Source: Ulva prolifera
Lineage: Eukaryota > Chlorophyta > Ulvophyceae > Ulvales > Ulvaceae
Direction of reading: 5' to 3'
Assembly: GCA_023078555.1 (NCBI GenBank)
Contig: CM041197.1
Coordinates: forward strand, 11,195,257-11,259,256
Length of the DNA: 64,000 bases
Below, piece by piece: positions 1-64,000 of this stretch (its first letter is position 1; each line of letters opens with the position of its first letter). A program made the position numbers and the translations under genes. A model generated the notes under the pieces. It saw nothing but the letters and a program-made list of their open reading frames with translations, made no database searches and had not been told where the DNA came from.

Positions 1-3000
1 CACGGGCACCGAGGAGCGCCTCGTCGACTGCCCCGGCTCCCAAGACGATGACTATGGCTTTGACTACACGTACACGTACTATGGCATCAACTCCGCCGGC
101 TGCGACCCCCACCAGGCAACGTATGCCTTTGTTGCCTGTGGCACCGAGAGTGGTCCAGGTGCGAACACCAGCTGCACCGGCTGACAGCCATTCAGGGCTG
201 TTGGGTCCATGACACTGCTACTGAACGGCGCCGTGTGACATGGCACGTTGTGCTGCAATCGCCCGGAAGTGCGGGCCGGAACCTGTGGTTATGAGCATGC
301 ATGACCAGCATGCATCAATGCATAGATGCAGACTGCCTAATGCGCGCGCTCCAGCATGGTCCAGGGCTTCTGATTGCTGCATCAGCTTATTGAATCAGCT
401 GAAATCTGGCGGGGAATCGTACAGGCAGCCAAACTACGGCAGTACCTTTAAACTGCCTGAAACTGCAACATGGCGGTGTTGTGTAGAGCAGGGGGACGTG
501 AGGCTCGTCGGCGGCATGACGTCCGAGGACGGCAATGCGCAGTTCGGCCGCCTCGAGATCTTCAGTAGCGGCGGCTGGGGCACCGTTTGTGACCGATCTG
601 GCTCCAACGCGGGCTTCTTCTTCGGCAGGAACCGCAACATCGCTGAGTTCACGGAGGACTCGGCGGACGTCGCCTGCAAGCAGCTCGGCTTTGCGGAGGG
701 CTCCAAGACACAGCAGTCGGTCCGTCCCCTTGCAGCCTCCCAGCACATTTTTTTTGGTAGTGTACCTGCCAAAATTAAAGCAGTGCACACAGCAGCTGCA
801 AAGATGTAAGCTCTGTGTGCATTCGCTCATGCATATGGCCGCAGCACCACAGCCTGGCTGCTGCCAGCAGCATCAGTACGAGGCCAAGCCCATGCACACA
901 CATGTGTTTCAATGTACATTTTCAGTGTGATTCCGACAGTGGCAACGTATGCAGCGGAACACCATGTCAATGGAGGAGAGGCGCATTCCGATTCTCGTGG
1001 CTGGCGCAACCTGCACTGGGGACGAGGACTCCCTGACCGACTGCCCGGGCTTTGGCTTTGGCAACAACACCGACGCCTGCGGCCTGACAAACAACCTGAT
1101 CATCTCATGCTTCAATGGCCCCAATGCAGGTGTGTGTCGCCATGCATGCTTACGAATATCATGCGTGTGAAGTCAACTTGATTGACCGAATTGAATTGCC
1201 TGTACAGCGAGTTTCATCTACTGGCTGCGTTTGCATCCTAGGCAGCCTCAGAGTCTGCAATAGCCGTATATGTCGTCACAGGTTTTTTCACTATCGACAT
1301 TGGTATTGGTCCCCTGGGATGGTGCCTGCGCCATGGCTGACTATTTTCTTCAATGGGGTGAAAACATGTCTATTCTGTGGTGGAGCCTGGCAGCTGGCGG
1401 CCGTCACGGTGCAATCATGTCTCGGCATGTGGATGGCTCTGTTTTTCCTGTAAGTGATAGATACAGTCCATATACAAGGCGCTTTCATGTACGTATTCTG
1501 CGGTGCCTCGTACCGTCCCAAACAGTGTTGAGTCGCCTGTCAGCACACTTCGTGCTGCCGTCCAGAGATCATACCTGAACAGCCAGGATAGGTCAGTGGA
1601 ATCGACCTTGACGAGCCAGCACCAGACCCTAGATGTACGCCCGAGGGGACGCAGCCTGATCATGGTCGAGCACGACCTGTCCAGAGTCGCCATTCCACCA
1701 GCAGCAAGCTTGGTTCCATGTCATTGACCCCGAACTGAAGGTTTCTCGATGACTGCTGTGCAGGGAAGGACGGTGAGCTGCGGCTTGTGGAGGGCAGCTC
1801 TGGCGCGGGGTACGAATACGGCCGCCTCGAGATCTTCCTGCGCGGCTTCTGGAGCACCATCTGCGACGCTGGCGGCTTTACCCCCGACTCAGCGCAGGTG
1901 GCCTGCAAAGCCCTCGGCTACGATGGTGGCTCCTCACTTGAGTTCAGGCAGGAGTACTCGCTAAATGAGGTGGAGAATCAGGTACTGTGACCCTCATTCT
2001 TCCGTCTCCACTCCCTCGCTATGCAAGAATCACCGACATTCTTGTTCTCAGTGTCAAGTTGACACGATCAACTCCGCCCAACGCGAGCTGTCGCAGTGGG
2101 TGGGCCATATGTGCAGCACTACGATATGTGTGGGTGTAAGAGGGACCCCAGAACGTTATGCAATGCGCCTGCTCGCCGACACCTCAGGCTGTGCTGACCT
2201 GTGCAGGTGCTGGTAGCCAGCCTGCCGGTCGGGCTGGCCTCGGTGGACTGCAACGGCACCGAGGCGTCCCTTCTGAACTGCACGTCCAGCCAACGGGACT
2301 TGCAGCAATGTGGCATCGTCAATACCAACTTCACAGATGCTACGGTGCTCGCCTGTGCCAACACTGCAGCAAGTGCGCTTCTGTGCTTTTTTCACACTGG
2401 GTATGCCTGGATGTTATTTGCATTGACCTTCAGATGGCGATTTTGATACAATTCTGGACTCTAGTCTGGACTCTAGACTAGCACTGTAAAGCTTATTTGT
2501 CTGTAGCGGCGGCAGCAACAAGATTCAGTACAGCTCGATTCATGCTGAGACGGTGCATGTGCATGAGCTGGGCATGACTTGCAGCACGCACCACTGGCCA
2601 TCGAAATATCTGTGCAGGCTGCAACAAGGACCCGCCTCTGGAGGAGGGATCTGTGCGCCTGCGCGGAGGCTTTGGCACGCCCTGCGACCCCGTGCACACT
2701 GGCTTCGTTGAGGTCTACCACTTTGAGGAGTGGGGCGCCATCTGCACTGGCGCAGACAACTCTGACCTGCTCGTCGCTGATGTCGTCTGCCGCCAGCTCG
2801 GGTTCCCGCACGGCACTGTGATTGACCCGCGGACCAACCCAGCAGACGACGAGAGCAATGACGACCCGTACGGCTTTGGCGGGTATGCATATGCGCCATA
2901 CGAAGAAGAGGCCGAGGAGGAGCAGGAGCGGTTCTGGCTCAACCGCGCGAGCTGCCAGGGACCTGAGCAGAAGCTGGTGGACTGTGACCTCGGCGAGGGC

Positions 3001-6000
3001 TTCCGCTCGAACAACGGCGGCTGCACGAGCAATCCGATCCGGCTGACTGTCGCCTGCCGCACCTTTGCTGTCGAGGAGGCCCTCGAGGAAGTCACCACCC
3101 CGGGAGCCAGTGCGTTACATAGCCCAGTGGCGTAAATATGCACATTTGACGTACTGTGGTGGTCTCTTTCAGCTGCCACTTGGGTCCAGTATTCCTGGCC
3201 ATCTGTATCGGTGGACACAGAGCACGGATTCTGCAGCATCTCCACAGTGTGAGTTGCATTTGCTGACACAATTGCACTGGTGTGGTGGTCTGTGCCTGCT
3301 TTCAGTGTGCCAGGTATGCCTGACTCTCTGTATTGAAGAAAACAGAGCATGCATGCTGTTACGTTGCAACCGATTACATCGTAGTTGCTGTGCAGAGGAC
3401 GGAGACGTGCGGCTCGTAGACCAGGCGTCCGTCTCCAACTGGGAAGTCGGCCGCCTCGAGATCTTCTTCGAGGGCTCCTGGAGCCAGGTGTGCGCCGCGA
3501 AGTTTGAAAGCGCGGACGCTGACGTTGCCTGCCGCCAGCTCGGCTACGGCGCCGGCTCGGTCGGGCCGAACCGCGCCAACGGCGCCGCCGCGACACCCGA
3601 CGACCGCCTCGTATTCCCGGTGGTTGCGCTGACAACGGTGAACTGCAACGGCAGCGAGTCGTCTCTGCTGGAGTGTGCGCCGCCTAAAGGCATGCTGCGC
3701 AGGTCTGACAGCCGCGACTGCTTCGGCGTGGACGGCGCTGGCCTGACACTTGCCTGCGTGGCTGAGCCTGAGGCTGGTGCGTATACGTACTACATCATGT
3801 AGTGGTGATGTACGTTGACACATCCGCGGACGCTTGGCACTATGCGCTCTTGCACACCTGTGCTCGTCTGTGCCGCGCCTTGTCATCACTCTTTGAGCTT
3901 GTTGCTCTGGAGATGTACTCGACAATCTCACGTTCTGGAGACTGGACTGTGCTTTTTGCATACCTTCTGGAAATTTCGATCATGTGAATGTGACCAAGTC
4001 GCAACGCCGGGGTGCCTGCAGGGGAGGAGGGTGCTCTGCGCCTGACTGATGGCGGCGATGGCGCAGCCGCCGCCTCTGGAGTGGGCGTCCTCGAGATCTT
4101 CCACGCCGGCGCGTGGGGCACCGTGTGCGAGGGTGAGGTTGATTTCACGGGCTATGGATATTTATATGGATTTGAATACGGCCAGAGTAGTACCTTCAGC
4201 GACGTGCGCTTCCGCGACGCACTCCCTCGTGTTCATTGCCTGCATGCTTGCTTCTCTTGCATGCCAGCGGCTACAAACCGCCATACCGTTGCTCCTTCCG
4301 GATGACGTTAGTGTTGCAACGTGGTACGAGCAAGGAGCAGCCGTGTCATGACAGGGTGCTCAGCTGGCCCAGTAGCCCTTGCACCACGTCCGCCATGCAT
4401 GCATATGTGTCAGTGGAGCATGCCATAATCGGTCCTCAATCAGGCCAAGATTATTGCCAAATGGTGCGTGGTGCAGCCCATGGCGATCCAGACAGTTGAA
4501 CTGGTGTGCAGAGTTCCGCGGGGATCGCATGCCGGGAGCTCGGCTTCGAGGACGGCGTGTTTTCGGCAGTGAGCTCCATTCCAGACAACGTCACGCTGCT
4601 GCCTGCCTGGCTTGGCAGCCTCCCCTGCGTCGGCGTTGAGCCTACTCTTGCTCAGTGCGATGGCATCGAGTTTGGCAACACGGAGACGTGCGGCCTCACG
4701 CAGCGCCTTGTCTGCACCTCCCAAGCCACTCCAGGTGAGCCGCCCTGCTGTGTCCGGCGGTGCTGCATTTCACCCCTGTGATCCACTGTTGTGCGTGTTG
4801 TTGATACTGTGGCCAGCGCCTGCTGCAATCTTGAAAATAACTGTACATAAGCTTCACCTACAGCCGTGTCTACTGGAGCTTCTGCAATTCGTTGTGGTAC
4901 ATCACAGTGGTCGCGATCTTGAAAATCACGACAGTCCAGGGACACCAAAACGCGCCCCACCGGGGTCCTGTGTACACCCATATGAACTGTCAGCATATCT
5001 GTGCGACGGTGCCCTGCAGACTCCAGCCGCGGCGAGGCTCGGCTCACCGGCGGCAGCGCCGACCCTGGCGGTGCTTGGGCCTACGGCCGCCTCGAGGTCT
5101 CCGACGGGAGCTTCTTCAGCTCCATCCGCGACGCGCGCTTCAACGAGAACTTCGGCCGCCGCGGTGCGCAGGTCGCTTGCCGCTCCCTCGGCTTCTCCTC
5201 CGGCGCCCAGATCACCGCGGCAACCCTGTCGGCGCTGCCGGGGCCGTCCGGGGCCGTCGACACGATCGACAGCATTTCATGCCAGGGCAACGAGACGTCG
5301 CTGGCCGACTGCGATATCACGGCTGGTGATGGGTATGACTACCAGTCGCTGAATGACGAGGATCGTGCAGTCGCGCTGATCTGCAGCAACCCCTCAGGTG
5401 TGCGATATACGCTCAACTAGTAGATGCTGTCCGTGTGGTGCACTGACTAGAATTCCGCATATGATCATGCATGGTGCACGAGCCGAACGGCGGCAGCGAC
5501 TGCAAGAGCATTACAGCGTCTTTCAAGACGTTTACTCCTAAACCTGACTAGCCATGTGCTGAGGTTCAATGCATTGGTGCTCATGAGTCATCACGACACA
5601 GCGCAGTCGAATGCCCATGGGCACAATCACCGAGAGAATTTCCGAACATCTAGGCCTTCGCTCTGGATCACAGCCCGTAAATTGCACCAAGGAGACCCAG
5701 CACTGGTTCCCACACGCAGGGCACGACAACCAGATGCATGCAGATTGCTCTCCAAGCACCAGCCCCCCGAAGCAGGGTGACATTCGCCTTGTGGACTTCT
5801 CCGGCGTCATTTCCGAGACCGCCCCGTGCGATCCCGTCCACTTTGGTGGCGTTGAGTTCTTCAACGACGGCCAGTGGGGCCGTGTCTGCAACGGCCGCTT
5901 TGGTGACGAGCCAGAGGACTTTATCATAGACGCCAAGGTCATCTGCCGCCAGCTCGGCTTCCCCTTCGGCAGCCTGCTGGACGCCGGGGAGGTGTCCGGC

Positions 6001-6656
6001 AACAGTGGGCCCATCGGCAGTGCTGACTACGGCGACTATAGTGACCCGGGGGAGCTCGTGTGGGCGACAGATGTGCTGTGCACCGGCAAGGAAGAGCGTC
6101 TTGACCAGTGCTTCTTCCCAGAGGACTTTGGGGACTCGCCGCGAGGTGCCTTCGGATTTGCGCCGGCGGCAGCGCCGGTGCAGGACGGGGTGAGGAGCGC
6201 GGGTTGCCGGCGCCGGGACTCACAGCTGCTCGGCGTCGTGTGCCGCCAGTTTGAGCTCACAGGTGTGGCACACGTGACAATATTCAGCCGGATGCCAACT
6301 TCGTTGTTCTGGGAAGTGTGACCTGAGTGGCATAGTATGACCTCAGTCTGACACAGCTCTTTGCATGACGTGGCGCCTCGGTCGCACTGATTGTGGTGCA
6401 CGTGGCGAGGATTGAGTGTCGTGTGTGCTCTTGTTGCTGGCGCTTCTTGTATGTGCCAATTGTTTTGCATACGTAGACGTGGCCTCGCGGAAGGACGCGG
6501 CGAGCTGCATGTGTTGAAGTTGGGTAATTTCTGCAACAATCTCCTTGATTGTGCGTCTACCTCTTGACGCGTTGGTGCAAAGTGGATGAGAGCGCTTCCT
6601 GAACCAGGCTGACATTTGGGTTGGGTGCAGAATCTGATGTCATCCGCCGCCTCTAG
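1..6656 (+). CDS. Multi-SRCR-domain protein, 3' part of the gene (5' end outside window)
   Basis: Scavenger-receptor cysteine-rich protein, expected to be extracellular or membrane-exposed and to bind ligands. Exons inferred from splice sites and phase: <1-157, 487-719, 940-1129, 1764-1981, 2207-2372, 2617-3109, 3396-3776, 4022-4203, 4512-4734, 5020-5397, 5744-6262, 6631-6656 (stop TAG). They encode the end of one SRCR domain and seven whole ones. Each starts with a (G)DVRLV-like strand, continues with GRLEIF and W(G/S)xxC, then VACRQLGF-type helices, and ends with a C..(S/L)L..C and xxVxC pattern. Domains begin after phase-1 introns, as is usual for SRCR exons, so whole domains can duplicate without a frame change. 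Three domains are split by an internal phase-0 intron; four are single-exon. Seen directly: motifs, phases, stop. Inferred: last exon joins as L-T-E-S-D-V-I-R-R-L-stop, with no transmembrane anchor after the last domain. Ligand is unknown. Confidence 0.88.
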
Positions 6657-7929
6657 TGCATGCATGTGGAGAAACCTGACCACTTCTACGCTGTGGCAGG
6701 CAGCCACATTGCGTGCTACATAGATGGCTCGTCAGTGATGATGTCGCCCTCCTGTTGCAACTTGCACTTCGAGGCATGGATGATCTCGAAGAGGGCACTC
6801 GACCCAGACGACAAATGCGTTGGCAATAGCCTGCCCACGCCGGCGCCATTCCCGACAAGCGTTTTTGCAATAGCAAATCTGCACTTTACCTTTCAACCTT
6901 TTCTGTGGTCAGCTATCCTGATAGTGATGCTGCACTCGTGTGCACTGGTAAGGATTTTCCCTATCCACAGATAGCAGGTAGCTGTGATGACGCTTCATGT
7001 GCCCAGATTTAACAGCGCGTGGCTGCAAATTCTTATCCGCAAGTGGTTGACGATGTCAGGCATCGTGCGTGTGCAACAAAGGCGTCACTATGCTGCTGGA
7101 CCGTGGCCTGCCAGTGACTGAAGATGAATACGGCATTGATGTTTTGTAATTGCTTTCTATATACGTTTGTAATTGCTGTACCTTCGTGACAAGATCGGCG
7201 ATGATACTCTCTGCAGTTTGGTGCATGACGTCCGTAGCGGCTCTCAGACAGGCTGCAGACACCGTGCATATGCACGTAGATCTTCCACGTGTTCTGGGTG
7301 TGATGCACCAGGGATGCGGGCGGCTCCACGGCGCCGCCTCAATGACACTGATTGCCGGCGTTGCGCTCAGATCTGAGTTGCATTCCCATGCGTGTCTTTC
7401 GATACTATTTGTTTTGTAAAATACGTGTAGTACGCTTTTTTTATTTGTACTTAGGAACACAACGTATGATGTGTTGGGACGTTTTCAGGACGGCTCCAAG
7501 CAAATCCACACTGCGCTGCACTCCTAGCCATGCGGCATGGTTTCCATGCATATCGGAATTCTGATGCACCCGTAGCCACGAGGGGTAGCAAGGCCTGTAA
7601 CACCATGCCCTGTGAACAACAGTTCAACACATGCCACAGTAACATTGAACATTGAGCTTGCAACACATTTCAATAGGTTCTTGATGCATTGTGACGGACC
7701 ACAGACTGCATAGATCCGATCTATGCACACGAGTCGCTGCACACTGTGACTGCAAATACTATTACCTAGTAGGGCAAAAGTCTCGAGAAGATCTTGGCGC
7801 CTTGCGGCGCCAAGACGGCATTTTACCTACACAGCTTCTTTTGTTTTGCACCGAAATTGAAATATACGTTTCGTTCGCGTTTTTTATTGTAAGGGTTTCT
7901 ATTTTATCGCGTAGGAATGCAACTCTGGT
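6657..7929. other. Intergenic spacer with no supportable gene
   Basis: No open frame here has motifs or splice signals that convince. TGTAA pentamers, the usual chlorophyte polyadenylation signal, occur at 7145 and again about 25 bases on, and one could end the SRCR transcript. A short hairpin lies at 7792-7815. Confidence 0.5.
7792..7815. repeat. 10-bp perfect inverted repeat (TCTTGGCGCC / GGCGCCAAGA, 4-nt loop)
   Basis: The two arms are exact reverse complements around a TTGC loop. It lies just beyond the 3' end of the broken VPS62-like copy. Possible hairpin terminator-like structure, but no function can be assigned. Confidence 0.6.
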
Positions 7930-8990
7930 TGCGCTTCCCTCTGCTTGCTCCAGACGCTGCTGAAGCCTGTGCTGCAGCACCAGCGCCGGTATGCCGGGTG
8001 GTGCAGGCGGTAGCGCATCACTCCGGTGTACCTTGCAGACTGGGCCACGCCACAGCCCGCACCGTGCAGGTGCCGGTAGCGCCGGAGCATGTGTTGCCTG
8101 CCGCGCCAACGAGACGCTCCTCGGGCGCGGTGATGGCCGCGGCCGCAAACCAGTCCGCGGGGTCCATCAGGAACGAGTCTTTGAGGGGATGAAACCGCAT
8201 CTCTGGTGCGAACCATGGCCAGTACCACATGGACGGAGCAAGTCGGGTGTCTGGGACTGCGGATACCGGCACTGCTTAATTGCAATGGGCCCTCTGTCTG
8301 CACCACACCACCTCTGCCACAGGCCACAGTACTACACAACTGTAACACCCGCAGGTGCTCCGTGGACATGGTCACGGTGCCTACGCTCTCGATACATACA
8401 TGCTGTTCATGAGCTCTAACCCCAGCGTTGCTATATCTACATAGAGAAAAAGACAGGTTGGGTCAGCATTGCACACTTGAGGGTGACAACGTTCTAGAAG
8501 ACATGCGCGGCGCTGTCTGCTTGATACAACCGAAATCTGCGAGATGATTCGCCACAACATTGTCATCAGTAGGAGTTGAAACGCACCAGCACGGACATGG
8601 GCTAGCCCGACCGAGGCTGACAAACGAAGCCAAGTGTCTGTGGCACAGAGTAACAACGACTGGCGCACGGAATCAGCCCGGCTGGACAGAGCTAACAAAT
8701 CAAGCTGCCCCACGAGTTGTGTGGATTACACAGCACACGGTGGTTCCAAGCGCGCACCTCCGAGCAATCTGACGGGCGTCCGCCGCCGTCAGCGTTGTCG
8801 ACGGGCACACCGGCCGCTCTGGGAACGTTAACAGCGGCCTGTCTGGAAAATCGCAGGGCACGGGCTGCTCCACAATTTTAGCAGTGCATGGTGTGCATGC
8901 ATGTAGTGCATACTCCAAAGACATGTGCAGTGCTGTTGTGGTGGTCGAGGCCGGTACGGCGCACTTGCACCCCTTCTGCTCAAACATCAT
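7930..8990 (-). pseudogene. Truncated tandem copy of the VPS62-like gene (first two coding exons only)
   Basis: Runs parallel to the intact copy at 10298-13814. The first exon (from the ATG at 8990) shares the VPCDFPD, PVCPxTTLTAADAR and CALHACTPC-like blocks. The second (about 8240-7990) shares FAPEMRFHP and DSFLMDPADWFA. After the block equivalent to LQDTPEW, this copy reads LQGTPE followed by a TGA where the intact copy has TGG. The catalytic-like middle and C-terminal exons of the intact copy have no counterpart here. Homology also covers about 120 bp of upstream non-coding DNA, so this was a DNA-level tandem duplication, not a retrocopy. It might still be transcribed; a short protein cannot be excluded. 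Confidence 0.7.
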
Positions 8991-9584
8991 CACTTCAATT
9001 GCCTGAATGCAAGGAGACTTTGCATCTATGTGTTTCCTGTTTGGGGGAGCAAAAATTTGAAATTGCACACCTGAAGGGGTACAGAAATGCAGAGATTGTG
9101 GTATGATTGCGCCAGGTGGATTACCCCGGATCTTCCTCTCCCTGATGCAATGGTTCCCCTTAGATGCGACAGGGCCCATGTAACACACCCACGACAGAAC
9201 ATCTTGTGGACACATGGAATGCCGTGTGCATGGACGTCGCCAGCATGCATATGCATACAGGTTTTGTGTGCACCTCTTGACACTCATCAGACAAAATCTC
9301 AGAATGCGGCACTAGCCTGGCCACAACGTATCGTGCAGGAGGCCTGCCTTCCTGCCTGCCTGCCTGCTGCCTGGGTTGTAGTATCATCACTGCAGAAAAG
9401 ATCTCTAGAAACGAAAAAGATGCGAGCTGTGGAACAAGAGACGCAAATTGCTTTATCTTACATATTTGAAATAAATGGACCCGTAAGGAATTATTGAATG
9501 GAAGAATCATGAAATCGCCGGGTTATTTCAGAAAGTAACCATAAGTTGCAATGGGCTATACTGCCATCATGGCAGTGGCCGTGT

Positions 9585-9600
9585 CCGCATGCGCATGCGG
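9585..9600. repeat. 16-bp perfect palindrome CCGCATGCGCATGCGG
   Basis: Exact palindrome in the spacer upstream of the SINE. One of many self-complementary sites rich in GCATGC in this window. Confidence 0.6.
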
Positions 9601-9879
9601 CTATTGCAATCTTGCCATGGAAACGTTGTCCTGAAACTCACTCGGCAGGGCATCTGAGCTCTGGATCTTCCTCCTACACACGCCCACAGACAGTGATGTG
9701 ATGGGAACCACATCGCACAACACTCCTCTTTTCCATTTATGTCACAGGTATAGGCGTCAAGGCTCCTGGGCGGATCCGCCCGGACCTGGCAAGTGCCACG
9801 CCAAAGCAAATGACAAATGGTGAGGATTAGGACACTGTATCAGAGCACACGCATGATCAGACTGGACGACTCGGTGCAC

Positions 9880-10150
9880 ATCCGTCTAATGGGTTGAGGA
9901 CGGATAAAAAGCTGCCCCCTCCGTTTCAGGAGGTCGTGGGTTCGATTCTGCGTGCGCTTTGGGGAATCGAAACGGCCGTACGTGACCACCTCGCTTAGCA
10001 CAGGAGCAGGCCCTGTGAGTTGCGTACGGTCGTCTGAGGGGGGTTTCCAGGTGGTTTACCCCTTCGGCATATGTGGTCCCGTTAATTCGGAGTTGTCAAT
10101 GTCCAATAGGATACGGCTCAGTAAATTTAGATTTACTTTTACTTTACATG
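9880..10150 (+). mobile_element. tRNA-derived SINE-like element
   Basis: Positions 9925-9960 look like the 3' half of a tRNA: an anticodon-arm-like stem (CCTCC...GGAGG) directly followed by GTCGTGGGTTCGATTCTG, which contains a near-perfect RNA polymerase III B box (GGTTCGATTC). About 190 bp of unrelated body follows and ends in an A/T-rich tail of ATTTAC/TTTTAC units. This head-body-tail plan is that of SINEs. The A box is not clear, the 5' limit is approximate and I found no convincing target-site duplication. The alternative is a solitary decayed tRNA gene. Confidence 0.5.
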
Positions 10151-10297
10151 CATGCAAGGTGCTTGCATTGCATGCCGCAGTGAATTTGGTGCCCTGGGCC
10201 ATGCAAACTGAAAGCTCACCCCAGATCATTTCGCAGGAGGCATGCTAGTCCACACAAACCCACAACACTCTTCATGGTGTATCCCGGTGCAGCGACA

Positions 10298-13200
10298 TCA
10301 ATCATTCAAAACAGTTGTGACAGTGGCCACAGGGCACACCTGCATCCAGATAGGGGCCCCTTCCTCCGGCTGCCAGTTCGTTGCGTAAACTCGGAAGAGC
10401 GGGCCCGTGCGGCCAGAGGTGCGGGCCTGCACCACGGTCTGGGCCTGTGTGAGATTGACCGCCGCGGAGCCGGAGAGGGTGCTGGAGGCGTCGCGGGCAC
10501 GCGTCACGGCCTGCACCGTGCGGTACGCCGGAGAAGACCTCTTGCATGTCCCTGAAGCCACCCACACGACATTGACACAATGTTTACAGTAACTACAGTA
10601 ACGCCAGTAATTACCGGGATTGGAGATGTTGCGCCTGAGCTGTGCACATCACAGCGGCATAGGTGCGAGCCGGGAAAATCTGTCCGTGCTCATAGGGAGG
10701 TGACAGCGCCAGCGGCGCCTGAGCACAATTAGCGCCACAACACACGATTAGCGCCAGCGGCGCCTGAGCACAATTAGCGCCAGCGGCGCCTGAGCACAAT
10801 TAGCGCCAGCGGCGCCTGAGCACAATTAGCGCCAGCGGCGCCTGAGCACAATTAGCGAACAACCGGTCTCCGCGCCAGATGTGTGCAGTGGTTCCATTGA
10901 TGAGCGGCACAGGCTCTCACTCCGTGGTCTGTAGTACGCGATTACGATCCACTGAAGCCAATGTTTGCCCTATTGGTGGCCAAGCTCCACGCAACAGCAG
11001 CAGCATGCCCCCGCACCAACAACAGAAACGGGGTCTTGATCGACACACAACATCACATGGAGATATTCGCACCTTGCGACGTGGCGCCCTGCGCTGTGCT
11101 CGTCACGTCCGACACGCACGTCAGCGAAAAGTCCGTCGGAACCGCAGTCACCTGATCGATTCCCCAGCTGCCCGGGAACGTCGCCCACGCATCCTGCGAG
11201 CCTGCCTCGATGTCGTCGATGGGCGGCAGGTAGCGCAGATTCCGCGCTGAGGGCACCCACCGCTTGCCGGCGGCCGCGCTGCCGGCTGTGCGGTCCGCGA
11301 TGAAGATGCCCTCCTGGCCACGGTCACCGAGGACGTTGTTGATCGCGTCTGCGAGGAAGCGGGGGATCTCGAGGGCGTCGACCCCCCCTTGCGCGTACAC
11401 CTGCCGCAACACCCACCACTGTCATTCCAAAGAAGACCAAGACATCAGATGAAAACGTACATTGATGAGTCCGTATATTGATGTTTGACCATGCCGGAGG
11501 GGAGCCCATGACTCACAGACCCCACACAACGCTTGGCATGGAGCAGTCTCACCAGGCACGGCCGTGGCTACAAGGGGTACATGCATGAGGAACATGGACA
11601 CCACGTGGATGGAAGTGGCGACAAGGGCACACCCACAAGCTGCTTGCACGGGGGTAGTGCGCGTGAGAGAAGAGTCCGGAGTAGGCGACGAGGCCGCTGG
11701 AGGAGAGCGCGTCCTCCTCGAAGGGGCACTCCCCGGCCTCGCAGTCCTGCTCGTCAACCCATGCATGTTGCGAGTACTGCACCCGGCGGATTGCGGCGCG
11801 GGTGCTCGCAGCCGCGGCCGGTGAGTTGCCTTTCTTTTCTAGGTCGGCGGGGCAGACGTACACGCCAACATGCTCCAGGTCAAACTCATGGGCACCTACA
11901 CTTCACCGAAAACTTTATGCGTTTCACAGTCGACTTGACGTTTTGCAGGAAGCCTCGGCGCGGTTGGCTGTGGTAGTCAAGGCATCATGCATGTTGGTGT
12001 TGGTGCTAAGGGGTGTCAGTGTGGCAGGCAGGCATACAGCTCATGCATGCGTGAGAGCGTGCATCCTGCGCCCTCACAGCAGCTGATCCAGTGAGTGGTG
12101 AGCTGCAAGCGCACCGATAGGGCACAAATAGTACTCCAACACATCGAAGAACTTCCCGAACAGAGGCGCAGCAAAGGCCTGGTTGCTGCAGCCGTTCCAG
12201 GCGTAGAATGGGTGGTAGTTGAACACCCATGCATTGCCGTCCTGTTCCGTGAAGAACGAGTATGTCATCTTGGAGGTGGACCTGCCCTTTTTGTTGAAGC
12301 GGGCCCCCTCGATGAGGTCCTTCTTGCGCTCCAGGCTGAGCGCCGGGTTCTGCAGGGTCGTCACGGACGTCTCGGCTGAGAAGCTCGTGTTGGATGAGCG
12401 ATCCCTAAATAGCGCCGCTTAGCTCAGGTCAGTTTTTCTACAACTGACATGCATCGAATGCAAGAGCCCGTTCGTGTATGACATCTTGCGTCAGGCGCAT
12501 ATGGAAGCGCACAGTGGCGTGCACCCAGATCAGTAATAAAACAAGCAATTCTTGATAAACAACTACAAGATGCAGGTGAACGTGAACGGGAGGCTCAAGC
12601 ACGTATTTCTCCTTGCTTCAGATCAGTGTGTGGCGCGCAGAGCCGTGCTGCAGGCAGTGTGTACGGCGAGCGTCCATATATCATGAATGAGTCTACGCGT
12701 GGTACATCCGGGGTGGCGGCGGCTCCACCACACCCCCAAAACAAACTGATTGCAAGCGCTGCACTGCGGGCTGCTGCCACCGAACACTGCTGATACCAGT
12801 GCCGGCACGCCGGGTGTTGCGGGCGGGAACACACCACTCCGGTGTATCTTGCAGATCGCGCCACGCCGTAGCAGGCACAGTGCATGTGGCGCCCGAGCAC
12901 GTCTTGCCTGCCGCGCCAGCGAGCAGCTCCTCAGGCGCGGTGATGACCGCGTCCGCAAACCAGTCTGCGGGGTCCATCAGGAACGAGTCCTCGAGCGGGT
13001 GAAACCGCATCTCTGGCGCGAACCTGAACCACATGGACGGAGCAAGTCAGGTTTCTGGGACTGCGGATGTTGCCACCGCTAGGGGTCTGATACGTATGTA
13101 CACTGCATTACTGTATTTATAAGTACTTCACTGCAGCAGCACCCACGGGGTCTCCGTGCGCGCGGTGCCTACGATCTCGGGGCAGAGCTCTCACCCCAGC

Positions 13201-13814
13201 GTTTCTGTTTCTGTATCTAGACAGAGAAACAGAAACGCTGGTGCGCAGGTGGAACTGCACGCTTGAGGGGAACATGGTTAGGATGACACGTGCAGCGTGG
13301 GGTGGCTGAAACAGCTGAACTCTGCGAGGTGTCTGATCACGACAGTCGGGACGCGCAATGGCCCTTGCTCGAGCTCGGCCCACCTCCGTGCCACTGCGAG
13401 CTCGAGCAAGGGTGGCAAACAAAGCCATCTGTCAACTTTGGCACAGAGCAAACAGTCACAATTGGCACGCGGGATCATCCCGGATGTCGATCGAGGCAAC
13501 ACATCAAGCTGCCCCACGAGTTCGGCTTGGAGCAGACATTCCTGCTTGAGCAGGGCCAAGTCGGCGCACAGCACACGGTGGGTGTCAAGGGCACACCGCC
13601 AGGCCATCTTGCGGGCGTCCGCCGCCGTCAGTGTCGTCGGCGGACACACCGGCTTCTCTGGGAACAGCGGCATGTCCGGGAAGTCGCAGGGGACCCCCCG
13701 GTTCACGAACCGGGCACTGCACGGCGTGCATGCATGCAGCGCACACACCAAAGACAGCACTGCGGTGGCCGAGGCTGGCACACCGCTCTTGCGCCCCTTG
13801 CCCTTGTGTAGCAT
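10298..13814 (-). CDS. VPS62-like (plant DUF946) protein with N-terminal signal-like segment
   Basis: Minus-strand exons read from splice sites: 13814 to about 13522, 13023-12788, 12404-12115, 11895 to about 11633, 11400 to about 11152, about 10558-10340 (or running to a stop at 10298). The start at 13814 gives a basic then hydrophobic leader ending ...CTPCSA, compatible with a signal peptide. Family signatures in order: FAPEMRFHPLEDSF and DPADWF (plant VPS62: FAP..x.HP...PSS..WF), FNYHPFYAWNGCSN (the YWFFYPYNG region), GAHEFDLEHVGVYV (the DWEHV region), VQYSQHAW, and VAYSGLFSHAHYP (the YSA.GSHA.YP region), then a GSWGID block. The family is widespread in plants and fungi; its biochemical role is poorly known. 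The C-terminal exon is the least certain. A broken duplicate lies downstream on the same strand, and a 26-bp repeat sits in the last intron. Confidence 0.75.
10705..10853. repeat. 26-bp tandem repeat (five full units and one 19-bp partial)
   Basis: Unit begins AGCGCCAGCGGCGCCTGAGC and ends with ACAATT. Full units start at 10705, 10750, 10776, 10802 and 10828; a shortened unit is at 10731-10749. Each unit contains the self-complementary core GGCGCC. The array lies in an inferred intron of the VPS62-like gene. Confidence 0.9.
13196..13241. repeat. Imperfect hairpin in first intron of the VPS62-like gene
   Basis: Arms of about 19-21 nt around CCAGCGTTTCTGTTTCT pair with a two-base bulge across a short loop containing TCTAGA. 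The equivalent place in the broken copy (about 8425-8460) is diverged and does not fold as well. Confidence 0.6.
13362..13412. repeat. 16-bp perfect inverted repeat, 19-nt loop
   Basis: CCCTTGCTCGAGCTCG at 13362 is matched exactly in reverse complement at 13397-13412. It lies in the first intron of the VPS62-like gene. Confidence 0.75.
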
Positions 13815-14000
13815 CACTTCCAGCGCCTGCAAGCAAACTCTACGTCCACATTCTCCTGTGTGGGGGGCCAAATTTTAAATTTGAAGTTGCACACCAGAAG
13901 GATTGAAGAGAAGCAGAAATGTGTTCGGTGTATGATTGCGCCACGTGGACGCCCCCGACTCCGCCCTTCCCTGACGCAGGAGCGCCTGTGGTGCGACTGA
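13815..14000 (-). promoter_or_regulatory. Conserved upstream block of the duplicated VPS62-like genes
   Basis: The non-coding DNA immediately upstream of both VPS62-like starts is recognisably similar (here 13850-13990, and 9045-9175 upstream of the broken copy). Shared blocks include TATGATTGCGCCA(C/G)GTGGA and an A/T-rich AAATTTGAA.TTGCACACC stretch. This probably carries promoter and 5' leader. It shows only that the duplication included it; no specific element can be named. Confidence 0.4.
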
Positions 14001-17000
14001 GATCCAGGAACAGAACCAAGACAGAACACGATTTCGCGGTGATCACACGGACTGCTGTGCACGAGGTCGCCACCATGAGCACAACTGTTCTGTGCGCCAG
14101 TGGCCACTCATCAGGAAGGAGACTGAAAATGTCATACTAGCCACGCCACATGCAGGAAGATCTTGGTCACACTGGAACTTCATGATGGTGCCAGCCACCT
14201 GGCTTATAATATTGTAAGCACACTACAGCATGCATAAAGCAAATATGGAATGTGACAGCATTGGGGAGATCTAGATCCCATCTATGAATGGGGCAGCACC
14301 CAAGATTGTGACACAGCACTCATGTGGTGTTCTGTATGCGCAGCTGCAGCACCCATGGCCCACTGCGGCACCCATGTTGTGCTGTATACAATTGTATGCT
14401 GTCACATTGGGTACGCACGCGCACAACCAACACGGTGTCCTGCCTGTGATGCAACCTGCATCTCCGACTTTGGCCTTGCGGATAGAGGACGTTGTTAAAC
14501 GATTCAAAATTACTCGACACATGCGGGTTCCTGCCGAAGTTGCATGCTATGGGCTGACGCAGTCGCAATAGCGCTATTATAGCTATAGCTATAGCTTGGC
14601 AATAGCAATAGCTATAGCTTGGCGACGTCACGATGCACAGACGGCTAGGTAGCTGTCACTGCTTACAGCGCCGCGGCAGTATGCAAATCATCATTCACAG
14701 CATGGCATGCTCATTGCGCACGAGAAGATGACGGCACTGTTTCACGTTGCGGCAGGTGGCTCCGAGTGCAAGCTCGCAACGTACTTTGCATTTGCGCATC
14801 CTGGACGGAATGCACCATTCATGCGTCATGCTCTCCGGAATGCTACAGGGCGACATAGGCATAGATATAGACATGCCTTTCGTTGGAGCACGTAACCATT
14901 CCAGAGGTCGCTGAAGTGTGCAGCATGATCGATATCGGAGTTTGAACATGATCGCGGCTGTTTCAGCAGTCTGGGCAGCCCTGTTGTAGCAACGAAAGCC
15001 GAGGCCCGCACAAAACAAGGATGCATCACAGATTGTGCACTTGTACGACGTACGTGGCTGATGGGAAGTACTTGAGCTGCGTGTGCGGTCATGCAGCGCA
15101 GCGCACCTGGGGGCCGGTGCTTCGAATTCGCGACTGGCCTTGGCGATGCCTCACGCCCAGATGCTTGGTTTATATCCCACTTAGATCCTCTTCAGAACAA
15201 TGCAATTCTGTCAGTTATTACACCGTCACCAGTGCCTGCAGCTCTGTCACACTTGTGCGGGTAGCGTTTGCGCCAGGACCCGCTTCAGCTTCTCTTCTCC
15301 AATTGCAACACGCTGCTGTCACGAAAGTCTCGGCGCCGTGGGCCTCTGTCGCGGGCGCAACGCAAGTGCAATGACTCCTGAATTGCACAACAAAGGCGAT
15401 TGATGCAATCTGGGGCGCATTGTTGATTGCCGTGCCTGTGATCGCCTACGAACGCTCGACTGCGACAGTAACTGCGCATGCAGAGCGCTATTCAGACGCA
15501 ATGGCCATAACATGGGAATCAGACGACAATCTTGCGCTGATGACGTACCAGGGACGTCTGGATGCAGTTGGCGACGGTCGTGGGGTGCCTTTCACCTCAA
15601 GTGTAGGAGATGTGATAGCGCGCGAAAAACCAGCTGCAGGAAGAAACAGTAAAGGCATGCCGCCAACACGCCTTATTTATGCCGCGAAGACAGAACACAG
15701 CATCTGTGCATTGCGTGCTGTGTAAAAGCTCGTGGCTGGCTGCGTACCAGGGGCAGATGTGCAGCCCAGATCGTGACATTCAACTCGTGTGGGCTCGTGC
15801 ACTATCATGCACGCCGACCATTGGCACGCATGCATACTCGACCTCATGCCGACGCCGACAGCAAGCCTAAGCATGACTATCTGTCCGTTTCCCGCATAAA
15901 GAATCATCGGGCGAGGTGTCGGCCTCAGAATCCCCAGCGGCGGACAGATCAGACACACTGTTCACAGGCCAGCGCATATGTAGTCAGCCAAGTCATGTGA
16001 CTTCTGTCAGACGGGAGTCACGGGACCGCACCTTGCGCAGGGCCATGCGAGGCGGTCATACTGCTCGCTACTTGGCCAAGCTTGGGGGCTGATGGGGCAC
16101 CCAGCCAAGATCAGAGCGCAATGCATGCGCTTTTGTACGTTCCAACGATCGCTTTGCTCGAGCTCGTGAAAGGGGGTCGCGACAATGCAGCTACATCGCT
16201 TTCGTTGCTTCCAGATCATTGATGTGACATTGATCAGTCACTGATCAGCTGTATACATTGCTTGAAGTATTGGCACAGCCATTTAATACTGGCACGGTGC
16301 CTGCTCCGAGTTCTGCATCCGGCCAGGATTCCCGCTGAAACAGAGCTTGTCATGGAAAATCTCTCCACGGGTGAGCTTGAGGTAGCGGTTTCGCCCGCTG
16401 AAAACGGACAGATAATGCAGATGTCAGCAGGCGCAGCCCGCTGGCATCTGGATGTAGCTGCGGGCTTGCCCGCTGGAAATTGTACCACGCGAGCGAAGTG
16501 AACGGGATGTTCAGATAGCGTGAGCATAGCGAGCAAAGAATCAGCAGAGCGAGCAAAAAAGTGCTTTGGCATCCCTCTGGAATCACTGCATTACAGCGGA
16601 ATATCTCGAGATAGCCCTCTGAAACTGACAAGCCACAGAGGGGTAAGACCACTGGAGGTCGAAAATTTCAGCGGCAAATCCCACTGAACAAAATGGTCAT
16701 GTAGAGAGCACTGCCTCCGTCCCCATTCCATGCAATGCACGCATTCCGCCCGACAAGCCTGGGGGGATGGGAACGGTCCGGGCCAGCTGCCAAAAATCAA
16801 TGTCGCTGCTGCACACACATTCAAAGCGATGTCTGTGTCATGTTGATTCGCGTGACTGACTGGCCATGTGCTGTGAACGGCGTGATGCTGCGGTGCAAAC
16901 AATCATACATGTACTCGTCGGGAACAGCGCCGCGTAAAGCCAATCCTGCCCTTCGAGCTGACCATAGGCTGCAGTGTATCTGTATTTTTGATGCGGTTGT

Positions 17001-17627
17001 GCTTCTCATCCATCTCGCTTACATGTCTGTTTTGATATGAACACGGGCTTCCCTTGCACGTAGGCTCACATACAGAGCAACATAAAGCGTTGCCAACAAT
17101 CAAGTCAGCTTATATGAAGTCAGTGGTGCACATGCAAAAAGTACAGCTGTCATGATGGCCCTTCTGCATAGGCGTTGGCTCAAGAAAATATATCCATGTT
17201 TAAGATGGAATGCTCGATCGCAGGCCAGCTTCGCTTGTTTGAAGAATCCTGTTGAACCATCCAAAAATAAATACAGATGCCATCAGAGCCAAGCGAGGTG
17301 AGGTGCCGAGAAACGTGTTTCATGAAGGCGGTCCGGACGTACGAAAATGCAACGAGGACAACCTCAAAGAGTCAATGTGAAAACATACCCGGTAGCACCC
17401 CGTTGCATCTTCTACGCCGCTGCATTGCCGTATGTTTCAGCCTTCACAGTGTATCAAATTCAGCAAGTCGGCAGTGAGCATGTCTAGAGTGACTTTTGAG
17501 AAACACATGATGGACAGCTGAACAGAGACAGATTAGAGAACCCAGGTGATACTGCATCGCATAAAAGGTGTCTCTGGTGTATCTAGTACCAAGATTCGCA
17601 GGCATGGTGTCTGAGATGTGTCCTCTG
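14001..17627. other. Gene-poor stretch
   Basis: No gene can be supported. There is a low-complexity AGCTATAGCTATAGC stretch near 14580-14620, and an open frame at 15420-15725 (+) without recognisable motif. A run near 16490-16560 repeats AGCGAGCA-like words. The rest is AT-richer spacer with scattered ATGCATGC. Confidence 0.45.
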
Positions 17628-18045
17628 TTACAAGGATGAATGCAGCGAGGCGGGCAGCACCGCGGAAGAAGTAAGCAGAGCAAGCACAAACCCAGGCACC
17701 CACGCAACACACACAGAATCCACCACGCGCTCAGAAATCGTCGTCGCTCCCAGAACCTCAGACCGCCACACACCCACCCACGCACCCAGACACACACCGC
17801 CCCACACACACACACACACACTCACACAGCACCCCGCACCTAAACGCCTGTCCCCGCACGATAGAGCCGCGCCCGACGAGACGCCGCCAGAGGCCACCTG
17901 TCCAAGCCGCCCGACTGCCGCAGAACTCCGCAGCCCCCAACCCCACCCCACCCCCAGACCCACAGTGCACCCTGCCAGCCTGGCACACCGCCACGCAGCC
18001 CAGTCGGCCCATATTGCATCGCACCAGGGACGATGCGGTGTCCAG
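17628..18045. repeat. Dispersed CA-rich repeat, copy 1
   Basis: About 420 bp that aligns by eye with 60788-61250. Shared landmarks in order: GTTACAAG.ATRAA...GCGGGCAGCAC, a run of CACCCACGCA and CACACAC, ACGCCTGTC(C/G)CCG, GCCGCGCCC, GCCGCCCGA, an AACCCCACCCCA block, CAGCCTGGCAC, and the 3' mark GCACCAGGGACGATG. It contains a pure (CA)n core near 17800-17822. Family is unknown; no coding capacity is evident. Confidence 0.65.
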
Positions 18046-18083
18046 GCCATCCTCATGTGGAATGCACTGTCCCCGCACGTGCC

Positions 18084-18133
18084 ATCAAAGTCATCCTGGG
18101 TGCCTGAGGGCCCAGGCCTAGGATGACTTTGAT
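18084..18133. repeat. 14-bp perfect inverted repeat
   Basis: ATCAAAGTCATCCT at 18084-18097 and its exact reverse complement at 18120-18133, with a 22-nt GC-rich spacer. It lies about 25 bp beyond the stop codon of the minus-strand gene at 18159 and could shape its transcript 3' end. Confidence 0.7.
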
Positions 18134-18158
18134 AGCCAGAGGCCATCGGTCGGTGGCA

Positions 18159-19117
18159 TCAAGCAGGTGGGGCCCCGAGGAAGATGAACGGCGCGCCCGC
18201 GAAGAACGCCTGGGTGTCACCGCGCTGTTCGGGTCTGCGGGACCGGGGGACAGCCGCCGGCGGGGCGCCCTGTGCCGGGACTGACTGTTGCGCAGCGTGG
18301 TGGGCGGCCGCACCAGCGGGGGCGTCGGCGCCGGACGCCGTTGTGGCATCACAGGAGGACGCGAGGATGGCCGTGTACTTGAGGGAGGAGGGTGCCTGGA
18401 CGCCATGGGAGAGAGCGGGCGCGACCACGGCGGGGGCAGGAGAGGATGCGGGCTGGGCGGCCGCGGGGAAGCGCGTCGCGCCGTCGGGGTATGCTGGAGT
18501 AGCCTGTGAGATGGTGGGGGACGGGGCCTGGGCGCCATGAGGGGGGACGGGCGCGACTGTGGCCTGGTTGGGTGAGGTTTTAGTGGTGAGTGACGGGGGA
18601 GCTGCTGCTGTGCAGCATGCTGCCCGGGACGTTGCGGGCAAGCCCAATTCCGGGGCCAAGGCCACGGGGGAGCCTGCAGCTGCTCATGAGCATGATCATG
18701 TGAGGCTCGGCCGCTGCCGCGATCCTGCCGCGTGCCATGATGTGGCGCCATGTCTCCATGATGAGGTTGTGGCGGGCAACGACGGTACCCCACATGTACA
18801 GCGACTTGCAGATCAGTGAGAGCGTCCCAGACGCATCGCTGTGGCACTCGGAAGGTCTGTCATCGTCGCCGGTGAGCTGGAGACGGGGCAGGAGGAATTC
18901 CTCGAGCCGGAGCCGTGCGCACACGCTGAACTCTAGACCTAGCTAGGTCGGACAGGCCCGTCATGACTGCACTGGATCCGCGGGAGCGCCGTGAGCGAAG
19001 CCGATGCCATGGCCCCCATGCGCAGCTCCGCAATCTGGCTGCCGCCGCCTGAGATGTGTGCATCAACGTGTGTGGAAAGCCGAGCTGCCTCGTCAAAGGT
19101 GCCGGATTGGTAATCCT
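18159..19117 (-). CDS. Uncharacterised protein with Ala/Pro-rich C-terminal half (5' end not found)
   Basis: At least three minus-strand exons seem present. From about 19117 (acceptor CTGCAG) there is an exon with GTFDEAARLSTHVDAHISGG and QIAELRMGAMASASLTALP. Then about 18900-18800 follows with LPRLQLTGDDDRPSECHS and GTLSLICKSLYM. The terminal exon, 18681-18159, is Ala/Pro/Ser-rich and ends GAPFIFLGAPPA-stop. The first two look like a globular helical domain. I do not recognise the family. The low-complexity tail has strong composition bias, typical of algal GC-rich coding DNA. The 5'-most acceptor sits at the centre of a perfect palindrome (19101-19136), which is unusual. Upstream exons must exist but were not found. 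Confidence 0.5.
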
Positions 19118-19175
19118 GCAGGATTACCAATCCGGCCTTCACACAGCACACCCATGGGTGTGCTGTGTGAAGGCC
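19101..19175. repeat. Two overlapping perfect palindromes of 36 and 42 bp
   Basis: 19101-19136 (GCCGGATTGGTAATCCTG and its exact reverse complement, no spacer) and 19134-19175 (centre CCCATGGG, 21-bp arms, no spacer) are both perfect and share three bases. Such spacer-free palindromes are short-lived unless recent or selected. Confidence 0.9.
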
Positions 19176-19929
19176 TCATAAACGTTCCATTTTGATGTGT
19201 CAGAGGAGCCGCCAACTCGTGGCTTGCACTCCGCATGCATGTCTAGAATGGGAACTCGGTAGGCATATGCACGGTCACTTGCATGCGCACATCAGAACGC
19301 TCTGACTTCAGATTCACCTCGCCACGAAATACAGCTGCTACGTTGAAAGAAGGCACGGCCAGCCAGTGTCAAGCAGCGGATCACAGTGCTGCACCAAACT
19401 GTGTATACACCACCTTGATAATTCACACAGTGCAGCTTCGATCGAGGCATGCATCGTGTCAGGACGGCAACAGAACCAATCGTCCGACGACCTTTCTCCG
19501 AGCCCCGCGTTGGGTGCTTGTCGGCATGCATGCCAGATGTTGTGTGACAACATGTCACCGCGACAAGCTGATGGCCAGCAGCGTGTGCACGATGCAAGGC
19601 GAACAGGCTCGACACGCTTTATCAACAATACGTACACCAATTTTGCACCCATGACTTCTCTAAGGCCTCGTCGGTCCTGAGCCACAGACGCTTGGCGCTT
19701 GCTGGTAATGACTGGAACTGGAAACGTGCGTTATCCAAGCCCTTGCCTCCCCTATCTCTTTCTAGAGTCTGAAACACATCGTTTCATATACAGTTAGCAG
19801 TTTCCTGATCGTATGAGTCTCTCAGAGCATGTACAACGTAAGATCGTCGTGCGCAGGAGCCCCAGATTCAGCCAGGAGCACGAACAACGGCAACATAGTT
19901 GATCTTATCACACTGCCGCACATCATACA
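19176..19929. other. Spacer between divergent genes
   Basis: No supportable gene. It separates the minus-strand gene ending at 18159 from the plus-strand LysM gene and probably contains both promoters. Confidence 0.4.
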
Positions 19930-22580
19930 ATGGCTTTCTCCCTGACCGGTCTATCGGCTGCGCATAGGTGTGATGCCGCAGCCCGCGAGCATCGAGCTAC
20001 TGCTGTGTCTCAGCTCAGACATGAATATTGCCAAAATGATCATACCACAGCCTGCAGGGCGCTTGGATGTGTTGTGAAAGGATCTCGCAGTCCTAGAGTA
20101 CCTCGAGATTTCTGTATTGCCGCAGCAGTGACGCAGTCGGCAGAGGCCCATCCATCGCTTTCGCATGCTGTTGCCCTCGGTGACACACTCTGGGATGTAT
20201 CTGTAAGATATGGAGTGTCGATGCGAAGTATTAGGGCCATCAACGGTCTTCCCGCAGACTTCGTCAACATACAGCCAGGCGACTTGCTTGCATTGCCAGC
20301 CGCAGCAGTGGAGCAAACACCTGCCTCGATTAAACCAGTGCAGGAGCCACCTCTTTCTGTTCCAGACAATGTACGCGTTCACCTGTCCCATTTCAGAATG
20401 GTGGTGACTCGGCCTGTGGCGCTGTCATGCCAGGTGTGGGTCTCAGTCATAGTCTGATGATGTTGCTATGTAGGATGAAGGTGGATTGACCAGTTCAGAC
20501 CACGAATTATGGGTCAGGCAAGGCAGCTGCATCAAGCATACAACCCCAGAGGACATCGAACGTATTCTTTTAGCGCAAGGAACAGCTGAGGCAGCGAAAG
20601 ATACAGTTGTTGTCACGTACACACCTGGATGCAAGCACTGCCATTCGATTGAGCAGCTGGTCCGTTTTCCTGCATGTGTAGCTTGTGATTTCGCATGTTA
20701 TCCGGGAGTCACATGGGTCGCCAGACACATGTGGCCCAGGCAAGTCAAGTTGCTTCTGGATGGTTTTCCTCACGAACCAACCGAGCGCACTTTTGCCTGC
20801 AGATGGACACTGTCTCGTCAGGTCTTGCGGCTGACCCCAATCTTCAGATGCTGGCGCTCTGCTGCAACACACGGTCCGTCAAGGCCTGGGCAAAGGACTC
20901 GCTTGCAGTTCGCAGCTTTCCCTCGATCATGGCACTGCCCAGGCATGAACCAAATGTGTACCGTCTTACCGAGCGTGGCCGCACAGAGTCTGGTGTCGTC
21001 GTCTTTCTCAACACTGTGTTTCAACGTGAGGGAGATGCTGTGCTCGCCCTATCTGCTCCCGCACAAGGCTTGCCCGTAGCTGCCTCTGCCACTGCTGCGA
21101 CTGCAAGCACACCACCTCGAGGTGAGCCCTCGATTGAATGTTCTCCTGGGCACATGCAGACCATACTATATCGACTGCGCTGATACCCTTGAACTCTGCA
21201 GAGACGACAGCTGTGTCCACTTCGGGAGCAATGTGGCCATACTTTGTTGGTGGAGCTCTGCTGCTGTTGTCATGTGGGGTGTTCAAGGTGCGCTCGGATT
21301 TGAGCCACAGCTGTTGCAGCAGAACCTGTGCACTGATGCTCTGCTGGTGCAATCTGACCGGCAATGCTGCTGCACCTGCTGAACGCCCTCTTTGTTTCAA
21401 TGATTCTGAATTCGTGCTGATACAAGATTTGCCATTATGCTGTAGCACCTCTGGTGGTGTCTGCAGTTCCGTACTTCTGCGGATATTTATTTGTGCAGCC
21501 TACAAGCTAGACACGTGCTCAGGCGACATGCTCAGCTTGTCCAGGTACCACAGCACAGGATGCAAGCCCAAATCAGCCATTGTTCCTCGTCATAAGACAT
21601 TAGACTGCAGGGAGCCCAAGTCCAATAATGCATCTGCACTCAGCCACTGATTTTCGCTTCCACTGTGCTTGCTTACACGCCTGGTGTCATCATCCTCGTG
21701 CATAATGGACAGTTACAGCGGTTTTCCAACCTGCACTGTTGCAGACATACGCTGCCATCGCCTGCAGATACCTTCCCGTTAGGCAGCTGTAGTACAGCTC
21801 TTCTTTCAACATGCATAGACTGGAATCTTTCTGCCTAAGTTCAAGACGGAGAAAGGACGGAGTTTTATTGTGCTGCCAGCACTGTGGTTCCAAATCGCAG
21901 CTAGTGCCCAGTGTGGAGTGCGGCTGTTGCTGTGAAGCGCCACTGCCTGCGTGCAGAACTTCCGGCAGTACATGGTTACGCCCGCAGGCAGGTCGATGGA
22001 TGCCGCTGATGGCACGATCCCGGCAGAGGTCGCCGAGACCGCCGCTGCGGCTCCGTACAGAAGCGGCCGCCGGAGCCAGCGCGTGCGAGAAAGCATGGCC
22101 GCAAGCGTTGATGAGGCTGTCATCCCTGTATCTGCCGGGGCTGTGGCCGAGGCCCGCGCAGGTAGTCGCCCCCCTCAGGCCGGGACCTCTGACGGCGTTG
22201 GCGCGGACGCCGTCATGGTGAGCGCCCTCGCGGTGCGGAAGGAGGCTCAGCCCGCGCTGCAGGCGCCAAAGAACCCCTGGGCCGCCCCGCCGGAGGCCAA
22301 GGAGGGCGTTGCGTCGGCAGGGGGCATGCTGAAGGTGGCCACGGTGGCGCCGGTGGATGCCACCGAGATCGCGGCGGCGGTCGCGGAGGGCGTGGCGCGG
22401 GACCGCGGCGGCAAGGGGCTCGGAGAGATGGCCCGTACGCGAGTCGGTGAGGCGCCCCCGTGGGAGGGGCTGGAGAAGGGCAAGGTATTGGAAGCCTGGC
22501 ACAAGTGCGGTGGCGACGTAGACGAACTGGCGAGGATGCTGAAGGGTACCAACGGTGCGCAGACCGGGGCTGCTGCTTAA
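19930..22580 (+). CDS. LysM / thioredoxin-fold (APS-reductase type) membrane protein
   Basis: Exons: 19930 (first ATG)-20370, 20474-20659, 20803-21121, 21202-21287, 21957-22580 (TAA). Domain order: about 75 N-terminal residues that may be a targeting peptide; one LysM (GDTLWDVSVRYGVSMRSIRA, NGLPADF, IQPGDLLALP), which in other proteins binds N-acetylglucosamine polymers; a thioredoxin-like domain with TYTPGCKHCHSIEQL, where CKHC is the redox pair, and SFPSIMALPR containing the expected cis-proline, followed by a Y.LTERGR-like stretch that closely resembles the C-terminal domain of plant APS reductases; one transmembrane helix (YFVGGALLLLSCGVF); then an Ala-rich C-terminal tail ending in a short helix (LEAWHKCGGDVDELARML). 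No APS-reductase catalytic domain is present. Seen: motifs and phases. Inferred: membrane-tethered oxidoreductase. The start and topology are not certain. Confidence 0.75.
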
Positions 22581-22988
22581 CTGCTGGCAGTGGGATGTTG
22601 AATGTGCCATGGATGGACCCATTGGAGTCGATCGTGATGCTGGCGCATTGAAAGAGGCAGTTGGTCACAGTATCTTTGGAAAACTTAACATGGGAGGAGG
22701 GAGTTTGGTGCCAGGCTCTTCTTGCATGGCAGTGGTCCAGTGGTGAACATAGTCTGCAGGTGCGAATAGCAGGCTTGCTGGTGCTGACAGGCAGCAGATT
22801 GGACTGCAGTTTAGGCAGGTCTGGGCAGTGGAATCATGCGGATAGTGGGAATGCTGCGGATGTGTGCACTGTGCACCAGCAAGCAAGCAGAACGCGTGTA
22901 TCTGTAGTGTCACTGCCACCACAGCGCTTCGTTTGGTATCGGAGGATGATGCATGCAGCGTTCTCCAGTAGTAGATGTGCTTTTCCAG

Positions 22989-23418
22989 GAACTCATATGA
23001 CCGCCGCAGCTTGACAAACAGTACTTTGCAACAGGCAAGTGGCGTCAAGTGTTGGCGTGGCCGCTTCGGCGCCTGCGTCAGGCAGGATGCTGCCCAAAAG
23101 CTGCAAGTTTCGTAAAGTATTGTCTCACAGCAGCGTGTGAACAGGTTTCACCCTTGATGGGTACCGGGGTCGACACAAAGAACATTTTGACATGGACTAG
23201 GCTGGCACGCGCGCTAATCTCGTTGGTGCATTGCAGGCACGCCTATCGGAGTGAGCGAAGCCCTGAAAATACTCAATCGGGTTCTGGAGGAAAGCACCAA
23301 CGCTTTGCAAGATGACTGTGCGGCGCTGGAATCAGTACTGCGCAAGAAAGACTCCGAGCGGGACAACATATCCTCCGGAAGCCAAACAGGAGGCCGGCCG
23401 AGGTCTAACTCACAGTGA
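22989..23418 (+). CDS. 3' end of a small uncharacterised gene (coiled-coil-like)
   Basis: The terminal exon 23237-23418 follows a clear acceptor (GGTGCATTGCAG) and reads TPIGVSEALKILNRVLEEST, then NALQDDCAALESVLRKKDSE, and a polar tail to TGA. The heptad-like spacing of L/I/V suggests a coiled coil. A preceding small exon at 22989-23038 joins in phase if the donor is GTGGCG; a GC-type donor four bases earlier would break the frame. Nothing upstream of 22989 could be assigned. The LysM gene stops at 22580, so this is a separate transcript or an alternative 3' end. Family is unknown. Confidence 0.4.
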
Positions 23419-23463
23419 TGTGAACAAATAATAAGAAGCTTTGAGCATTCTTGCACGTGGTAA

Positions 23464-23742
23464 ATGGGCTGTAAGCTTTCGAAAGCGTCCGTGATCCTGG
23501 GTCGAGTTGCCGAGGCAATTTCCACGGTCTGCCAGCTCATGGTGGAAACCATTCCGGGCCAAAAAGTGCACCCCTCTGCACTCCTGAAACAAGTGGACAC
23601 TGTGTATGGAGTTCCAGTGCCGCGGATTTTGTTGGGTATGGCACCAAGAATGCCAAGGGTGCACAATCGACATCGATACTCGGCCTGGCTCTGTCTTTCC
23701 TTCTCCTGTAGAGTCACCGTTCCGCACGACTACTGCTTGTGA
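23464..23742 (+). CDS. Small ORF with N-myristoylation-type start (MGCKLSKAS)
   Basis: 92 codons from an ATG. The N-terminus MGCKLSK fits the MGCxxS(K) pattern that is commonly N-myristoylated and palmitoylated. It is followed by a helical stretch (VILGRVAEAISTVCQLMVET) and VHPSALLKQVDTVYGVPVPR. The last third is less protein-like and may be intron. It sits 46 bp after the preceding stop. No homology is recognised; it could be fortuitous. Confidence 0.3.
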   Translation: MGCKLSKASVILGRVAEAISTVCQLMVETIPGQKVHPSALLKQVDTVYGVPVPRILLGMAPRMPRVHNRHRYSAWLCLSFSCRVTVPHDYCL

Positions 23743-23975
23743 CGAAGCCTCTCCTGCCGTGAATCGCTCGAAGTACGGCGTCGTCTCCTCGTGCCTAGAA
23801 TTGGCGCAGTCATAGCCTGTGCTTGTCGACGCAAAATCCCAACCTAGCGTCGCGTCAACTGCGGGACACGGATATCCACTCGACGTGCTTCACATCCTTG
23901 ACGTTCTTGAATCTACACAGGGACAGCTGCTCGATGATGCTGCCAGGGCACCCGTTGCGCCCTGACAAGATCCCC

Positions 23976-25870
23976 ATGCTATCAAGCTCTCGTCTCGCGC
24001 GGGCATGCACGCCACGGCCATGTACCCAGCGCTGCTTGGTGACCAGGGCCACTTTCAACTCGTCTGATGTGAATCTCACCGATGTGGAGGCCGTTGCCGA
24101 GAAGGGCACCAACGCTGCTGAGTCCGCAGTTGACACCGTTAAGCAGATGTCCACGGAAATGCCGCAAGCGGCATCATCTCACATTAGCGGCATCGTGGAT
24201 CGAGTCAAAGGCATCTCTGAAGATCTCTACGCTGGGGCTTCGTCGTCCGTGTCCGCTCCCAGCGTCGACATGTCTCAGCTCGCCAGCTACTCCGAGAAGG
24301 CGTCCCAATTCTCCGCAGATGTGATGTCGCAATCATCGAAGCTTGCTGATAAACTGTCAGGGGCGATGTCAGAGCAGTTCGATGCGTTGCCGGAATATCA
24401 AGCTCAGCTGGCAGAGCAACTCGGCACACTGCGCGGCGTAGCCGAAGACGTCTTCGCAGACGCAGCGGACGCGTCCGGCGCAGTGTCCAGGCAGGTCATG
24501 ACGGAAATCGTTCCTCGTGTCTCCTCTGAGCTGCAGTCTTTCTCTCAGCTCGCGGCGGATGGCCATTATGCCGACGCCGCGACCTCCCCCGCTGGCATCG
24601 CTGCAGCTGGCGCCAGTGTCCTCTTGCTCGGAGGTCTTACTGCAGCGGCCTCCAGCTCCTCCCCCACTTCCTCTTCCCCTACATCATCGTCACCATCCTC
24701 CTCTCCAGCAGACAGCCGAGCATCAGCAGAGGCCTGGATAGCGCAGTGGCGCGCCAAGAACGCGCCACAGCAGGCCTCCCCTTCCTCCTCCCCTCAATCC
24801 CCAACCAACGGCTACGACAGCAGCAGCGGCAGCAGCAGCGACGACTCAAACAACCCAGCAGCAGCAGCAGCCAATCCCTCCAGCAACGGCGCGTTCTCCA
24901 GCAATGGCGCCGCGCCAGCCGCAGCCTCGGCCTCCCGCAGCATGGACATGACCATCGCCGAGTACGTCAGTGGCGATGCCTCCTCTGGTGACGACGGTGC
25001 CGCCGGCGGCTGGTACGTCACGTCGGACTCAGAGGCTGAGGACAGCCCGTACAGCGAAATGTACACTCTGTCCAATGGCGGCGGCGCAACTGCCACGGAG
25101 ACGGCCCCAGAGGTGCCTGCGCAACCACCTGCGCCTGTCGCCGCGTCCGGCTCAGAGTCCGGGTCTACAGAGACGGACACAGAGGCGTCAGCCGCCGGGA
25201 CGGCGACCCTGGCAGGTGCGTGTCGATGAGAGTCCACGCCACCATCACGATTGATTACAATCTGGGCACTGTCGCTTTCCATTCCGGCATTTGGAATTAT
25301 TATGCATTACGTGGATGCACCAAGCCGAATGGATATGTTATTTCGGTGTCGTTTCAATCTCCCCACCATATTTCGTCGACTGGCTCAACTCTCCGACCAC
25401 CGGCCCCGGTGCGTCAGGCCCATACAGAGCTGGCCTTGTGTGGCTTTTTCATCACGAGCGCATGCCGCGCTCATGGGGTGCTCCTGGTTGCACCTCCCCA
25501 TGTGCTGAGACACGTCGCCGCCACGCCACCGCCGCGAATGCATGCGGTCCACGGTTCCCTCTGTGCAGTGGAGGAGGCCCTGCTGGAGATCCGGTACTTC
25601 TCCGGCTGGGACGCGCCGACGATCCATGCATGCGTTGCGGGCGGCGAGTGGATGGAGTACGTGATGCAGCGCGACCCCGTGGCCGACGCACTCGTGTGGC
25701 GCGGCGCGCTCAACACCGCAGCGGAGCCGTTCGACTCCGGCGCGGTCGCCGAGTTCGTGATCACCGACGGCGCCGGCGACTGGGACAAGAGCCCCGACGG
25801 CGAGAACTACCGTGTCTACGAGTGCGGCACATACGCTCTGCGGGACGGGCAGCTGCAGCGCCTGGAGTGA
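23976..25870 (+). CDS. Plastid-targeted protein with C-terminal starch-binding domain (CBM25/53-like)
   Basis: Exons 23976-25215 and 25569-25870 (TGA), joined in phase 1. The chosen ATG gives MLSSSRLARACTPRPCTQRC then VTRA, a good chloroplast transit peptide with cleavage near residue 26; an in-frame ATG lies 42 bp upstream. Residues about 30-200 are amphipathic helix-rich and low in hydrophobics (DTVKQMSTEMPQAAS, VDRVKGISEDLYAG, AEQLGTLRGVAEDV), like apolipoprotein or LEA-type repeats. A short Ala/Gly/Leu hydrophobic segment follows (GIAAAGASVLLLGGLTAAA), then a long Ser/Ala/Pro linker. The second exon is a carbohydrate-binding module: RYFSGWDAPTIHACVAGGEW, AEFVITDGAGDWDKSPDGEN, YALRDGQL, matching the W..p.ihy, FV.tDG.g.WD.n and NY patterns of starch-binding CBM25/53. 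Probable role: attachment to plastid starch, perhaps bridging it to a membrane. No catalytic domain is seen. Confidence 0.75.
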
Positions 25871-27509
25871 GCGTACGTGTCACGTGCATGGGACGCATGC
25901 ATGGGTATGTGTTGACGTGGATGTGCTGTAGCGTTCTGTTGAGTTGCAGGGATCCACAGTGCGGGTTGTGCATGAGCCACGGCGTGGCGGCGCGTGGTTG
26001 GGCGGGTGCCGTGCACGTGCTGCGGCGTGATGCCTGCTGAGTGGTGACGTCGCGTCAGCTCTCTTACAACATCGCGTGCAGCGGTCGCCGAATGGCGGAC
26101 GGATGTCATGTGTTGAATGAAGGAGGCCGGCGGCATGTTACGTGCAGCGCACTCACAGTGCGCCCAGGAAGGGCTTTGGGGCGCTGGCGCACTCCGTCAG
26201 TTTCACACGGCGGAGTCCACGCCCTAGACCTGTGACATCTGTCAGGGTCTGACGGGGCAGAATGTTGGGTCGCAGGGGGGGGGGGGGGGGGGGGGGGGGG
26301 GCTCATTGTTTCATGTGTACGTTGTCTGCGTGGATGACGTAGGGGCATGGGGTAGGTGTGGGTGGCACATTGGTGCGCTGGTGAGTCGGCAGCCACTCCG
26401 TGCCTTTGGTTTTGTAGGTAATGCTTGTTTGCTGGGTGGCACCGCGGCACCCGGTGGCCTATGGTGTTTGCGCTGGTAGTCGCTCGACAGAAATTGCCAA
26501 GATCTGTTGAATGCTGCGTGCAGCGCTCTGGTGTCTGCGAGCGGAGCGGGTGCGAGGAGAACGGCGGCACGGCCCCGTGAGCGTGCCTTGGTGCAAGTGT
26601 GGCAGATCCAGCAGCAATCACAAGCATCCTCTTTCTCATTTTTCGGCGGTGCAGGTGCCGGAGGTGGCTCATGTCGCTGCGTGCTCGCACACAGCTGAGC
26701 GACATGCACGGCATGCACCCTGTGGGCATGAATTACGGCCGAGATGCGTGCCGCTGCTCCCCTCGCACCTGCCAAGCATATCTCAGGATATATTTTGCTT
26801 GTTGTGTGGGTGTTGGTGGATTGAGAGGCGTGTTTCCCAGGCGGCGCCGATGTATCTTTTTGCGGGAGGTTACCTCCATTGCAATGACGGCAAGAGACCA
26901 GGCTGACAGTGCTGCAATTTCATCGGGGCCCTTGCCATGGGGGGTCACCTGCGGCGATGCTTTGCGCGGGGTGTGACTGCCTGATATATTTCTGTGTACA
27001 TGTTTCTTCGTAGCCGGTGTTGCAACTGAGTGTGGCTGAGCTGCCACATGGCAATGGGTGTCCATGCTGTACCAGCTGCCTGTGGTAGGTGAATGGTGCT
27101 TTGGCTTCCATGCAAGCTGTGCCACGGCCATCTCAGCCTGAATGCCACTGTGCGGAACACTCCAACAGGGAAGAAGTTGGCCGTTTGGGTGATGGCCGAG
27201 GGGACCATCGTTGTTTGCCATATCATCACAGGTGTCTGGCTGCACCACCGCACATCACAGCCTACTGGGCTAGCACAATGATTCCCACAGCTGTAGTCAT
27301 TGCACACACGACAGTATTTGCGTTTTGCGGCTGTGTCAACAATGTGACTCAACACGCGTGTATGCGGACTGCATAAAAAAGACGGACCAGCGGAATGGTA
27401 ATCAGGGTCTGGCTGTATGTGAAACAGTGATTAACTCAGCAGTCCAGCTTCACATCGTGTTCATTCACACCACATCAACACAGGGAAGGTTGCATTTTTG
27501 CCTGAATCG
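25871..27509. other. Spacer containing a G27 tract
   Basis: No supported gene. A pure G run of 27 bases lies at 26275-26301. The remainder is GT-rich and resembles 3' flanking DNA of both convergent neighbours. Confidence 0.4.
26275..26301. repeat. Poly-G tract (27 bases)
   Basis: Uninterrupted G homopolymer. The exact length may be affected by sequencing. Confidence 0.9.
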
Positions 27510-29640
27510 TCACTTAAGCAACATGATTGCTGCATAACATCCAGCCATCATAAACAGGGGCATTGTACAAGTGAACACCAGGGCCAGTCTATGACCTTTA
27601 ACGCCATTTACCTCAGCCTTCCGCCTGCTTAGTACGGGACAGGCTAGTGTATCACACAGCCACAGCACACATGCATCTGTAAATTCACTCAAGTACTGAA
27701 AGCTCACATTCGGCTCATGATCGAAACCGATCTGGGAATCTAAGTCGATCGGTGGCTGGCCTCTGCGAGGCCAAGATGACCACCAATACCAAATTTCTAC
27801 GTCATCCAATGCACGGCACCTGGTCACCATGGCCAGCAGAACAGAAGGCACAGGCGGACAGGCATCATATACGTGCAGGACTTGAGAAGTTGGTGCCTCT
27901 GCAGTGAATGATACGGCGCTCCTGCCGCCAGCCCATGCCCAGTTCCGCAGCCTTGCTGCGAGGAAACGGAACAGTGTGACACCACTGCTGCCTATTCGGC
28001 AGGTTCCCGACCGACGCACAAGAGTGCTCGCAGCCACTGCATCCTGCCTGTGGAACGTGCTGCTACAGTTGCATCCTGCATATTGCTGCTGCATCGATAG
28101 GTGGACCCAGGGTGGAGGTCCAAGCAAACCTACGGAGTTGCATTGTGTGGATGCTGAGCACAGGCACCGAATTCATCTGTGCTATGCTGACAATCTTACA
28201 CACAGTGGACACGTCAACTCGACGTGCAAGCGCAGCCAGGTCGAAGCAGAACATGGTCCATCTATCGTTAGTCCATATGTGGCAACTGCTGTGCTCCAAA
28301 AACCTTCAGATTCGGACTGTGATCCTGATACAGAAGCAGCATGTGGGCATTTAGCACATACAGCAGTCCAGGGGACCCCGTCAGTAGAGTGTCAAACCGT
28401 GGCTCACCTCCGAACGAACGTCTGGCTGCATATATCCAATTTTCGAGCGCGTGTCAGCAGACGTCGGCCTTCCACCTTCACAAGAAAAAGGTTTGTCACT
28501 TTGATTTCCCGTCGTAAATGCCATGTTATCCAATGGCTGCTGTCCAGACTGTGACAAGGCACCAGCATGTTCCAGTGAGTCGGAGCCTCTTGCGGATGGT
28601 TGGGATGGGACCGTGACTCGGTACTGGCTGGGGCGGCTCCCCACAGATGTGTACATGCGAGAGAAAACACTCCGAGAAGACACCCGGGCTGGGGCTTCCA
28701 GGGAAATGCACTCAAATTCCAGCCCTGCATCGGTGTCTGGATCGCTGAGTCCATTCATGGTGACAGTCTGCAGATGGGCCGGAAACGCGAAATGCCGTAA
28801 GATGTGGCTCTGAAGCACACCACTCAATCCTGCAAAGTCCTCTAGTTGTTCTAGGGGTTACAGGGATAACAAAGCAAAAACCCCCTTCACGTACTGAAAA
28901 AAATCGACTAGGCACGCTCTTTACAAAAAGCACCTGTATGTGACTGATAAATGTGGCAGCCAGCCAGGACGACAGCCAGTGCCTAAATAGGAGAAAGCTT
29001 TACCTGAGCCTTGAAACCGCTGCATTGCTGAGTGACCATTGTGACTCCAGCAGGTAGAGATATCATTAGCGCTGGCGGACCTTTGCGGAGCTCCCTCGAT
29101 CCAGCCATGTGTTCCTGCTACGTCTCCCAACGTGGTTCGTTGTTGGACCGTACCAGCCCCCTTGACAGCATTGGATGGGAGAGTGACTGAAACGGTGCGA
29201 TGAGCCTTGATTGGAAGTATGAAGCCTGGAGCAGCTGGGTCAACATCTCTCACATGGAGAACAGCATGTACAAGGTCACCACCATGGCTTGGAGCGAAGG
29301 CGCGGAGCTCCCCAGAGCCTCCATCAACAGTGGCACTGGCCTTGCATGAACTGGAGTCGAGGCTGGCTTTTCGGTGGACACTGTGATAAATGGGTGAGTC
29401 CTGAGCGTTGCGGTCATTGTAGGACCGGACATGACAGATGCTTCCTGACTCACTGTAAGATGCACGTTCGTAGGAGTGTAAGCGAGTTTGAACTTTGCAT
29501 CCAGCTGTTGTGTGCGAGCGCATCCAGACCATGGCACCTGCACAGCCGCATTTGGTTGGCCAGTTTCCGGTCAAAGGACACACCATGCAGTCCACAATTA
29601 TCCTGGTGTGCACCATTAACAAACAAAGAAATCCTTTCAT
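27510..29640 (-). CDS. Probable uncharacterised multi-exon gene (approximate limits)
   Basis: Long open stretches follow one another on the minus strand: 29640-28921, 28827-28381 and 28127-27510. Protein-like blocks include VDGGSGELRAFAPSHGGDLV, VLHVRDVDPAAPGFILPIKA and TTLGDVAGTHGWIEGAP in the first, SDPDTDAGLEFECISLEAP in the second, and a hydrophobic C-terminal helix (LALVFTCTMPLFMMAGCYAA) just before the stop in the third. I could not fix exon borders, and they may belong to more than one gene. No family is recognised; the C-terminal helix suggests a tail-anchored or membrane protein if that exon is real. Confidence 0.35.
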
Positions 29641-29904
29641 TTATGATGTCAGATGCACTGCACTGTGGTGTCACAGGCCCTGTACCAGACTCTAGGTTGC
29701 AGGGCTATAAACACCATCAGACAGGATCTCGATACAGCAATGAGAGAGATGTACGCAACGTCAGGACACCAACTAGACTGCTTATGACTGTGAAAGATGT
29801 CAGCATGATCACCAACAAGACAGCATTTCAGTTGTTGAGAATCTATGGTGTAGGGCACAGAAAACAGTGCAGCAAGCGCCAAATAGATCTGTACTGGATT
29901 TCAT

Positions 29905-30590
29905 TCAATTGTTCAGGCATTCATGGGCGACACGAAAATCACGAACACCCACAGCTGTCTTGACGTATGTCATGATAGACTGGGTGCCACCACACTGCAG
30001 AGGGACTAACAGCACGGGACTACCAGCATCAAAGAGACGGATTCTTTGCTTTCATCAGATCCAGTCTGAAGCACCGTTGGAATAGGGCTGATTCATGTGC
30101 TGCGTGTGGAATTTCGACGAGCAGAGACCCCAGATAAACATAATATGAAACACACATTGCGAGGCCGACGCATGATACAGAGCATACACCAGAAGAAAGT
30201 AAATAATCATACTGTGAATGCACAGCATTGCGATGGGTAGATTCGAGTAGCCGGACAAGGACGCTCGTTGACCGACGTCTCAAAGCGCTGGTACAGCTCC
30301 ACCAAGTTCTGGTGAAAAAAACATAAACATTGCAGTAGTTGTCAAGGAAGTGTACCTGTTCAATGCTTAATGTCCAGAACTCGAGTGGGATTGGTCTTCT
30401 ACGTTGCACGCGCTCGTGCTGTGCCGACGACACGCACGCATCAACAGCTACTTACAATCTTGTATAATGTGGATATGTACATACTTTTGAGGACAGTGTG
30501 CTCGCTGAAAATTTCGGGCAACGAGACGGAAGGACCAGGTCGGTGCTTCCGGGGAGCTGGCCGCGCATAGACGACGCGGGAACGATGTAA
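29905..30590 (-). CDS. Uncharacterised protein, at least three exons
   Basis: Three phase-0 exons with good splice sites: about 30590-30456 (donor GTAAGT), 30308 to about 30190 (acceptor TTTTTTTCACCAG, probable donor GTATGA), and 29994-29905 (TGA). The peptide runs ...LPEIFSEHTVLKSMYISTLY, KINLVELYQRFETSVNER, ..., CGGTQSIMTYVKTAVGVRDF, RVAHECLNN-stop. The first two join as one amphipathic helical region. A very hydrophobic stretch in another frame at 30255-30130 may be an extra membrane exon instead of intron. The family is not recognised; the start codon was not fixed. Confidence 0.5.
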
Positions 30591-31269
30591 TTGTGCAACT
30601 GGTGTCGTTGGGATGCCAGCTAGTGCCTATACAGTTTCTTCACGGTGCCTATACACGTAGGCATCATGTGGAGCACAGCAGCACCCTCACCGCCACAAAA
30701 GGCACGACCTCTAACCGGGGCAGGCCAGTATAATCATTCCGCGACAAGATTCATGCGCAGTCCTCGTGTTATCGACTTGATCTTGGTAAACCAGATGCAT
30801 GCGACCATAGCTCAAATATATCGTGACTGAGACGGCCGATGCGTTGACAGCCGATTCTGGGTCTGGCAGGCGACATCACACTTGCAGTGTAGCTACGCCT
30901 CGCATTCCCACTTGGCGATACACCAGCCATACAGTTGCTTACATGGTGAGTTTTCCTTGTAGCAATGGGCTACGCAACATGGGCCAGACCCAGTTGCTAG
31001 ACCACTTTGCCCCACCGTGGCGGACACAAGCAATAGATCAGGGACCCACAGGCGCTTCGAATGAAGCAGGTAGGAACAGATGTTCGATATACAGGGCAGA
31101 CCGATTGCCCTGGGAGCAAGCAAGTTTGCCTCGCCCAACACTCGCACGCTTTCTGTTCAACGCCCGTTACAAGCAAGTTTACCGTTTTCGAGGCACACGC
31201 CGTTTACAACCCCCGTCTTCAAATGTAGCAGGCGCTGCGAAGGACGGCCGCATGTGGGACGTGCGCTAG

Positions 31270-32300
31270 CTGCGAAGGCATGCGCCGCAGCGTGAGCGAC
31301 CAGGAGCACAGCACATGGGTGGTCTGCTGCCACAGCGTCGGCACCTTGTCGCTGTAAAGCTGGAAAGTGAGCTCCACGCTGCGATAAAGGGTGGTGACCT
31401 GCATGGCAGAACAGCCGAAGTCCGCATGGGGCTGTGGAGCCACCTTGCCGGCGGCCAGCGCGTGCGCCACGAGCAACTCGGCTGCTGTGGCCTGGGCAGT
31501 GCCTGCCGCCAAGAGCTCCGACATGAGAGAGGAGTGGCAAGGGGCGGGGAGACAGTCGTGGAGGTCGCGGCAGGTGAGAGCACTGCCGCAGTGGCATGCA
31601 TGCATGGCATCAGAGTGAGCAGCTCGTGGGCATCGTTCGTACTCGGAGGCAGGAGCAGCACATGCCACGCCACGCGTTTGGGGTCCTCCACAAGATACCG
31701 TGTTCACCATATGTCGCAGTGGTGACTTGCGGACACCGGCTGAACAGAACTGAATTAAGAGCAGTACCCAGACACCAGTCCGTTTGTGAGAGACTTATGT
31801 GTGCCGGCACATGTCGGCACATCGCACCGGCGCCGGTCCGATGTGCCGACATGCAAGGGTGCTGCAGGGGGAGGTGCACGCAGTTCCGCAGCTCGGTCTC
31901 CTCCAGCGCCAGGAGCAGCTCTGGCAGGTTCCGCAGCAGCAGCCCCGGGTCCTTCGTGACCTCTGCAGCGGCAGCACCCCCCAGCGCATCGCACGCAGCT
32001 GCAGCAACGCCATGAGTACTTCCCTGCACATGCGCCATGTGGCGGTCGAGCGGCAAGCTCAAGGTCTTAGGACGGCGGCAGCTTGCGGACGGTTGCAGCG
32101 CGCGCGAGAGGGCGAGGGCGGGGAGGGCCTTGACGAACGCGCCTTGGTCCTCCGCCTAGTTCGAAACAGGTCAGCGTGGCCGCCCTCGGGGACGGAGGTG
32201 AGCGCATTGACGTCCCGAAAGAGCAGGTGCACGCCGTGAGGGCGGCAGGTGGCAGGTCGGTAGAAGAGGCTGAGGCGCTCCGGGTGCAAACACCCGACGA
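31270..32300 (-). CDS. Uncharacterised gene, helical Leu/Ala-rich protein (approximate)
   Basis: Minus-strand coding-like blocks: about 32290-32165 (RLSLFYRPATCRPHGVHLLF, RDVNALTSVPEGGHADLF), 32155 to about 31855 (EDQGAFVKALPALALSRALQ, then EVTKDPGLLLRNLPELLLAL, EETELRNCVHLPLQ) and about 31560-31300 (AGTAQATAAELLVAHALAAG, VTTLYRSVELTFQLYSDKVP). The second follows an acceptor-like ACTAG. The first two are in different frames separated by only about 40 bp, so either a very short intron or a frameshift lies between them. Leu-rich helices suggest a solenoid of LRR or ARM type, but no family motif is firm. A 44-bp palindrome lies in the next inferred intron. Confidence 0.4.
31810..31853. repeat. 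44-bp near-perfect palindrome centred on GGCGCC
   Basis: 22-bp arms (CATGTCGGCACATCGCACCG and onward) with a single mismatch and no spacer. It lies in the inferred intron of the minus-strand gene. Confidence 0.85.
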
Positions 32301-32430
32301 CCGCCGCTGCTCAGACTGGGGTCTTTGCTGCTCATACATGACTTCACACAGAACATCAGACGCATGGAGCACCGGTGACCATGGCAGCTGCCTCACAGGA
32401 CTGGAAGGGTATCCGCTACCCCACTGCAAT

Positions 32431-33145
32431 CCCAGCCGTGTGGATTTGCAGCACTCGACTGCACAGTGGCATCGCGAGCAGTACAGCCGCGCGCATGCAT
32501 GTCATCATGCATATGGTCGCCTTCAGCGTGTCACGATATCTTCAAGCCTCACACAAATTGTGAAAGACAGTGACATGCCACGTGCACAGCCGCTAAATGG
32601 TATCTGATTTCCTGTGCACATACATTTGGTGTGTGATGTACTTCGGAGGATCCCAGGAATTTGCGGCGCAACGCCGGGATCAGCATGCCACACAACACAC
32701 CGAATCCACAAATGATGTGCTCGTTCTCTGCGATGCGGTGCTCCACAGGCGGGCCCCGGCGGCGAAAAGCAAATTGCGAGCATGTCCGCCTGAGGCTTGC
32801 ATTTGGGGGTGCGGCTGCCTCCGTGTGATCTGTATATGTGTGCGACATGAGGGTTGCTGCGTGGGCTGCAGGCTGTGTGTTGTGTGGGTCACAAGGACAA
32901 TGCTGGAGAGGCCGGTAGCACCGCCCGGGCGACAAACAAACGTGCCATCGCCGCCATTGCGTGCATGACACCAGGAGCCAACCCACGCGTGGCCACGTCG
33001 AACCCGACCACGGCGTCATAGCACAGCACGACAACATTCTTTCGAAAGCACACACGAATCCGGTTCATCTGAATATGAGCATGCCATTACAGTCCTGTCA
33101 AACACAACCTCCCTCTTGCTCCCCCCGCGGCTATATATCACAGCA
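32431..33145. other. Spacer with a possible small membrane-protein exon
   Basis: On the minus strand near 32730-32610 there is a protein-like stretch, AENEHIICGFGVLCGMLIPA followed by LRRKFLGSSEVHHTPN, which looks like one transmembrane helix with basic flank. No splice context or start supports it firmly. Confidence 0.25.
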
Positions 33146-35355
33146 TTGCACTATCAGTGGATCTGCACATTTCAATTGGAAAAGCGAGCAACAAACGCGC
33201 TGCACTCGTCAGAATCCCGGCCATCAGGAAACCGATACACGGGCAGGCGCAGATCCTTCGGTGCAGCTAGCTGTGGGACGGCGTCACTAATGTGACGTGC
33301 TTCGCACAAATCACACAGCAGATGCAGCTGCGAGAGGCGTTCAAGCCCTGTGCATGCATCCAGCAGAGCCTCCCCACGGTGCAAGCTAACATGCCCCTCT
33401 CCGTGATCACAGACGCACTCCAGCGCCTTGAGCTCCGCCGCCCCCTTGCCAAGCGCCGGGCCATCAAGCCATGTGTGCTGTTCCCCCATCACGTCCTCAC
33501 TACCGCCTTGCAGCGCGAAGTGCGTGAGCTCCGTCAGCTCTGCCAGCACGGTCGCGAGCCCGTCTGTGAAGCCGTAGCCGCCGGCGAGCGATACCCCAAA
33601 CAAGCAGCTGAGGTTCAGCTTGCGCAGCTGCGTGCAGGTGCGTAACACACGCATGAGCCCAGACCACGCACGGCGCACTGGTTCACGCGTGCATGAATCA
33701 TCGACGAAGTCACTCCCGTCCTCCGCCAGCACGACATTGAGGCTCGTTAACGACCCAGCGCACGGCTGTATGCAGTCGACGGAGATGCGGAGGGCCGACT
33801 CCGGGCATGCGGTCCCGACCGCCACCTCTTGCAGCGGTGGAAACGCGCTCCCCGCTGCGCATGGTGTGCCCCCGACGTCGACCGAGTCCAGGCTCTTGTT
33901 GGTGGGAGTGCGCCGTTGAAGGCGAGCCGCCGGAGCGCCGGGAAGTGCACCTGCGTCAGTTGTGCTAGGAGCGCTCGCACCGAGACCTTCGCGACTGAAG
34001 GCGTGAAGTGGATGCTGGTCAGGGCGGGCGCGGAGAGGAGCGGGAGAAGCGCGCGAGCAACACTGGCGCGTGTGCCGTCCTTGAATCCCGACTGAACGTC
34101 GTCGGAGATGGGGGCGCGCTCTTCAATCTCCAGGGTTTGGAGGGCCGGGAGTGAGGCCGGGGAAGCCGCGAGGCGTACATACCTTTGCAGAGCCAGCTGT
34201 GCGGACGCCGCGCGGCGGTTGATCACGATGGCGATGGAGAGGGTGCTGAGGGTGGGGAGGAGGGCGAGGGCGCCAGCGAGCTCCGCACAGCCGCCGGGGT
34301 GGGCATCAAAGGCGATTTCGAGGTCGACGAGGCGCGGCAGGGCCGCCAGCGCAAGGCACGTAGTGAAGTTGCGCAGCCACTGCGGCTGGAAGCGCGGGGC
34401 GGTCAGCGCGATGGAGGTGAGGGAGGGGTGCGCGGAGGCGGCGCGCGCGCAGAGGGCGCCGGTGGCGGTAGCGTACGGATGTGCCTCCACATCGGGGTCG
34501 TCATCCTCGTCAGCATACGTCGAGTCACTCAAATCCGCCACCGGAACGAGCTCAAGCGTGGTGAGGCCCGGGGCGGGCATGCTCACGGCGCCGCGCGGGC
34601 AGATGCATGAGCACCCACCTGGGCTTGCTCGGCATCTATGTTCAGGGTCCCGCCATTGGCGGCTGCGGCGATGGCGTCGGTGTGGAGCGGCGGAGGTAGG
34701 AGTGTAAGTGCAAATGCCATGGACTGGCTTGCGAGGTAGGCCAGGAAGACGCGGCGCAGGAGGTGGGGGGGGAGGCGGAGGAGGGCAGCCAGCATGACAT
34801 CTGCGCGGAGGACATCATCCCAGTCGGTCTCCACAGCCATGCCCGCGAGGGATTCTACCCATGCGGCGTTGTCCTGGTCGCCAAGCGCGTCTGGATCCGT
34901 AGCGGGCATGGCTGTTGGTATTGGCAGGAACAGCCGGGAGGGGCTAGTGCAGGAGTTCAAATGCTGCCTCCAGCAGCTGTGAGTCATACTGTGCAAGACA
35001 TTCTGAAACATTCCGGAGTCTGGCAGATTGATCATCAGGCTAATTAGCCCGGCAACTGCTACTTGGAAAAACAACCTGCGCTTCACAGCCAGGCGAACAC
35101 GTCACCGCCCACTTTGCAACCTGGTTCTGTCGACACAGCTCAACAGTCTGTACACGTGCTACTCGAATTAAATTTCACAGGTGCACACGCTGCAACGGAA
35201 GGGCCATGAATGCTTGCGCTGTTATTCTGGTGCTGCTCAGCTGGACTGCATCGCGCATCAGGCCCGCCATGTACTGCAACACCACACCTATGGACGAGTT
35301 GCAACGCTCCTCATCAACGCGTTTACGTCGTACAGCATGCGGCTGTCGTGGTGAT
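33146..35355. repeat. Segmental duplication, copy A
   Basis: The block from ATCAGTGGATCTGCA (33152) to CGGCTGTCGTGG (about 35350) is matched by 48276-57143 minus the CACTA insertion. It includes the LRR gene and the short exon upstream of it. Confidence 0.85.
33172..34909 (-). pseudogene. LRR protein gene, copy A (frameshifted)
   Basis: Leucine-rich repeat protein of the ribonuclease-inhibitor type. Read from the ATG at 34909 (MPATDPDALGD): an N-terminal helical part (MLAALLRLPPHLLRRVFLAY), a variable acidic loop (ADEDDDPDVEAHPY), then irregular LRRs (LPALQTLEIEERAPISDDV, FPALRRLAFNG, LRKLNLSCLFGVSLAGGYGF, LTELTHFALQGGSED, LERLSQLHLLCDLCEARHIS) to the stop at 33172. Compared with copy B (48295-56678), copy A has extra bases near 34580-34605 and lacks one base near 33905, so its frame breaks twice. 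Otherwise the two copies are nearly identical. Without the frameshifts the length would be about 575 residues. Both breaks could be sequencing errors, in which case copy A is an intact single-exon gene. Confidence 0.7.
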
Positions 35356-35754
35356 CACTCGAACCTTCACGGAACGAGGACTCACCTTCAGCACAGCCAC
35401 TAGCTTATCCGGGTGAAAGTCAATGTCAAAAACGCTTGCTGCTTGCCAGAGACTGATGTCCTGCGGAGAGATCTTGCCTGGAAGGGACGCCAGCCCTTCC
35501 GTGGTCTTGATTCCTGAGAGAAGCCCTGATCGCTTCACGGCCTTTGCCGTCACGCAGTTACCCACCACGACTGCATTATCTTGGTTATCGGACGATTTCT
35601 CGTCCTCGATCAGAGCGATGTAGCTTCGTTTCTTGCCCTGTGAGGTTTCCATGGGTGGCACAATCGCTCTGGACTGCTTTGAATACTCTGCGTCAGAGAG
35701 AAAAGAAAAAGTAGAAGCGATGCTTTCAGAATGAGCGATCTGGATGAATGTCAT
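35100..35754 (-). CDS. Uncharacterised two-exon gene upstream of LRR copy A
   Basis: The first exon starts at the ATG at 35754 (MTFIQIAHSESIASTFSFLS) and runs to VFDIDFHPDKLVAVLK, followed by a good donor (GTGAGTCC) at about 35386. A second exon after a GTGTTGCAG acceptor (about 35276) reads YMAGLMRDAVQLSSTRITAQ, AFMALPLQRVHL, then a TGA. The second exon is conserved in the duplicate at 56950-57070, where it reads on without that stop (QHAHLRNLICVARVQTVELC). The duplicate lacks the first exon because the duplication ends there. The family is not recognised. Confidence 0.45.
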
Positions 35755-35759
35755 TTGAA

Positions 35760-36600
35760 CGGTGGATAGGCAGCATTGCCAGCTGTCGCAGGATCAGTCA
35801 AAGAGACTCGAGGCACTGGTAGACATTCACGTATGCCTCTGGCCACATTCGGCGAGTGTGACATGCATAACCCGAGAGTATCACAGCCAGCTGAGCTACA
35901 ACGACAGATCTAGAGTGTCAAATAGCCACTCACGACATATGACAGCTGGATGTAGCCGTTCTGCACTCAGCTTTGCGCAACAAACTCATTCATATACCAA
36001 ATTCTGTTGCCTGCTAGCAAGTGTGGAGATGCCACACGGCCCTGTACCCCTGGTCCATCACATCTGATATCAGGGCGTTCAAACGAAAGCTACATCGATT
36101 GACAATCTATCTGCACGTCACATAGCAACCCTGCGTCAGTCACCTGCACACGAGCAGCACCTAACCAGCATGCAATTGGAAACTTTGCAATGGCAATACC
36201 AATTCTCCAGTGACATGTCATGACAGCAGACTCGGAGACCGACTGTTGCCTCTCAAGTGTGAGCGGACCACAGATTTATGTGTAAGTGCCTAATTGCCTT
36301 CATCCACTGCCTTAGGGCAGCACCCATGCATGCGTCACATTCCGCTCCGAGCGCGTGTCACCGCAACTGTAGGAACCATAACAGGCTCTGCTCTCATTGA
36401 ACATGCATGCAGTGCAGGCATGATGCGCACCGGTACCCCCCCCCACACATCACTGCTACCAATGGAGACCACATGTGAATCTCACACGATCAAAATTTCG
36501 ATCCAGGAACACGCAAAAGGTCTGCAGGCACACTGCGTGCCAGTGGGCACGCCCCCACGCATGAGCTTGGCATCAGCTTCGAAATGACATGTTGTGAGTT
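35760..36600. other. Spacer without supported gene
   Basis: AT-richer DNA; no motif-bearing frame seen. Confidence 0.4.
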
Positions 36601-36930
36601 GACACTCAAGTGCAAGGCACACAACTCATCACTGCAGGCAGGTGTACGGATGTGAGTTGGGGACGGATGTGAGTTGACGGCCCGCGCGAGGAGGGCGCCG
36701 GTCAAGATCAGGTGCTGATGCACATTCATGTCCGGGTCGTTGTCCTCGTCAAGATCCGGCGCATCCACAGCGTCTTGCCACGGATTGAGCTCAAGCGCTT
36801 GAGCTTAAGCTTAAGCTTGCAGAGGCTGGTGGGCGGCATGCGCATGGAGAGCAGATGCATGAGCACCGCCTGGGCATTTGGAATGTCAATTTCGAGGGTG
36901 CCACTCAACCGTTTTGGCTGCGGATATATA
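36600..36930 (-). pseudogene. Decayed LRR-gene remnant (N-terminal region only)
   Basis: The minus strand keeps GTLEIDIPNAQAVLMHLLSM, then in another frame LELNPWQDAVDAPDLDEDND and TGALLARAVNSHPSPT. These align with GTLNIDAEQAQVLMHLPAVS, the acidic DEDDDPDVEAH loop and TGALCARAASAHPSLT of the LRR copies. Only about 110 codons remain and the frame changes, so it is a fragment much older than copies A and B. Confidence 0.65.
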
Positions 36931-37037
36931 TCAGGGGCTAGGTGGCCTAATAACTTACAAACTATCTAGATACACTCCCTTGAAGCTCGCCTTCGGAGAG
37001 CCAATGTGAATCAAAGCAACAGCCGGCTCACCGCGCT

Positions 37038-37068
37038 GAGTGTACACTCTCGCAAAGAGTGTACACTC
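37038..37068. repeat. Inverted repeat GAGTGTACACTCT / AGAGTGTACACTC
   Basis: Two 13-bp arms with a 5-nt loop. Each arm itself contains the palindrome GAGTGTACACTC. Confidence 0.8.
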
Positions 37069-37179
37069 TGCAGCCGCCCTGTGCACAGTCAGCATCGTGG
37101 CCCTGTGAAGTCTCGCTGCGAGCTGCTGACCGGACACTGCCCTCATGATCACCGAGGCGCAGTCAAGTCATCGAGTGGT

Positions 37180-37270
37180 CTTTTTCCGCTCACTCTTTTG
37201 TATCATGTTGATATTGATTCGGATAAGATTCGGTTTCGGTATTTGTTTTATCCCTTTCACTCTTTTGTAA
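37180..37270 (+). mobile_element. Short retroposed 3' tail (family T), copy 1
   Basis: Carries the family core ending CACTCTTTTGTA twice, with GATTCGGATAAGATTCGG and TTTGTTTTATCCCTTTCAC between. In this orientation the family ends in TTTTGTAA, which resembles the chlorophyte TGTAA polyadenylation signal, so this is read as the 3' end of a retroposed RNA. Confidence 0.6.
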
Positions 37271-37599
37271 CACCACGCAACGAGTCACACCCAACGAGCC
37301 ACAAGCAGCACACACCAACACACCCACGCAGCGGCAGCACCCGCGCCGGCCACAGCCACACAGCGACACCCCCACATAACCACACACATTCCCAAGCACA
37401 CACAAGCCGCCCGTCCTGGCGGTGCTACCAGCCCCTCCGGCTTTTTCCTTTGTAACACACACAAGCCGCCCACCGTGGGGTGACCCCACACCCACAAGCA
37501 CACCCACACGCCCACCCCCACCCCCACCCCGCGAAACAGCCAGGCACAAGAGCCCCGACAGCACACGCAGCTAAGGCTGCCGAACAAAGAAACAGCGAG

Positions 37600-37652
<53 letters not shown>
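37600..37652. repeat. Poly-C tract (53 bases)
   Basis: Uninterrupted C homopolymer preceded by about 320 bp of CA/CCCACA-rich DNA and followed within 12 bp by a family-T tail. Confidence 0.9.
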
Positions 37653-37663
37653 ATCAACATGCT

Positions 37664-37864
37664 TTACAAAAGAGTGAACGGGAGAAAACAAACACTGAAC
37701 CCGAATCTCACATGTGTTTGTTGATGTTGATGTTGATTCGGATGGGATTCGGTTTCAGTGTTTGCTTTCTCCTGTTTACTCTTTTGTAACTTTCTCCTGT
37801 TTACTGTTTTGTAATAACGGGAGAAAACCAACACTGCAAACGAATCTTATCCGATTCAACAGCA
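37664..37864. mobile_element. Fold-back cluster of family-T tails
   Basis: 37664-37710 (minus orientation, beginning TTACAAAAGAGTGAACGGG) is complementary over about 46 bp to 37744-37789 (plus orientation, ending TTTACTCTTTTGTAA), with a loop of TGTTGATGTTGATG-like repeats. A second short tail (37790-37814) and an inverted fragment (37815-37864) abut. The whole can fold into a long hairpin. Confidence 0.7.
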
Positions 37865-38420
37865 TCATACACCAACACTACAACCACACTCACACCTGCA
37901 GCATGCCGGCGTAGAATTCGTCCTCCGATGCATGTACCGCGTGCCCTGAACGAAGACATCCTCGTGCTGTGAACGTCTCCACCCATGCACTAGGCTGTGT
38001 CTGCCTCGGACCCGACTCCGGTGCTGCCGTACACTGTAGACCATGTCATCAAGCTTGCGGCACGCGTACGCCTTCGCGCGTAGCCAACTGGCGGGCGCCC
38101 GACGTGCCCGCCAACGGTCCACGGTGTCTGTGCACAACCAGGACAAGCACATGCTGTCGTTGCTGCAGCAGAGTAAATCGGCACAGAAATCGCAGCAGAA
38201 ATGAACGAACCAGGTCAGACTCACAGCTGCACGTGGGTCTCCATATCCGATCGATAAACGTGAGAGTCACTTTTGTATGATCCTGCCTGCGTCCGTGTGC
38301 TGTACTTGTAGCAACAGTGATCAAATGCAAACGGAAACTTGAAAAGCGACTTAAGGACTTCATGTGCACAATTGTTCTCCCGGACCGTGGGCGGAAGCAG
38401 CACGCGTGGCTTCCATGCAT

Positions 38421-38452
38421 TGTTTACAAAAGAGTGAACGGGAGAAAACAAA
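38421..38452 (-). mobile_element. 32-bp family-T insertion flanked by a perfect 20-bp target-site duplication
   Basis: The insert contains ACAAAAGAGTGAACGGGAG. CACGCGTGGCTTCCATGCAT stands immediately on both sides (38401-38420 and 38453-38472). This is the signature of target-primed retroposition of an extremely 5'-truncated copy. Confidence 0.8.
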
Positions 38453-39176
38453 CACGCGTGGCTTCCATGCATATCTCGAGATAACAGCGCGGCACCCTTA
38501 CGATTGTGAATTCGTTGAGACACCAACGACTGCGCAATGTGGACTGCTGACCCGCGCGAACGCCCGTAGGGCGCCCATTGTATAAATGCAAGCTCCATGG
38601 GAGGCAGCAGCACATTCTCACCAGCGTTCAAGTTGGTGTAGCTGCAGCTGCACACAAACAGTTACGCAGGCTTGGAAAGCATTCTCACGGACGCCCACTG
38701 CGACGGTCGACTCTGGACGTCGGCAATACCTTCACTTCCGCCTGAAATCGTCGAATCTCGTTCGGTGTGTACTCCTTTGTATGTTGACGGCATGTGACCT
38801 GCGCAAATGCCCACTTGAAAGTTGTCTGCGTGTCTGTGCGTGACGAGTACTGTTGCGGGCGCGGTTGTACTGTGATTGTGCAAGTTCAATTTCATGCCAG
38901 TTCAGTGTGACTCGGCAGATCCGGCCTTTCCTGCCCCCGTTTTCAGCAGCTTACGCCAGTTTCTGGCTTGTTTGTCACTTGTAGCTGTAGAGTTGCAGAC
39001 TTGTTTTTTTTGGCAGGTGGGATCCATGCATGCACATGTGCGTACTGCCAGTGTCCATGGTCACCTCCAAAACAGTCCAAAAAACGACTTTCTCAATCCC
39101 CAGTACTTGTGGACGTGGAAGGCTTCATGTGGCAGGCCACCATGACACCCCAGAGTGCATTGCCACTGTAGTGTTG

Positions 39177-39314
39177 TGATGGCCAAAGAGCCAAAATGCA
39201 GCTCCACCACAAAATGCCCGATCAGAACTTTACATATACCTCAAAGATGGCCAAAGAGCCAAAATGCAGCTCCACCACAAAATGCCCGATCAGAACTTTA
39301 CATATACCTCAAAG
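39177..39314. repeat. Perfect tandem duplication of a 69-bp unit
   Basis: Two identical units beginning GATGGCCAAAGAGCCAAAAT at 39177 and 39246. No difference was seen between them, so the event is recent. Confidence 0.9.
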
Positions 39315-39866
39315 AGTGATCGCCTGTTTGGATGTGAGCCTCACTCCTTGCACACCGGCAGCTATTTTGTATGTGCCATTGACCCCGAACATGTGATTCA
39401 CCATTTCCTGATGTGCTTCACCATTTCCTGAGCTAGAAGTTGTTGTGCACTCAGTCTGAGAGCTAGGTTCCCAAATTTAGAGGCATTCACCAGCAGCTGT
39501 TGAAAGCTGCAGCTAAGCGGTAAGCTGCACTGCAATCCAGGTGTGGTGAGTGGTGTAGCAACATGGATTCCAACTTCAGTTGTACCTGTATACAAACATG
39601 TGATGTTCAAGCTGCTGTTCACATGCTGCCTAGAGCCAAAACAGCCAAAATCAAGATTGCAGAAGTAATTATCTGCAAGCTTATACCAGCTGCAACATGT
39701 TTCACAAAGTCAATAGTGCAGACGATGGCTGATATGGTCTGATACAGAGTCACCAGGCAATGGTGCCAACATGACATTCACAAAATGTTGACACAGTGTG
39801 AGGGTGACTAAGCCTTAAAGAATGTGTGTATGCGCAGGTACAAGTACATTTATCCGTGCAAAGATC

Positions 39867-40166
39867 ATGAAGACCAAGACAGGGAACCCTGCATTTGCGG
39901 TAGCCATGACAATAGTTTTCCTCGTCAGCGTCAGCTTTGCAGGGGCACAGGCCCCGGGCCCACTGGCCCCGGGCCCACTGGCCCCGGGCCCACAGGCCCT
40001 GGGCCAACAGGCCCTGAGCCCACAGGCCCTGGACCAACAGGCCCTGGACCAACAGGACCCATGCGGTAACGCTGGCGAAGACTGTTGCGAAACGAACGGA
40101 GAGTTCTGGTGCTATGGGAATGTTACACCAGTTATCACCGCTTGCAACTGCGCGTATATAGTTTAG
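39867..40166 (+). CDS. Small secreted Pro-rich, Cys-rich protein
   Basis: 99 codons from the ATG at 39867. It has a strong signal peptide (MKTKTGNPAF, then AVAMTIVFLVSVSFAGA), with likely cleavage before QAPGP. A repetitive segment of PGPLA / PQALGQQ / QALDQ units follows, encoded by 12-15 bp GGGCCCACTGGCCCC-like repeats at about 39950-40065. A Cys-rich end follows (DPCGNAGEDCCETNGEFWCY, then NVTPVITACNCAYIV), with seven cysteines. An AG acceptor (ATGCGCAG) lies about 30 bp upstream of the ATG, so a 5'-UTR intron is possible. A related broken locus is at 45822. Likely cell-wall or extracellular; the exact role is unknown. Confidence 0.6.
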   Translation: MKTKTGNPAFAVAMTIVFLVSVSFAGAQAPGPLAPGPLAPGPQALGQQALSPQALDQQALDQQDPCGNAGEDCCETNGEFWCYGNVTPVITACNCAYIV

Positions 40167-40177
40167 TACAGCCTATA

Positions 40178-40262
40178 GTTGATCGCACAATCAGATGGTT
40201 GATTGCACAATCACTATAGTCGATCGCACAATCAGGTGGTTGATTGCACAATCAGATGGTGG
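40178..40262. repeat. Four tandem copies of a 20-22-bp unit (TTGATYGCACAATCAGRTGG)
   Basis: Units start at about 40178, 40199, 40220 and 40240. They lie just downstream of the small secreted-protein stop codon, probably in its 3' region. Confidence 0.8.
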
Positions 40263-40622
40263 CGGGCAGGCACAAGGTGGAATCCTCATGCAGCGATCCT
40301 CATGCATGGAATCGTCATGAATGAATCTTCATGCATGACTGTGTGGCATTCTATCTTTTCTTGGCTTGAGTATTTGAGGCTAGGCACGGCAGCCTATAGC
40401 AGAATTGTGTTGGAAGCGTGATGTGATTGCAGCTGCCCAGACTGGGAGCGATGTTGTCTAGACCCTTTTTTGATCCTTTTTGACTGTAACTATATACGCC
40501 ATACATCACCATATGGGACAGCTCAAAAATCTCATACACCAGGCCTTGACCTGGTGTCAGGCCTGAGGCTGGCGTGGGTGTGGGGACTTGTATGTGGTGT
40601 TGTGGCTGTGGTTGCGGCTCGC

Positions 40623-40653
40623 CAAAAAAAAAACCCCTAAAACCCCTAAAACC
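40623..40653. repeat. Two to three AAACCCCTA units after poly-A
   Basis: A run of A is followed by AAACCCCTAAAACCCCTAAA. This resembles, but does not equal, the Chlamydomonas-type telomere repeat (CCCTAAAA). Confidence 0.5.
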
Positions 40654-40715
40654 AGGGAAGACCTGCGCACATCTGAATCAACATCCACACACGGATCGTG
40701 TGTGTATGTGTTGCT

Positions 40716-40834
40716 GTTAATTCGGATGACATTCGGTTCTGATGTTTGTCTTCTCCCAGACATTCGGTTCTGATGTTTGTCTTCTCCCGTTCGTTTTTCA
40801 CTCTGATGTTTTTCTTCTCCCGTCCACAAAAAAA
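40716..40834 (+). mobile_element. Family-T tail, variant with duplicated segment
   Basis: Contains GTTAATTCGGATGACATTCG, then TGATGTTTGTCTTCTCCC three times in slightly different form, with CGTTCGTTTTTCACTC once. It ends in a run of A followed by CCCC. It is the most diverged member. Confidence 0.5.
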
Positions 40835-41224
40835 AAACCCCGGCGTTCCGTGTTGGGTTAAGTGACACACGACTAGAATGCCATGCGGCGTAACTGACAC
40901 ACGACTAGGATGCCATGCGATGGAGGGGATGTCAGAGGAAGCAGGCGTGGGTGTGGTTGCACTGTGCAGTGCATTGAGCCCTGTCATACGGGTTGCTGGT
41001 GGATGGTGGCTGCTGAGGGGCAGCCGAGGCGAAATGCTGCGTCTCGCCAGGCGTATTTGCAGAGAGGTGAGCCTCGTTAGCTGTCCCGCTAGCAGATTCT
41101 GCGCGCCGGCGCTTGGGCTGTGGACCACCGCGCGGTGACTCGCGATGCACGACTGCAAGCTATCCATTGTTGTGGTGAGCATGGACAACTTCATCAGTAT
41201 TTTGGATGCCACCTTCGTCTCCAA

Positions 41225-43100
41225 TCAATAGGCTTGGCCGCACGGGCAACTGCGAAGCGTGCTGGCGATTCAAATCGCTCAGCTTAAAAGTTTCCGGAAT
41301 TTTGCCTTTGACAACTCTTTCCGCTAGTATGCCAAGGCGAGTGTTGCAAGTCGCCGCAACAGTTGATCAAAAGAAGTTGCGAACACTTCTTAAGCGTTCC
41401 TCAGCCTGCATGCGTGCAAGCTGCAGATGCCACGCGAATGGTGGTGCAAAGGTATCTGTATGCTTGCAGGTACCTTGCGTCGAGCTGCTATGTATACGTT
41501 CGCCGGCACTCCTCGGGACGTCCACAGGAGCTACGGCAGTTCCGCGCACCAGGGGTGCGCGTATCAGGTGCGCGAAACACTTCGAAGAATCAATTCGTCT
41601 CAAAAAGGCGTTAAATTGAGCGCTTTTGCGTGTATTCACTAGCTGGAAGTGTTTAAACCGTACTGCAATTGATTCAGCAGCAACTGGTAAGATTTCGTGC
41701 TTCCACAGACGTTACTGGGCGCAAGGCCACTGAGTCGATGTCACACGTACCGGCGACAGCAGACGCCTGTACTCAACGAGTGTGGCACGCAAGTAATCAC
41801 TACACCATAAGGTTGCGTCAGGGCGTGATCGTTGCAACTTCTGGTGTTCTGGCTGTCCTGTGCTCGCGTGCATCTGCAACAGCGCGTATCGCACTGCACT
41901 GGCGTCAAGGCACCATGTAGAGCCTAATGCGGTAATTCGGGGCGAAATATTATGACATTGGATCAATGTTGCTCCTAACACTACGGACTGTGCAGCGCGG
42001 TGCTAATATTCTTGCGCAGCGACTCGTGTGAATGGTTCGCTCGGGAACCAACCGGGTGGAGTACGCTGTATGCAAGGATTATCAGAGCGTGAATGCATGG
42101 CACAATTCTTCTCGCATCTAAATTCGACTGTAGCTGAAAGAATCCCGAGCAGTGCGCTTGCACATACCAGCCGGCTTGATGGTTGTTCTGGACGTGGAGG
42201 TGGCCGTGCATCGTGTCGGGATGGCGATGCACAGCCCGTGGCGCTCACCGCTGCCTATATCTGCCTCTCACAAGTATGCTGATAGTTTCGATACAATTGA
42301 CTGCGCATCATGTTGGCAGATTTTGTTTTCCGCCAGCTGTCTCGACCTTGGTCTCCGGAGCAGCTGCATCACCTTGAGCAGCGGCTCTGCTCGCATCGGG
42401 CTTTGTTCTTGCCGAAACACAGACCAATATCGTTCTACTTTGGATTGTATGCCATCTGTCGGCTGGTACGCCTCGTGGGATCGTCGCCTACTCACTCGTG
42501 CATACAGCAAATTGCACACACGCTGCCCCCGACCTCGACGAGATCATTGAGTCCTGAATAACGATGTATGGGCACTGTACTAATGCTCCAGAAGCCGAAA
42601 TAACCTTGGAGCGCTGCGTCGAAGCAGGCGGTATGATATGCGCACTCTGGTCCGCGCACCTACAGAATTTGCGCTCGCCCCTCAAGATGGCACACCTTGC
42701 TGGGTGCGCGACGATGGTGCGCAACAAAGTCGTACGTGCGCGCCCATGGTGCGCCAGATAGCAGGTCATGCTCCAATGATACCATTTGAAAGATAAATCT
42801 ATACATGCAATTATGAATTCACTCCTGGAGTACTGTACAGTGTTACAACGAGCATTGATGGTCACCCCATCCTGCATATGGCCACAGGTCACCATCCTCG
42901 ACCATGCTATCAGCACTCAACATGCCATCGTTCAGAAGTGAAGACGAATAAGCAAAGTAAGGCAGACTCTATGCTCCATCAGGTTCGCCTGTGCTTGGTG
43001 TTGCCGGTTGGCCATGTGTCTGCATAGCAACAGCCTTGTCAATATGCATGCTGCAGCGGTGTACGCCCAAGTCAACTTGACACAAATCATTGATGATATA
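41225..43100. other. Stretch with no firm gene
   Basis: Open frames exist on both strands at 40646-41640 (on the minus strand a PQPKRRRAES nuclear-localisation-like stretch; on the plus strand ADATRMVVQRYLYACRYLAS). Splice context is ambiguous and I cannot choose a strand. The rest shows nothing recognisable. Confidence 0.3.
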
Positions 43101-43106
43101 TATGCC

Positions 43107-43134
<28 letters not shown>
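43107..43134. repeat. (AG)14 microsatellite
   Basis: Perfect dinucleotide run. Confidence 0.95.
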
Positions 43135-43137
<3 letters not shown>

Positions 43138-45754
43138 ATGATCAAGAAGTCAGCTCAGCAGCTTAGCACATAAGCAGCATGGGGCTAGCATCGTACCAAC
43201 TGAAAGCAAAAAAAGGCCATCATAGCCTATCTGTCAAAATTGTAGCTCTCAACACAGCAAATTTGAATGCTATGAACCTGCATGCTCGACAAGGTGAGAG
43301 GTTATGGGCTGATAGCCAGTCGAGTAAGTGCGGCAACCACTACTAGCATCACATCTGTCGAGTCACATACGCAGCCACGTAACTGGGCTTACCAGGCAGG
43401 CATAATATTGGTTGTGACCATTGTGGCCATGCCTGAGAAGCATCCAAGGATCACGTTCTGTCTGTGTCTGCAGCCTGCAAATGTGAAGTCTGTTGATAAA
43501 CTTGAGAATCGAGATGCTAGTCATGTTGTCGGATGGGATGCCTCTTCTTGCAACTGGACTGGTCTGCACTGCAACACCGTCCGTGACAGCAACGCTTTGA
43601 CAGATCAATAGCGGGCATACCAGTGTCAGGATCAACCTTCGCGTACCAAATGATTCCCACGGATCATTTGCAATATTTATGGCTGATGGCTCCGCGTCTG
43701 GAGCTGCACGAGTACATCTCTGCACTAGCAGGCCCCGAACTAATGCAGTGTAAAAGCCTTGAACTGCGCGGCAACATTGCAATAAATCCATTGCCAAAAG
43801 TCACGAGAGTGTACGTTGCGACCGCATAGAGCTTTGCATGACAGCAGATCGCATCCCACAAGTAGCTCAGTGCGACGTCAATAAGACTATCCACTACAAG
43901 AATGCACACTGACGCCTGAACATAGCGTCTACTTCGGCAAAGGCAACGGGAATGTTGAAACAAGCAAGTATGGTATCTGCTTCCACGACCCCGCCCTCGA
44001 AGCATGCCTGTCAACAACGCGTGGAACAGTGACCAGCGCGCTTGAATATATTACCGAGAGAAGGCATACCTTCCATTGCAGATTTTTTCTTGTTTGACTG
44101 ATCGCGTGCAAGAGCGCGTCATGCAGAATGTCGTTTTTGCATAGTGCCGGAGAGTTGCAGCAATCGCAACAATACGCAAGCGCTGATGAGCATGAATGAT
44201 CGCGACCGCAAACGTGGAGAAACAAATGAAATATGCGTGTTCGAAAGTAGATTTGCTTGCGCCAAGCGATGGCTGGCTGCACACATTAATGGAGTCTCGC
44301 GCAGGCTCTGCTAGTTCCTATGCGAAACAAGGGCGTTGACATGTCGCTATGATGAGCCCATGCTTTACGCCGAGAGTTTTATGCCAACTCTGCACTGGAC
44401 TCTACGACTTGTGTTGTGCGTGAAAGTGCTGTCAAGAGTGGCAACAAGGGGCTTTTGGACCACAGATGCCACACACGTGAAGAGTTTGAGGGCACCTAGC
44501 AAATCGTGCACCGCGTACACAATTTAACCGGCAGGACAATACATGGCGGTGTGGGGCTGTACATGACAAAGCCGAGGCTGTCTTCGCCAGCGGCAGTGTT
44601 GATTGGGCGTGGCAAAGGCTCCACGTGCATGTCGCCTAGCCGAGAGGACTAAAGCACGCTGCAGACGCAAGACGATCCCACAATCAGCTCGCATATAATC
44701 GGGAGACCGGAAGTCGGAATGCACGTTGTTGCATGAAGGCGTTTCTGCCGACGCACTCTCATGAACCTGGTTCACCACGCGACCAACAGTAAAACAAAGG
44801 ATAAAATCACAGGTATATGCTGACGTCGAAAGAGGAAATCAACGACGTCTAGCACGGCACCTGGACTTGTTGCGGGGAGATTGACCTGAGTGCACGCTAA
44901 TATAATCACCGCATGTATGACGATGCGGACCATAACTACGCAAACGTGATTAAATGACCATTCTTCTGCCACTGCGATTGCACAGTATCGCAAAGGGCGC
45001 CATGCAACATCAGCACGTAGGTTTGCGTCTAGCTGGCGCACCTCACCCGGGTGGAGCACCTACGGAGCACCTGCACTGGTGCGCAGCTTCCCAAGCAGGG
45101 TGGCGCGGATGACCCCAGTAACGACAAAACTTACACCTATATGCTTCACATACGTCATACATTCAAGGTGGATTCGATTGTGCATTTAGGAGCAGCCTAT
45201 ACGAGGCACTGACGGCACTTGCTCACCCACGATACGCGCACCTAACAGCAACGCGCACCCTCGAAGTGCGCGGCATATGCACAAGGACTCTGAAAACAAG
45301 GCAGAGAGCCCGCCAAATCGATGTCGCGTCATATATTACGACCCATATGCGATCAGGAAGCATAGCAAAGCCTTGTATCACGATTTTGTCATGTTTCCTG
45401 CAATCGGCGAGTCCGCGCACCCAGTCTCCGCGCACCCATCTTGTTGGCGCATCTGGGTGCGCCAACTCCACCGTAGCTACTGTGTCCGTGCGGGTCACCA
45501 GACCCCATCGCGTGTTTGCTGAAGTTCCAATGCTTTCACAATGCTCACACTAGTGTAATATGCGAGCCCAAATCGCCTTGGCTGTGTTCCTCATGGGGGG
45601 TGGCCGGCTTAACATATTTGCAGGTGTCAATTATATTTGCATGGCTATTCAATTTCCAGGGCATACGTTTGGCGTGCCAGCGGGAGCTCGGGGAACATGA
45701 TAGTGTTCACCTGCTACAGTCTACCTGGCCAGCGGACGATGCTTAAGCAAATAC
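43135..45754. other. Gene-poor stretch
   Basis: No supported gene. A frame ending at 43611 (+) contains VVGWDASSCNWTGLHCN, which recalls the N-terminal cap of plant LRR proteins, but no repeats follow in frame. An interrupted GCGCACCCA..GGGTGCGC inverted repeat lies near 45430-45470. Confidence 0.35.
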
Positions 45755-45821
45755 TTGCTCGCAATTCATGCCTCGCACCGTGTTTGTTGCGCAGGGGCAC
45801 ATTCCCACCCCACCCTGAGCC

Positions 45822-46256
45822 ATGAAGGCCAAGACAGGATACCCAGCAATTCCGGCAATTTGACAATATTTATCCTCTTCGGCATCAGCACAGCAGATGC
45901 GGTGTCGCCAGTGCGGCCGCGCTTTGTGTCGATAGACCCGTGCGCACAATGTGGTAACTACGTGGTGATAACGAGGTTGAGATCGATGCAGGGCCCAAAG
46001 TGACTGGCAACTCGGCCCAAGGCGCAAGAGGCCACAGCAGAAGCCTTGCCGATCCCGGGTGTTACGGGGATTCTCCGGCCGGCTGCCCCCAACCACCACC
46101 GCCACCCCCCTCGCTGTCGCCACCACCGCCCCCGTCTCCTCTGCCGACACCCCCACCGCCATGTGGCAACTTCGACAAAATTGTTGGTTCAATGCGGAAG
46201 GGCCTTGGTGCAATCCACCATACATAGCATATTACACAAAGAAAGTGAAAGTGTAA
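45822..46256 (+). pseudogene. Related copy of the small secreted protein, frameshifted
   Basis: The ATG at 45822 opens MKAKTGYPAIPA, matching MKTKTGNPAFAV of the locus at 39867. A one-base loss then shifts the frame and the leader continues in another frame as LTIFILFGISTADAVSPVRP, followed by DPCAQCGNYVV. Further on, 46085-46165 encodes a PPPPPSLSPPPPPSPLPTPP run, and a Cys-containing end (NCWFNAEGPWCNPPYIAYY) closes at 46256. The downstream pieces may be separate exons. The copy has a Pro-rich segment in the same place as the PGP repeats of the other locus. It may be a true gene with an intron I did not resolve. Confidence 0.45.
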
Positions 46257-46299
46257 ATATATACTGCTTTGATGGATAGAGGTAGGTGCATGCCATGCC

Positions 46300-47213
46300 A
46301 CTGGAGGATCCTTGCTACAAAATTGGTCCTTGCGTGCTGCCAATTTGTCTGGTATTCATAAGCCATGGACGGGCACACCGTGGCAGCTTGTACACAACAG
46401 TACATCCAAAAGCCGGCTTATGTCAAGTTTGCATTTGCATGTATTCACATGGCAATCCCCAGTCATCTTTCACTGCCCAGCCTAGTGCGGGGATACGTAG
46501 CGTATCTGTCTAGACCCTTTGACTGTACTTGTTCGTGTCACTTTCCGGGCCATTGAATAACAGAGCACTGACTCAAATCAACCAACAAACTGCAAAGTCC
46601 AGCATGCAAGCGATGAGCAACGACCAACTCCCATGCAAGCCGATAAGCAAGACAACGACCAGAGGTACGGATTGATTGTATTGGTGGGCTACACGTTGAG
46701 CATGGGCAAGGCTTGGGGCCATGCCTCCAAGGGATCCCGGACAGCTCATTGGCATGATCCTGATCACAGTGCGGTGGTCTTAAAGCTCAAGATTGGCACA
46801 TGGTCATTGTGGACCCATGATATACGCCTACCCTCGCAGCCGAGAGCCCCAATCACTGTGCAGCCGGCACACGCCATCAGAAAAGCACGACTGGAGTACA
46901 CACTGTTACTGCACTGCGCTGGCACTGTGACGGCTTGTTCACGAGAAGATGTGCTAGAAACGTAAGCATGAGCCTGCTGCCTGCAGGGTCACACGGTGTG
47001 ACGCTCAGACCTGCCCTCATACTGCCCGGGCGGCGGGGGGCAAGGCCAGTATGACGCCAGCGGCGCCGCAGCTGTGAACAAGCTCGTAATAAACACCGCT
47101 CATGTAAAACACCCACCCCACAGCACAAGCTACCGCTTTGTGCCTTTTGTTTGCATGTCTGCTGCGCCCGGTACTTGCCACTCCGCATTTATTTGCTGTG
47201 CCGTGGTCTTCCA
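46300..47213. other. Spacer
   Basis: No gene supported. A 35-bp imperfect direct repeat around ATGCAAGC.GAT.AGCAA lies near 46600-46665. Confidence 0.35.
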
Positions 47214-47400
47214 GGCTGCTCATGCCAAAACCCCCGGCATCGCGGTGCATCCCGTTGTCCCCACCTACCCGCCATACCCCGAGAGCCCCAGCGATGACGA
47301 GGCAGTTCTTCCCTTTGTCCCTGCAACCATAGCACCGGGCCCCTCCCCTTCAGTTGCTCCAACCAATGTCAGTGACTGCAAGAGTGATGGGCGGGTATGA
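47214..47400 (+). CDS. Pro-rich terminal exon of an unknown gene
   Basis: After a good acceptor (GTGGTCTTCCAG) the frame reads AAHAKTPGIAVHPVVPTYPP, YPESPSDDEAVLPFVPATIA, PGPSPSVAPTNVSDCKSDGR and ends GTATGA, either as V-stop or as a splice donor. Pro/Ser/Ala composition suits a wall or linker region. Upstream exons were not found. Confidence 0.35.
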
Positions 47401-48275
47401 TCCTATCTGAACGGTTGACAGCCGTCAGATTCTTTTTAGCGAATAATAATACAGCGTGCAACACAGCTATCCGCATAGTCTCGTGCTAGATGCTCATTGC
47501 TTTATGTGTGCTGTGACCTGCACTCTGCCTGTGCCGTTTTCTCGCCGGTTTGCTGCCCATGCAGCGAGCCCCGCGGTTCGTCTGCCCCTGCCACCACCAG
47601 CAGAAATCCGCTGCAGTTCATTCTTTCGGCTTGCATCATTGCAGTGAAGAAAACACACGGTCGCGATGCCCACACGTGCTCCGCTGCATGTGACAACATC
47701 ATGCACTGACCACTGCGGCTGCCTTTCGGAAAATGCACACCTCCCAAATCTCAACCTACCCATCACGGGGCTCACTGACAGTCCTCCCAGACAAGGACAA
47801 TGCACAGCGCTGTGCCGTCAGAGGATCAACTCACTGAAATGGACAAAGCTATCCGCAAATGCACATCACTCGACAGAGAAACAGCCACCAGGAAACAAGT
47901 CTTCAGCAGCCACATGTTTCTTGGTGCAAGAAGCTGTGGGACAGTGCATATGGGAAGCTGCACTGTGAGACATTTGACCCAAAAAACCACTCGCAGCTGA
48001 GGCGGCGCCAGAAACCTTGCCCTCTGGGATATGGGGCTCTTTGAATGTGACGCATGCTATGGTCCACGTGACTGGGGGCCACAACCAGAAACGTCACCGG
48101 CAACTCGCTGTGCCCGCTGGTAAGCTACAAATGAAAATCAGCATGTAATCGCTGATGCTAGGCCTCACCCCCCTTAGCGACCACAACAACGCTCCAAAAA
48201 CATCACACATCGACAAGTTGCTTGCAAACAAAGGATCTCCCGACGAACCCCGTAAACAGCGCCAAGCGCTGCAAC
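47401..48275. other. Spacer
   Basis: No convincing gene. A plus-strand stretch at 47810-47990 (SEDQLTEMDKAIRKC) looks weakly protein-like. Confidence 0.35.
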
Positions 48276-48294
48276 ATCAGTGGATCTGCAAATT

Positions 48295-49578
48295 TCAATT
48301 GGAAAAGCGAGCGACAAACGCGCAGCACTCGTCAGAATCCCGGCCATCAGGAAACAGATACACGGGCAGGCGCAGATCTTCCAGTGCAGCCAGCTTCGGG
48401 ACGGCGTCACTAATGTGACGCGCTTCGCACAAATCACACAGCAGGTGCAGCTGCGAGAGGCGTTCAAGCCCCGTGCATGCATCCCGCAGACCCTCCCCGC
48501 GGTGCAAGCTCACATGCCCCTCTCCGTGATCAACACAGAGACACTCCAGCGCCTTGAGCCCCGCCACCCCCCGGCCAAGCACCGGGCCATCAAGCCATGT
48601 GTGCTGTTCCCCCATCGCGTCCTCACTGCCGCCTTGCAGCGCGAAGTGCGTGAGCTCCGTCAGCTCTGCCAGCACGGTCGCGAGCCCGTCTGTGAAGCCG
48701 TAGAAGCCGGCGAGCGATACCCCAAACAAGCAGCTGAGGTTCAGCTTGCGCAGCTGCCTGCAGGTGCGTAACACACGCATGAGCCCGGTCCATGCACGGC
48801 GCACCGAGTTACGTGTGCATGAATCGTAGACAAAGTCACTCCCGTCCTCCGCAAGCACGACAGTGAAGGTCGTCAACGACCCAGCGCACGGCTGTATGCA
48901 GTCGACGGAGATGCGGAGCGTCGACTCGGGGCATGCGCTCCCGACCGCCACATCTTGCAGCGGTGGAAACGCACTGCCCGCTACGCATGGTGTGCCCCCA
49001 ACATCGACCAAGTCCAGGCGCTTGTTGGTGGGGAGTGCGCCGTTGAAGGCGAGGCGCCGGAGCGCCGGGAAGCGCGCCTGCGTCACCTGTGCGAGGAGCG
49101 CTCGCACCGAGACCTTTGCGACTGAAGGCGTGAAGTGGATGCTGGCCAGGGCGGGCGCGGAGAGGAGCGGTAGAAGCGCGCAAGCAACACTGGCGCGTGT
49201 GCCGTCCTTGAATCCCGACTGAATGCCGTCAGAGATGGGAGCGCGCTCTTCAATCTCCAGGGTTTGGAGGGCCGGGAGTGAGGCCGGGGAAGCCGCGAGG
49301 CGTACATACCTTTGCAGGGACAGCTGTGCGGACGCCGCGCGGCGCTTGATCACGATGTCGATGGAGAGGGTGCTGAGGGTGGGGAGGAGGGCGAGGGCGC
49401 CAGCGACCTCCGCACAACCGCCGGGGTGGGCATCAAAGGTAATGCGGAGGTCGACGAGGCGCGGCGGGGCCGCCGGCGCGAGGCACGCGGCAAAGTTGCG
49501 CAGCCACTACGGCTGGAAGCGCGGGCCGGTCAGCGCGATGGAGGTGAGGGAGGGGTGCGCGGAGGCGGCGCGCGCGCA
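48295..49578 (-). pseudogene. LRR protein gene, copy B, 3' part
   Basis: An uninterrupted frame of over 350 codons runs from about 49500 down to the stop at 48295: LPTLSTLSIDIVIKRRAASA, LPALQTLEIEERAPISDGIQ, FPALRRLAFNGALPTNKRLD, LRKLNLSCLFGVSLAGFYGF, LTELTHFALQGGSEDAMGEQ, LERLSQLHLLCDLCEARHIS. Near 49508 a TAG stands where copy A has CAG (Q-P-Q-W-L becomes Q-P-stop-W-L). The gene is cut at 49578 by the CACTA insertion. This copy keeps the frame that copy A lost near 33905, so it best shows the ancestral LRR reading. It is broken by the insertion and the nonsense codon. Confidence 0.8.
49576..49578. repeat. Target-site duplication GCA (left)
   Basis: GCA before the element is repeated at 56155-56157 after it, while the empty site in copy A (about 34448-34450) has it once. 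Confidence 0.85.
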
Positions 49579-49596
49579 CACTAGGAGAATGGTGAC
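49579..49596. repeat. CACTA element left terminal inverted repeat
   Basis: CACTAGGAGAATGGTGAC; perfect match to the right end in reverse complement. Beyond 18 bp the two ends diverge. Confidence 0.95.
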
Positions 49597-49697
49597 ATTC
49601 CGGGGCGGAACCGAAGGCGTTCCGCTGACAGAGGAACGTTCCTACGAGGCTCTTGACCTTCCGCCCGCGTGCGTATGCTTCACAAGGAACGATGGTG

Positions 49698-49787
49698 GCG
49701 GAATGTCCTATGGCTTCCTTGGTGGCCGCGGAATGTCCTATGGCTTCCTTGGTGGCTGCGGAATGTCCTATGGCTTCCTCGGCAACA
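49698..49787. repeat. Three 30-bp tandem units in the CACTA left subterminal region
   Basis: Units begin GCGGAATGTCCTATGGCTTC. Being 30 bp they stay in frame (GMSYGFLGG repeated) in an 87-residue open frame, but this may be fortuitous. Confidence 0.85.
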
Positions 49788-50000
49788 GCGCTGACATGAT
49801 TGTGTGCTCTTCCATAGCGCGAGACAGGCCAATCAGTCTCCGCAGATGAAAAGGACTGGAAATCCATTGCGTACTGAGGCGAACGCAGCTGCGCACAAAT
49901 AAAAACATTACAAACGAGCACATGGAAGAAGACAAACATCAAAGAAGCTGCGCCCATGTACGTCCAGCAGTCCGACTGCTCAGAGTTTGAGCTGGAACAA

Positions 50001-50030
50001 GTTTACAAAAGAGTTAACGGAGAAGACATA
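50001..50030 (-). mobile_element. Family-T tail inside the CACTA element
   Basis: TTTACAAAAGAGTTAACGG followed by AGAAGACAT; a short, slightly diverged copy. Confidence 0.6.
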
Positions 50031-50262
50031 CATGCATGTACACCAAAGGATATTGAAAAGGATTGAGCACTCATGCCTGCAGATCCGATGCCCACGTAAG
50101 ACGAGGACGTGCCTGACAAGTTGGTGCTACTCTCCTTTAGGTGATCAAGCATGGACCGCGTTCAGAGGAGACAAATGGCGTGCTCCTGTCGCTGAGTGGT
50201 CAGTGTGGCACCGTCCATTCCGGTCTGAATCGATGCACGTGTGCCCAGTCAGCAACATCGTG

Positions 50263-50339
50263 GAATGGTCGGTGCCTCACCGACCATTACGGCCCAGTCA
50301 GCAACGTCGTGGAATGGTCGGTGCCTCACCGACCATTAC
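50263..50339. repeat. Two hairpin units (AATGGTCGGTG / CACCGACCATT)
   Basis: Two 49-bp-spaced copies of an 11-bp perfect inverted repeat with CCT loop, each preceded by CCCAGTCAGCAAC.TCGTGG. They resemble the larger hairpin array at 54468-54896. Confidence 0.85.
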
Positions 50340-50762
50340 GGGGTCGAGTCATGCATGCGCTAGTCACCACTGCAGTGTCGATGGATAGCCCACGAGCATT
50401 GCATCTCGCCATCAACGATCTCTGGAGCGAGTATAGTATCAACGGAGCATCTTCCCACAGCAATGTAAGCCAATTCATATGAGCTATTATAAGCGTCCGG
50501 TGTCTCTCGTCGGCGTCGATATCGTCTCATGATAATGCATTTCTAGTTTATTTGTATCGACTCTCTTTGTATTTCTCTGGTACTGTCCTGACGTGCAGGG
50601 AGGCTAGCTGAAGGTTGACAGCATGTGGCACGAATAATGCTTGCGATTCATTTGTATAGCGTGGCATAACATGTCTGGCGTGGGTGGTGAGGGCGCTGCA
50701 GCTGTGGCCTGTCTTTAAGGCGATGGTCAGCCTGATCCTGGCGTGGCAGCACCCAGACATGA

Positions 50763-52379
50763 AGGGGGCAGAGGGCATAACAACACAGAAACACCAAGTG
50801 CCACTGTGATTCGGCAACGATGGTCTACATCACTGTCACTCCCACTGCACCGCGTGCGGGGGCAGAGGGGGTAGCAGCACAGAACCATCAAGTGCCGGTG
50901 AGCTGCGGCAGCGATGGGCAGCATCACTATCACCCCCACTGCACCGCGTGCGGGGGCAGAGGGGGTAGCAGCACAGAACCATCAAGTGCCGGTGAGCTGC
51001 GGCAGCGATGGGCAGCATCACTGTCACCCCCACTTCACCGCGTGCGGGGGCAGAGGGGGTAGCAGCACAGAACCATCAAGTGCCGGTGAGCTGCGGCAGC
51101 GATGGGCAGCATCACTGTCACCCCCACTTCACCGCGTGCGGGGGCAGAGGGGGTAGCAGCACAGAACCATCAAGTGCCGGTGAGCTGCGGCAGCGATGGG
51201 CAGCATCACTGTCACCCCCACTTCACCGCGTGCGGGGGCAGAGGGGGTAGCAGCACAGAACCATCAAGTGCCGGTGAGCTGCGGCAGCGATGGGCAGCAT
51301 CACTGTCACCCCCACTTCACCGCGTGCGGGGGCAGAGGGGGTAGCAGCACAGAACCATCAAGTGCCGGTGAGCTGCGGCAGCGATGGGCAGCATCACTGT
51401 CACCCCCACTTCACCGCGTGCGGGGGCAGAGGGGGTAGCAGCACAGAACCATCAAGTGCCGGTGAGCTGCGGCAGCGATGGGCAGCATCACTGTCACCCC
51501 CACTTCACCGCGTGCGGGGGCAGAGGGGGTAGCAGCACAGAACCATCAAGTGCCGGTGAGCTGCGGCAGCGATGGGCAGCATCACTGTCACCCCAACTTC
51601 ACCGTGTGCGGGGGCAGAGGGGGTAACAGCACAGACAAACCAGGTGCCATTGTGCTGCGGCAACGATGGGCAGCACCACTGTCAACCCCGCTACACTGCG
51701 TGGGGGGGCAGAGGGGGTAACAGCACAGAAACACCAGGTGCCACTGTGCTGCGGCAACGATGGGCAGCACCACTGTCAACCACGCTGCACTGCGTGGGGG
51801 GGCAGAGGGGGTAACAGCACAGAAGGACCAGGTGCCACTGTGCTGCGGCAACGATGGGCAGCATCACTATCAACCCCGCTGCACTGCGTGGGAGGGCAGA
51901 GGCGGTAATTATAACAGCACAGAAACACCAGGCGCCACTGTGCTGCGGCAACGATGGGCAGCACCACTGTCAACCCCGCTACACTGCGTGGGGGGGCAGA
52001 GGGGGTAACAGCACAGAAACACCAGGTGCCACTGTGCTGCGGCAACGATGGGCAGCACCACTGTCAACCCCGCTGCACTGCGTGGGGGGGCAGAGGGGGT
52101 AACAGCACAGAAGGACCAGGTGCCACTGTGCTGCGGCAACGATGGGCAGCATCACTATCAACCCCGCTGCACTGCGTGGGAGGGCAGAGGGGGTAACAGC
52201 ACAGAAGGACCAGGTGCCACTGTGCTGCGGCAACGATGGGCAGCATCACTATGAACCCCGCTGCACTGCGTGGGAGGGCGGAGGGTATAACAGCACATGA
52301 ACACCAAGTGCCACTGTGCTGCGGCAGCGATGGGCAGCACCACTGTCAACCACGCTGCACTGCGTGGGGGGGCAGAGGA
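50763..52379. repeat. 94-bp minisatellite, about 17 units in two subfamilies
   Basis: Unit of 94 bp with landmarks CGATGGGCAGCA, ACTGTCA, GGGGGCAGAGGGGGTA, CAGCACAGAA and GTGCCxxTG. The left half (to about 51625) has the CACCCCCACTTCACCGCGTG / CAAGTGCCGGTGAGCTGCGG form and is almost identical from unit to unit. The right half has the CAACCCCGCTGCACTGCGTG / CAGGTGCCACTGTGCTGCGG form and alternates between two sub-variants (AAACACC and AAGGACC). The 94-bp length shifts frame each unit, so it is not coding. Confidence 0.95.
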
Positions 52380-54382
52380 CGCACTTTTGCCGACATCCCA
52401 ATACATTGCCGAGCCATTGCTGCTGTAGCATGCTGCGTCACAGCCATACTATGCGCCTCTGCCATCTGAGAGGGGGGATGCCACGCGACACATGGTGCCC
52501 ACCCGCACAAACACGCATGCACACCCACATTGGTACAACGTTCAACGGTACGTACTGCAGCAGCGGTGCATATACTACATTTTTGCCCGACTTGTCTTGC
52601 ATCGGAACCACTAAAACGATTTTATTACTTTACACGTGCACGTACATATGTATGGCTCATACTGCCGTTGTGTCTCTGCTTTCGGTGTCGCCAATCATCC
52701 GGGGTTCATGCTAGCGCCAGGAGGCACCATGAGATCTGTGTAATGGTGGCCTGGGGCTGTTTGGGTTGCGTGCATGGCTGGGTCCACTAACGCCACACTC
52801 ACCGCGATGCTGTTTTTGCATGCATGCGTGCATGCGATGTGTGGCGGTAACGCTCGCCATTCCAGGCGCGATCTCCATATGTGAGCTGTTAAAACCTAAA
52901 CATTGCATCAGTGAGCATAAATGTATTATCAATTCGTTGTGCTGTCTCAATGCGTTGGAGTGCAAGCCATGACATCCGTACTGCGTGTGCGGGCGCACCG
53001 ACATGATCATTGCGGCGTATCTGGTTGAACAGAGCGCCTGAAGTCTTCTACAATCTCTGTCTGTGGGTATTATTGTATAATGTGGTTTGAATCGTAGGCG
53101 GGTCTTTCACTCCCGGGTGGCGTCTAATTGTTAGCAAGCAGCAGCCGCAGGCGTCATCGCCGCTGCTCAACTTCCGACATGCTCAATTGAAGTATGCTGC
53201 AAGGTGTGACGTTTGTTTATGTCTGACGGCGCTGTCGTGGACATCACTTCCTTGCGAAGGCGCCGAAGACGCAGCTGATGTGCCGATATCGATGGTCGAG
53301 GCGCACACATTGTTCTGTTCGAGATGGCACCTGCCACCAGTTTAGAACTACTTCGTATATCATATATGCTGTAGCTGTATGCTGTAGCTTTGGATATGTT
53401 GTAGCTTCGGATGTGCGATGGCGCCCCATCGCATGAACCACGTTCACCTTGCTTGCAGAGCAGCTGCTTGAGGTGATTGCCGTCCGACTCCGTGTCTCAA
53501 ACAAACTGACATTCTTAGAGTACGCGTAAGCAGTAATGTTACTTGGAGCCTATCTACGCTTGCTTCTCTGCTGCTCGATCGAGATCATTGTGGTGCGCCT
53601 GACATTTGCGTGCACCATCGGTTGTTGACCAGGTGTGTTTTCGCAGGTCACGGGTATCAGCATCTTCCGGTATACCTACGTAGCCTACCTGAGAAACACA
53701 CACTCACGTGGAAGTTATTTCGAGCCGGCCATGGGATCGTGACATCAAGCAAAACCGCATGGCATGGAGGTGGTGCGATCCTATACCAAGTGCTTCCATT
53801 GTGGAGAGCAAACATATGGAGTATGTTCTAGATTGACTATGGTTGGACAGTACCAAACACTCTCGCGCGACTTGCATAAATCTCGGCGAACAAAGTTTAC
53901 ATGCACTGCTGCCATCGACAGTGACTTCGTGGCAACAAGCAGGCGCCCAAACATCGCATTTGTGTGTGCACACGTGCGTCCAAGTTTGACCTCGTTAGTA
54001 CCCGCAGGGCGTCTATAAGCATGCATGGGATCAAAACTGTAAGACAAGGCAGCCAAAGGATTAAGAGGACCGGAATATGTCGACATCAGTGAGGGCTTAG
54101 AGAATTATCCGGCGCGTTCCTTGTTTGAGTGCGTTGTGTTGGGGTTGCAATCCTTCGAGTGTATACATGTATCATTTAGCTGCGTACGTGGTGCCTCCAC
54201 GTGGTGTCCTGTCTCGCCTTGATAGCTGATGCACATTGCATTTCCCAAGAGGCACGCGGAATACATCTGCACCATCGTAAGTTCGTTTAGTGTTCTTCTG
54301 CATGCCTGCAAGAGCGGGCAGTCCCGCACCGTTCGGTTTCAAGAGTCCGCGAGAGCGGATGGTGGAGCACCGTCCATTCGTA
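52380..54382. other. Interior CACTA sequence without recognised gene
   Basis: No transposase motif or long frame was seen on either strand. AT-rich TGTAGCT repeats lie near 53345-53400. Confidence 0.45.
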
Positions 54383-54420
54383 GTTACAAAAGAGTGAACG
54401 AGAGAAGAACAACACTGAAA
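54383..54420 (-). mobile_element. Family-T tail inside the CACTA element
   Basis: Begins TTACAAAAGAGTGAACGAG and ends AACACTGAAA, immediately before the hairpin array. Confidence 0.6.
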
Positions 54421-54467
54421 TTCTTAGTCGCCACGCCGCGCATGGTTCGTCACATGCATGACTACTG

Positions 54468-54896
54468 GAATGGTTGGTGCCCCACCAACCATTCCGGGGA
54501 GCCTGGATCATGACATATGTCATGCATATGCATGACTGCCCGAATGGTTGGTGGCCCACCAACCATTCTGGGGAGCCTGCATCGTGACATGCATGACTGC
54601 CCGAATGGTTGGTGGCCCACCAACCATTCCGGAGAGCCTGGATCATGACATATGTCATGCATATGCATGACTGCCCGAATGGTTGGTGGCCCACCAACCA
54701 TTCTTGTGCGCCGCGCCGTGCATGGATGCTTACATGCATGACTTCCCGAATGGTTGGTGGCCCACCAACCATTCTGGGGAGCCTGCATCGTGACATGCAT
54801 GACTGCCCGAATGGTTGGTGGCCCACCAACCATTCCGGGGAGCCTGGATCATGACATGCATGACTGCCCGAATGGGTGGTGGCCCACCAACCATTC
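54468..54896. repeat. Array of seven hairpin units
   Basis: A 27-28-bp inverted repeat (GAATGGTTGGTGG and its complement around one base) occurs at 54468, 54542, 54603, 54678, 54748, 54809 and 54870, spaced 61-77 bp. Spacers carry GCATGACTGCCC and GGGGAGCCTG or TGCGCCGCGCC. Five of the seven hairpins are perfect in the 13-bp arms; the first has a variant loop and the last one G-T change. Confidence 0.92.
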
Positions 54897-54944
54897 TCAT
54901 GCGCCGCGCCCCACATTCCCTGACAGACCCATCTGATGTAGACG

Positions 54945-55265
54945 TTGTGCTACTGCAAAACAAACACATTGGGCAACAACGTACCAGTGCGCGTGAACGA
55001 GCGCAAGCCACTGACACATCACCTATCCATGCAGTTGTCCAGAATCGGAGCGAGGACTGCTTACGGCGAGGGCACGATGAAGCCGGCCGCGCAGTGGGCA
55101 CAAGAAGACGGACTGTATGTGGCTGACTACGAGTACTTCAAGAAATTCATCCTTGGCGCACTAAAAACGGAGGGGACATCGGAATCTCCGTTGCATCCCA
55201 CCCATAAGAGGAGCCAGAAGGTTGGCCTCGCGTTGCAGATTACCCGGAAGAAGTTTGTCGATTAG
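54945..55265 (+). CDS. ORF within the CACTA element
   Basis: 106 codons. The better half reads MQLSRIGARTAYGEGTMKPA, AQWAQEDGLYVADYEYFKKF, ILGALKTEG and ends KKFVD-stop. It is protein-like in composition and could be a captured host exon or an element-encoded peptide. It matches no transposase motif I know. The start codon is uncertain. Confidence 0.35.
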   Translation: MCYCKTNTLGNNVPVRVNERKPLTHHLSMQLSRIGARTAYGEGTMKPAAQWAQEDGLYVADYEYFKKFILGALKTEGTSESPLHPTHKRSQKVGLALQITRKKFVD

Positions 55266-55635
55266 TTGTATACCAACGTGGGCTCGGAAAGAAACTGTAC
55301 ACATGCGGTGATCGTGATTAAATGTATGAGTGGAGTATATGACATGTTAGAGGTGGCACTACATGTGATCGTAGTATCATCGTTCCTTATGGACATGATG
55401 AGGGCACCCAAGGTGACGAGATATCAATGCAAGCAATGTCTATGATATGCCTATACAAGCCATGACCACCCCTGCCTACGAACTCGTGTGAACACATCAA
55501 TAAATCTGTCTTGTTCCGCAATCACGGTGTACAGTTGATGACATGCTGCTTGTATATGCACTCGAAACTGCCTTTCCCGCAGGACCGTATGTCCTGTGCA
55601 CTAATCGCGATTCTCTGTCGAAAACGTGGTGCACA

Positions 55636-55698
55636 TGTTACAATAGAGTGAATGGGAGAGAACAAACATTGAGACCGAGTTGCATCCGAATCAACGGC
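55636..55698 (-). mobile_element. Family-T tail inside the CACTA element, longer copy
   Basis: TTACAATAGAGTGAATGGGA continuing through ACAAACATTGAGACCGAG to CCGAATCAACGGC. Imperfect direct repeats (ACGTGGTGCACATGT before, ACGTGGCACGCATGT after) may be a decayed target duplication. Confidence 0.6.
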
Positions 55699-56154
55699 AA
55701 CCTACACGTGGCACGCATGTAAAGAAGGCCTTGATGACCTCACCACTTACGTAATCTGTCTCCAGCGCATCCGGGCAGAGAGTAACCTCTCACGAACCAT
55801 CCTGTTCTTCCAGGCTTCCGGGAGGCTTCCGCAAGGCTCTGCCGGAACGTTATCGGATCCGTAACCATTCCGAAATTTTAATCATTCTTCCTCGAACAGT
55901 CCTCTGGAAGCATTGCGGATCCTTCGCACGTTCCGGCATCACTCCGGAAACGTTCCGGCGGAACCCCCACGTGGAGTGCCCGTTGAAACACCCCGTCCGG
56001 AACGCTCGCGGAACTTCCGTCCACAATCCGGGCTGCCTTCCGGGCGCTCCGCCAACGGTCCTTTCGCCGTTCCGGGGGCTCCGCCACGCATCCGCCCCTC
56101 TTCCGCGAGCCGTCCTCGCACGTTCCTCACCACCACGTCACCATTCTCCTAGTG

Positions 56155-56678
56155 GCAGAGGGCGCCGGTGGCGGAAGCGTACAGATGTGCCTCCACATCG
56201 GGGTCGTCATCCTCGTCAGCACACGGCGAGTCCCTCGAATCCGCCACCGGAACGAGCTCAAGCGTGGTGAGGCCCGGGGCGGGCATGCTCACGGCGGGCA
56301 GATGCATGAGCACCTGGGCTTGCTCGGCATCTATGTTCAGGGTCCCGCCATTGGCGGCTGCGGCGATGACGGCGGTGTGGAGCGGCGGCGGTAGGAGTGT
56401 GAATGCAAACGCCATGGACCGGCTGGCGAGGTAGGCCAGGAGGATGCGGGGAGGCGGGGGAGGGCGGCCAGCATGACAGCTGCGCGGAGGATATCATCCC
56501 AGTCGGTCACCAAAGCCATGCCCGCGCGGGATTCTACCCATGCGGCGTTACCCTGGTCGCCAAGCGCGTCTGCAACCTGCACGAGTTGCAGCCACTTTGA
56601 GGGGCATGAGAACTTATCACAGAGGAGGTGCATCGAGTGTGTTGTGTCCCGGTCTGTGTCTGGATCCGTAGCGGGCAT
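56155..56678 (-). pseudogene. LRR protein gene, copy B, 5' part
   Basis: From the ATG at 56678 (MPATDPDTDRDTT) through WLQLVQVADALGDQGNAAW, AMAFAFTLLPPPLHTAVIAA, GGTLNIDAEQAQVLMHLPAV and the acidic DEDDDPDVEAHLY loop, in one frame, to the CACTA right end. The 29-codon segment between MPATDPD and ALGDQ is absent from copy A. This side lacks the frameshift that breaks copy A near 34590. Confidence 0.75.
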
Positions 56679-56812
56679 GGCTGTTGGTATTGGCAGGAAC
56701 AGCCGGGAGGGGCTAGTGCAAGAGTGCGAATGCTGTCTCCAGCAGCTGTGAGTCATACTGTGCAAGACATTCTGAAACATTCCAAAGTCTGGCAGATTGA
56801 TCATCAGGCTAA

Positions 56813-57124
56813 TTAGCCCGGCAACTGCTGCTTGGAAAAACAACCTGCGCTGCACAGCCAGGCGAACACGTCACGGCTCAACTCCGCAACCTGGTTCTGT
56901 CGACACAGCTCAACAGTCTGTACACGTGCCACACAAATTAAATTTCGCAGGTGCGCATGTTGCAACGGAAGGGCCATGAATGCTTGTGCTGTTATTCTGG
57001 TGCTGCTCAGCTGGACTGCATCGCGCATTAGGCCCGCCATGTATTGCAGCACCACACCTATGGACGAGTTGCAACGCTTCTCATAGACAAGCATGGGCAT
57101 CAGCGCATTTATGTCGTACAGCAT
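56813..57124 (-). pseudogene. Duplicate of the short exon upstream of LRR copy A
   Basis: MLYDINALMPMLVYEKRCNS, YMAGLMRDAVQLSSTRITAQ, AFMALPLQHAHLRNLICVAR and QTVELCRQNQVAELSRDVFA in one frame. It corresponds to 35100-35340. The partner first exon (35387-35754) is missing, so the duplicated unit lost its 5' half. Confidence 0.5.
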
Positions 57125-57143
57125 GGCACGCGGCTGTCGTGGC

Positions 57144-57936
57144 CCAGTCTGTAGGGGCCACCGCCCTTATATCACCCATGTTATAAGGGCGATCCGCTCT
57201 TACCGCGCCCTTGTAAACCACCCTTGTGCACCGGGCCTCGAAAAACCGATGAATGAAGGGCGGACTCAGCTCGACTTGACGACATGGGCGGATCCGGAGT
57301 ATGAAACAAGCGCGGCTCAGGATCCTCGTGGAATCTCCGAACTGGTGTGGCGTGGAAAGTGTTCGATTGTGGTTACGGCATACATGCCAGGTGTTGCGAG
57401 TTTTGGCTGCTCCAATGATATATTCGTGCGTAAGGTTGCATGCATGCACTGGTGGCCAGCAGGGCACTCATGGACAACATCGGCCCGCCATGCCCACCAG
57501 CAAGGCCACTTGTGGCTGTGCTGACGGCGCATGGCAGACAGTGTCGTCCTTGGGTGCCACTGCTCACTGCACCAATGCATCAACCCCATTCGATGACTTC
57601 ACACTACCATTACCACCACAGTATGTGGCTTGGCAGGCACTCAGATATGGCAGGAGGGCATTCTCAATATTGTCTGCCTTCATAATCCTGCAAGAGCAAA
57701 ATTTCAAACACAAAAGCAGTACCAGCATGGCGAAGGCAGCAATCGCATTCACACAACAGGCAGGTCAGATGTGTGCTGCCCTGCGTGCTCACGAAAGAGC
57801 CAGTGTTGAACTTGCACACCTGCCAGTGTATTCATCATCATTCAATTCCATATACCAGGAATGAGGTACCAGGAATGATGACACCAGGACAGGCTGATGC
57901 TTACCTCTGACTGTCATGCTGGCTGTCAGTGTGTCA
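57144..57936. other. Spacer
   Basis: A 187-codon plus-strand frame at 57301-57864 has a partly protein-like end (TPFDDFTLPLPPQYVAWQAL) but no splice or motif support. CGCCCTTATA..TATAAGGGCG near 57168-57192 is an inverted repeat. Confidence 0.3.
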
Positions 57937-58689
57937 TCAAGCAAGAGCAGACTTCAAGAACATGGCCACGACCTCCTCATAGGACGATGGTCCATATGCT
58001 TTATCTGCGCCATGACGATGAGCCAGCTTGTCCCTACATGTATGTCTTATCCTGCAACACATGCGTTGCATTTCAGTACTCGGAAGCCCAGACATGCATG
58101 CAGGTACATACGCAAAACAGTCGACTGTTTTGAGGCGACGGTCGCGCCAAAGCTGACAACGTAGACACTGCAGCAGCATATGCATGCATGCGTGCGCTAG
58201 CTCCTTTGGCGCGACCGTCGCTTCAACATTGATGTCCATGACGGGCAAGGGTAGCTTCAGAGTCCAAACATCACTCATCTTCACACCAATGGCATAGCAG
58301 AACAACAAATAACTGCTATGGCCTGGACAGGATACACGCCTATTCTGGCCATATGACGTCGCTGTTGAGGACAGATCTGACCTCCAGGCTAACTGCAATG
58401 TGAACAACGAACCACACCAGGCCAGAGCCCCTGGACAGCATTGATCGGGGATGCAGAAAGCAGTAATTTTCAAATGCACATGCGAACCAATTTCGAGCGT
58501 CGTCTGCTGAAGTGGACATGCTACCGACGGGAAATGTGGTCGCATTTCGCATGCAACGACAGCAAGTTGCTGAAAGCTGTAGACTCCGGAACGACAACAT
58601 ATCGTGACGGCTCGACATCTCAATACCAATGAATCACTGCATCGTCTGTCCAGTTTCGGGTCCGCGACGGACTGCGAGGAGCTGTGCAA
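57937..58689 (-). CDS. Long open frame, uncharacterised
   Basis: About 250 codons open on the minus strand. Protein-like blocks are VHLKITAFCIPDQCCPGAL, RVSCPGHSSYLLFCYAIGVK and SDVWTLKLPLPVMDINVEAT. It is Cys-rich and has no family motif. It spans a 23-bp inverted repeat (58130-58226), which argues that part of it is intron or non-coding. Weak. Confidence 0.25.
   Translation of the reverse strand: MHSSSQSVADPKLDRRCSDSLVLRCRAVTICCRSGVYSFQQLAVVACEMRPHFPSVACPLQQTTLEIGSHVHLKITAFCIPDQCCPGALAWCGSLFTLQLAWRSDLSSTATSYGQNRRVSCPGHSSYLLFCYAIGVKMSDVWTLKLPLPVMDINVEATVAPKELAHACMHMLLQCLRCQLWRDRRLKTVDCFAYVPACMSGLPSTEMQRMCCRIRHTCRDKLAHRHGADKAYGPSSYEEVVAMFLKSALA
58114..58226. repeat. Nested palindrome and 23-bp inverted repeat
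   Basis: AAAACAGTCGACTGTTTT at 58114-58131 is a perfect palindrome. TTGAGGCGACGGTCGCGCCA (arm 58130-58152) recurs in reverse complement at 58204-58226 with one mismatch and a 51-nt loop. Confidence 0.8.
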
Positions 58690-59536
58690 CTATGCAATTG
58701 CCTTGCGATGCAACTAACACTGTCAATCTACACCTCCAACAGCCACGAATTGCAGCTTACTCATTAAAGAGACGCGAATAGCCATGGCGACTGTGATCAG
58801 ACGGCACCTTGTATGGGACTGTATGGGTTGCGCATCGCCACATCGATCAGGCACCTGTGCGCGACAACACCGTGTACAAAACAAGGTCAGTCTACACGGC
58901 CGAAGAGCATACCTTGATTGCATATTCGGCAGGACATCCGTAAGCTGCCTGGGCAGTGGTCAAGATAACGCGCGGCTGCCGCTAACAAGCCCGGTCGTCC
59001 GTTGATGCAGCGTTTCCATCAAGCTACTCTAGGTCACAACGCAATAGACAATTACAGACTAGAAGAATTCGAGGCGCTCAAGCAGCTTCCAGTCGCAATG
59101 CTGCGGTGCAGTGTATTCGAGGGCTCCTTTGGCCTGACTATTCAACCACCCCAGACCGGCATGAAAACACCACGTCGGCGAACACTGCGTACACACGATA
59201 CAGAGCATAATCTTTGTGCTACAAGGTCGGTGCTTGACTTTGCATCGAGCCGCTGAAGCCGGGAGATAGAGCGTGCACAAGAACCTCGTTCCTCGAGTGG
59301 CGACCGGGACAGAAGCGCATTCGACAACCAGTAGCGTCAGCCGTACACGACGCCTTGAACAGGAAGATGCTTTCCGGGGAATACGCAATGAATTTTGTAT
59401 CGCTTTCAAGTAACAAAGTCTGCCAGTGCAAATCTGCTGCTCCGCAGCCGATCCGTGCCTGAAATTTTGGCAGAGCCACTGTATGGCACAATGACATGTC
59501 TGCTGCTTCCAGACACCTTTCCCACCACTGTAGCTA
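58690..59536. other. Spacer
   Basis: No supported gene seen. Confidence 0.35.
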
Positions 59537-60110
59537 CAGCATGCCAATACGGTTTCTAACATGTCTGAGGCCCAGATCCTCAGCACTGACATCTCCAGCC
59601 TTGCCAGCGTCTGTGGAGCGGCAACGAATGGATTTCCTGCTGCCTCCAGATAGCTTTGAAACAATCTTCATCACAGCATGCCAATACCTTTGCCTACGAT
59701 GTCTGAGGTCCAGATCCTCAGCACTAACATCTCCAGCCTTGCCAGCATCTATGGAGCGGCAACGAATGGATTTCCTGCTGCTTCCAGATAGCTTTGAAAC
59801 AATCTTCATCACAGCATGCCAATACCTTTTCCTACGATGTCTGAGGTCCAGATCCTCAGCACTGACATCTCCAGCCTTGCCAGCATCTGTGGAGCAGCAA
59901 CGAATGGATTGCCTGCTGCTTCCAGATAGCTTTGGAACAATCTTCATCACAGCATGCCAATACCTTTGCCTACGATGTCTGAGGTCCAGATCCTCAGCAC
60001 TGACATCTCCATCTTGCCAGCATCTGTGGAGCGGCAACGAATGGATTTCCTGCTGCTTCCAAACAGCTTTGAAACAATCTTCATCACAGCATGCCAATAC
60101 CTTTGCCTAC
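59537..60110. repeat. 137-138-bp tandem repeat, four full units and a partial
   Basis: Units start at 59537, 59674, 59812 and 59950, with a truncated fifth at 60086. Landmarks are CAGCATGCCAATACC, TGTCTGAGGTCCAGATCCTC, GCACTGACATCTCCAG and GCGGCAACGAATGGATTTCC. The 138-bp period keeps both strands open: minus reads KIVSKLSGSSRKSIRCRS then DAGKAGDVSAEDLDLRHRR, plus reads RSSALTSPALPASVERQRMD. The last unit has a 2-bp loss. Confidence 0.92.
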
Positions 60111-60119
60111 AATGTCGAA

Positions 60120-60400
60120 CAGTGCACATGGCATGGCACTGCAACCTTCTACAGAAACAGCACAGAACTGTGTATGCTGCTGTTTCTGGGCTGCCGTGCT
60201 CTCTGCCTCCACTGACATTGCAGAGGATATGCCACTGAATCTGCAGACATTGGCTGCAACAGCAGTGTGGTGATGCATGGTTTTTGTGCTGCCATGCCCT
60301 CTGCCCGCACAAGCAGTGCAGTGGACATGCCACTGAACCACGTTGCGATGACAGGGGGTCTGAAGACAACAGACGCACGGGAAGATCCCCAGCCCGGAAA
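60120..60400. repeat. Diverged repeats following the 138-bp array
   Basis: Two or three loosely similar segments around GCTGC.GTGCTCTCTGCC and GACAT(T/G)CC(A)CTGAA, about 85-95 bp apart. Degenerate. Confidence 0.4.
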
Positions 60401-60787
60401 CCCGACTGCAAGGGCCTCATCTCCCAAACACCCCCCTCACAAACACCGGTATTGACGCAGATGCACCTCGTGCCGCACCGAACAAATCTGTACTGCTCCG
60501 GCCTTGAAAGAGCGAGTACAGGCCATGCAGCTGACACTAATTTCGCTTGCTGGAGAGACTAGAGCAGCCGGATTGTGGATGCCAAGGACAGATTGCGCCG
60601 CATGTGCGAAGAGGGGCGGCCTGACGCCCAGGGCAGCTAGCCAGGTACAACACTAGTAGCAGGGAGCAACAATGTGTGAGGTGTGTGCATGTTTCACAAG
60701 GACAAAGCCAAAGAGGCAGTTCAACCGCAGACTTTGCGCGCACGACATGAACAGGATGACCGACGGTGTGATCAAGCACACATACAT

Positions 60788-61106
60788 GGGCGTGTTACAA
60801 GCATAAAGCCGGCATGTCGGGCAGCACAGCGAAATAAGCAAGCAGATCAAGCATACACCCAGACACCCACGCACGCCACTCCCATCTCGCACAGAAGGCC
60901 CATCACGCCCTCAGCAAACGACACAGATCTGCAGACCGCCAACCACATTCCCACACACCCACACACGCACACAAACGTTTGGGTACCCAACGTTAACGGC
61001 CCACACATAACCACACAGCATCCAACACATCAACGCCTGTCGCCGTGCGACAGGGCCGCGCCCAACACACTGCTGCCCAAGGCCGCCTATCCTGGCCGCC
61101 CGATCG

Positions 61107-61148
<42 letters not shown>

Positions 61149-61250
61149 ACCCCAAACCCCACCCCAAGAGCCACAGCACACCCGGCAAGCCTGGCACCGC
61201 CGCGCAGCCCCGCCGGCCCGCGCTGATTCGCACCAGGGACGATGAGCGTG
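60788..61250. repeat. Dispersed CA-rich repeat, copy 2, with inserted G39 tract
   Basis: Aligns with 17628-18045 over most of its length (see landmarks there) and ends in the same GCACCAGGGACGATG. A pure G run (61108-61146) stands between GCCGCCCGATCGC and CAACCCCAAACCCCACCCCA, where copy 1 has unrelated GC-rich sequence. Confidence 0.65.
61108..61146. repeat. Poly-G tract (39 bases)
   Basis: Uninterrupted G homopolymer within the CA-rich repeat copy 2. Confidence 0.9.
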
Positions 61251-61259
61251 TCTGATGTT

Positions 61260-62294
61260 GGACGGATGTGTTGCAAGGACACAGTCGCCCAGGAGTCAGG
61301 CAGCACCGCCGCCGCGCTCCCGGTCCCGCGGGACCATGTACAAGAACAGAAATAATACCACCGCCATCAGCGGATGCAAGCACAGCGACATGTCCACTGC
61401 AGTCTCGTGCAACGAGATCGTTTCACACATCACTTCGTGGATGAGTGTGGGTGCATATGACATGGCACTAACCGTGCCCATCGCAGCCACAGTAGCCCAT
61501 TGAAGATGCGATATGCAGGCGCAGCAGTACAGCGCTACGTGTGTCCGCATTGTGTGCTTCCTGTGGCCGTCCCACCACCTGGACGCAGGTGCACAAGGTA
61601 TACGAGGCAGAGTGATTAGCAGGCATCAACAAATCCCTTATCGCAACCCTACAGCCCACTCCTCGAGGGCCTACGCTCTTCAGGAACAACCTGACCCACC
61701 ATATTTCAACACTTACATAGTTTCATGCGCACTTTGCCTGGGGCAACTTCGGGTCATGCCTTCGCAGAACAGCGTAGCCATGCAGTTTCGATCATCAGCC
61801 TCTATAGCTGCGCCACGAACGAGATGCCACTAAAGAATCAGTACAGAAAGCTGAATATGTTCAGCACACGCAATCATTTGCAGCCATTGACTTGAGCTAA
61901 TCGCGTCAAGGATGTCCATATAATACCAGTCCCGTAGCACAGCACGTTCTCGTAAGACATCTGCAACAGTCCAAACACCACAACTGCTCGCACCTAGGAA
62001 TCCTGGAGCTGCAGTGAATGGCACTGCATGCTGGTCAAGAATGGTGCATGAGCATGCGTCCATATTGCAGCGACACGCGCCCCGCTCGTCACTGGATTCC
62101 GCATTCAAGTTGGCCCTGCAAGATCGCTGTCCACCCACATGTCCCGTACGACCCAGAATACTGTTCCTGGCGCGTTTTGCATGTTTGTGGGCTGTCCATA
62201 GACTCGACGCTCCCGCAGCCAGCAGCGCGTAGTCGCGCACTTGTGAGGAAGGCTCACCAGAGTCCACAAACCATATCACTTCGCACAAATGGTA
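61260..62294. other. Spacer up to the assembly gap
   Basis: A minus-strand frame at 61830-62288 (VWTVADVLRERAVLRDWYYM, DILDAISSSQWLQMIACAEH) is partly protein-like but isolated, and touches the gap. Confidence 0.3.
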
Positions 62295-62394
62295 NNNNNN
62301 NNNNNNNNNNNNNNNNNNNNNNNNNNNNNNNNNNNNNNNNNNNNNNNNNNNNNNNNNNNNNNNNNNNNNNNNNNNNNNNNNNNNNNNNNNNNNN
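62295..62394. other. Assembly gap (100 N)
   Basis: Exactly 100 N, the conventional gap of unknown size. Confidence 0.99.
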
Positions 62395-63573
62395 CTCGTA
62401 TGACGGCGTTGTCATGGCTGGCATGGGTGAGATCTAGACCATCGATCTGACTGTCTGAAAAGTCGCATCCGCAGACTGACAGCGTATTCAGCGTATTCAG
62501 CGACCATTTCTGTCGAACCGTAGAACTGTGGCTTCAACGTTGGGAACGATGGTCAGCCGTCGCGGGATCGTTTCGATTCGGGAAATTGCCGATTCAAAAG
62601 GCGGGCCACTGGTAGACATCGTTGTTGATTCGAGCATTCATGCGGCCAGCCACGCTGCGTGAGCAAGCCATGGCAGGGTGACAGCCAGCACAGTTGTGCT
62701 ATGACTCATAGCCTATATATGAGACAATGTTAGAGCAGCATGCAGAAGCGTATACGCTTCTGCATGTATACGAGTGATCCCAGAACAAGAAAGGCACACT
62801 TCGCTACTAGCACTCATGCTCAGTCCCGCTTGCGCAGAAATGTGCATTACCGACTTACAGTGGCTCATGTACAGATATACAAGCCTAGGGCTGACACAAC
62901 GGATCAACGTGCATGCATGCACAGCTGCAGCTACCGCACGGGAGGCTACCTGCGCCATTGCACCCTTTCAAAATGGCATGCGTATATAGCGCCAACAAAA
63001 AGTGGCGATCATGGCTTCAAGGTGGACACCGGAGCCGGGGATAGCTCCGGCACCGGCGCACAGTGTTACCGAAGAGCGGGGCCCTGCAGAAAAAAACAGA
63101 CCAAAAGCATCTCTTCGAAGTCATTGTTCACACACGCGGCAAGTACCTAGTGACATCCGGTTCACACAACACGGTTGCTAACACTAGGTCTGCAGACAGG
63201 ATCGTATGCCCGAGCAAACAGATCACACACTGAGACCTGATTATGAAATTCTTCACAAGTGAACCCCAGACATGCCACGGTGCCTGATGAGCTCGTAAAG
63301 ATGACAGCAACACGACCGTGTTTGCTGGGAGATGAGCACCCTCCGACCGCGAGCCATGGTGAGTTCTGTAGTCGAATTCAGATTCAACAACTCTGCTTAT
63401 TCACAAGGCCTCACCCGCTGCACCGGCGTGACGGCCCGATTGCATCTGACACCAGCTATGGATCAAACTAAGCCACAAGCCCTGCAGGCACAAAACGTCC
63501 TCTGAATTCGAATCCCAGTCGCCCTTGAACACAACGGCCCCCACCCACCACCGTAGTCCACGGCGAAGAACTG
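62395..63573. other. Spacer with a 28-bp palindrome
   Basis: No gene supported. It holds the palindrome at 62739-62766. Confidence 0.35.
62739..62766. repeat. 28-bp perfect palindrome (CATGCAGAAGCGTA and complement)
   Basis: 14-bp arms with no spacer and no mismatch. Confidence 0.85.
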
Positions 63574-64000
63574 TCACACAATGTCGAGGTCTAAGGCGAA
63601 GTCGCCGCAGAGCAAGTCGCAAAACGCAAGGCACGCACGGGAGTCACGGCCATCAGGAAACAGGGTCTCAGGCAGGCGCAACTCCTTCAGCGCACGCAGC
63701 TTGGGGATGGTGTTGATGATGTGATTCACGTCGCACACATCGCACAGCAGTTCCAGGTGCGACAGCCGCTCCAGCCCCACGCAAGCGTCCAGCAGAGCCT
63801 CATGGTGGCCAAACACCAGGGTCCCCTCTCCATCATTGACGCACAGGCATTCTAACGCCTTCAGGCCCGCTATTCCCCGGCCGAGCACGCGGGCATCAAG
63901 CCAGGTGCGGTCGTCCCCCGTTACGTCATCGCGCCCGGCTTGCAGCGTCAAATGCGTGAGCTCCGTCAGCTCGAGCAGCGCATTCGTCAGCTCCGCTGAG
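63574..64000 (-). CDS. LRR protein, third family member, 3' part (gene continues past the window)
   Basis: One open frame from the window edge to the stop at 63574: LTELTHLTLQAGRDD-like start, TWLDARVLGRGIAGLKALEC, GLERLSHLELLCDVCDVNHI, LRALKELRLPETLFPDGRDS, then a distinct C-terminus ending FALDLDIV. It aligns with the C-terminal third of LRR copies A and B but is clearly diverged, especially after PDGRDS. No break is seen in the visible part, so this may be the functional member. Confidence 0.75.
   Translation of the reverse strand, partial: SAELTNALLELTELTHLTLQAGRDDVTGDDRTWLDARVLGRGIAGLKALECLCVNDGEGTLVFGHHEALLDACVGLERLSHLELLCDVCDVNHIINTIPKLRALKELRLPETLFPDGRDSRACLAFCDLLCGDFALDLDIV

Follow-up and report, generated by a model that had tools for sequence, protein, structure and literature searches.

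The question raised by this locus is how one of two LRR gene copies came to be split by 6,576 bp of DNA, and what could have put it there. In the window (the whole stretch of Ulva prolifera DNA analysed here, 64,000 nucleotides), a first-pass annotation made from the letters alone had read the interruption as a CACTA transposon caught in a duplicated LRR gene. Its perfect 18-bp ends starting CACTAGG, its exact length and its GCA duplication were all given correctly to the base (Table 1). We conclude with high confidence that the interruption is a cut-and-paste transposon, non-autonomous and of the CACTA/EnSpm kind, which would have been moved in trans by a likely transposase source in the same genome. 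Overall, the family is new, whereas the kind of transposon is known. A DNA transposon insertion for which the family, the likely enzyme source and an empty site are all found in a single genome makes a clean case.

Table 1. Features of the element, its target gene and the empty paralogue (window coordinates)
Feature	Position	Strand	Basis
LRR copy A, empty-site paralogue, reading frame broken	33147..35314	-	alignment to copy B
Empty site, single GCA in copy A	34449..34451	.	alignment overlap
LRR copy B, low-coordinate side of insertion, in-frame stop 49507-49509	48270..49578	-	
TSD, left copy, GCA	49576..49578	.	sequence
Non-autonomous CACTA-like transposon, 6,576 bp	49579..56154	+	exact ends, flanks, paired-end survey
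18-bp TIR, L-type end, then ATTCCGG	49579..49596	+	exact CACTAGGAGAATGGTGAC
Left end, TTCCG-enriched, 91% identity to ends of long elements F19/F21	49579..49897	+	
30-bp tandem repeat, 2.7 copies	49698..49779	+	repeat finding
49-bp tandem repeat, 2 copies, AATGGTCGGTG-type palindrome in each	50243..50341	+	repeat finding, palindrome pattern
94-bp tandem array, 17.1 copies	50764..52378	+	repeat finding
Interior stretch outside main arrays	52390..54280	+	genome-wide match
Array of 27-bp palindromes, GAATGGTTGGTGGCCCACCAACCATTC type, 6 by strict pattern	54447..54897	+	
Further stretch, ~78% identity to F19/F21, most of palindrome array inside	54452..55227	+	
Right end, TTCCG- and GTTCCGG-enriched, ~83% identity to F19/F21	55237..56154	+	
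18-bp TIR, R-type end, then GTGGTGGTGAGGAA	56137..56154	-	exact CACTAGGAGAATGGTGAC
TSD, right copy, GCA	56155..56157	.	sequence
LRR copy B, high-coordinate side of insertion	56155..57084	-	

Copy B aligns to copy A in three blocks (48270-49578 at 92.7%, 56155-56572 at 88.5% and 56658-57084 at 94.1% identity), the first two of which overlap on copy A by exactly 3 bp, the GCA at 34449-34451. The halves of copy B are thus joined in copy A around a single GCA, as the first-pass annotation had proposed. A second uninterrupted paralogous site, with 3 mismatches, lies just beyond the window (C2:11260130-11260166). Such empty paralogues are evidence of insertion, not of excision. The LRR family gave 36 matches (E <= 1e-6), 27 of them inside open frames of 555-695 aa, and 31 of the 36 form a tandem cluster on C2 at 11.23-11.53 Mb. 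Besides the insertion, copy B carries an in-frame stop and copy A a frame break. Neither copy is therefore intact, and we do not claim that the insertion killed a working LRR gene: the split of copy B and the empty site in copy A stand, but the disruption of a functional gene does not.

When the window was searched for CACTAGGAGAATGGTGAC with up to 3 mismatches, the two TIRs were recovered, against a mean of 0.05 expected, and no third site was found. TTCCG is over-represented at the left and the right end alike (7 occurrences against 0.7 expected, and 14 against 2.0 expected). The En/Spm-like GTTCCGG words previously ascribed to the subterminal DNA hold for the right end (5 in 420 bp) but not for the left (0 in 320 bp). 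The description of the interior as almost entirely structured repeats was too strong, since clear arrays cover about 2.3 of 6.6 kb, or about 35% of the element (Tandem Repeats Finder). Among 11 family members read, the size of the 94-bp array ranges by a coarse count from roughly 7 to 29 units. The interior stretch outside the main arrays has 23 near-full copies genome-wide at 95-100% identity, the window copy included (the 22 others at 95-99%).

The ends and their pairing were then surveyed over the source assembly (88.9 Mb, 44 contigs), whose split genes for the RuBisCO small subunit indicate the green lineage. This genome search, which had been suggested as a check, returned 125 typed ends that form 46 paired elements, transposase-bearing ones included, and 33 of the 125 ends are without a partner. 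Identical 3-bp flanks mark 36 of the 46 pairs and are missing from the other 10; when ends were mismatched as a control, 38 of 2070 pairs had them. Both 18-bp ends are perfect in 44 pairs, with one changed base in one end in the remaining 2. With up to 2 mismatches the 18-mer occurs at 263 places genome-wide; the 100 among the matches listed are all exact. Variant ends (GTTGAC/TTTGAC) occur at just 2 places and so do not account for the 18-mer matches in excess of the 125 typed ends. As some of the flanks had a palindromic look, a palindromic target preference was also considered, and set aside: over the 36 sites, the first position shows no more than a weak signal (p 0.07) and positions further out show none.

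Among 16 elements compared together with their 150-bp flanks, related flanks were confined to L011 and F19, two elements of one local repeat separated by about 13 kb, and no flank matches any interior among the same 16. Similarity between copies thus does not run beyond the CACTA ends, bar this neighbouring pair, and the element has many companions with the same ends. These observations bear on a different reading, in which the 6.6-kb stretch would be a segmental duplication or an assembly junction with inverted ends by chance. Misassembly is possible in a tandem LRR cluster, but the exact 3-bp duplication, the dozens of elements that share these ends, the unrelated flanks and the empty paralogues already contradict this reading, and we give it almost no weight.

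The transposon of the window, which as first noted has no transposase of its own, is a member of a young non-autonomous family whose members are mostly 6.0-8.8 kb long. Compared with L011 and L015, it is 99.4-99.6% identical in about 1 kb at either end, whereas the LRR copies A and B diverge by 6-11% in their three blocks. Because the copies are highly identical, recent movement is suggested, and strain comparisons could show it directly.

Candidates for the autonomous partner, for which the first-pass annotation had recommended a search, were found among long relatives of 17-18 kb. The five that we read have 18-bp ends identical to those of the window element, which has both its ends in common with F19 and F21, and these long elements encode a transposase-like protein. 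The gene model comprises 1,203 aa and seven GT-AG introns, and its frame is open over 1,203 codons in two of the five elements and broken in the other three. An eighth intron in the F19 model was rejected as an artificial bridge over the frame break of that copy, as F21 and F27 read through. The catalytic residues were assigned by inspection: three families show a D, D, C(2)C layout and four show H(4)H with E; in the 1,203-aa protein and its relatives, C(2)C and H(3-4)H fall after the second D and before E. Between F21 and F23, a broken copy, dN is 0.016 and dS 0.073. With Pfam, the protein gave no match to Transposase_21 (PF02992). A PF02992 profile search of the genome gave no match either, but it proves little because none of 14 controls was detected. 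No solved structure matched the transposase core, and no relative of the protein was encoded on viral contigs. DUF4218 gave a weak match, below cut-off (E 0.0011 to 0.022), always at the H..E stretch and in four of four families.

Since the Pfam CACTA model does not reach a protein this diverged, we considered whether the element should be placed outside CACTA/EnSpm proper, in some other cut-and-paste superfamily whose ends resemble CACTA (such as Plavaka or a separate CMC branch), which we judge unlikely. The CACTA..TAGTG ends and 3-bp duplications fit EnSpm, and the weak match to DUF4218, a neighbour of Transposase_21 in plant CACTA proteins, also speaks against the alternative. In its favour, the layout with C(2)C and H(3-4)H is described for Plavaka as well as for EnSpm, Mirage, Chapaev and Transib (PMC12730594). 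However, PlavakaB is described with CATCA ends and 2- or 3-bp duplications, and PlavakaA with TGT ends and 2 bp (PMC12730594), whereas the termini of the window element are CACTA. KDZ (Zisupton) elements have an 8-bp TSD in the same account (PMC12730594), against 3 bp here. Moreover, CACTA elements with Ulp1 have been described in grapevine and rice (PMC2528002), which again favours CACTA/EnSpm.

A second transposase family (63-71% identity, more than 50 among the matches listed) might instead be the main mobiliser. Five loci hold relatives, at 74-76%, of part of the interior of the window element, and at one of these loci, on C2, a transposase exon of 66% identity lies about 3 kb away; yet the identical 18-bp ends and the subterminal DNA common to the window element and the long elements read here make this rather improbable. 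We retain the 17-18 kb elements as the likely source. Their 1,203-aa protein would bind the 18-bp ends and the TTCCG-rich subterminal DNA of long and short elements alike, excise them and insert them with a 3-bp stagger, and the window copy would have moved in trans into the LRR copy after the LRR duplication.

The surprise in the long relatives is an unusual, invertible module. This gene module of about 8 kb includes an Ulp1-like gene (match to Ulp1 peptidase C48 at 9.9e-10 with hand-joined exons) and is bounded by arrays of a 27-bp palindrome, made of 13-bp arms around one base and present in 497 exact copies in the genome. The module is inverted in one lineage of long elements, one copy of which keeps the ancestral orientation, that of all other families. 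The inversion joints adjoin or fall within the palindrome arrays, and one long element is chimeric, with a change of parent at such an array. Orientation was counted from 96 Ulp1 matches and 89 transposase rows among the matches listed, with listed 41-55% rows omitted, and only transposase exons upstream within 9 kb of an Ulp1 match were taken; 22 of the 96 had no such exon and were left uncounted (class I 3, class II 3, others 16). The rows are matches, so that an element split in two counts twice (e.g. C7:587543 and C7:587716). Tentatively, and with somewhat less than even confidence, we suggest that the palindrome arrays are joints at which recombination inverts the module and exchanges it among lineages, with the result that these CACTA elements reshuffle accessory genes. 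If the arrays do have this role, they would illustrate a way for large CACTA elements to swap such genes and turn them around.

Maize En/Spm comprises large autonomous and smaller non-autonomous members. With En/Spm and dSpm the Ulva family shares CACTA ends, 3-bp duplications and subterminal clusters of short words (PMC8978399, PMC4158355); it differs by a transposase diverged beyond the Pfam Transposase_21 model, by its 94-bp and palindrome arrays and by an Ulp1 gene whose module occurs both ways round. Plavaka resembles the Ulva family in the layout of its DDE transposase, including C(2)C and H(3-4)H, but is described with TGT or CATCA termini (PMC12730594). Chenopodium Jozin resembles the Ulva family in its CACTA ends and its subterminal 10-20 bp units, direct and inverted, but has a plant host, and 'palindrom' occurs 0 times in the text of PMC8978399. 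Finally, the CACTA-ULP elements of grapevine and rice likewise combine a CACTA-type element with an Ulp1-like peptidase region (PMC2528002). For Mutator-like families, the same paper shows Ulp1 regions that point either way with respect to the transposase, so a difference in orientation from family to family is in itself no novelty (PMC2528002). In CACTA-ULP, the rice proteins are named with both domains (PMC2528002), whereas in Ulva the Ulp1 gene lies in a downstream module that is inverted in one lineage.

The genome screened comprised 88.9 Mb in 44 contigs; its nuclear genes for the RuBisCO small subunit are split, a hint that it belongs to the green lineage. Within the window, the 18-bp end CACTAGGAGAATGGTGAC occurs at two exact places, one on each strand, where 0.05 matches would be expected by chance at up to 3 mismatches. 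The first-pass annotation had read from the sequence an insertion of 6,576 bp with a 3-bp duplication, and both values were recovered: the element measures 6,576 bp and is flanked by GCA at both sides. The empty site proposed for LRR copy A was also found, as a single GCA in joined sequence, and the same site is likewise uninterrupted in another LRR paralogue just outside the window. The sole open frame of at least 220 aa in the element sits over an array of a 27-bp palindrome.

The interrupted gene belongs to a family with 36 matches genome-wide at E <= 1e-6, of which 31 lie in one region of contig C2 and 27 are contained in open frames of 555-695 aa. This region is a large LRR-like gene cluster with members on both strands, most of which consist of one open frame, about 555-695 aa long. 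The LRR assignment comes from how leucines are spaced in the translated sequence, the Pfam match being weak and below cut-off (E 0.025). Insertion aside, copy B contains an in-frame stop and the reading frame of copy A is broken (longest frames in the family search, 403 and 355 aa respectively), so the insertion may or may not have disrupted a functional gene. It is probably younger than the LRR duplication, since the window copy shows 99.4 to 99.6% identity with two other short elements (L011 and L015) across roughly 1 kb at either end, whereas the sequences of LRR copies A and B diverge by 6-11%.

Coordinates of the window element, the LRR genes and related features
Feature	Sequence	Position	Remark
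Window	C2	11195257-11259256	
Window element	window	49579-56154	
18-bp end	window	49579-49596	strand +
18-bp end	window	56137-56154	strand -
LRR copy A	window	33147-35314	cluster member
Empty site (GCA)	window	34449-34451	in copy A
LRR copy B	window	48270-49578 + 56155-57084	cluster member (48270-57084)
In-frame stop	window	49507-49509	in copy B
Further LRR-like member	window	63641-63972	cluster member
LRR-like cluster	C2	11.23-11.53 Mb	
Interior relative	C2	7367670-7368921	one of five loci
Longer paired element	C4	6350636-6372608	
Longer paired element	C2	10747840-10762927	
Longer paired element	C1	12332336-12342944	
Class II exception	C2	3718496-3736605	module part read
Palindrome arrays	F25	8.59-8.75 and 16.65-17.01 kb	module joints
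Palindrome array	F27	8.56-8.72 kb	

The genome search suggested by the first-pass annotation returned 62 L-type ends (terminal repeat then ATTCCGG, up to 2 mismatches) and 63 R-type ends (terminal repeat then GTGGTGGTGAGGAA, up to 3 mismatches), with 0 matches for the reversed-pattern controls. At up to 2 mismatches, the 18-bp end alone is present at 263 places, 125 of them typed by subterminal sequence. Joining neighbouring ends of opposite type no more than 60 kb apart gave 46 paired elements, 6.0 to 45 kb long; 33 ends remained without a partner. Both ends were checked in all pairs, and identical 3-bp flanks were observed for 36 of the 46, versus 38 of 2070 mismatched control pairs. Full sequences were obtained for 16 paired elements, plus the module part of one more. 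Similarity does not run past the ends: the 150-bp flanks of the 16 are mutually unrelated, except for L011 and the long element F19, located about 13 kb from each other within a local repeat. In five of the 16 (L010, L011, L012, L013 and F19, read as L019/L020), left and right flanks are alike, so that these elements sit inside local repeats. Interior sequence of the 6-9 kb family also occurs in three longer paired elements, some of which may therefore be nested or composite.

Eleven non-autonomous elements, 6.0-8.8 kb long and with the window copy among them, were read from end to end. All contain 94-bp-type units (roughly 7 to 29 each, by a coarse count) and a single cluster of palindromes (5 to 23 units), whose distance to the R end is 1.25 to 2.8 kb. 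Two stand out by a diverged end, with 56% identity to the window copy at the R end of L014 and 58% at the L end of L018. For an interior stretch of 1,891 bp, the genome contains 23 near-full copies at 95-100%, counting the window's own; some fall within longer paired elements. Outside the family, five loci show 74-76% relatives of part of the window element's interior; one of them has a transposase exon of 66% identity some 3 kb away.

Five long elements of 16.9 to 18.2 kb (F19, F21, F23, F25 and F27) have the same 18-bp ends as the window element and cover 28-33% of it. With F19 and F21, the window element's first 319 bp are 91% identical, its last 918 bp about 83%, and another 776 bp about 78%. 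All five carry on one strand a transposase-like gene, with seven introns (all GT-AG). Its 1,203 codons are open in F21 and F27, the frame is broken in F19 and F25, and F23 has a stop. These elements are the likely source of enzyme for the window element. By inspection, the putative catalytic residues are GGDGAQLY (first D), VEGDIPW (second D) and LEFWIER (E), and the protein also has RACFRC, C(2)C, and KLHIAAWH, H(4)H; C(2)C and H(3-4)H are described as a mark common to EnSpm and relatives (PMC12730594). Both D and the C(2)C are also present in two other transposase families (L091, L092), and the H..E stretch in these and L093. DUF4218 matches this stretch weakly, below its cut-off, with E values of 0.0011 to 0.022 across four families, and Pfam gave no Transposase_21 match in the protein. 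For the last exon, dN is 0.016 and dS 0.073 between F21 and F23, and pN 0.29 and pS 0.78 between F21 and L091, a pattern consistent with the protein having been under selection in the past. One transposase exon has at least 159 genomic matches; those listed include 25 that span the entire exon at 93-99%, over 50 in the 63-71% range and others more distant. Within this second family at 63-71% (example L091), ten of the more than 50 listed matches share one identical score, which suggests near-identical copies, perhaps from a recent burst.

Downstream of the transposase, the long elements enclose a module of about 8 kb that encodes an Ulp1-like peptidase: its exons, joined by hand, match C48 at 9.9e-10, and among solved structures SENP1 scores best, at 0.0015. 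The version in F23, F25 and F27 (class II) is 60 to 67% identical to that in F19 and F21 (class I), and inverted. We compared the orientation of all 96 Ulp1 matches genome-wide with that of a transposase exon upstream within 9 kb, which 22 lacked. Among paired matches, both genes point in the same direction in 15 of 15 class I and 50 of 50 from other families, and in opposite directions in 8 of 9 class II. The class II exception has the other orientation; blocks of it match F25 with 86-92% identity, and just one of its joints carries an array. The F25 joints adjoin or lie inside palindrome arrays. F27 is a chimera: up to 8.5 kb it matches F19 and F21 at about 96-100% (at 8.0-8.5 kb, 99.8-100% versus 94.8% to F25); this lead stops in the 8.5-9.0 kb step, where F27 has an array, and beyond that array it tracks F25 at 96-99%. 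In the long relatives (L019-L028, L094), the module is inverted in one lineage and has been swapped between lineages, and its joints lie at or adjoin palindrome arrays. The palindrome has 497 exact genomic matches (reversed control, 0). Among the first 100 listed, 92 are on C1, 80 of them within paired elements covering 1.4% of C1 and the other 12 within about 12 kb of unpaired ends.

No description of an invertible CACTA module was found in titles and abstract openings of the open-licence literature, which is weak evidence of absence in print. CACTA elements with Ulp1 are described in grapevine and rice, and Mutator-like families carry Ulp1 in either orientation (PMC2528002); for Mutator-like elements of Arabidopsis, a link has been drawn between Ulp1 and evasion of silencing (PMC13317346). 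The range of CACTA elements is given as algae to animals (PMC4158355). We therefore regard the window element as a new family of a kind already known.
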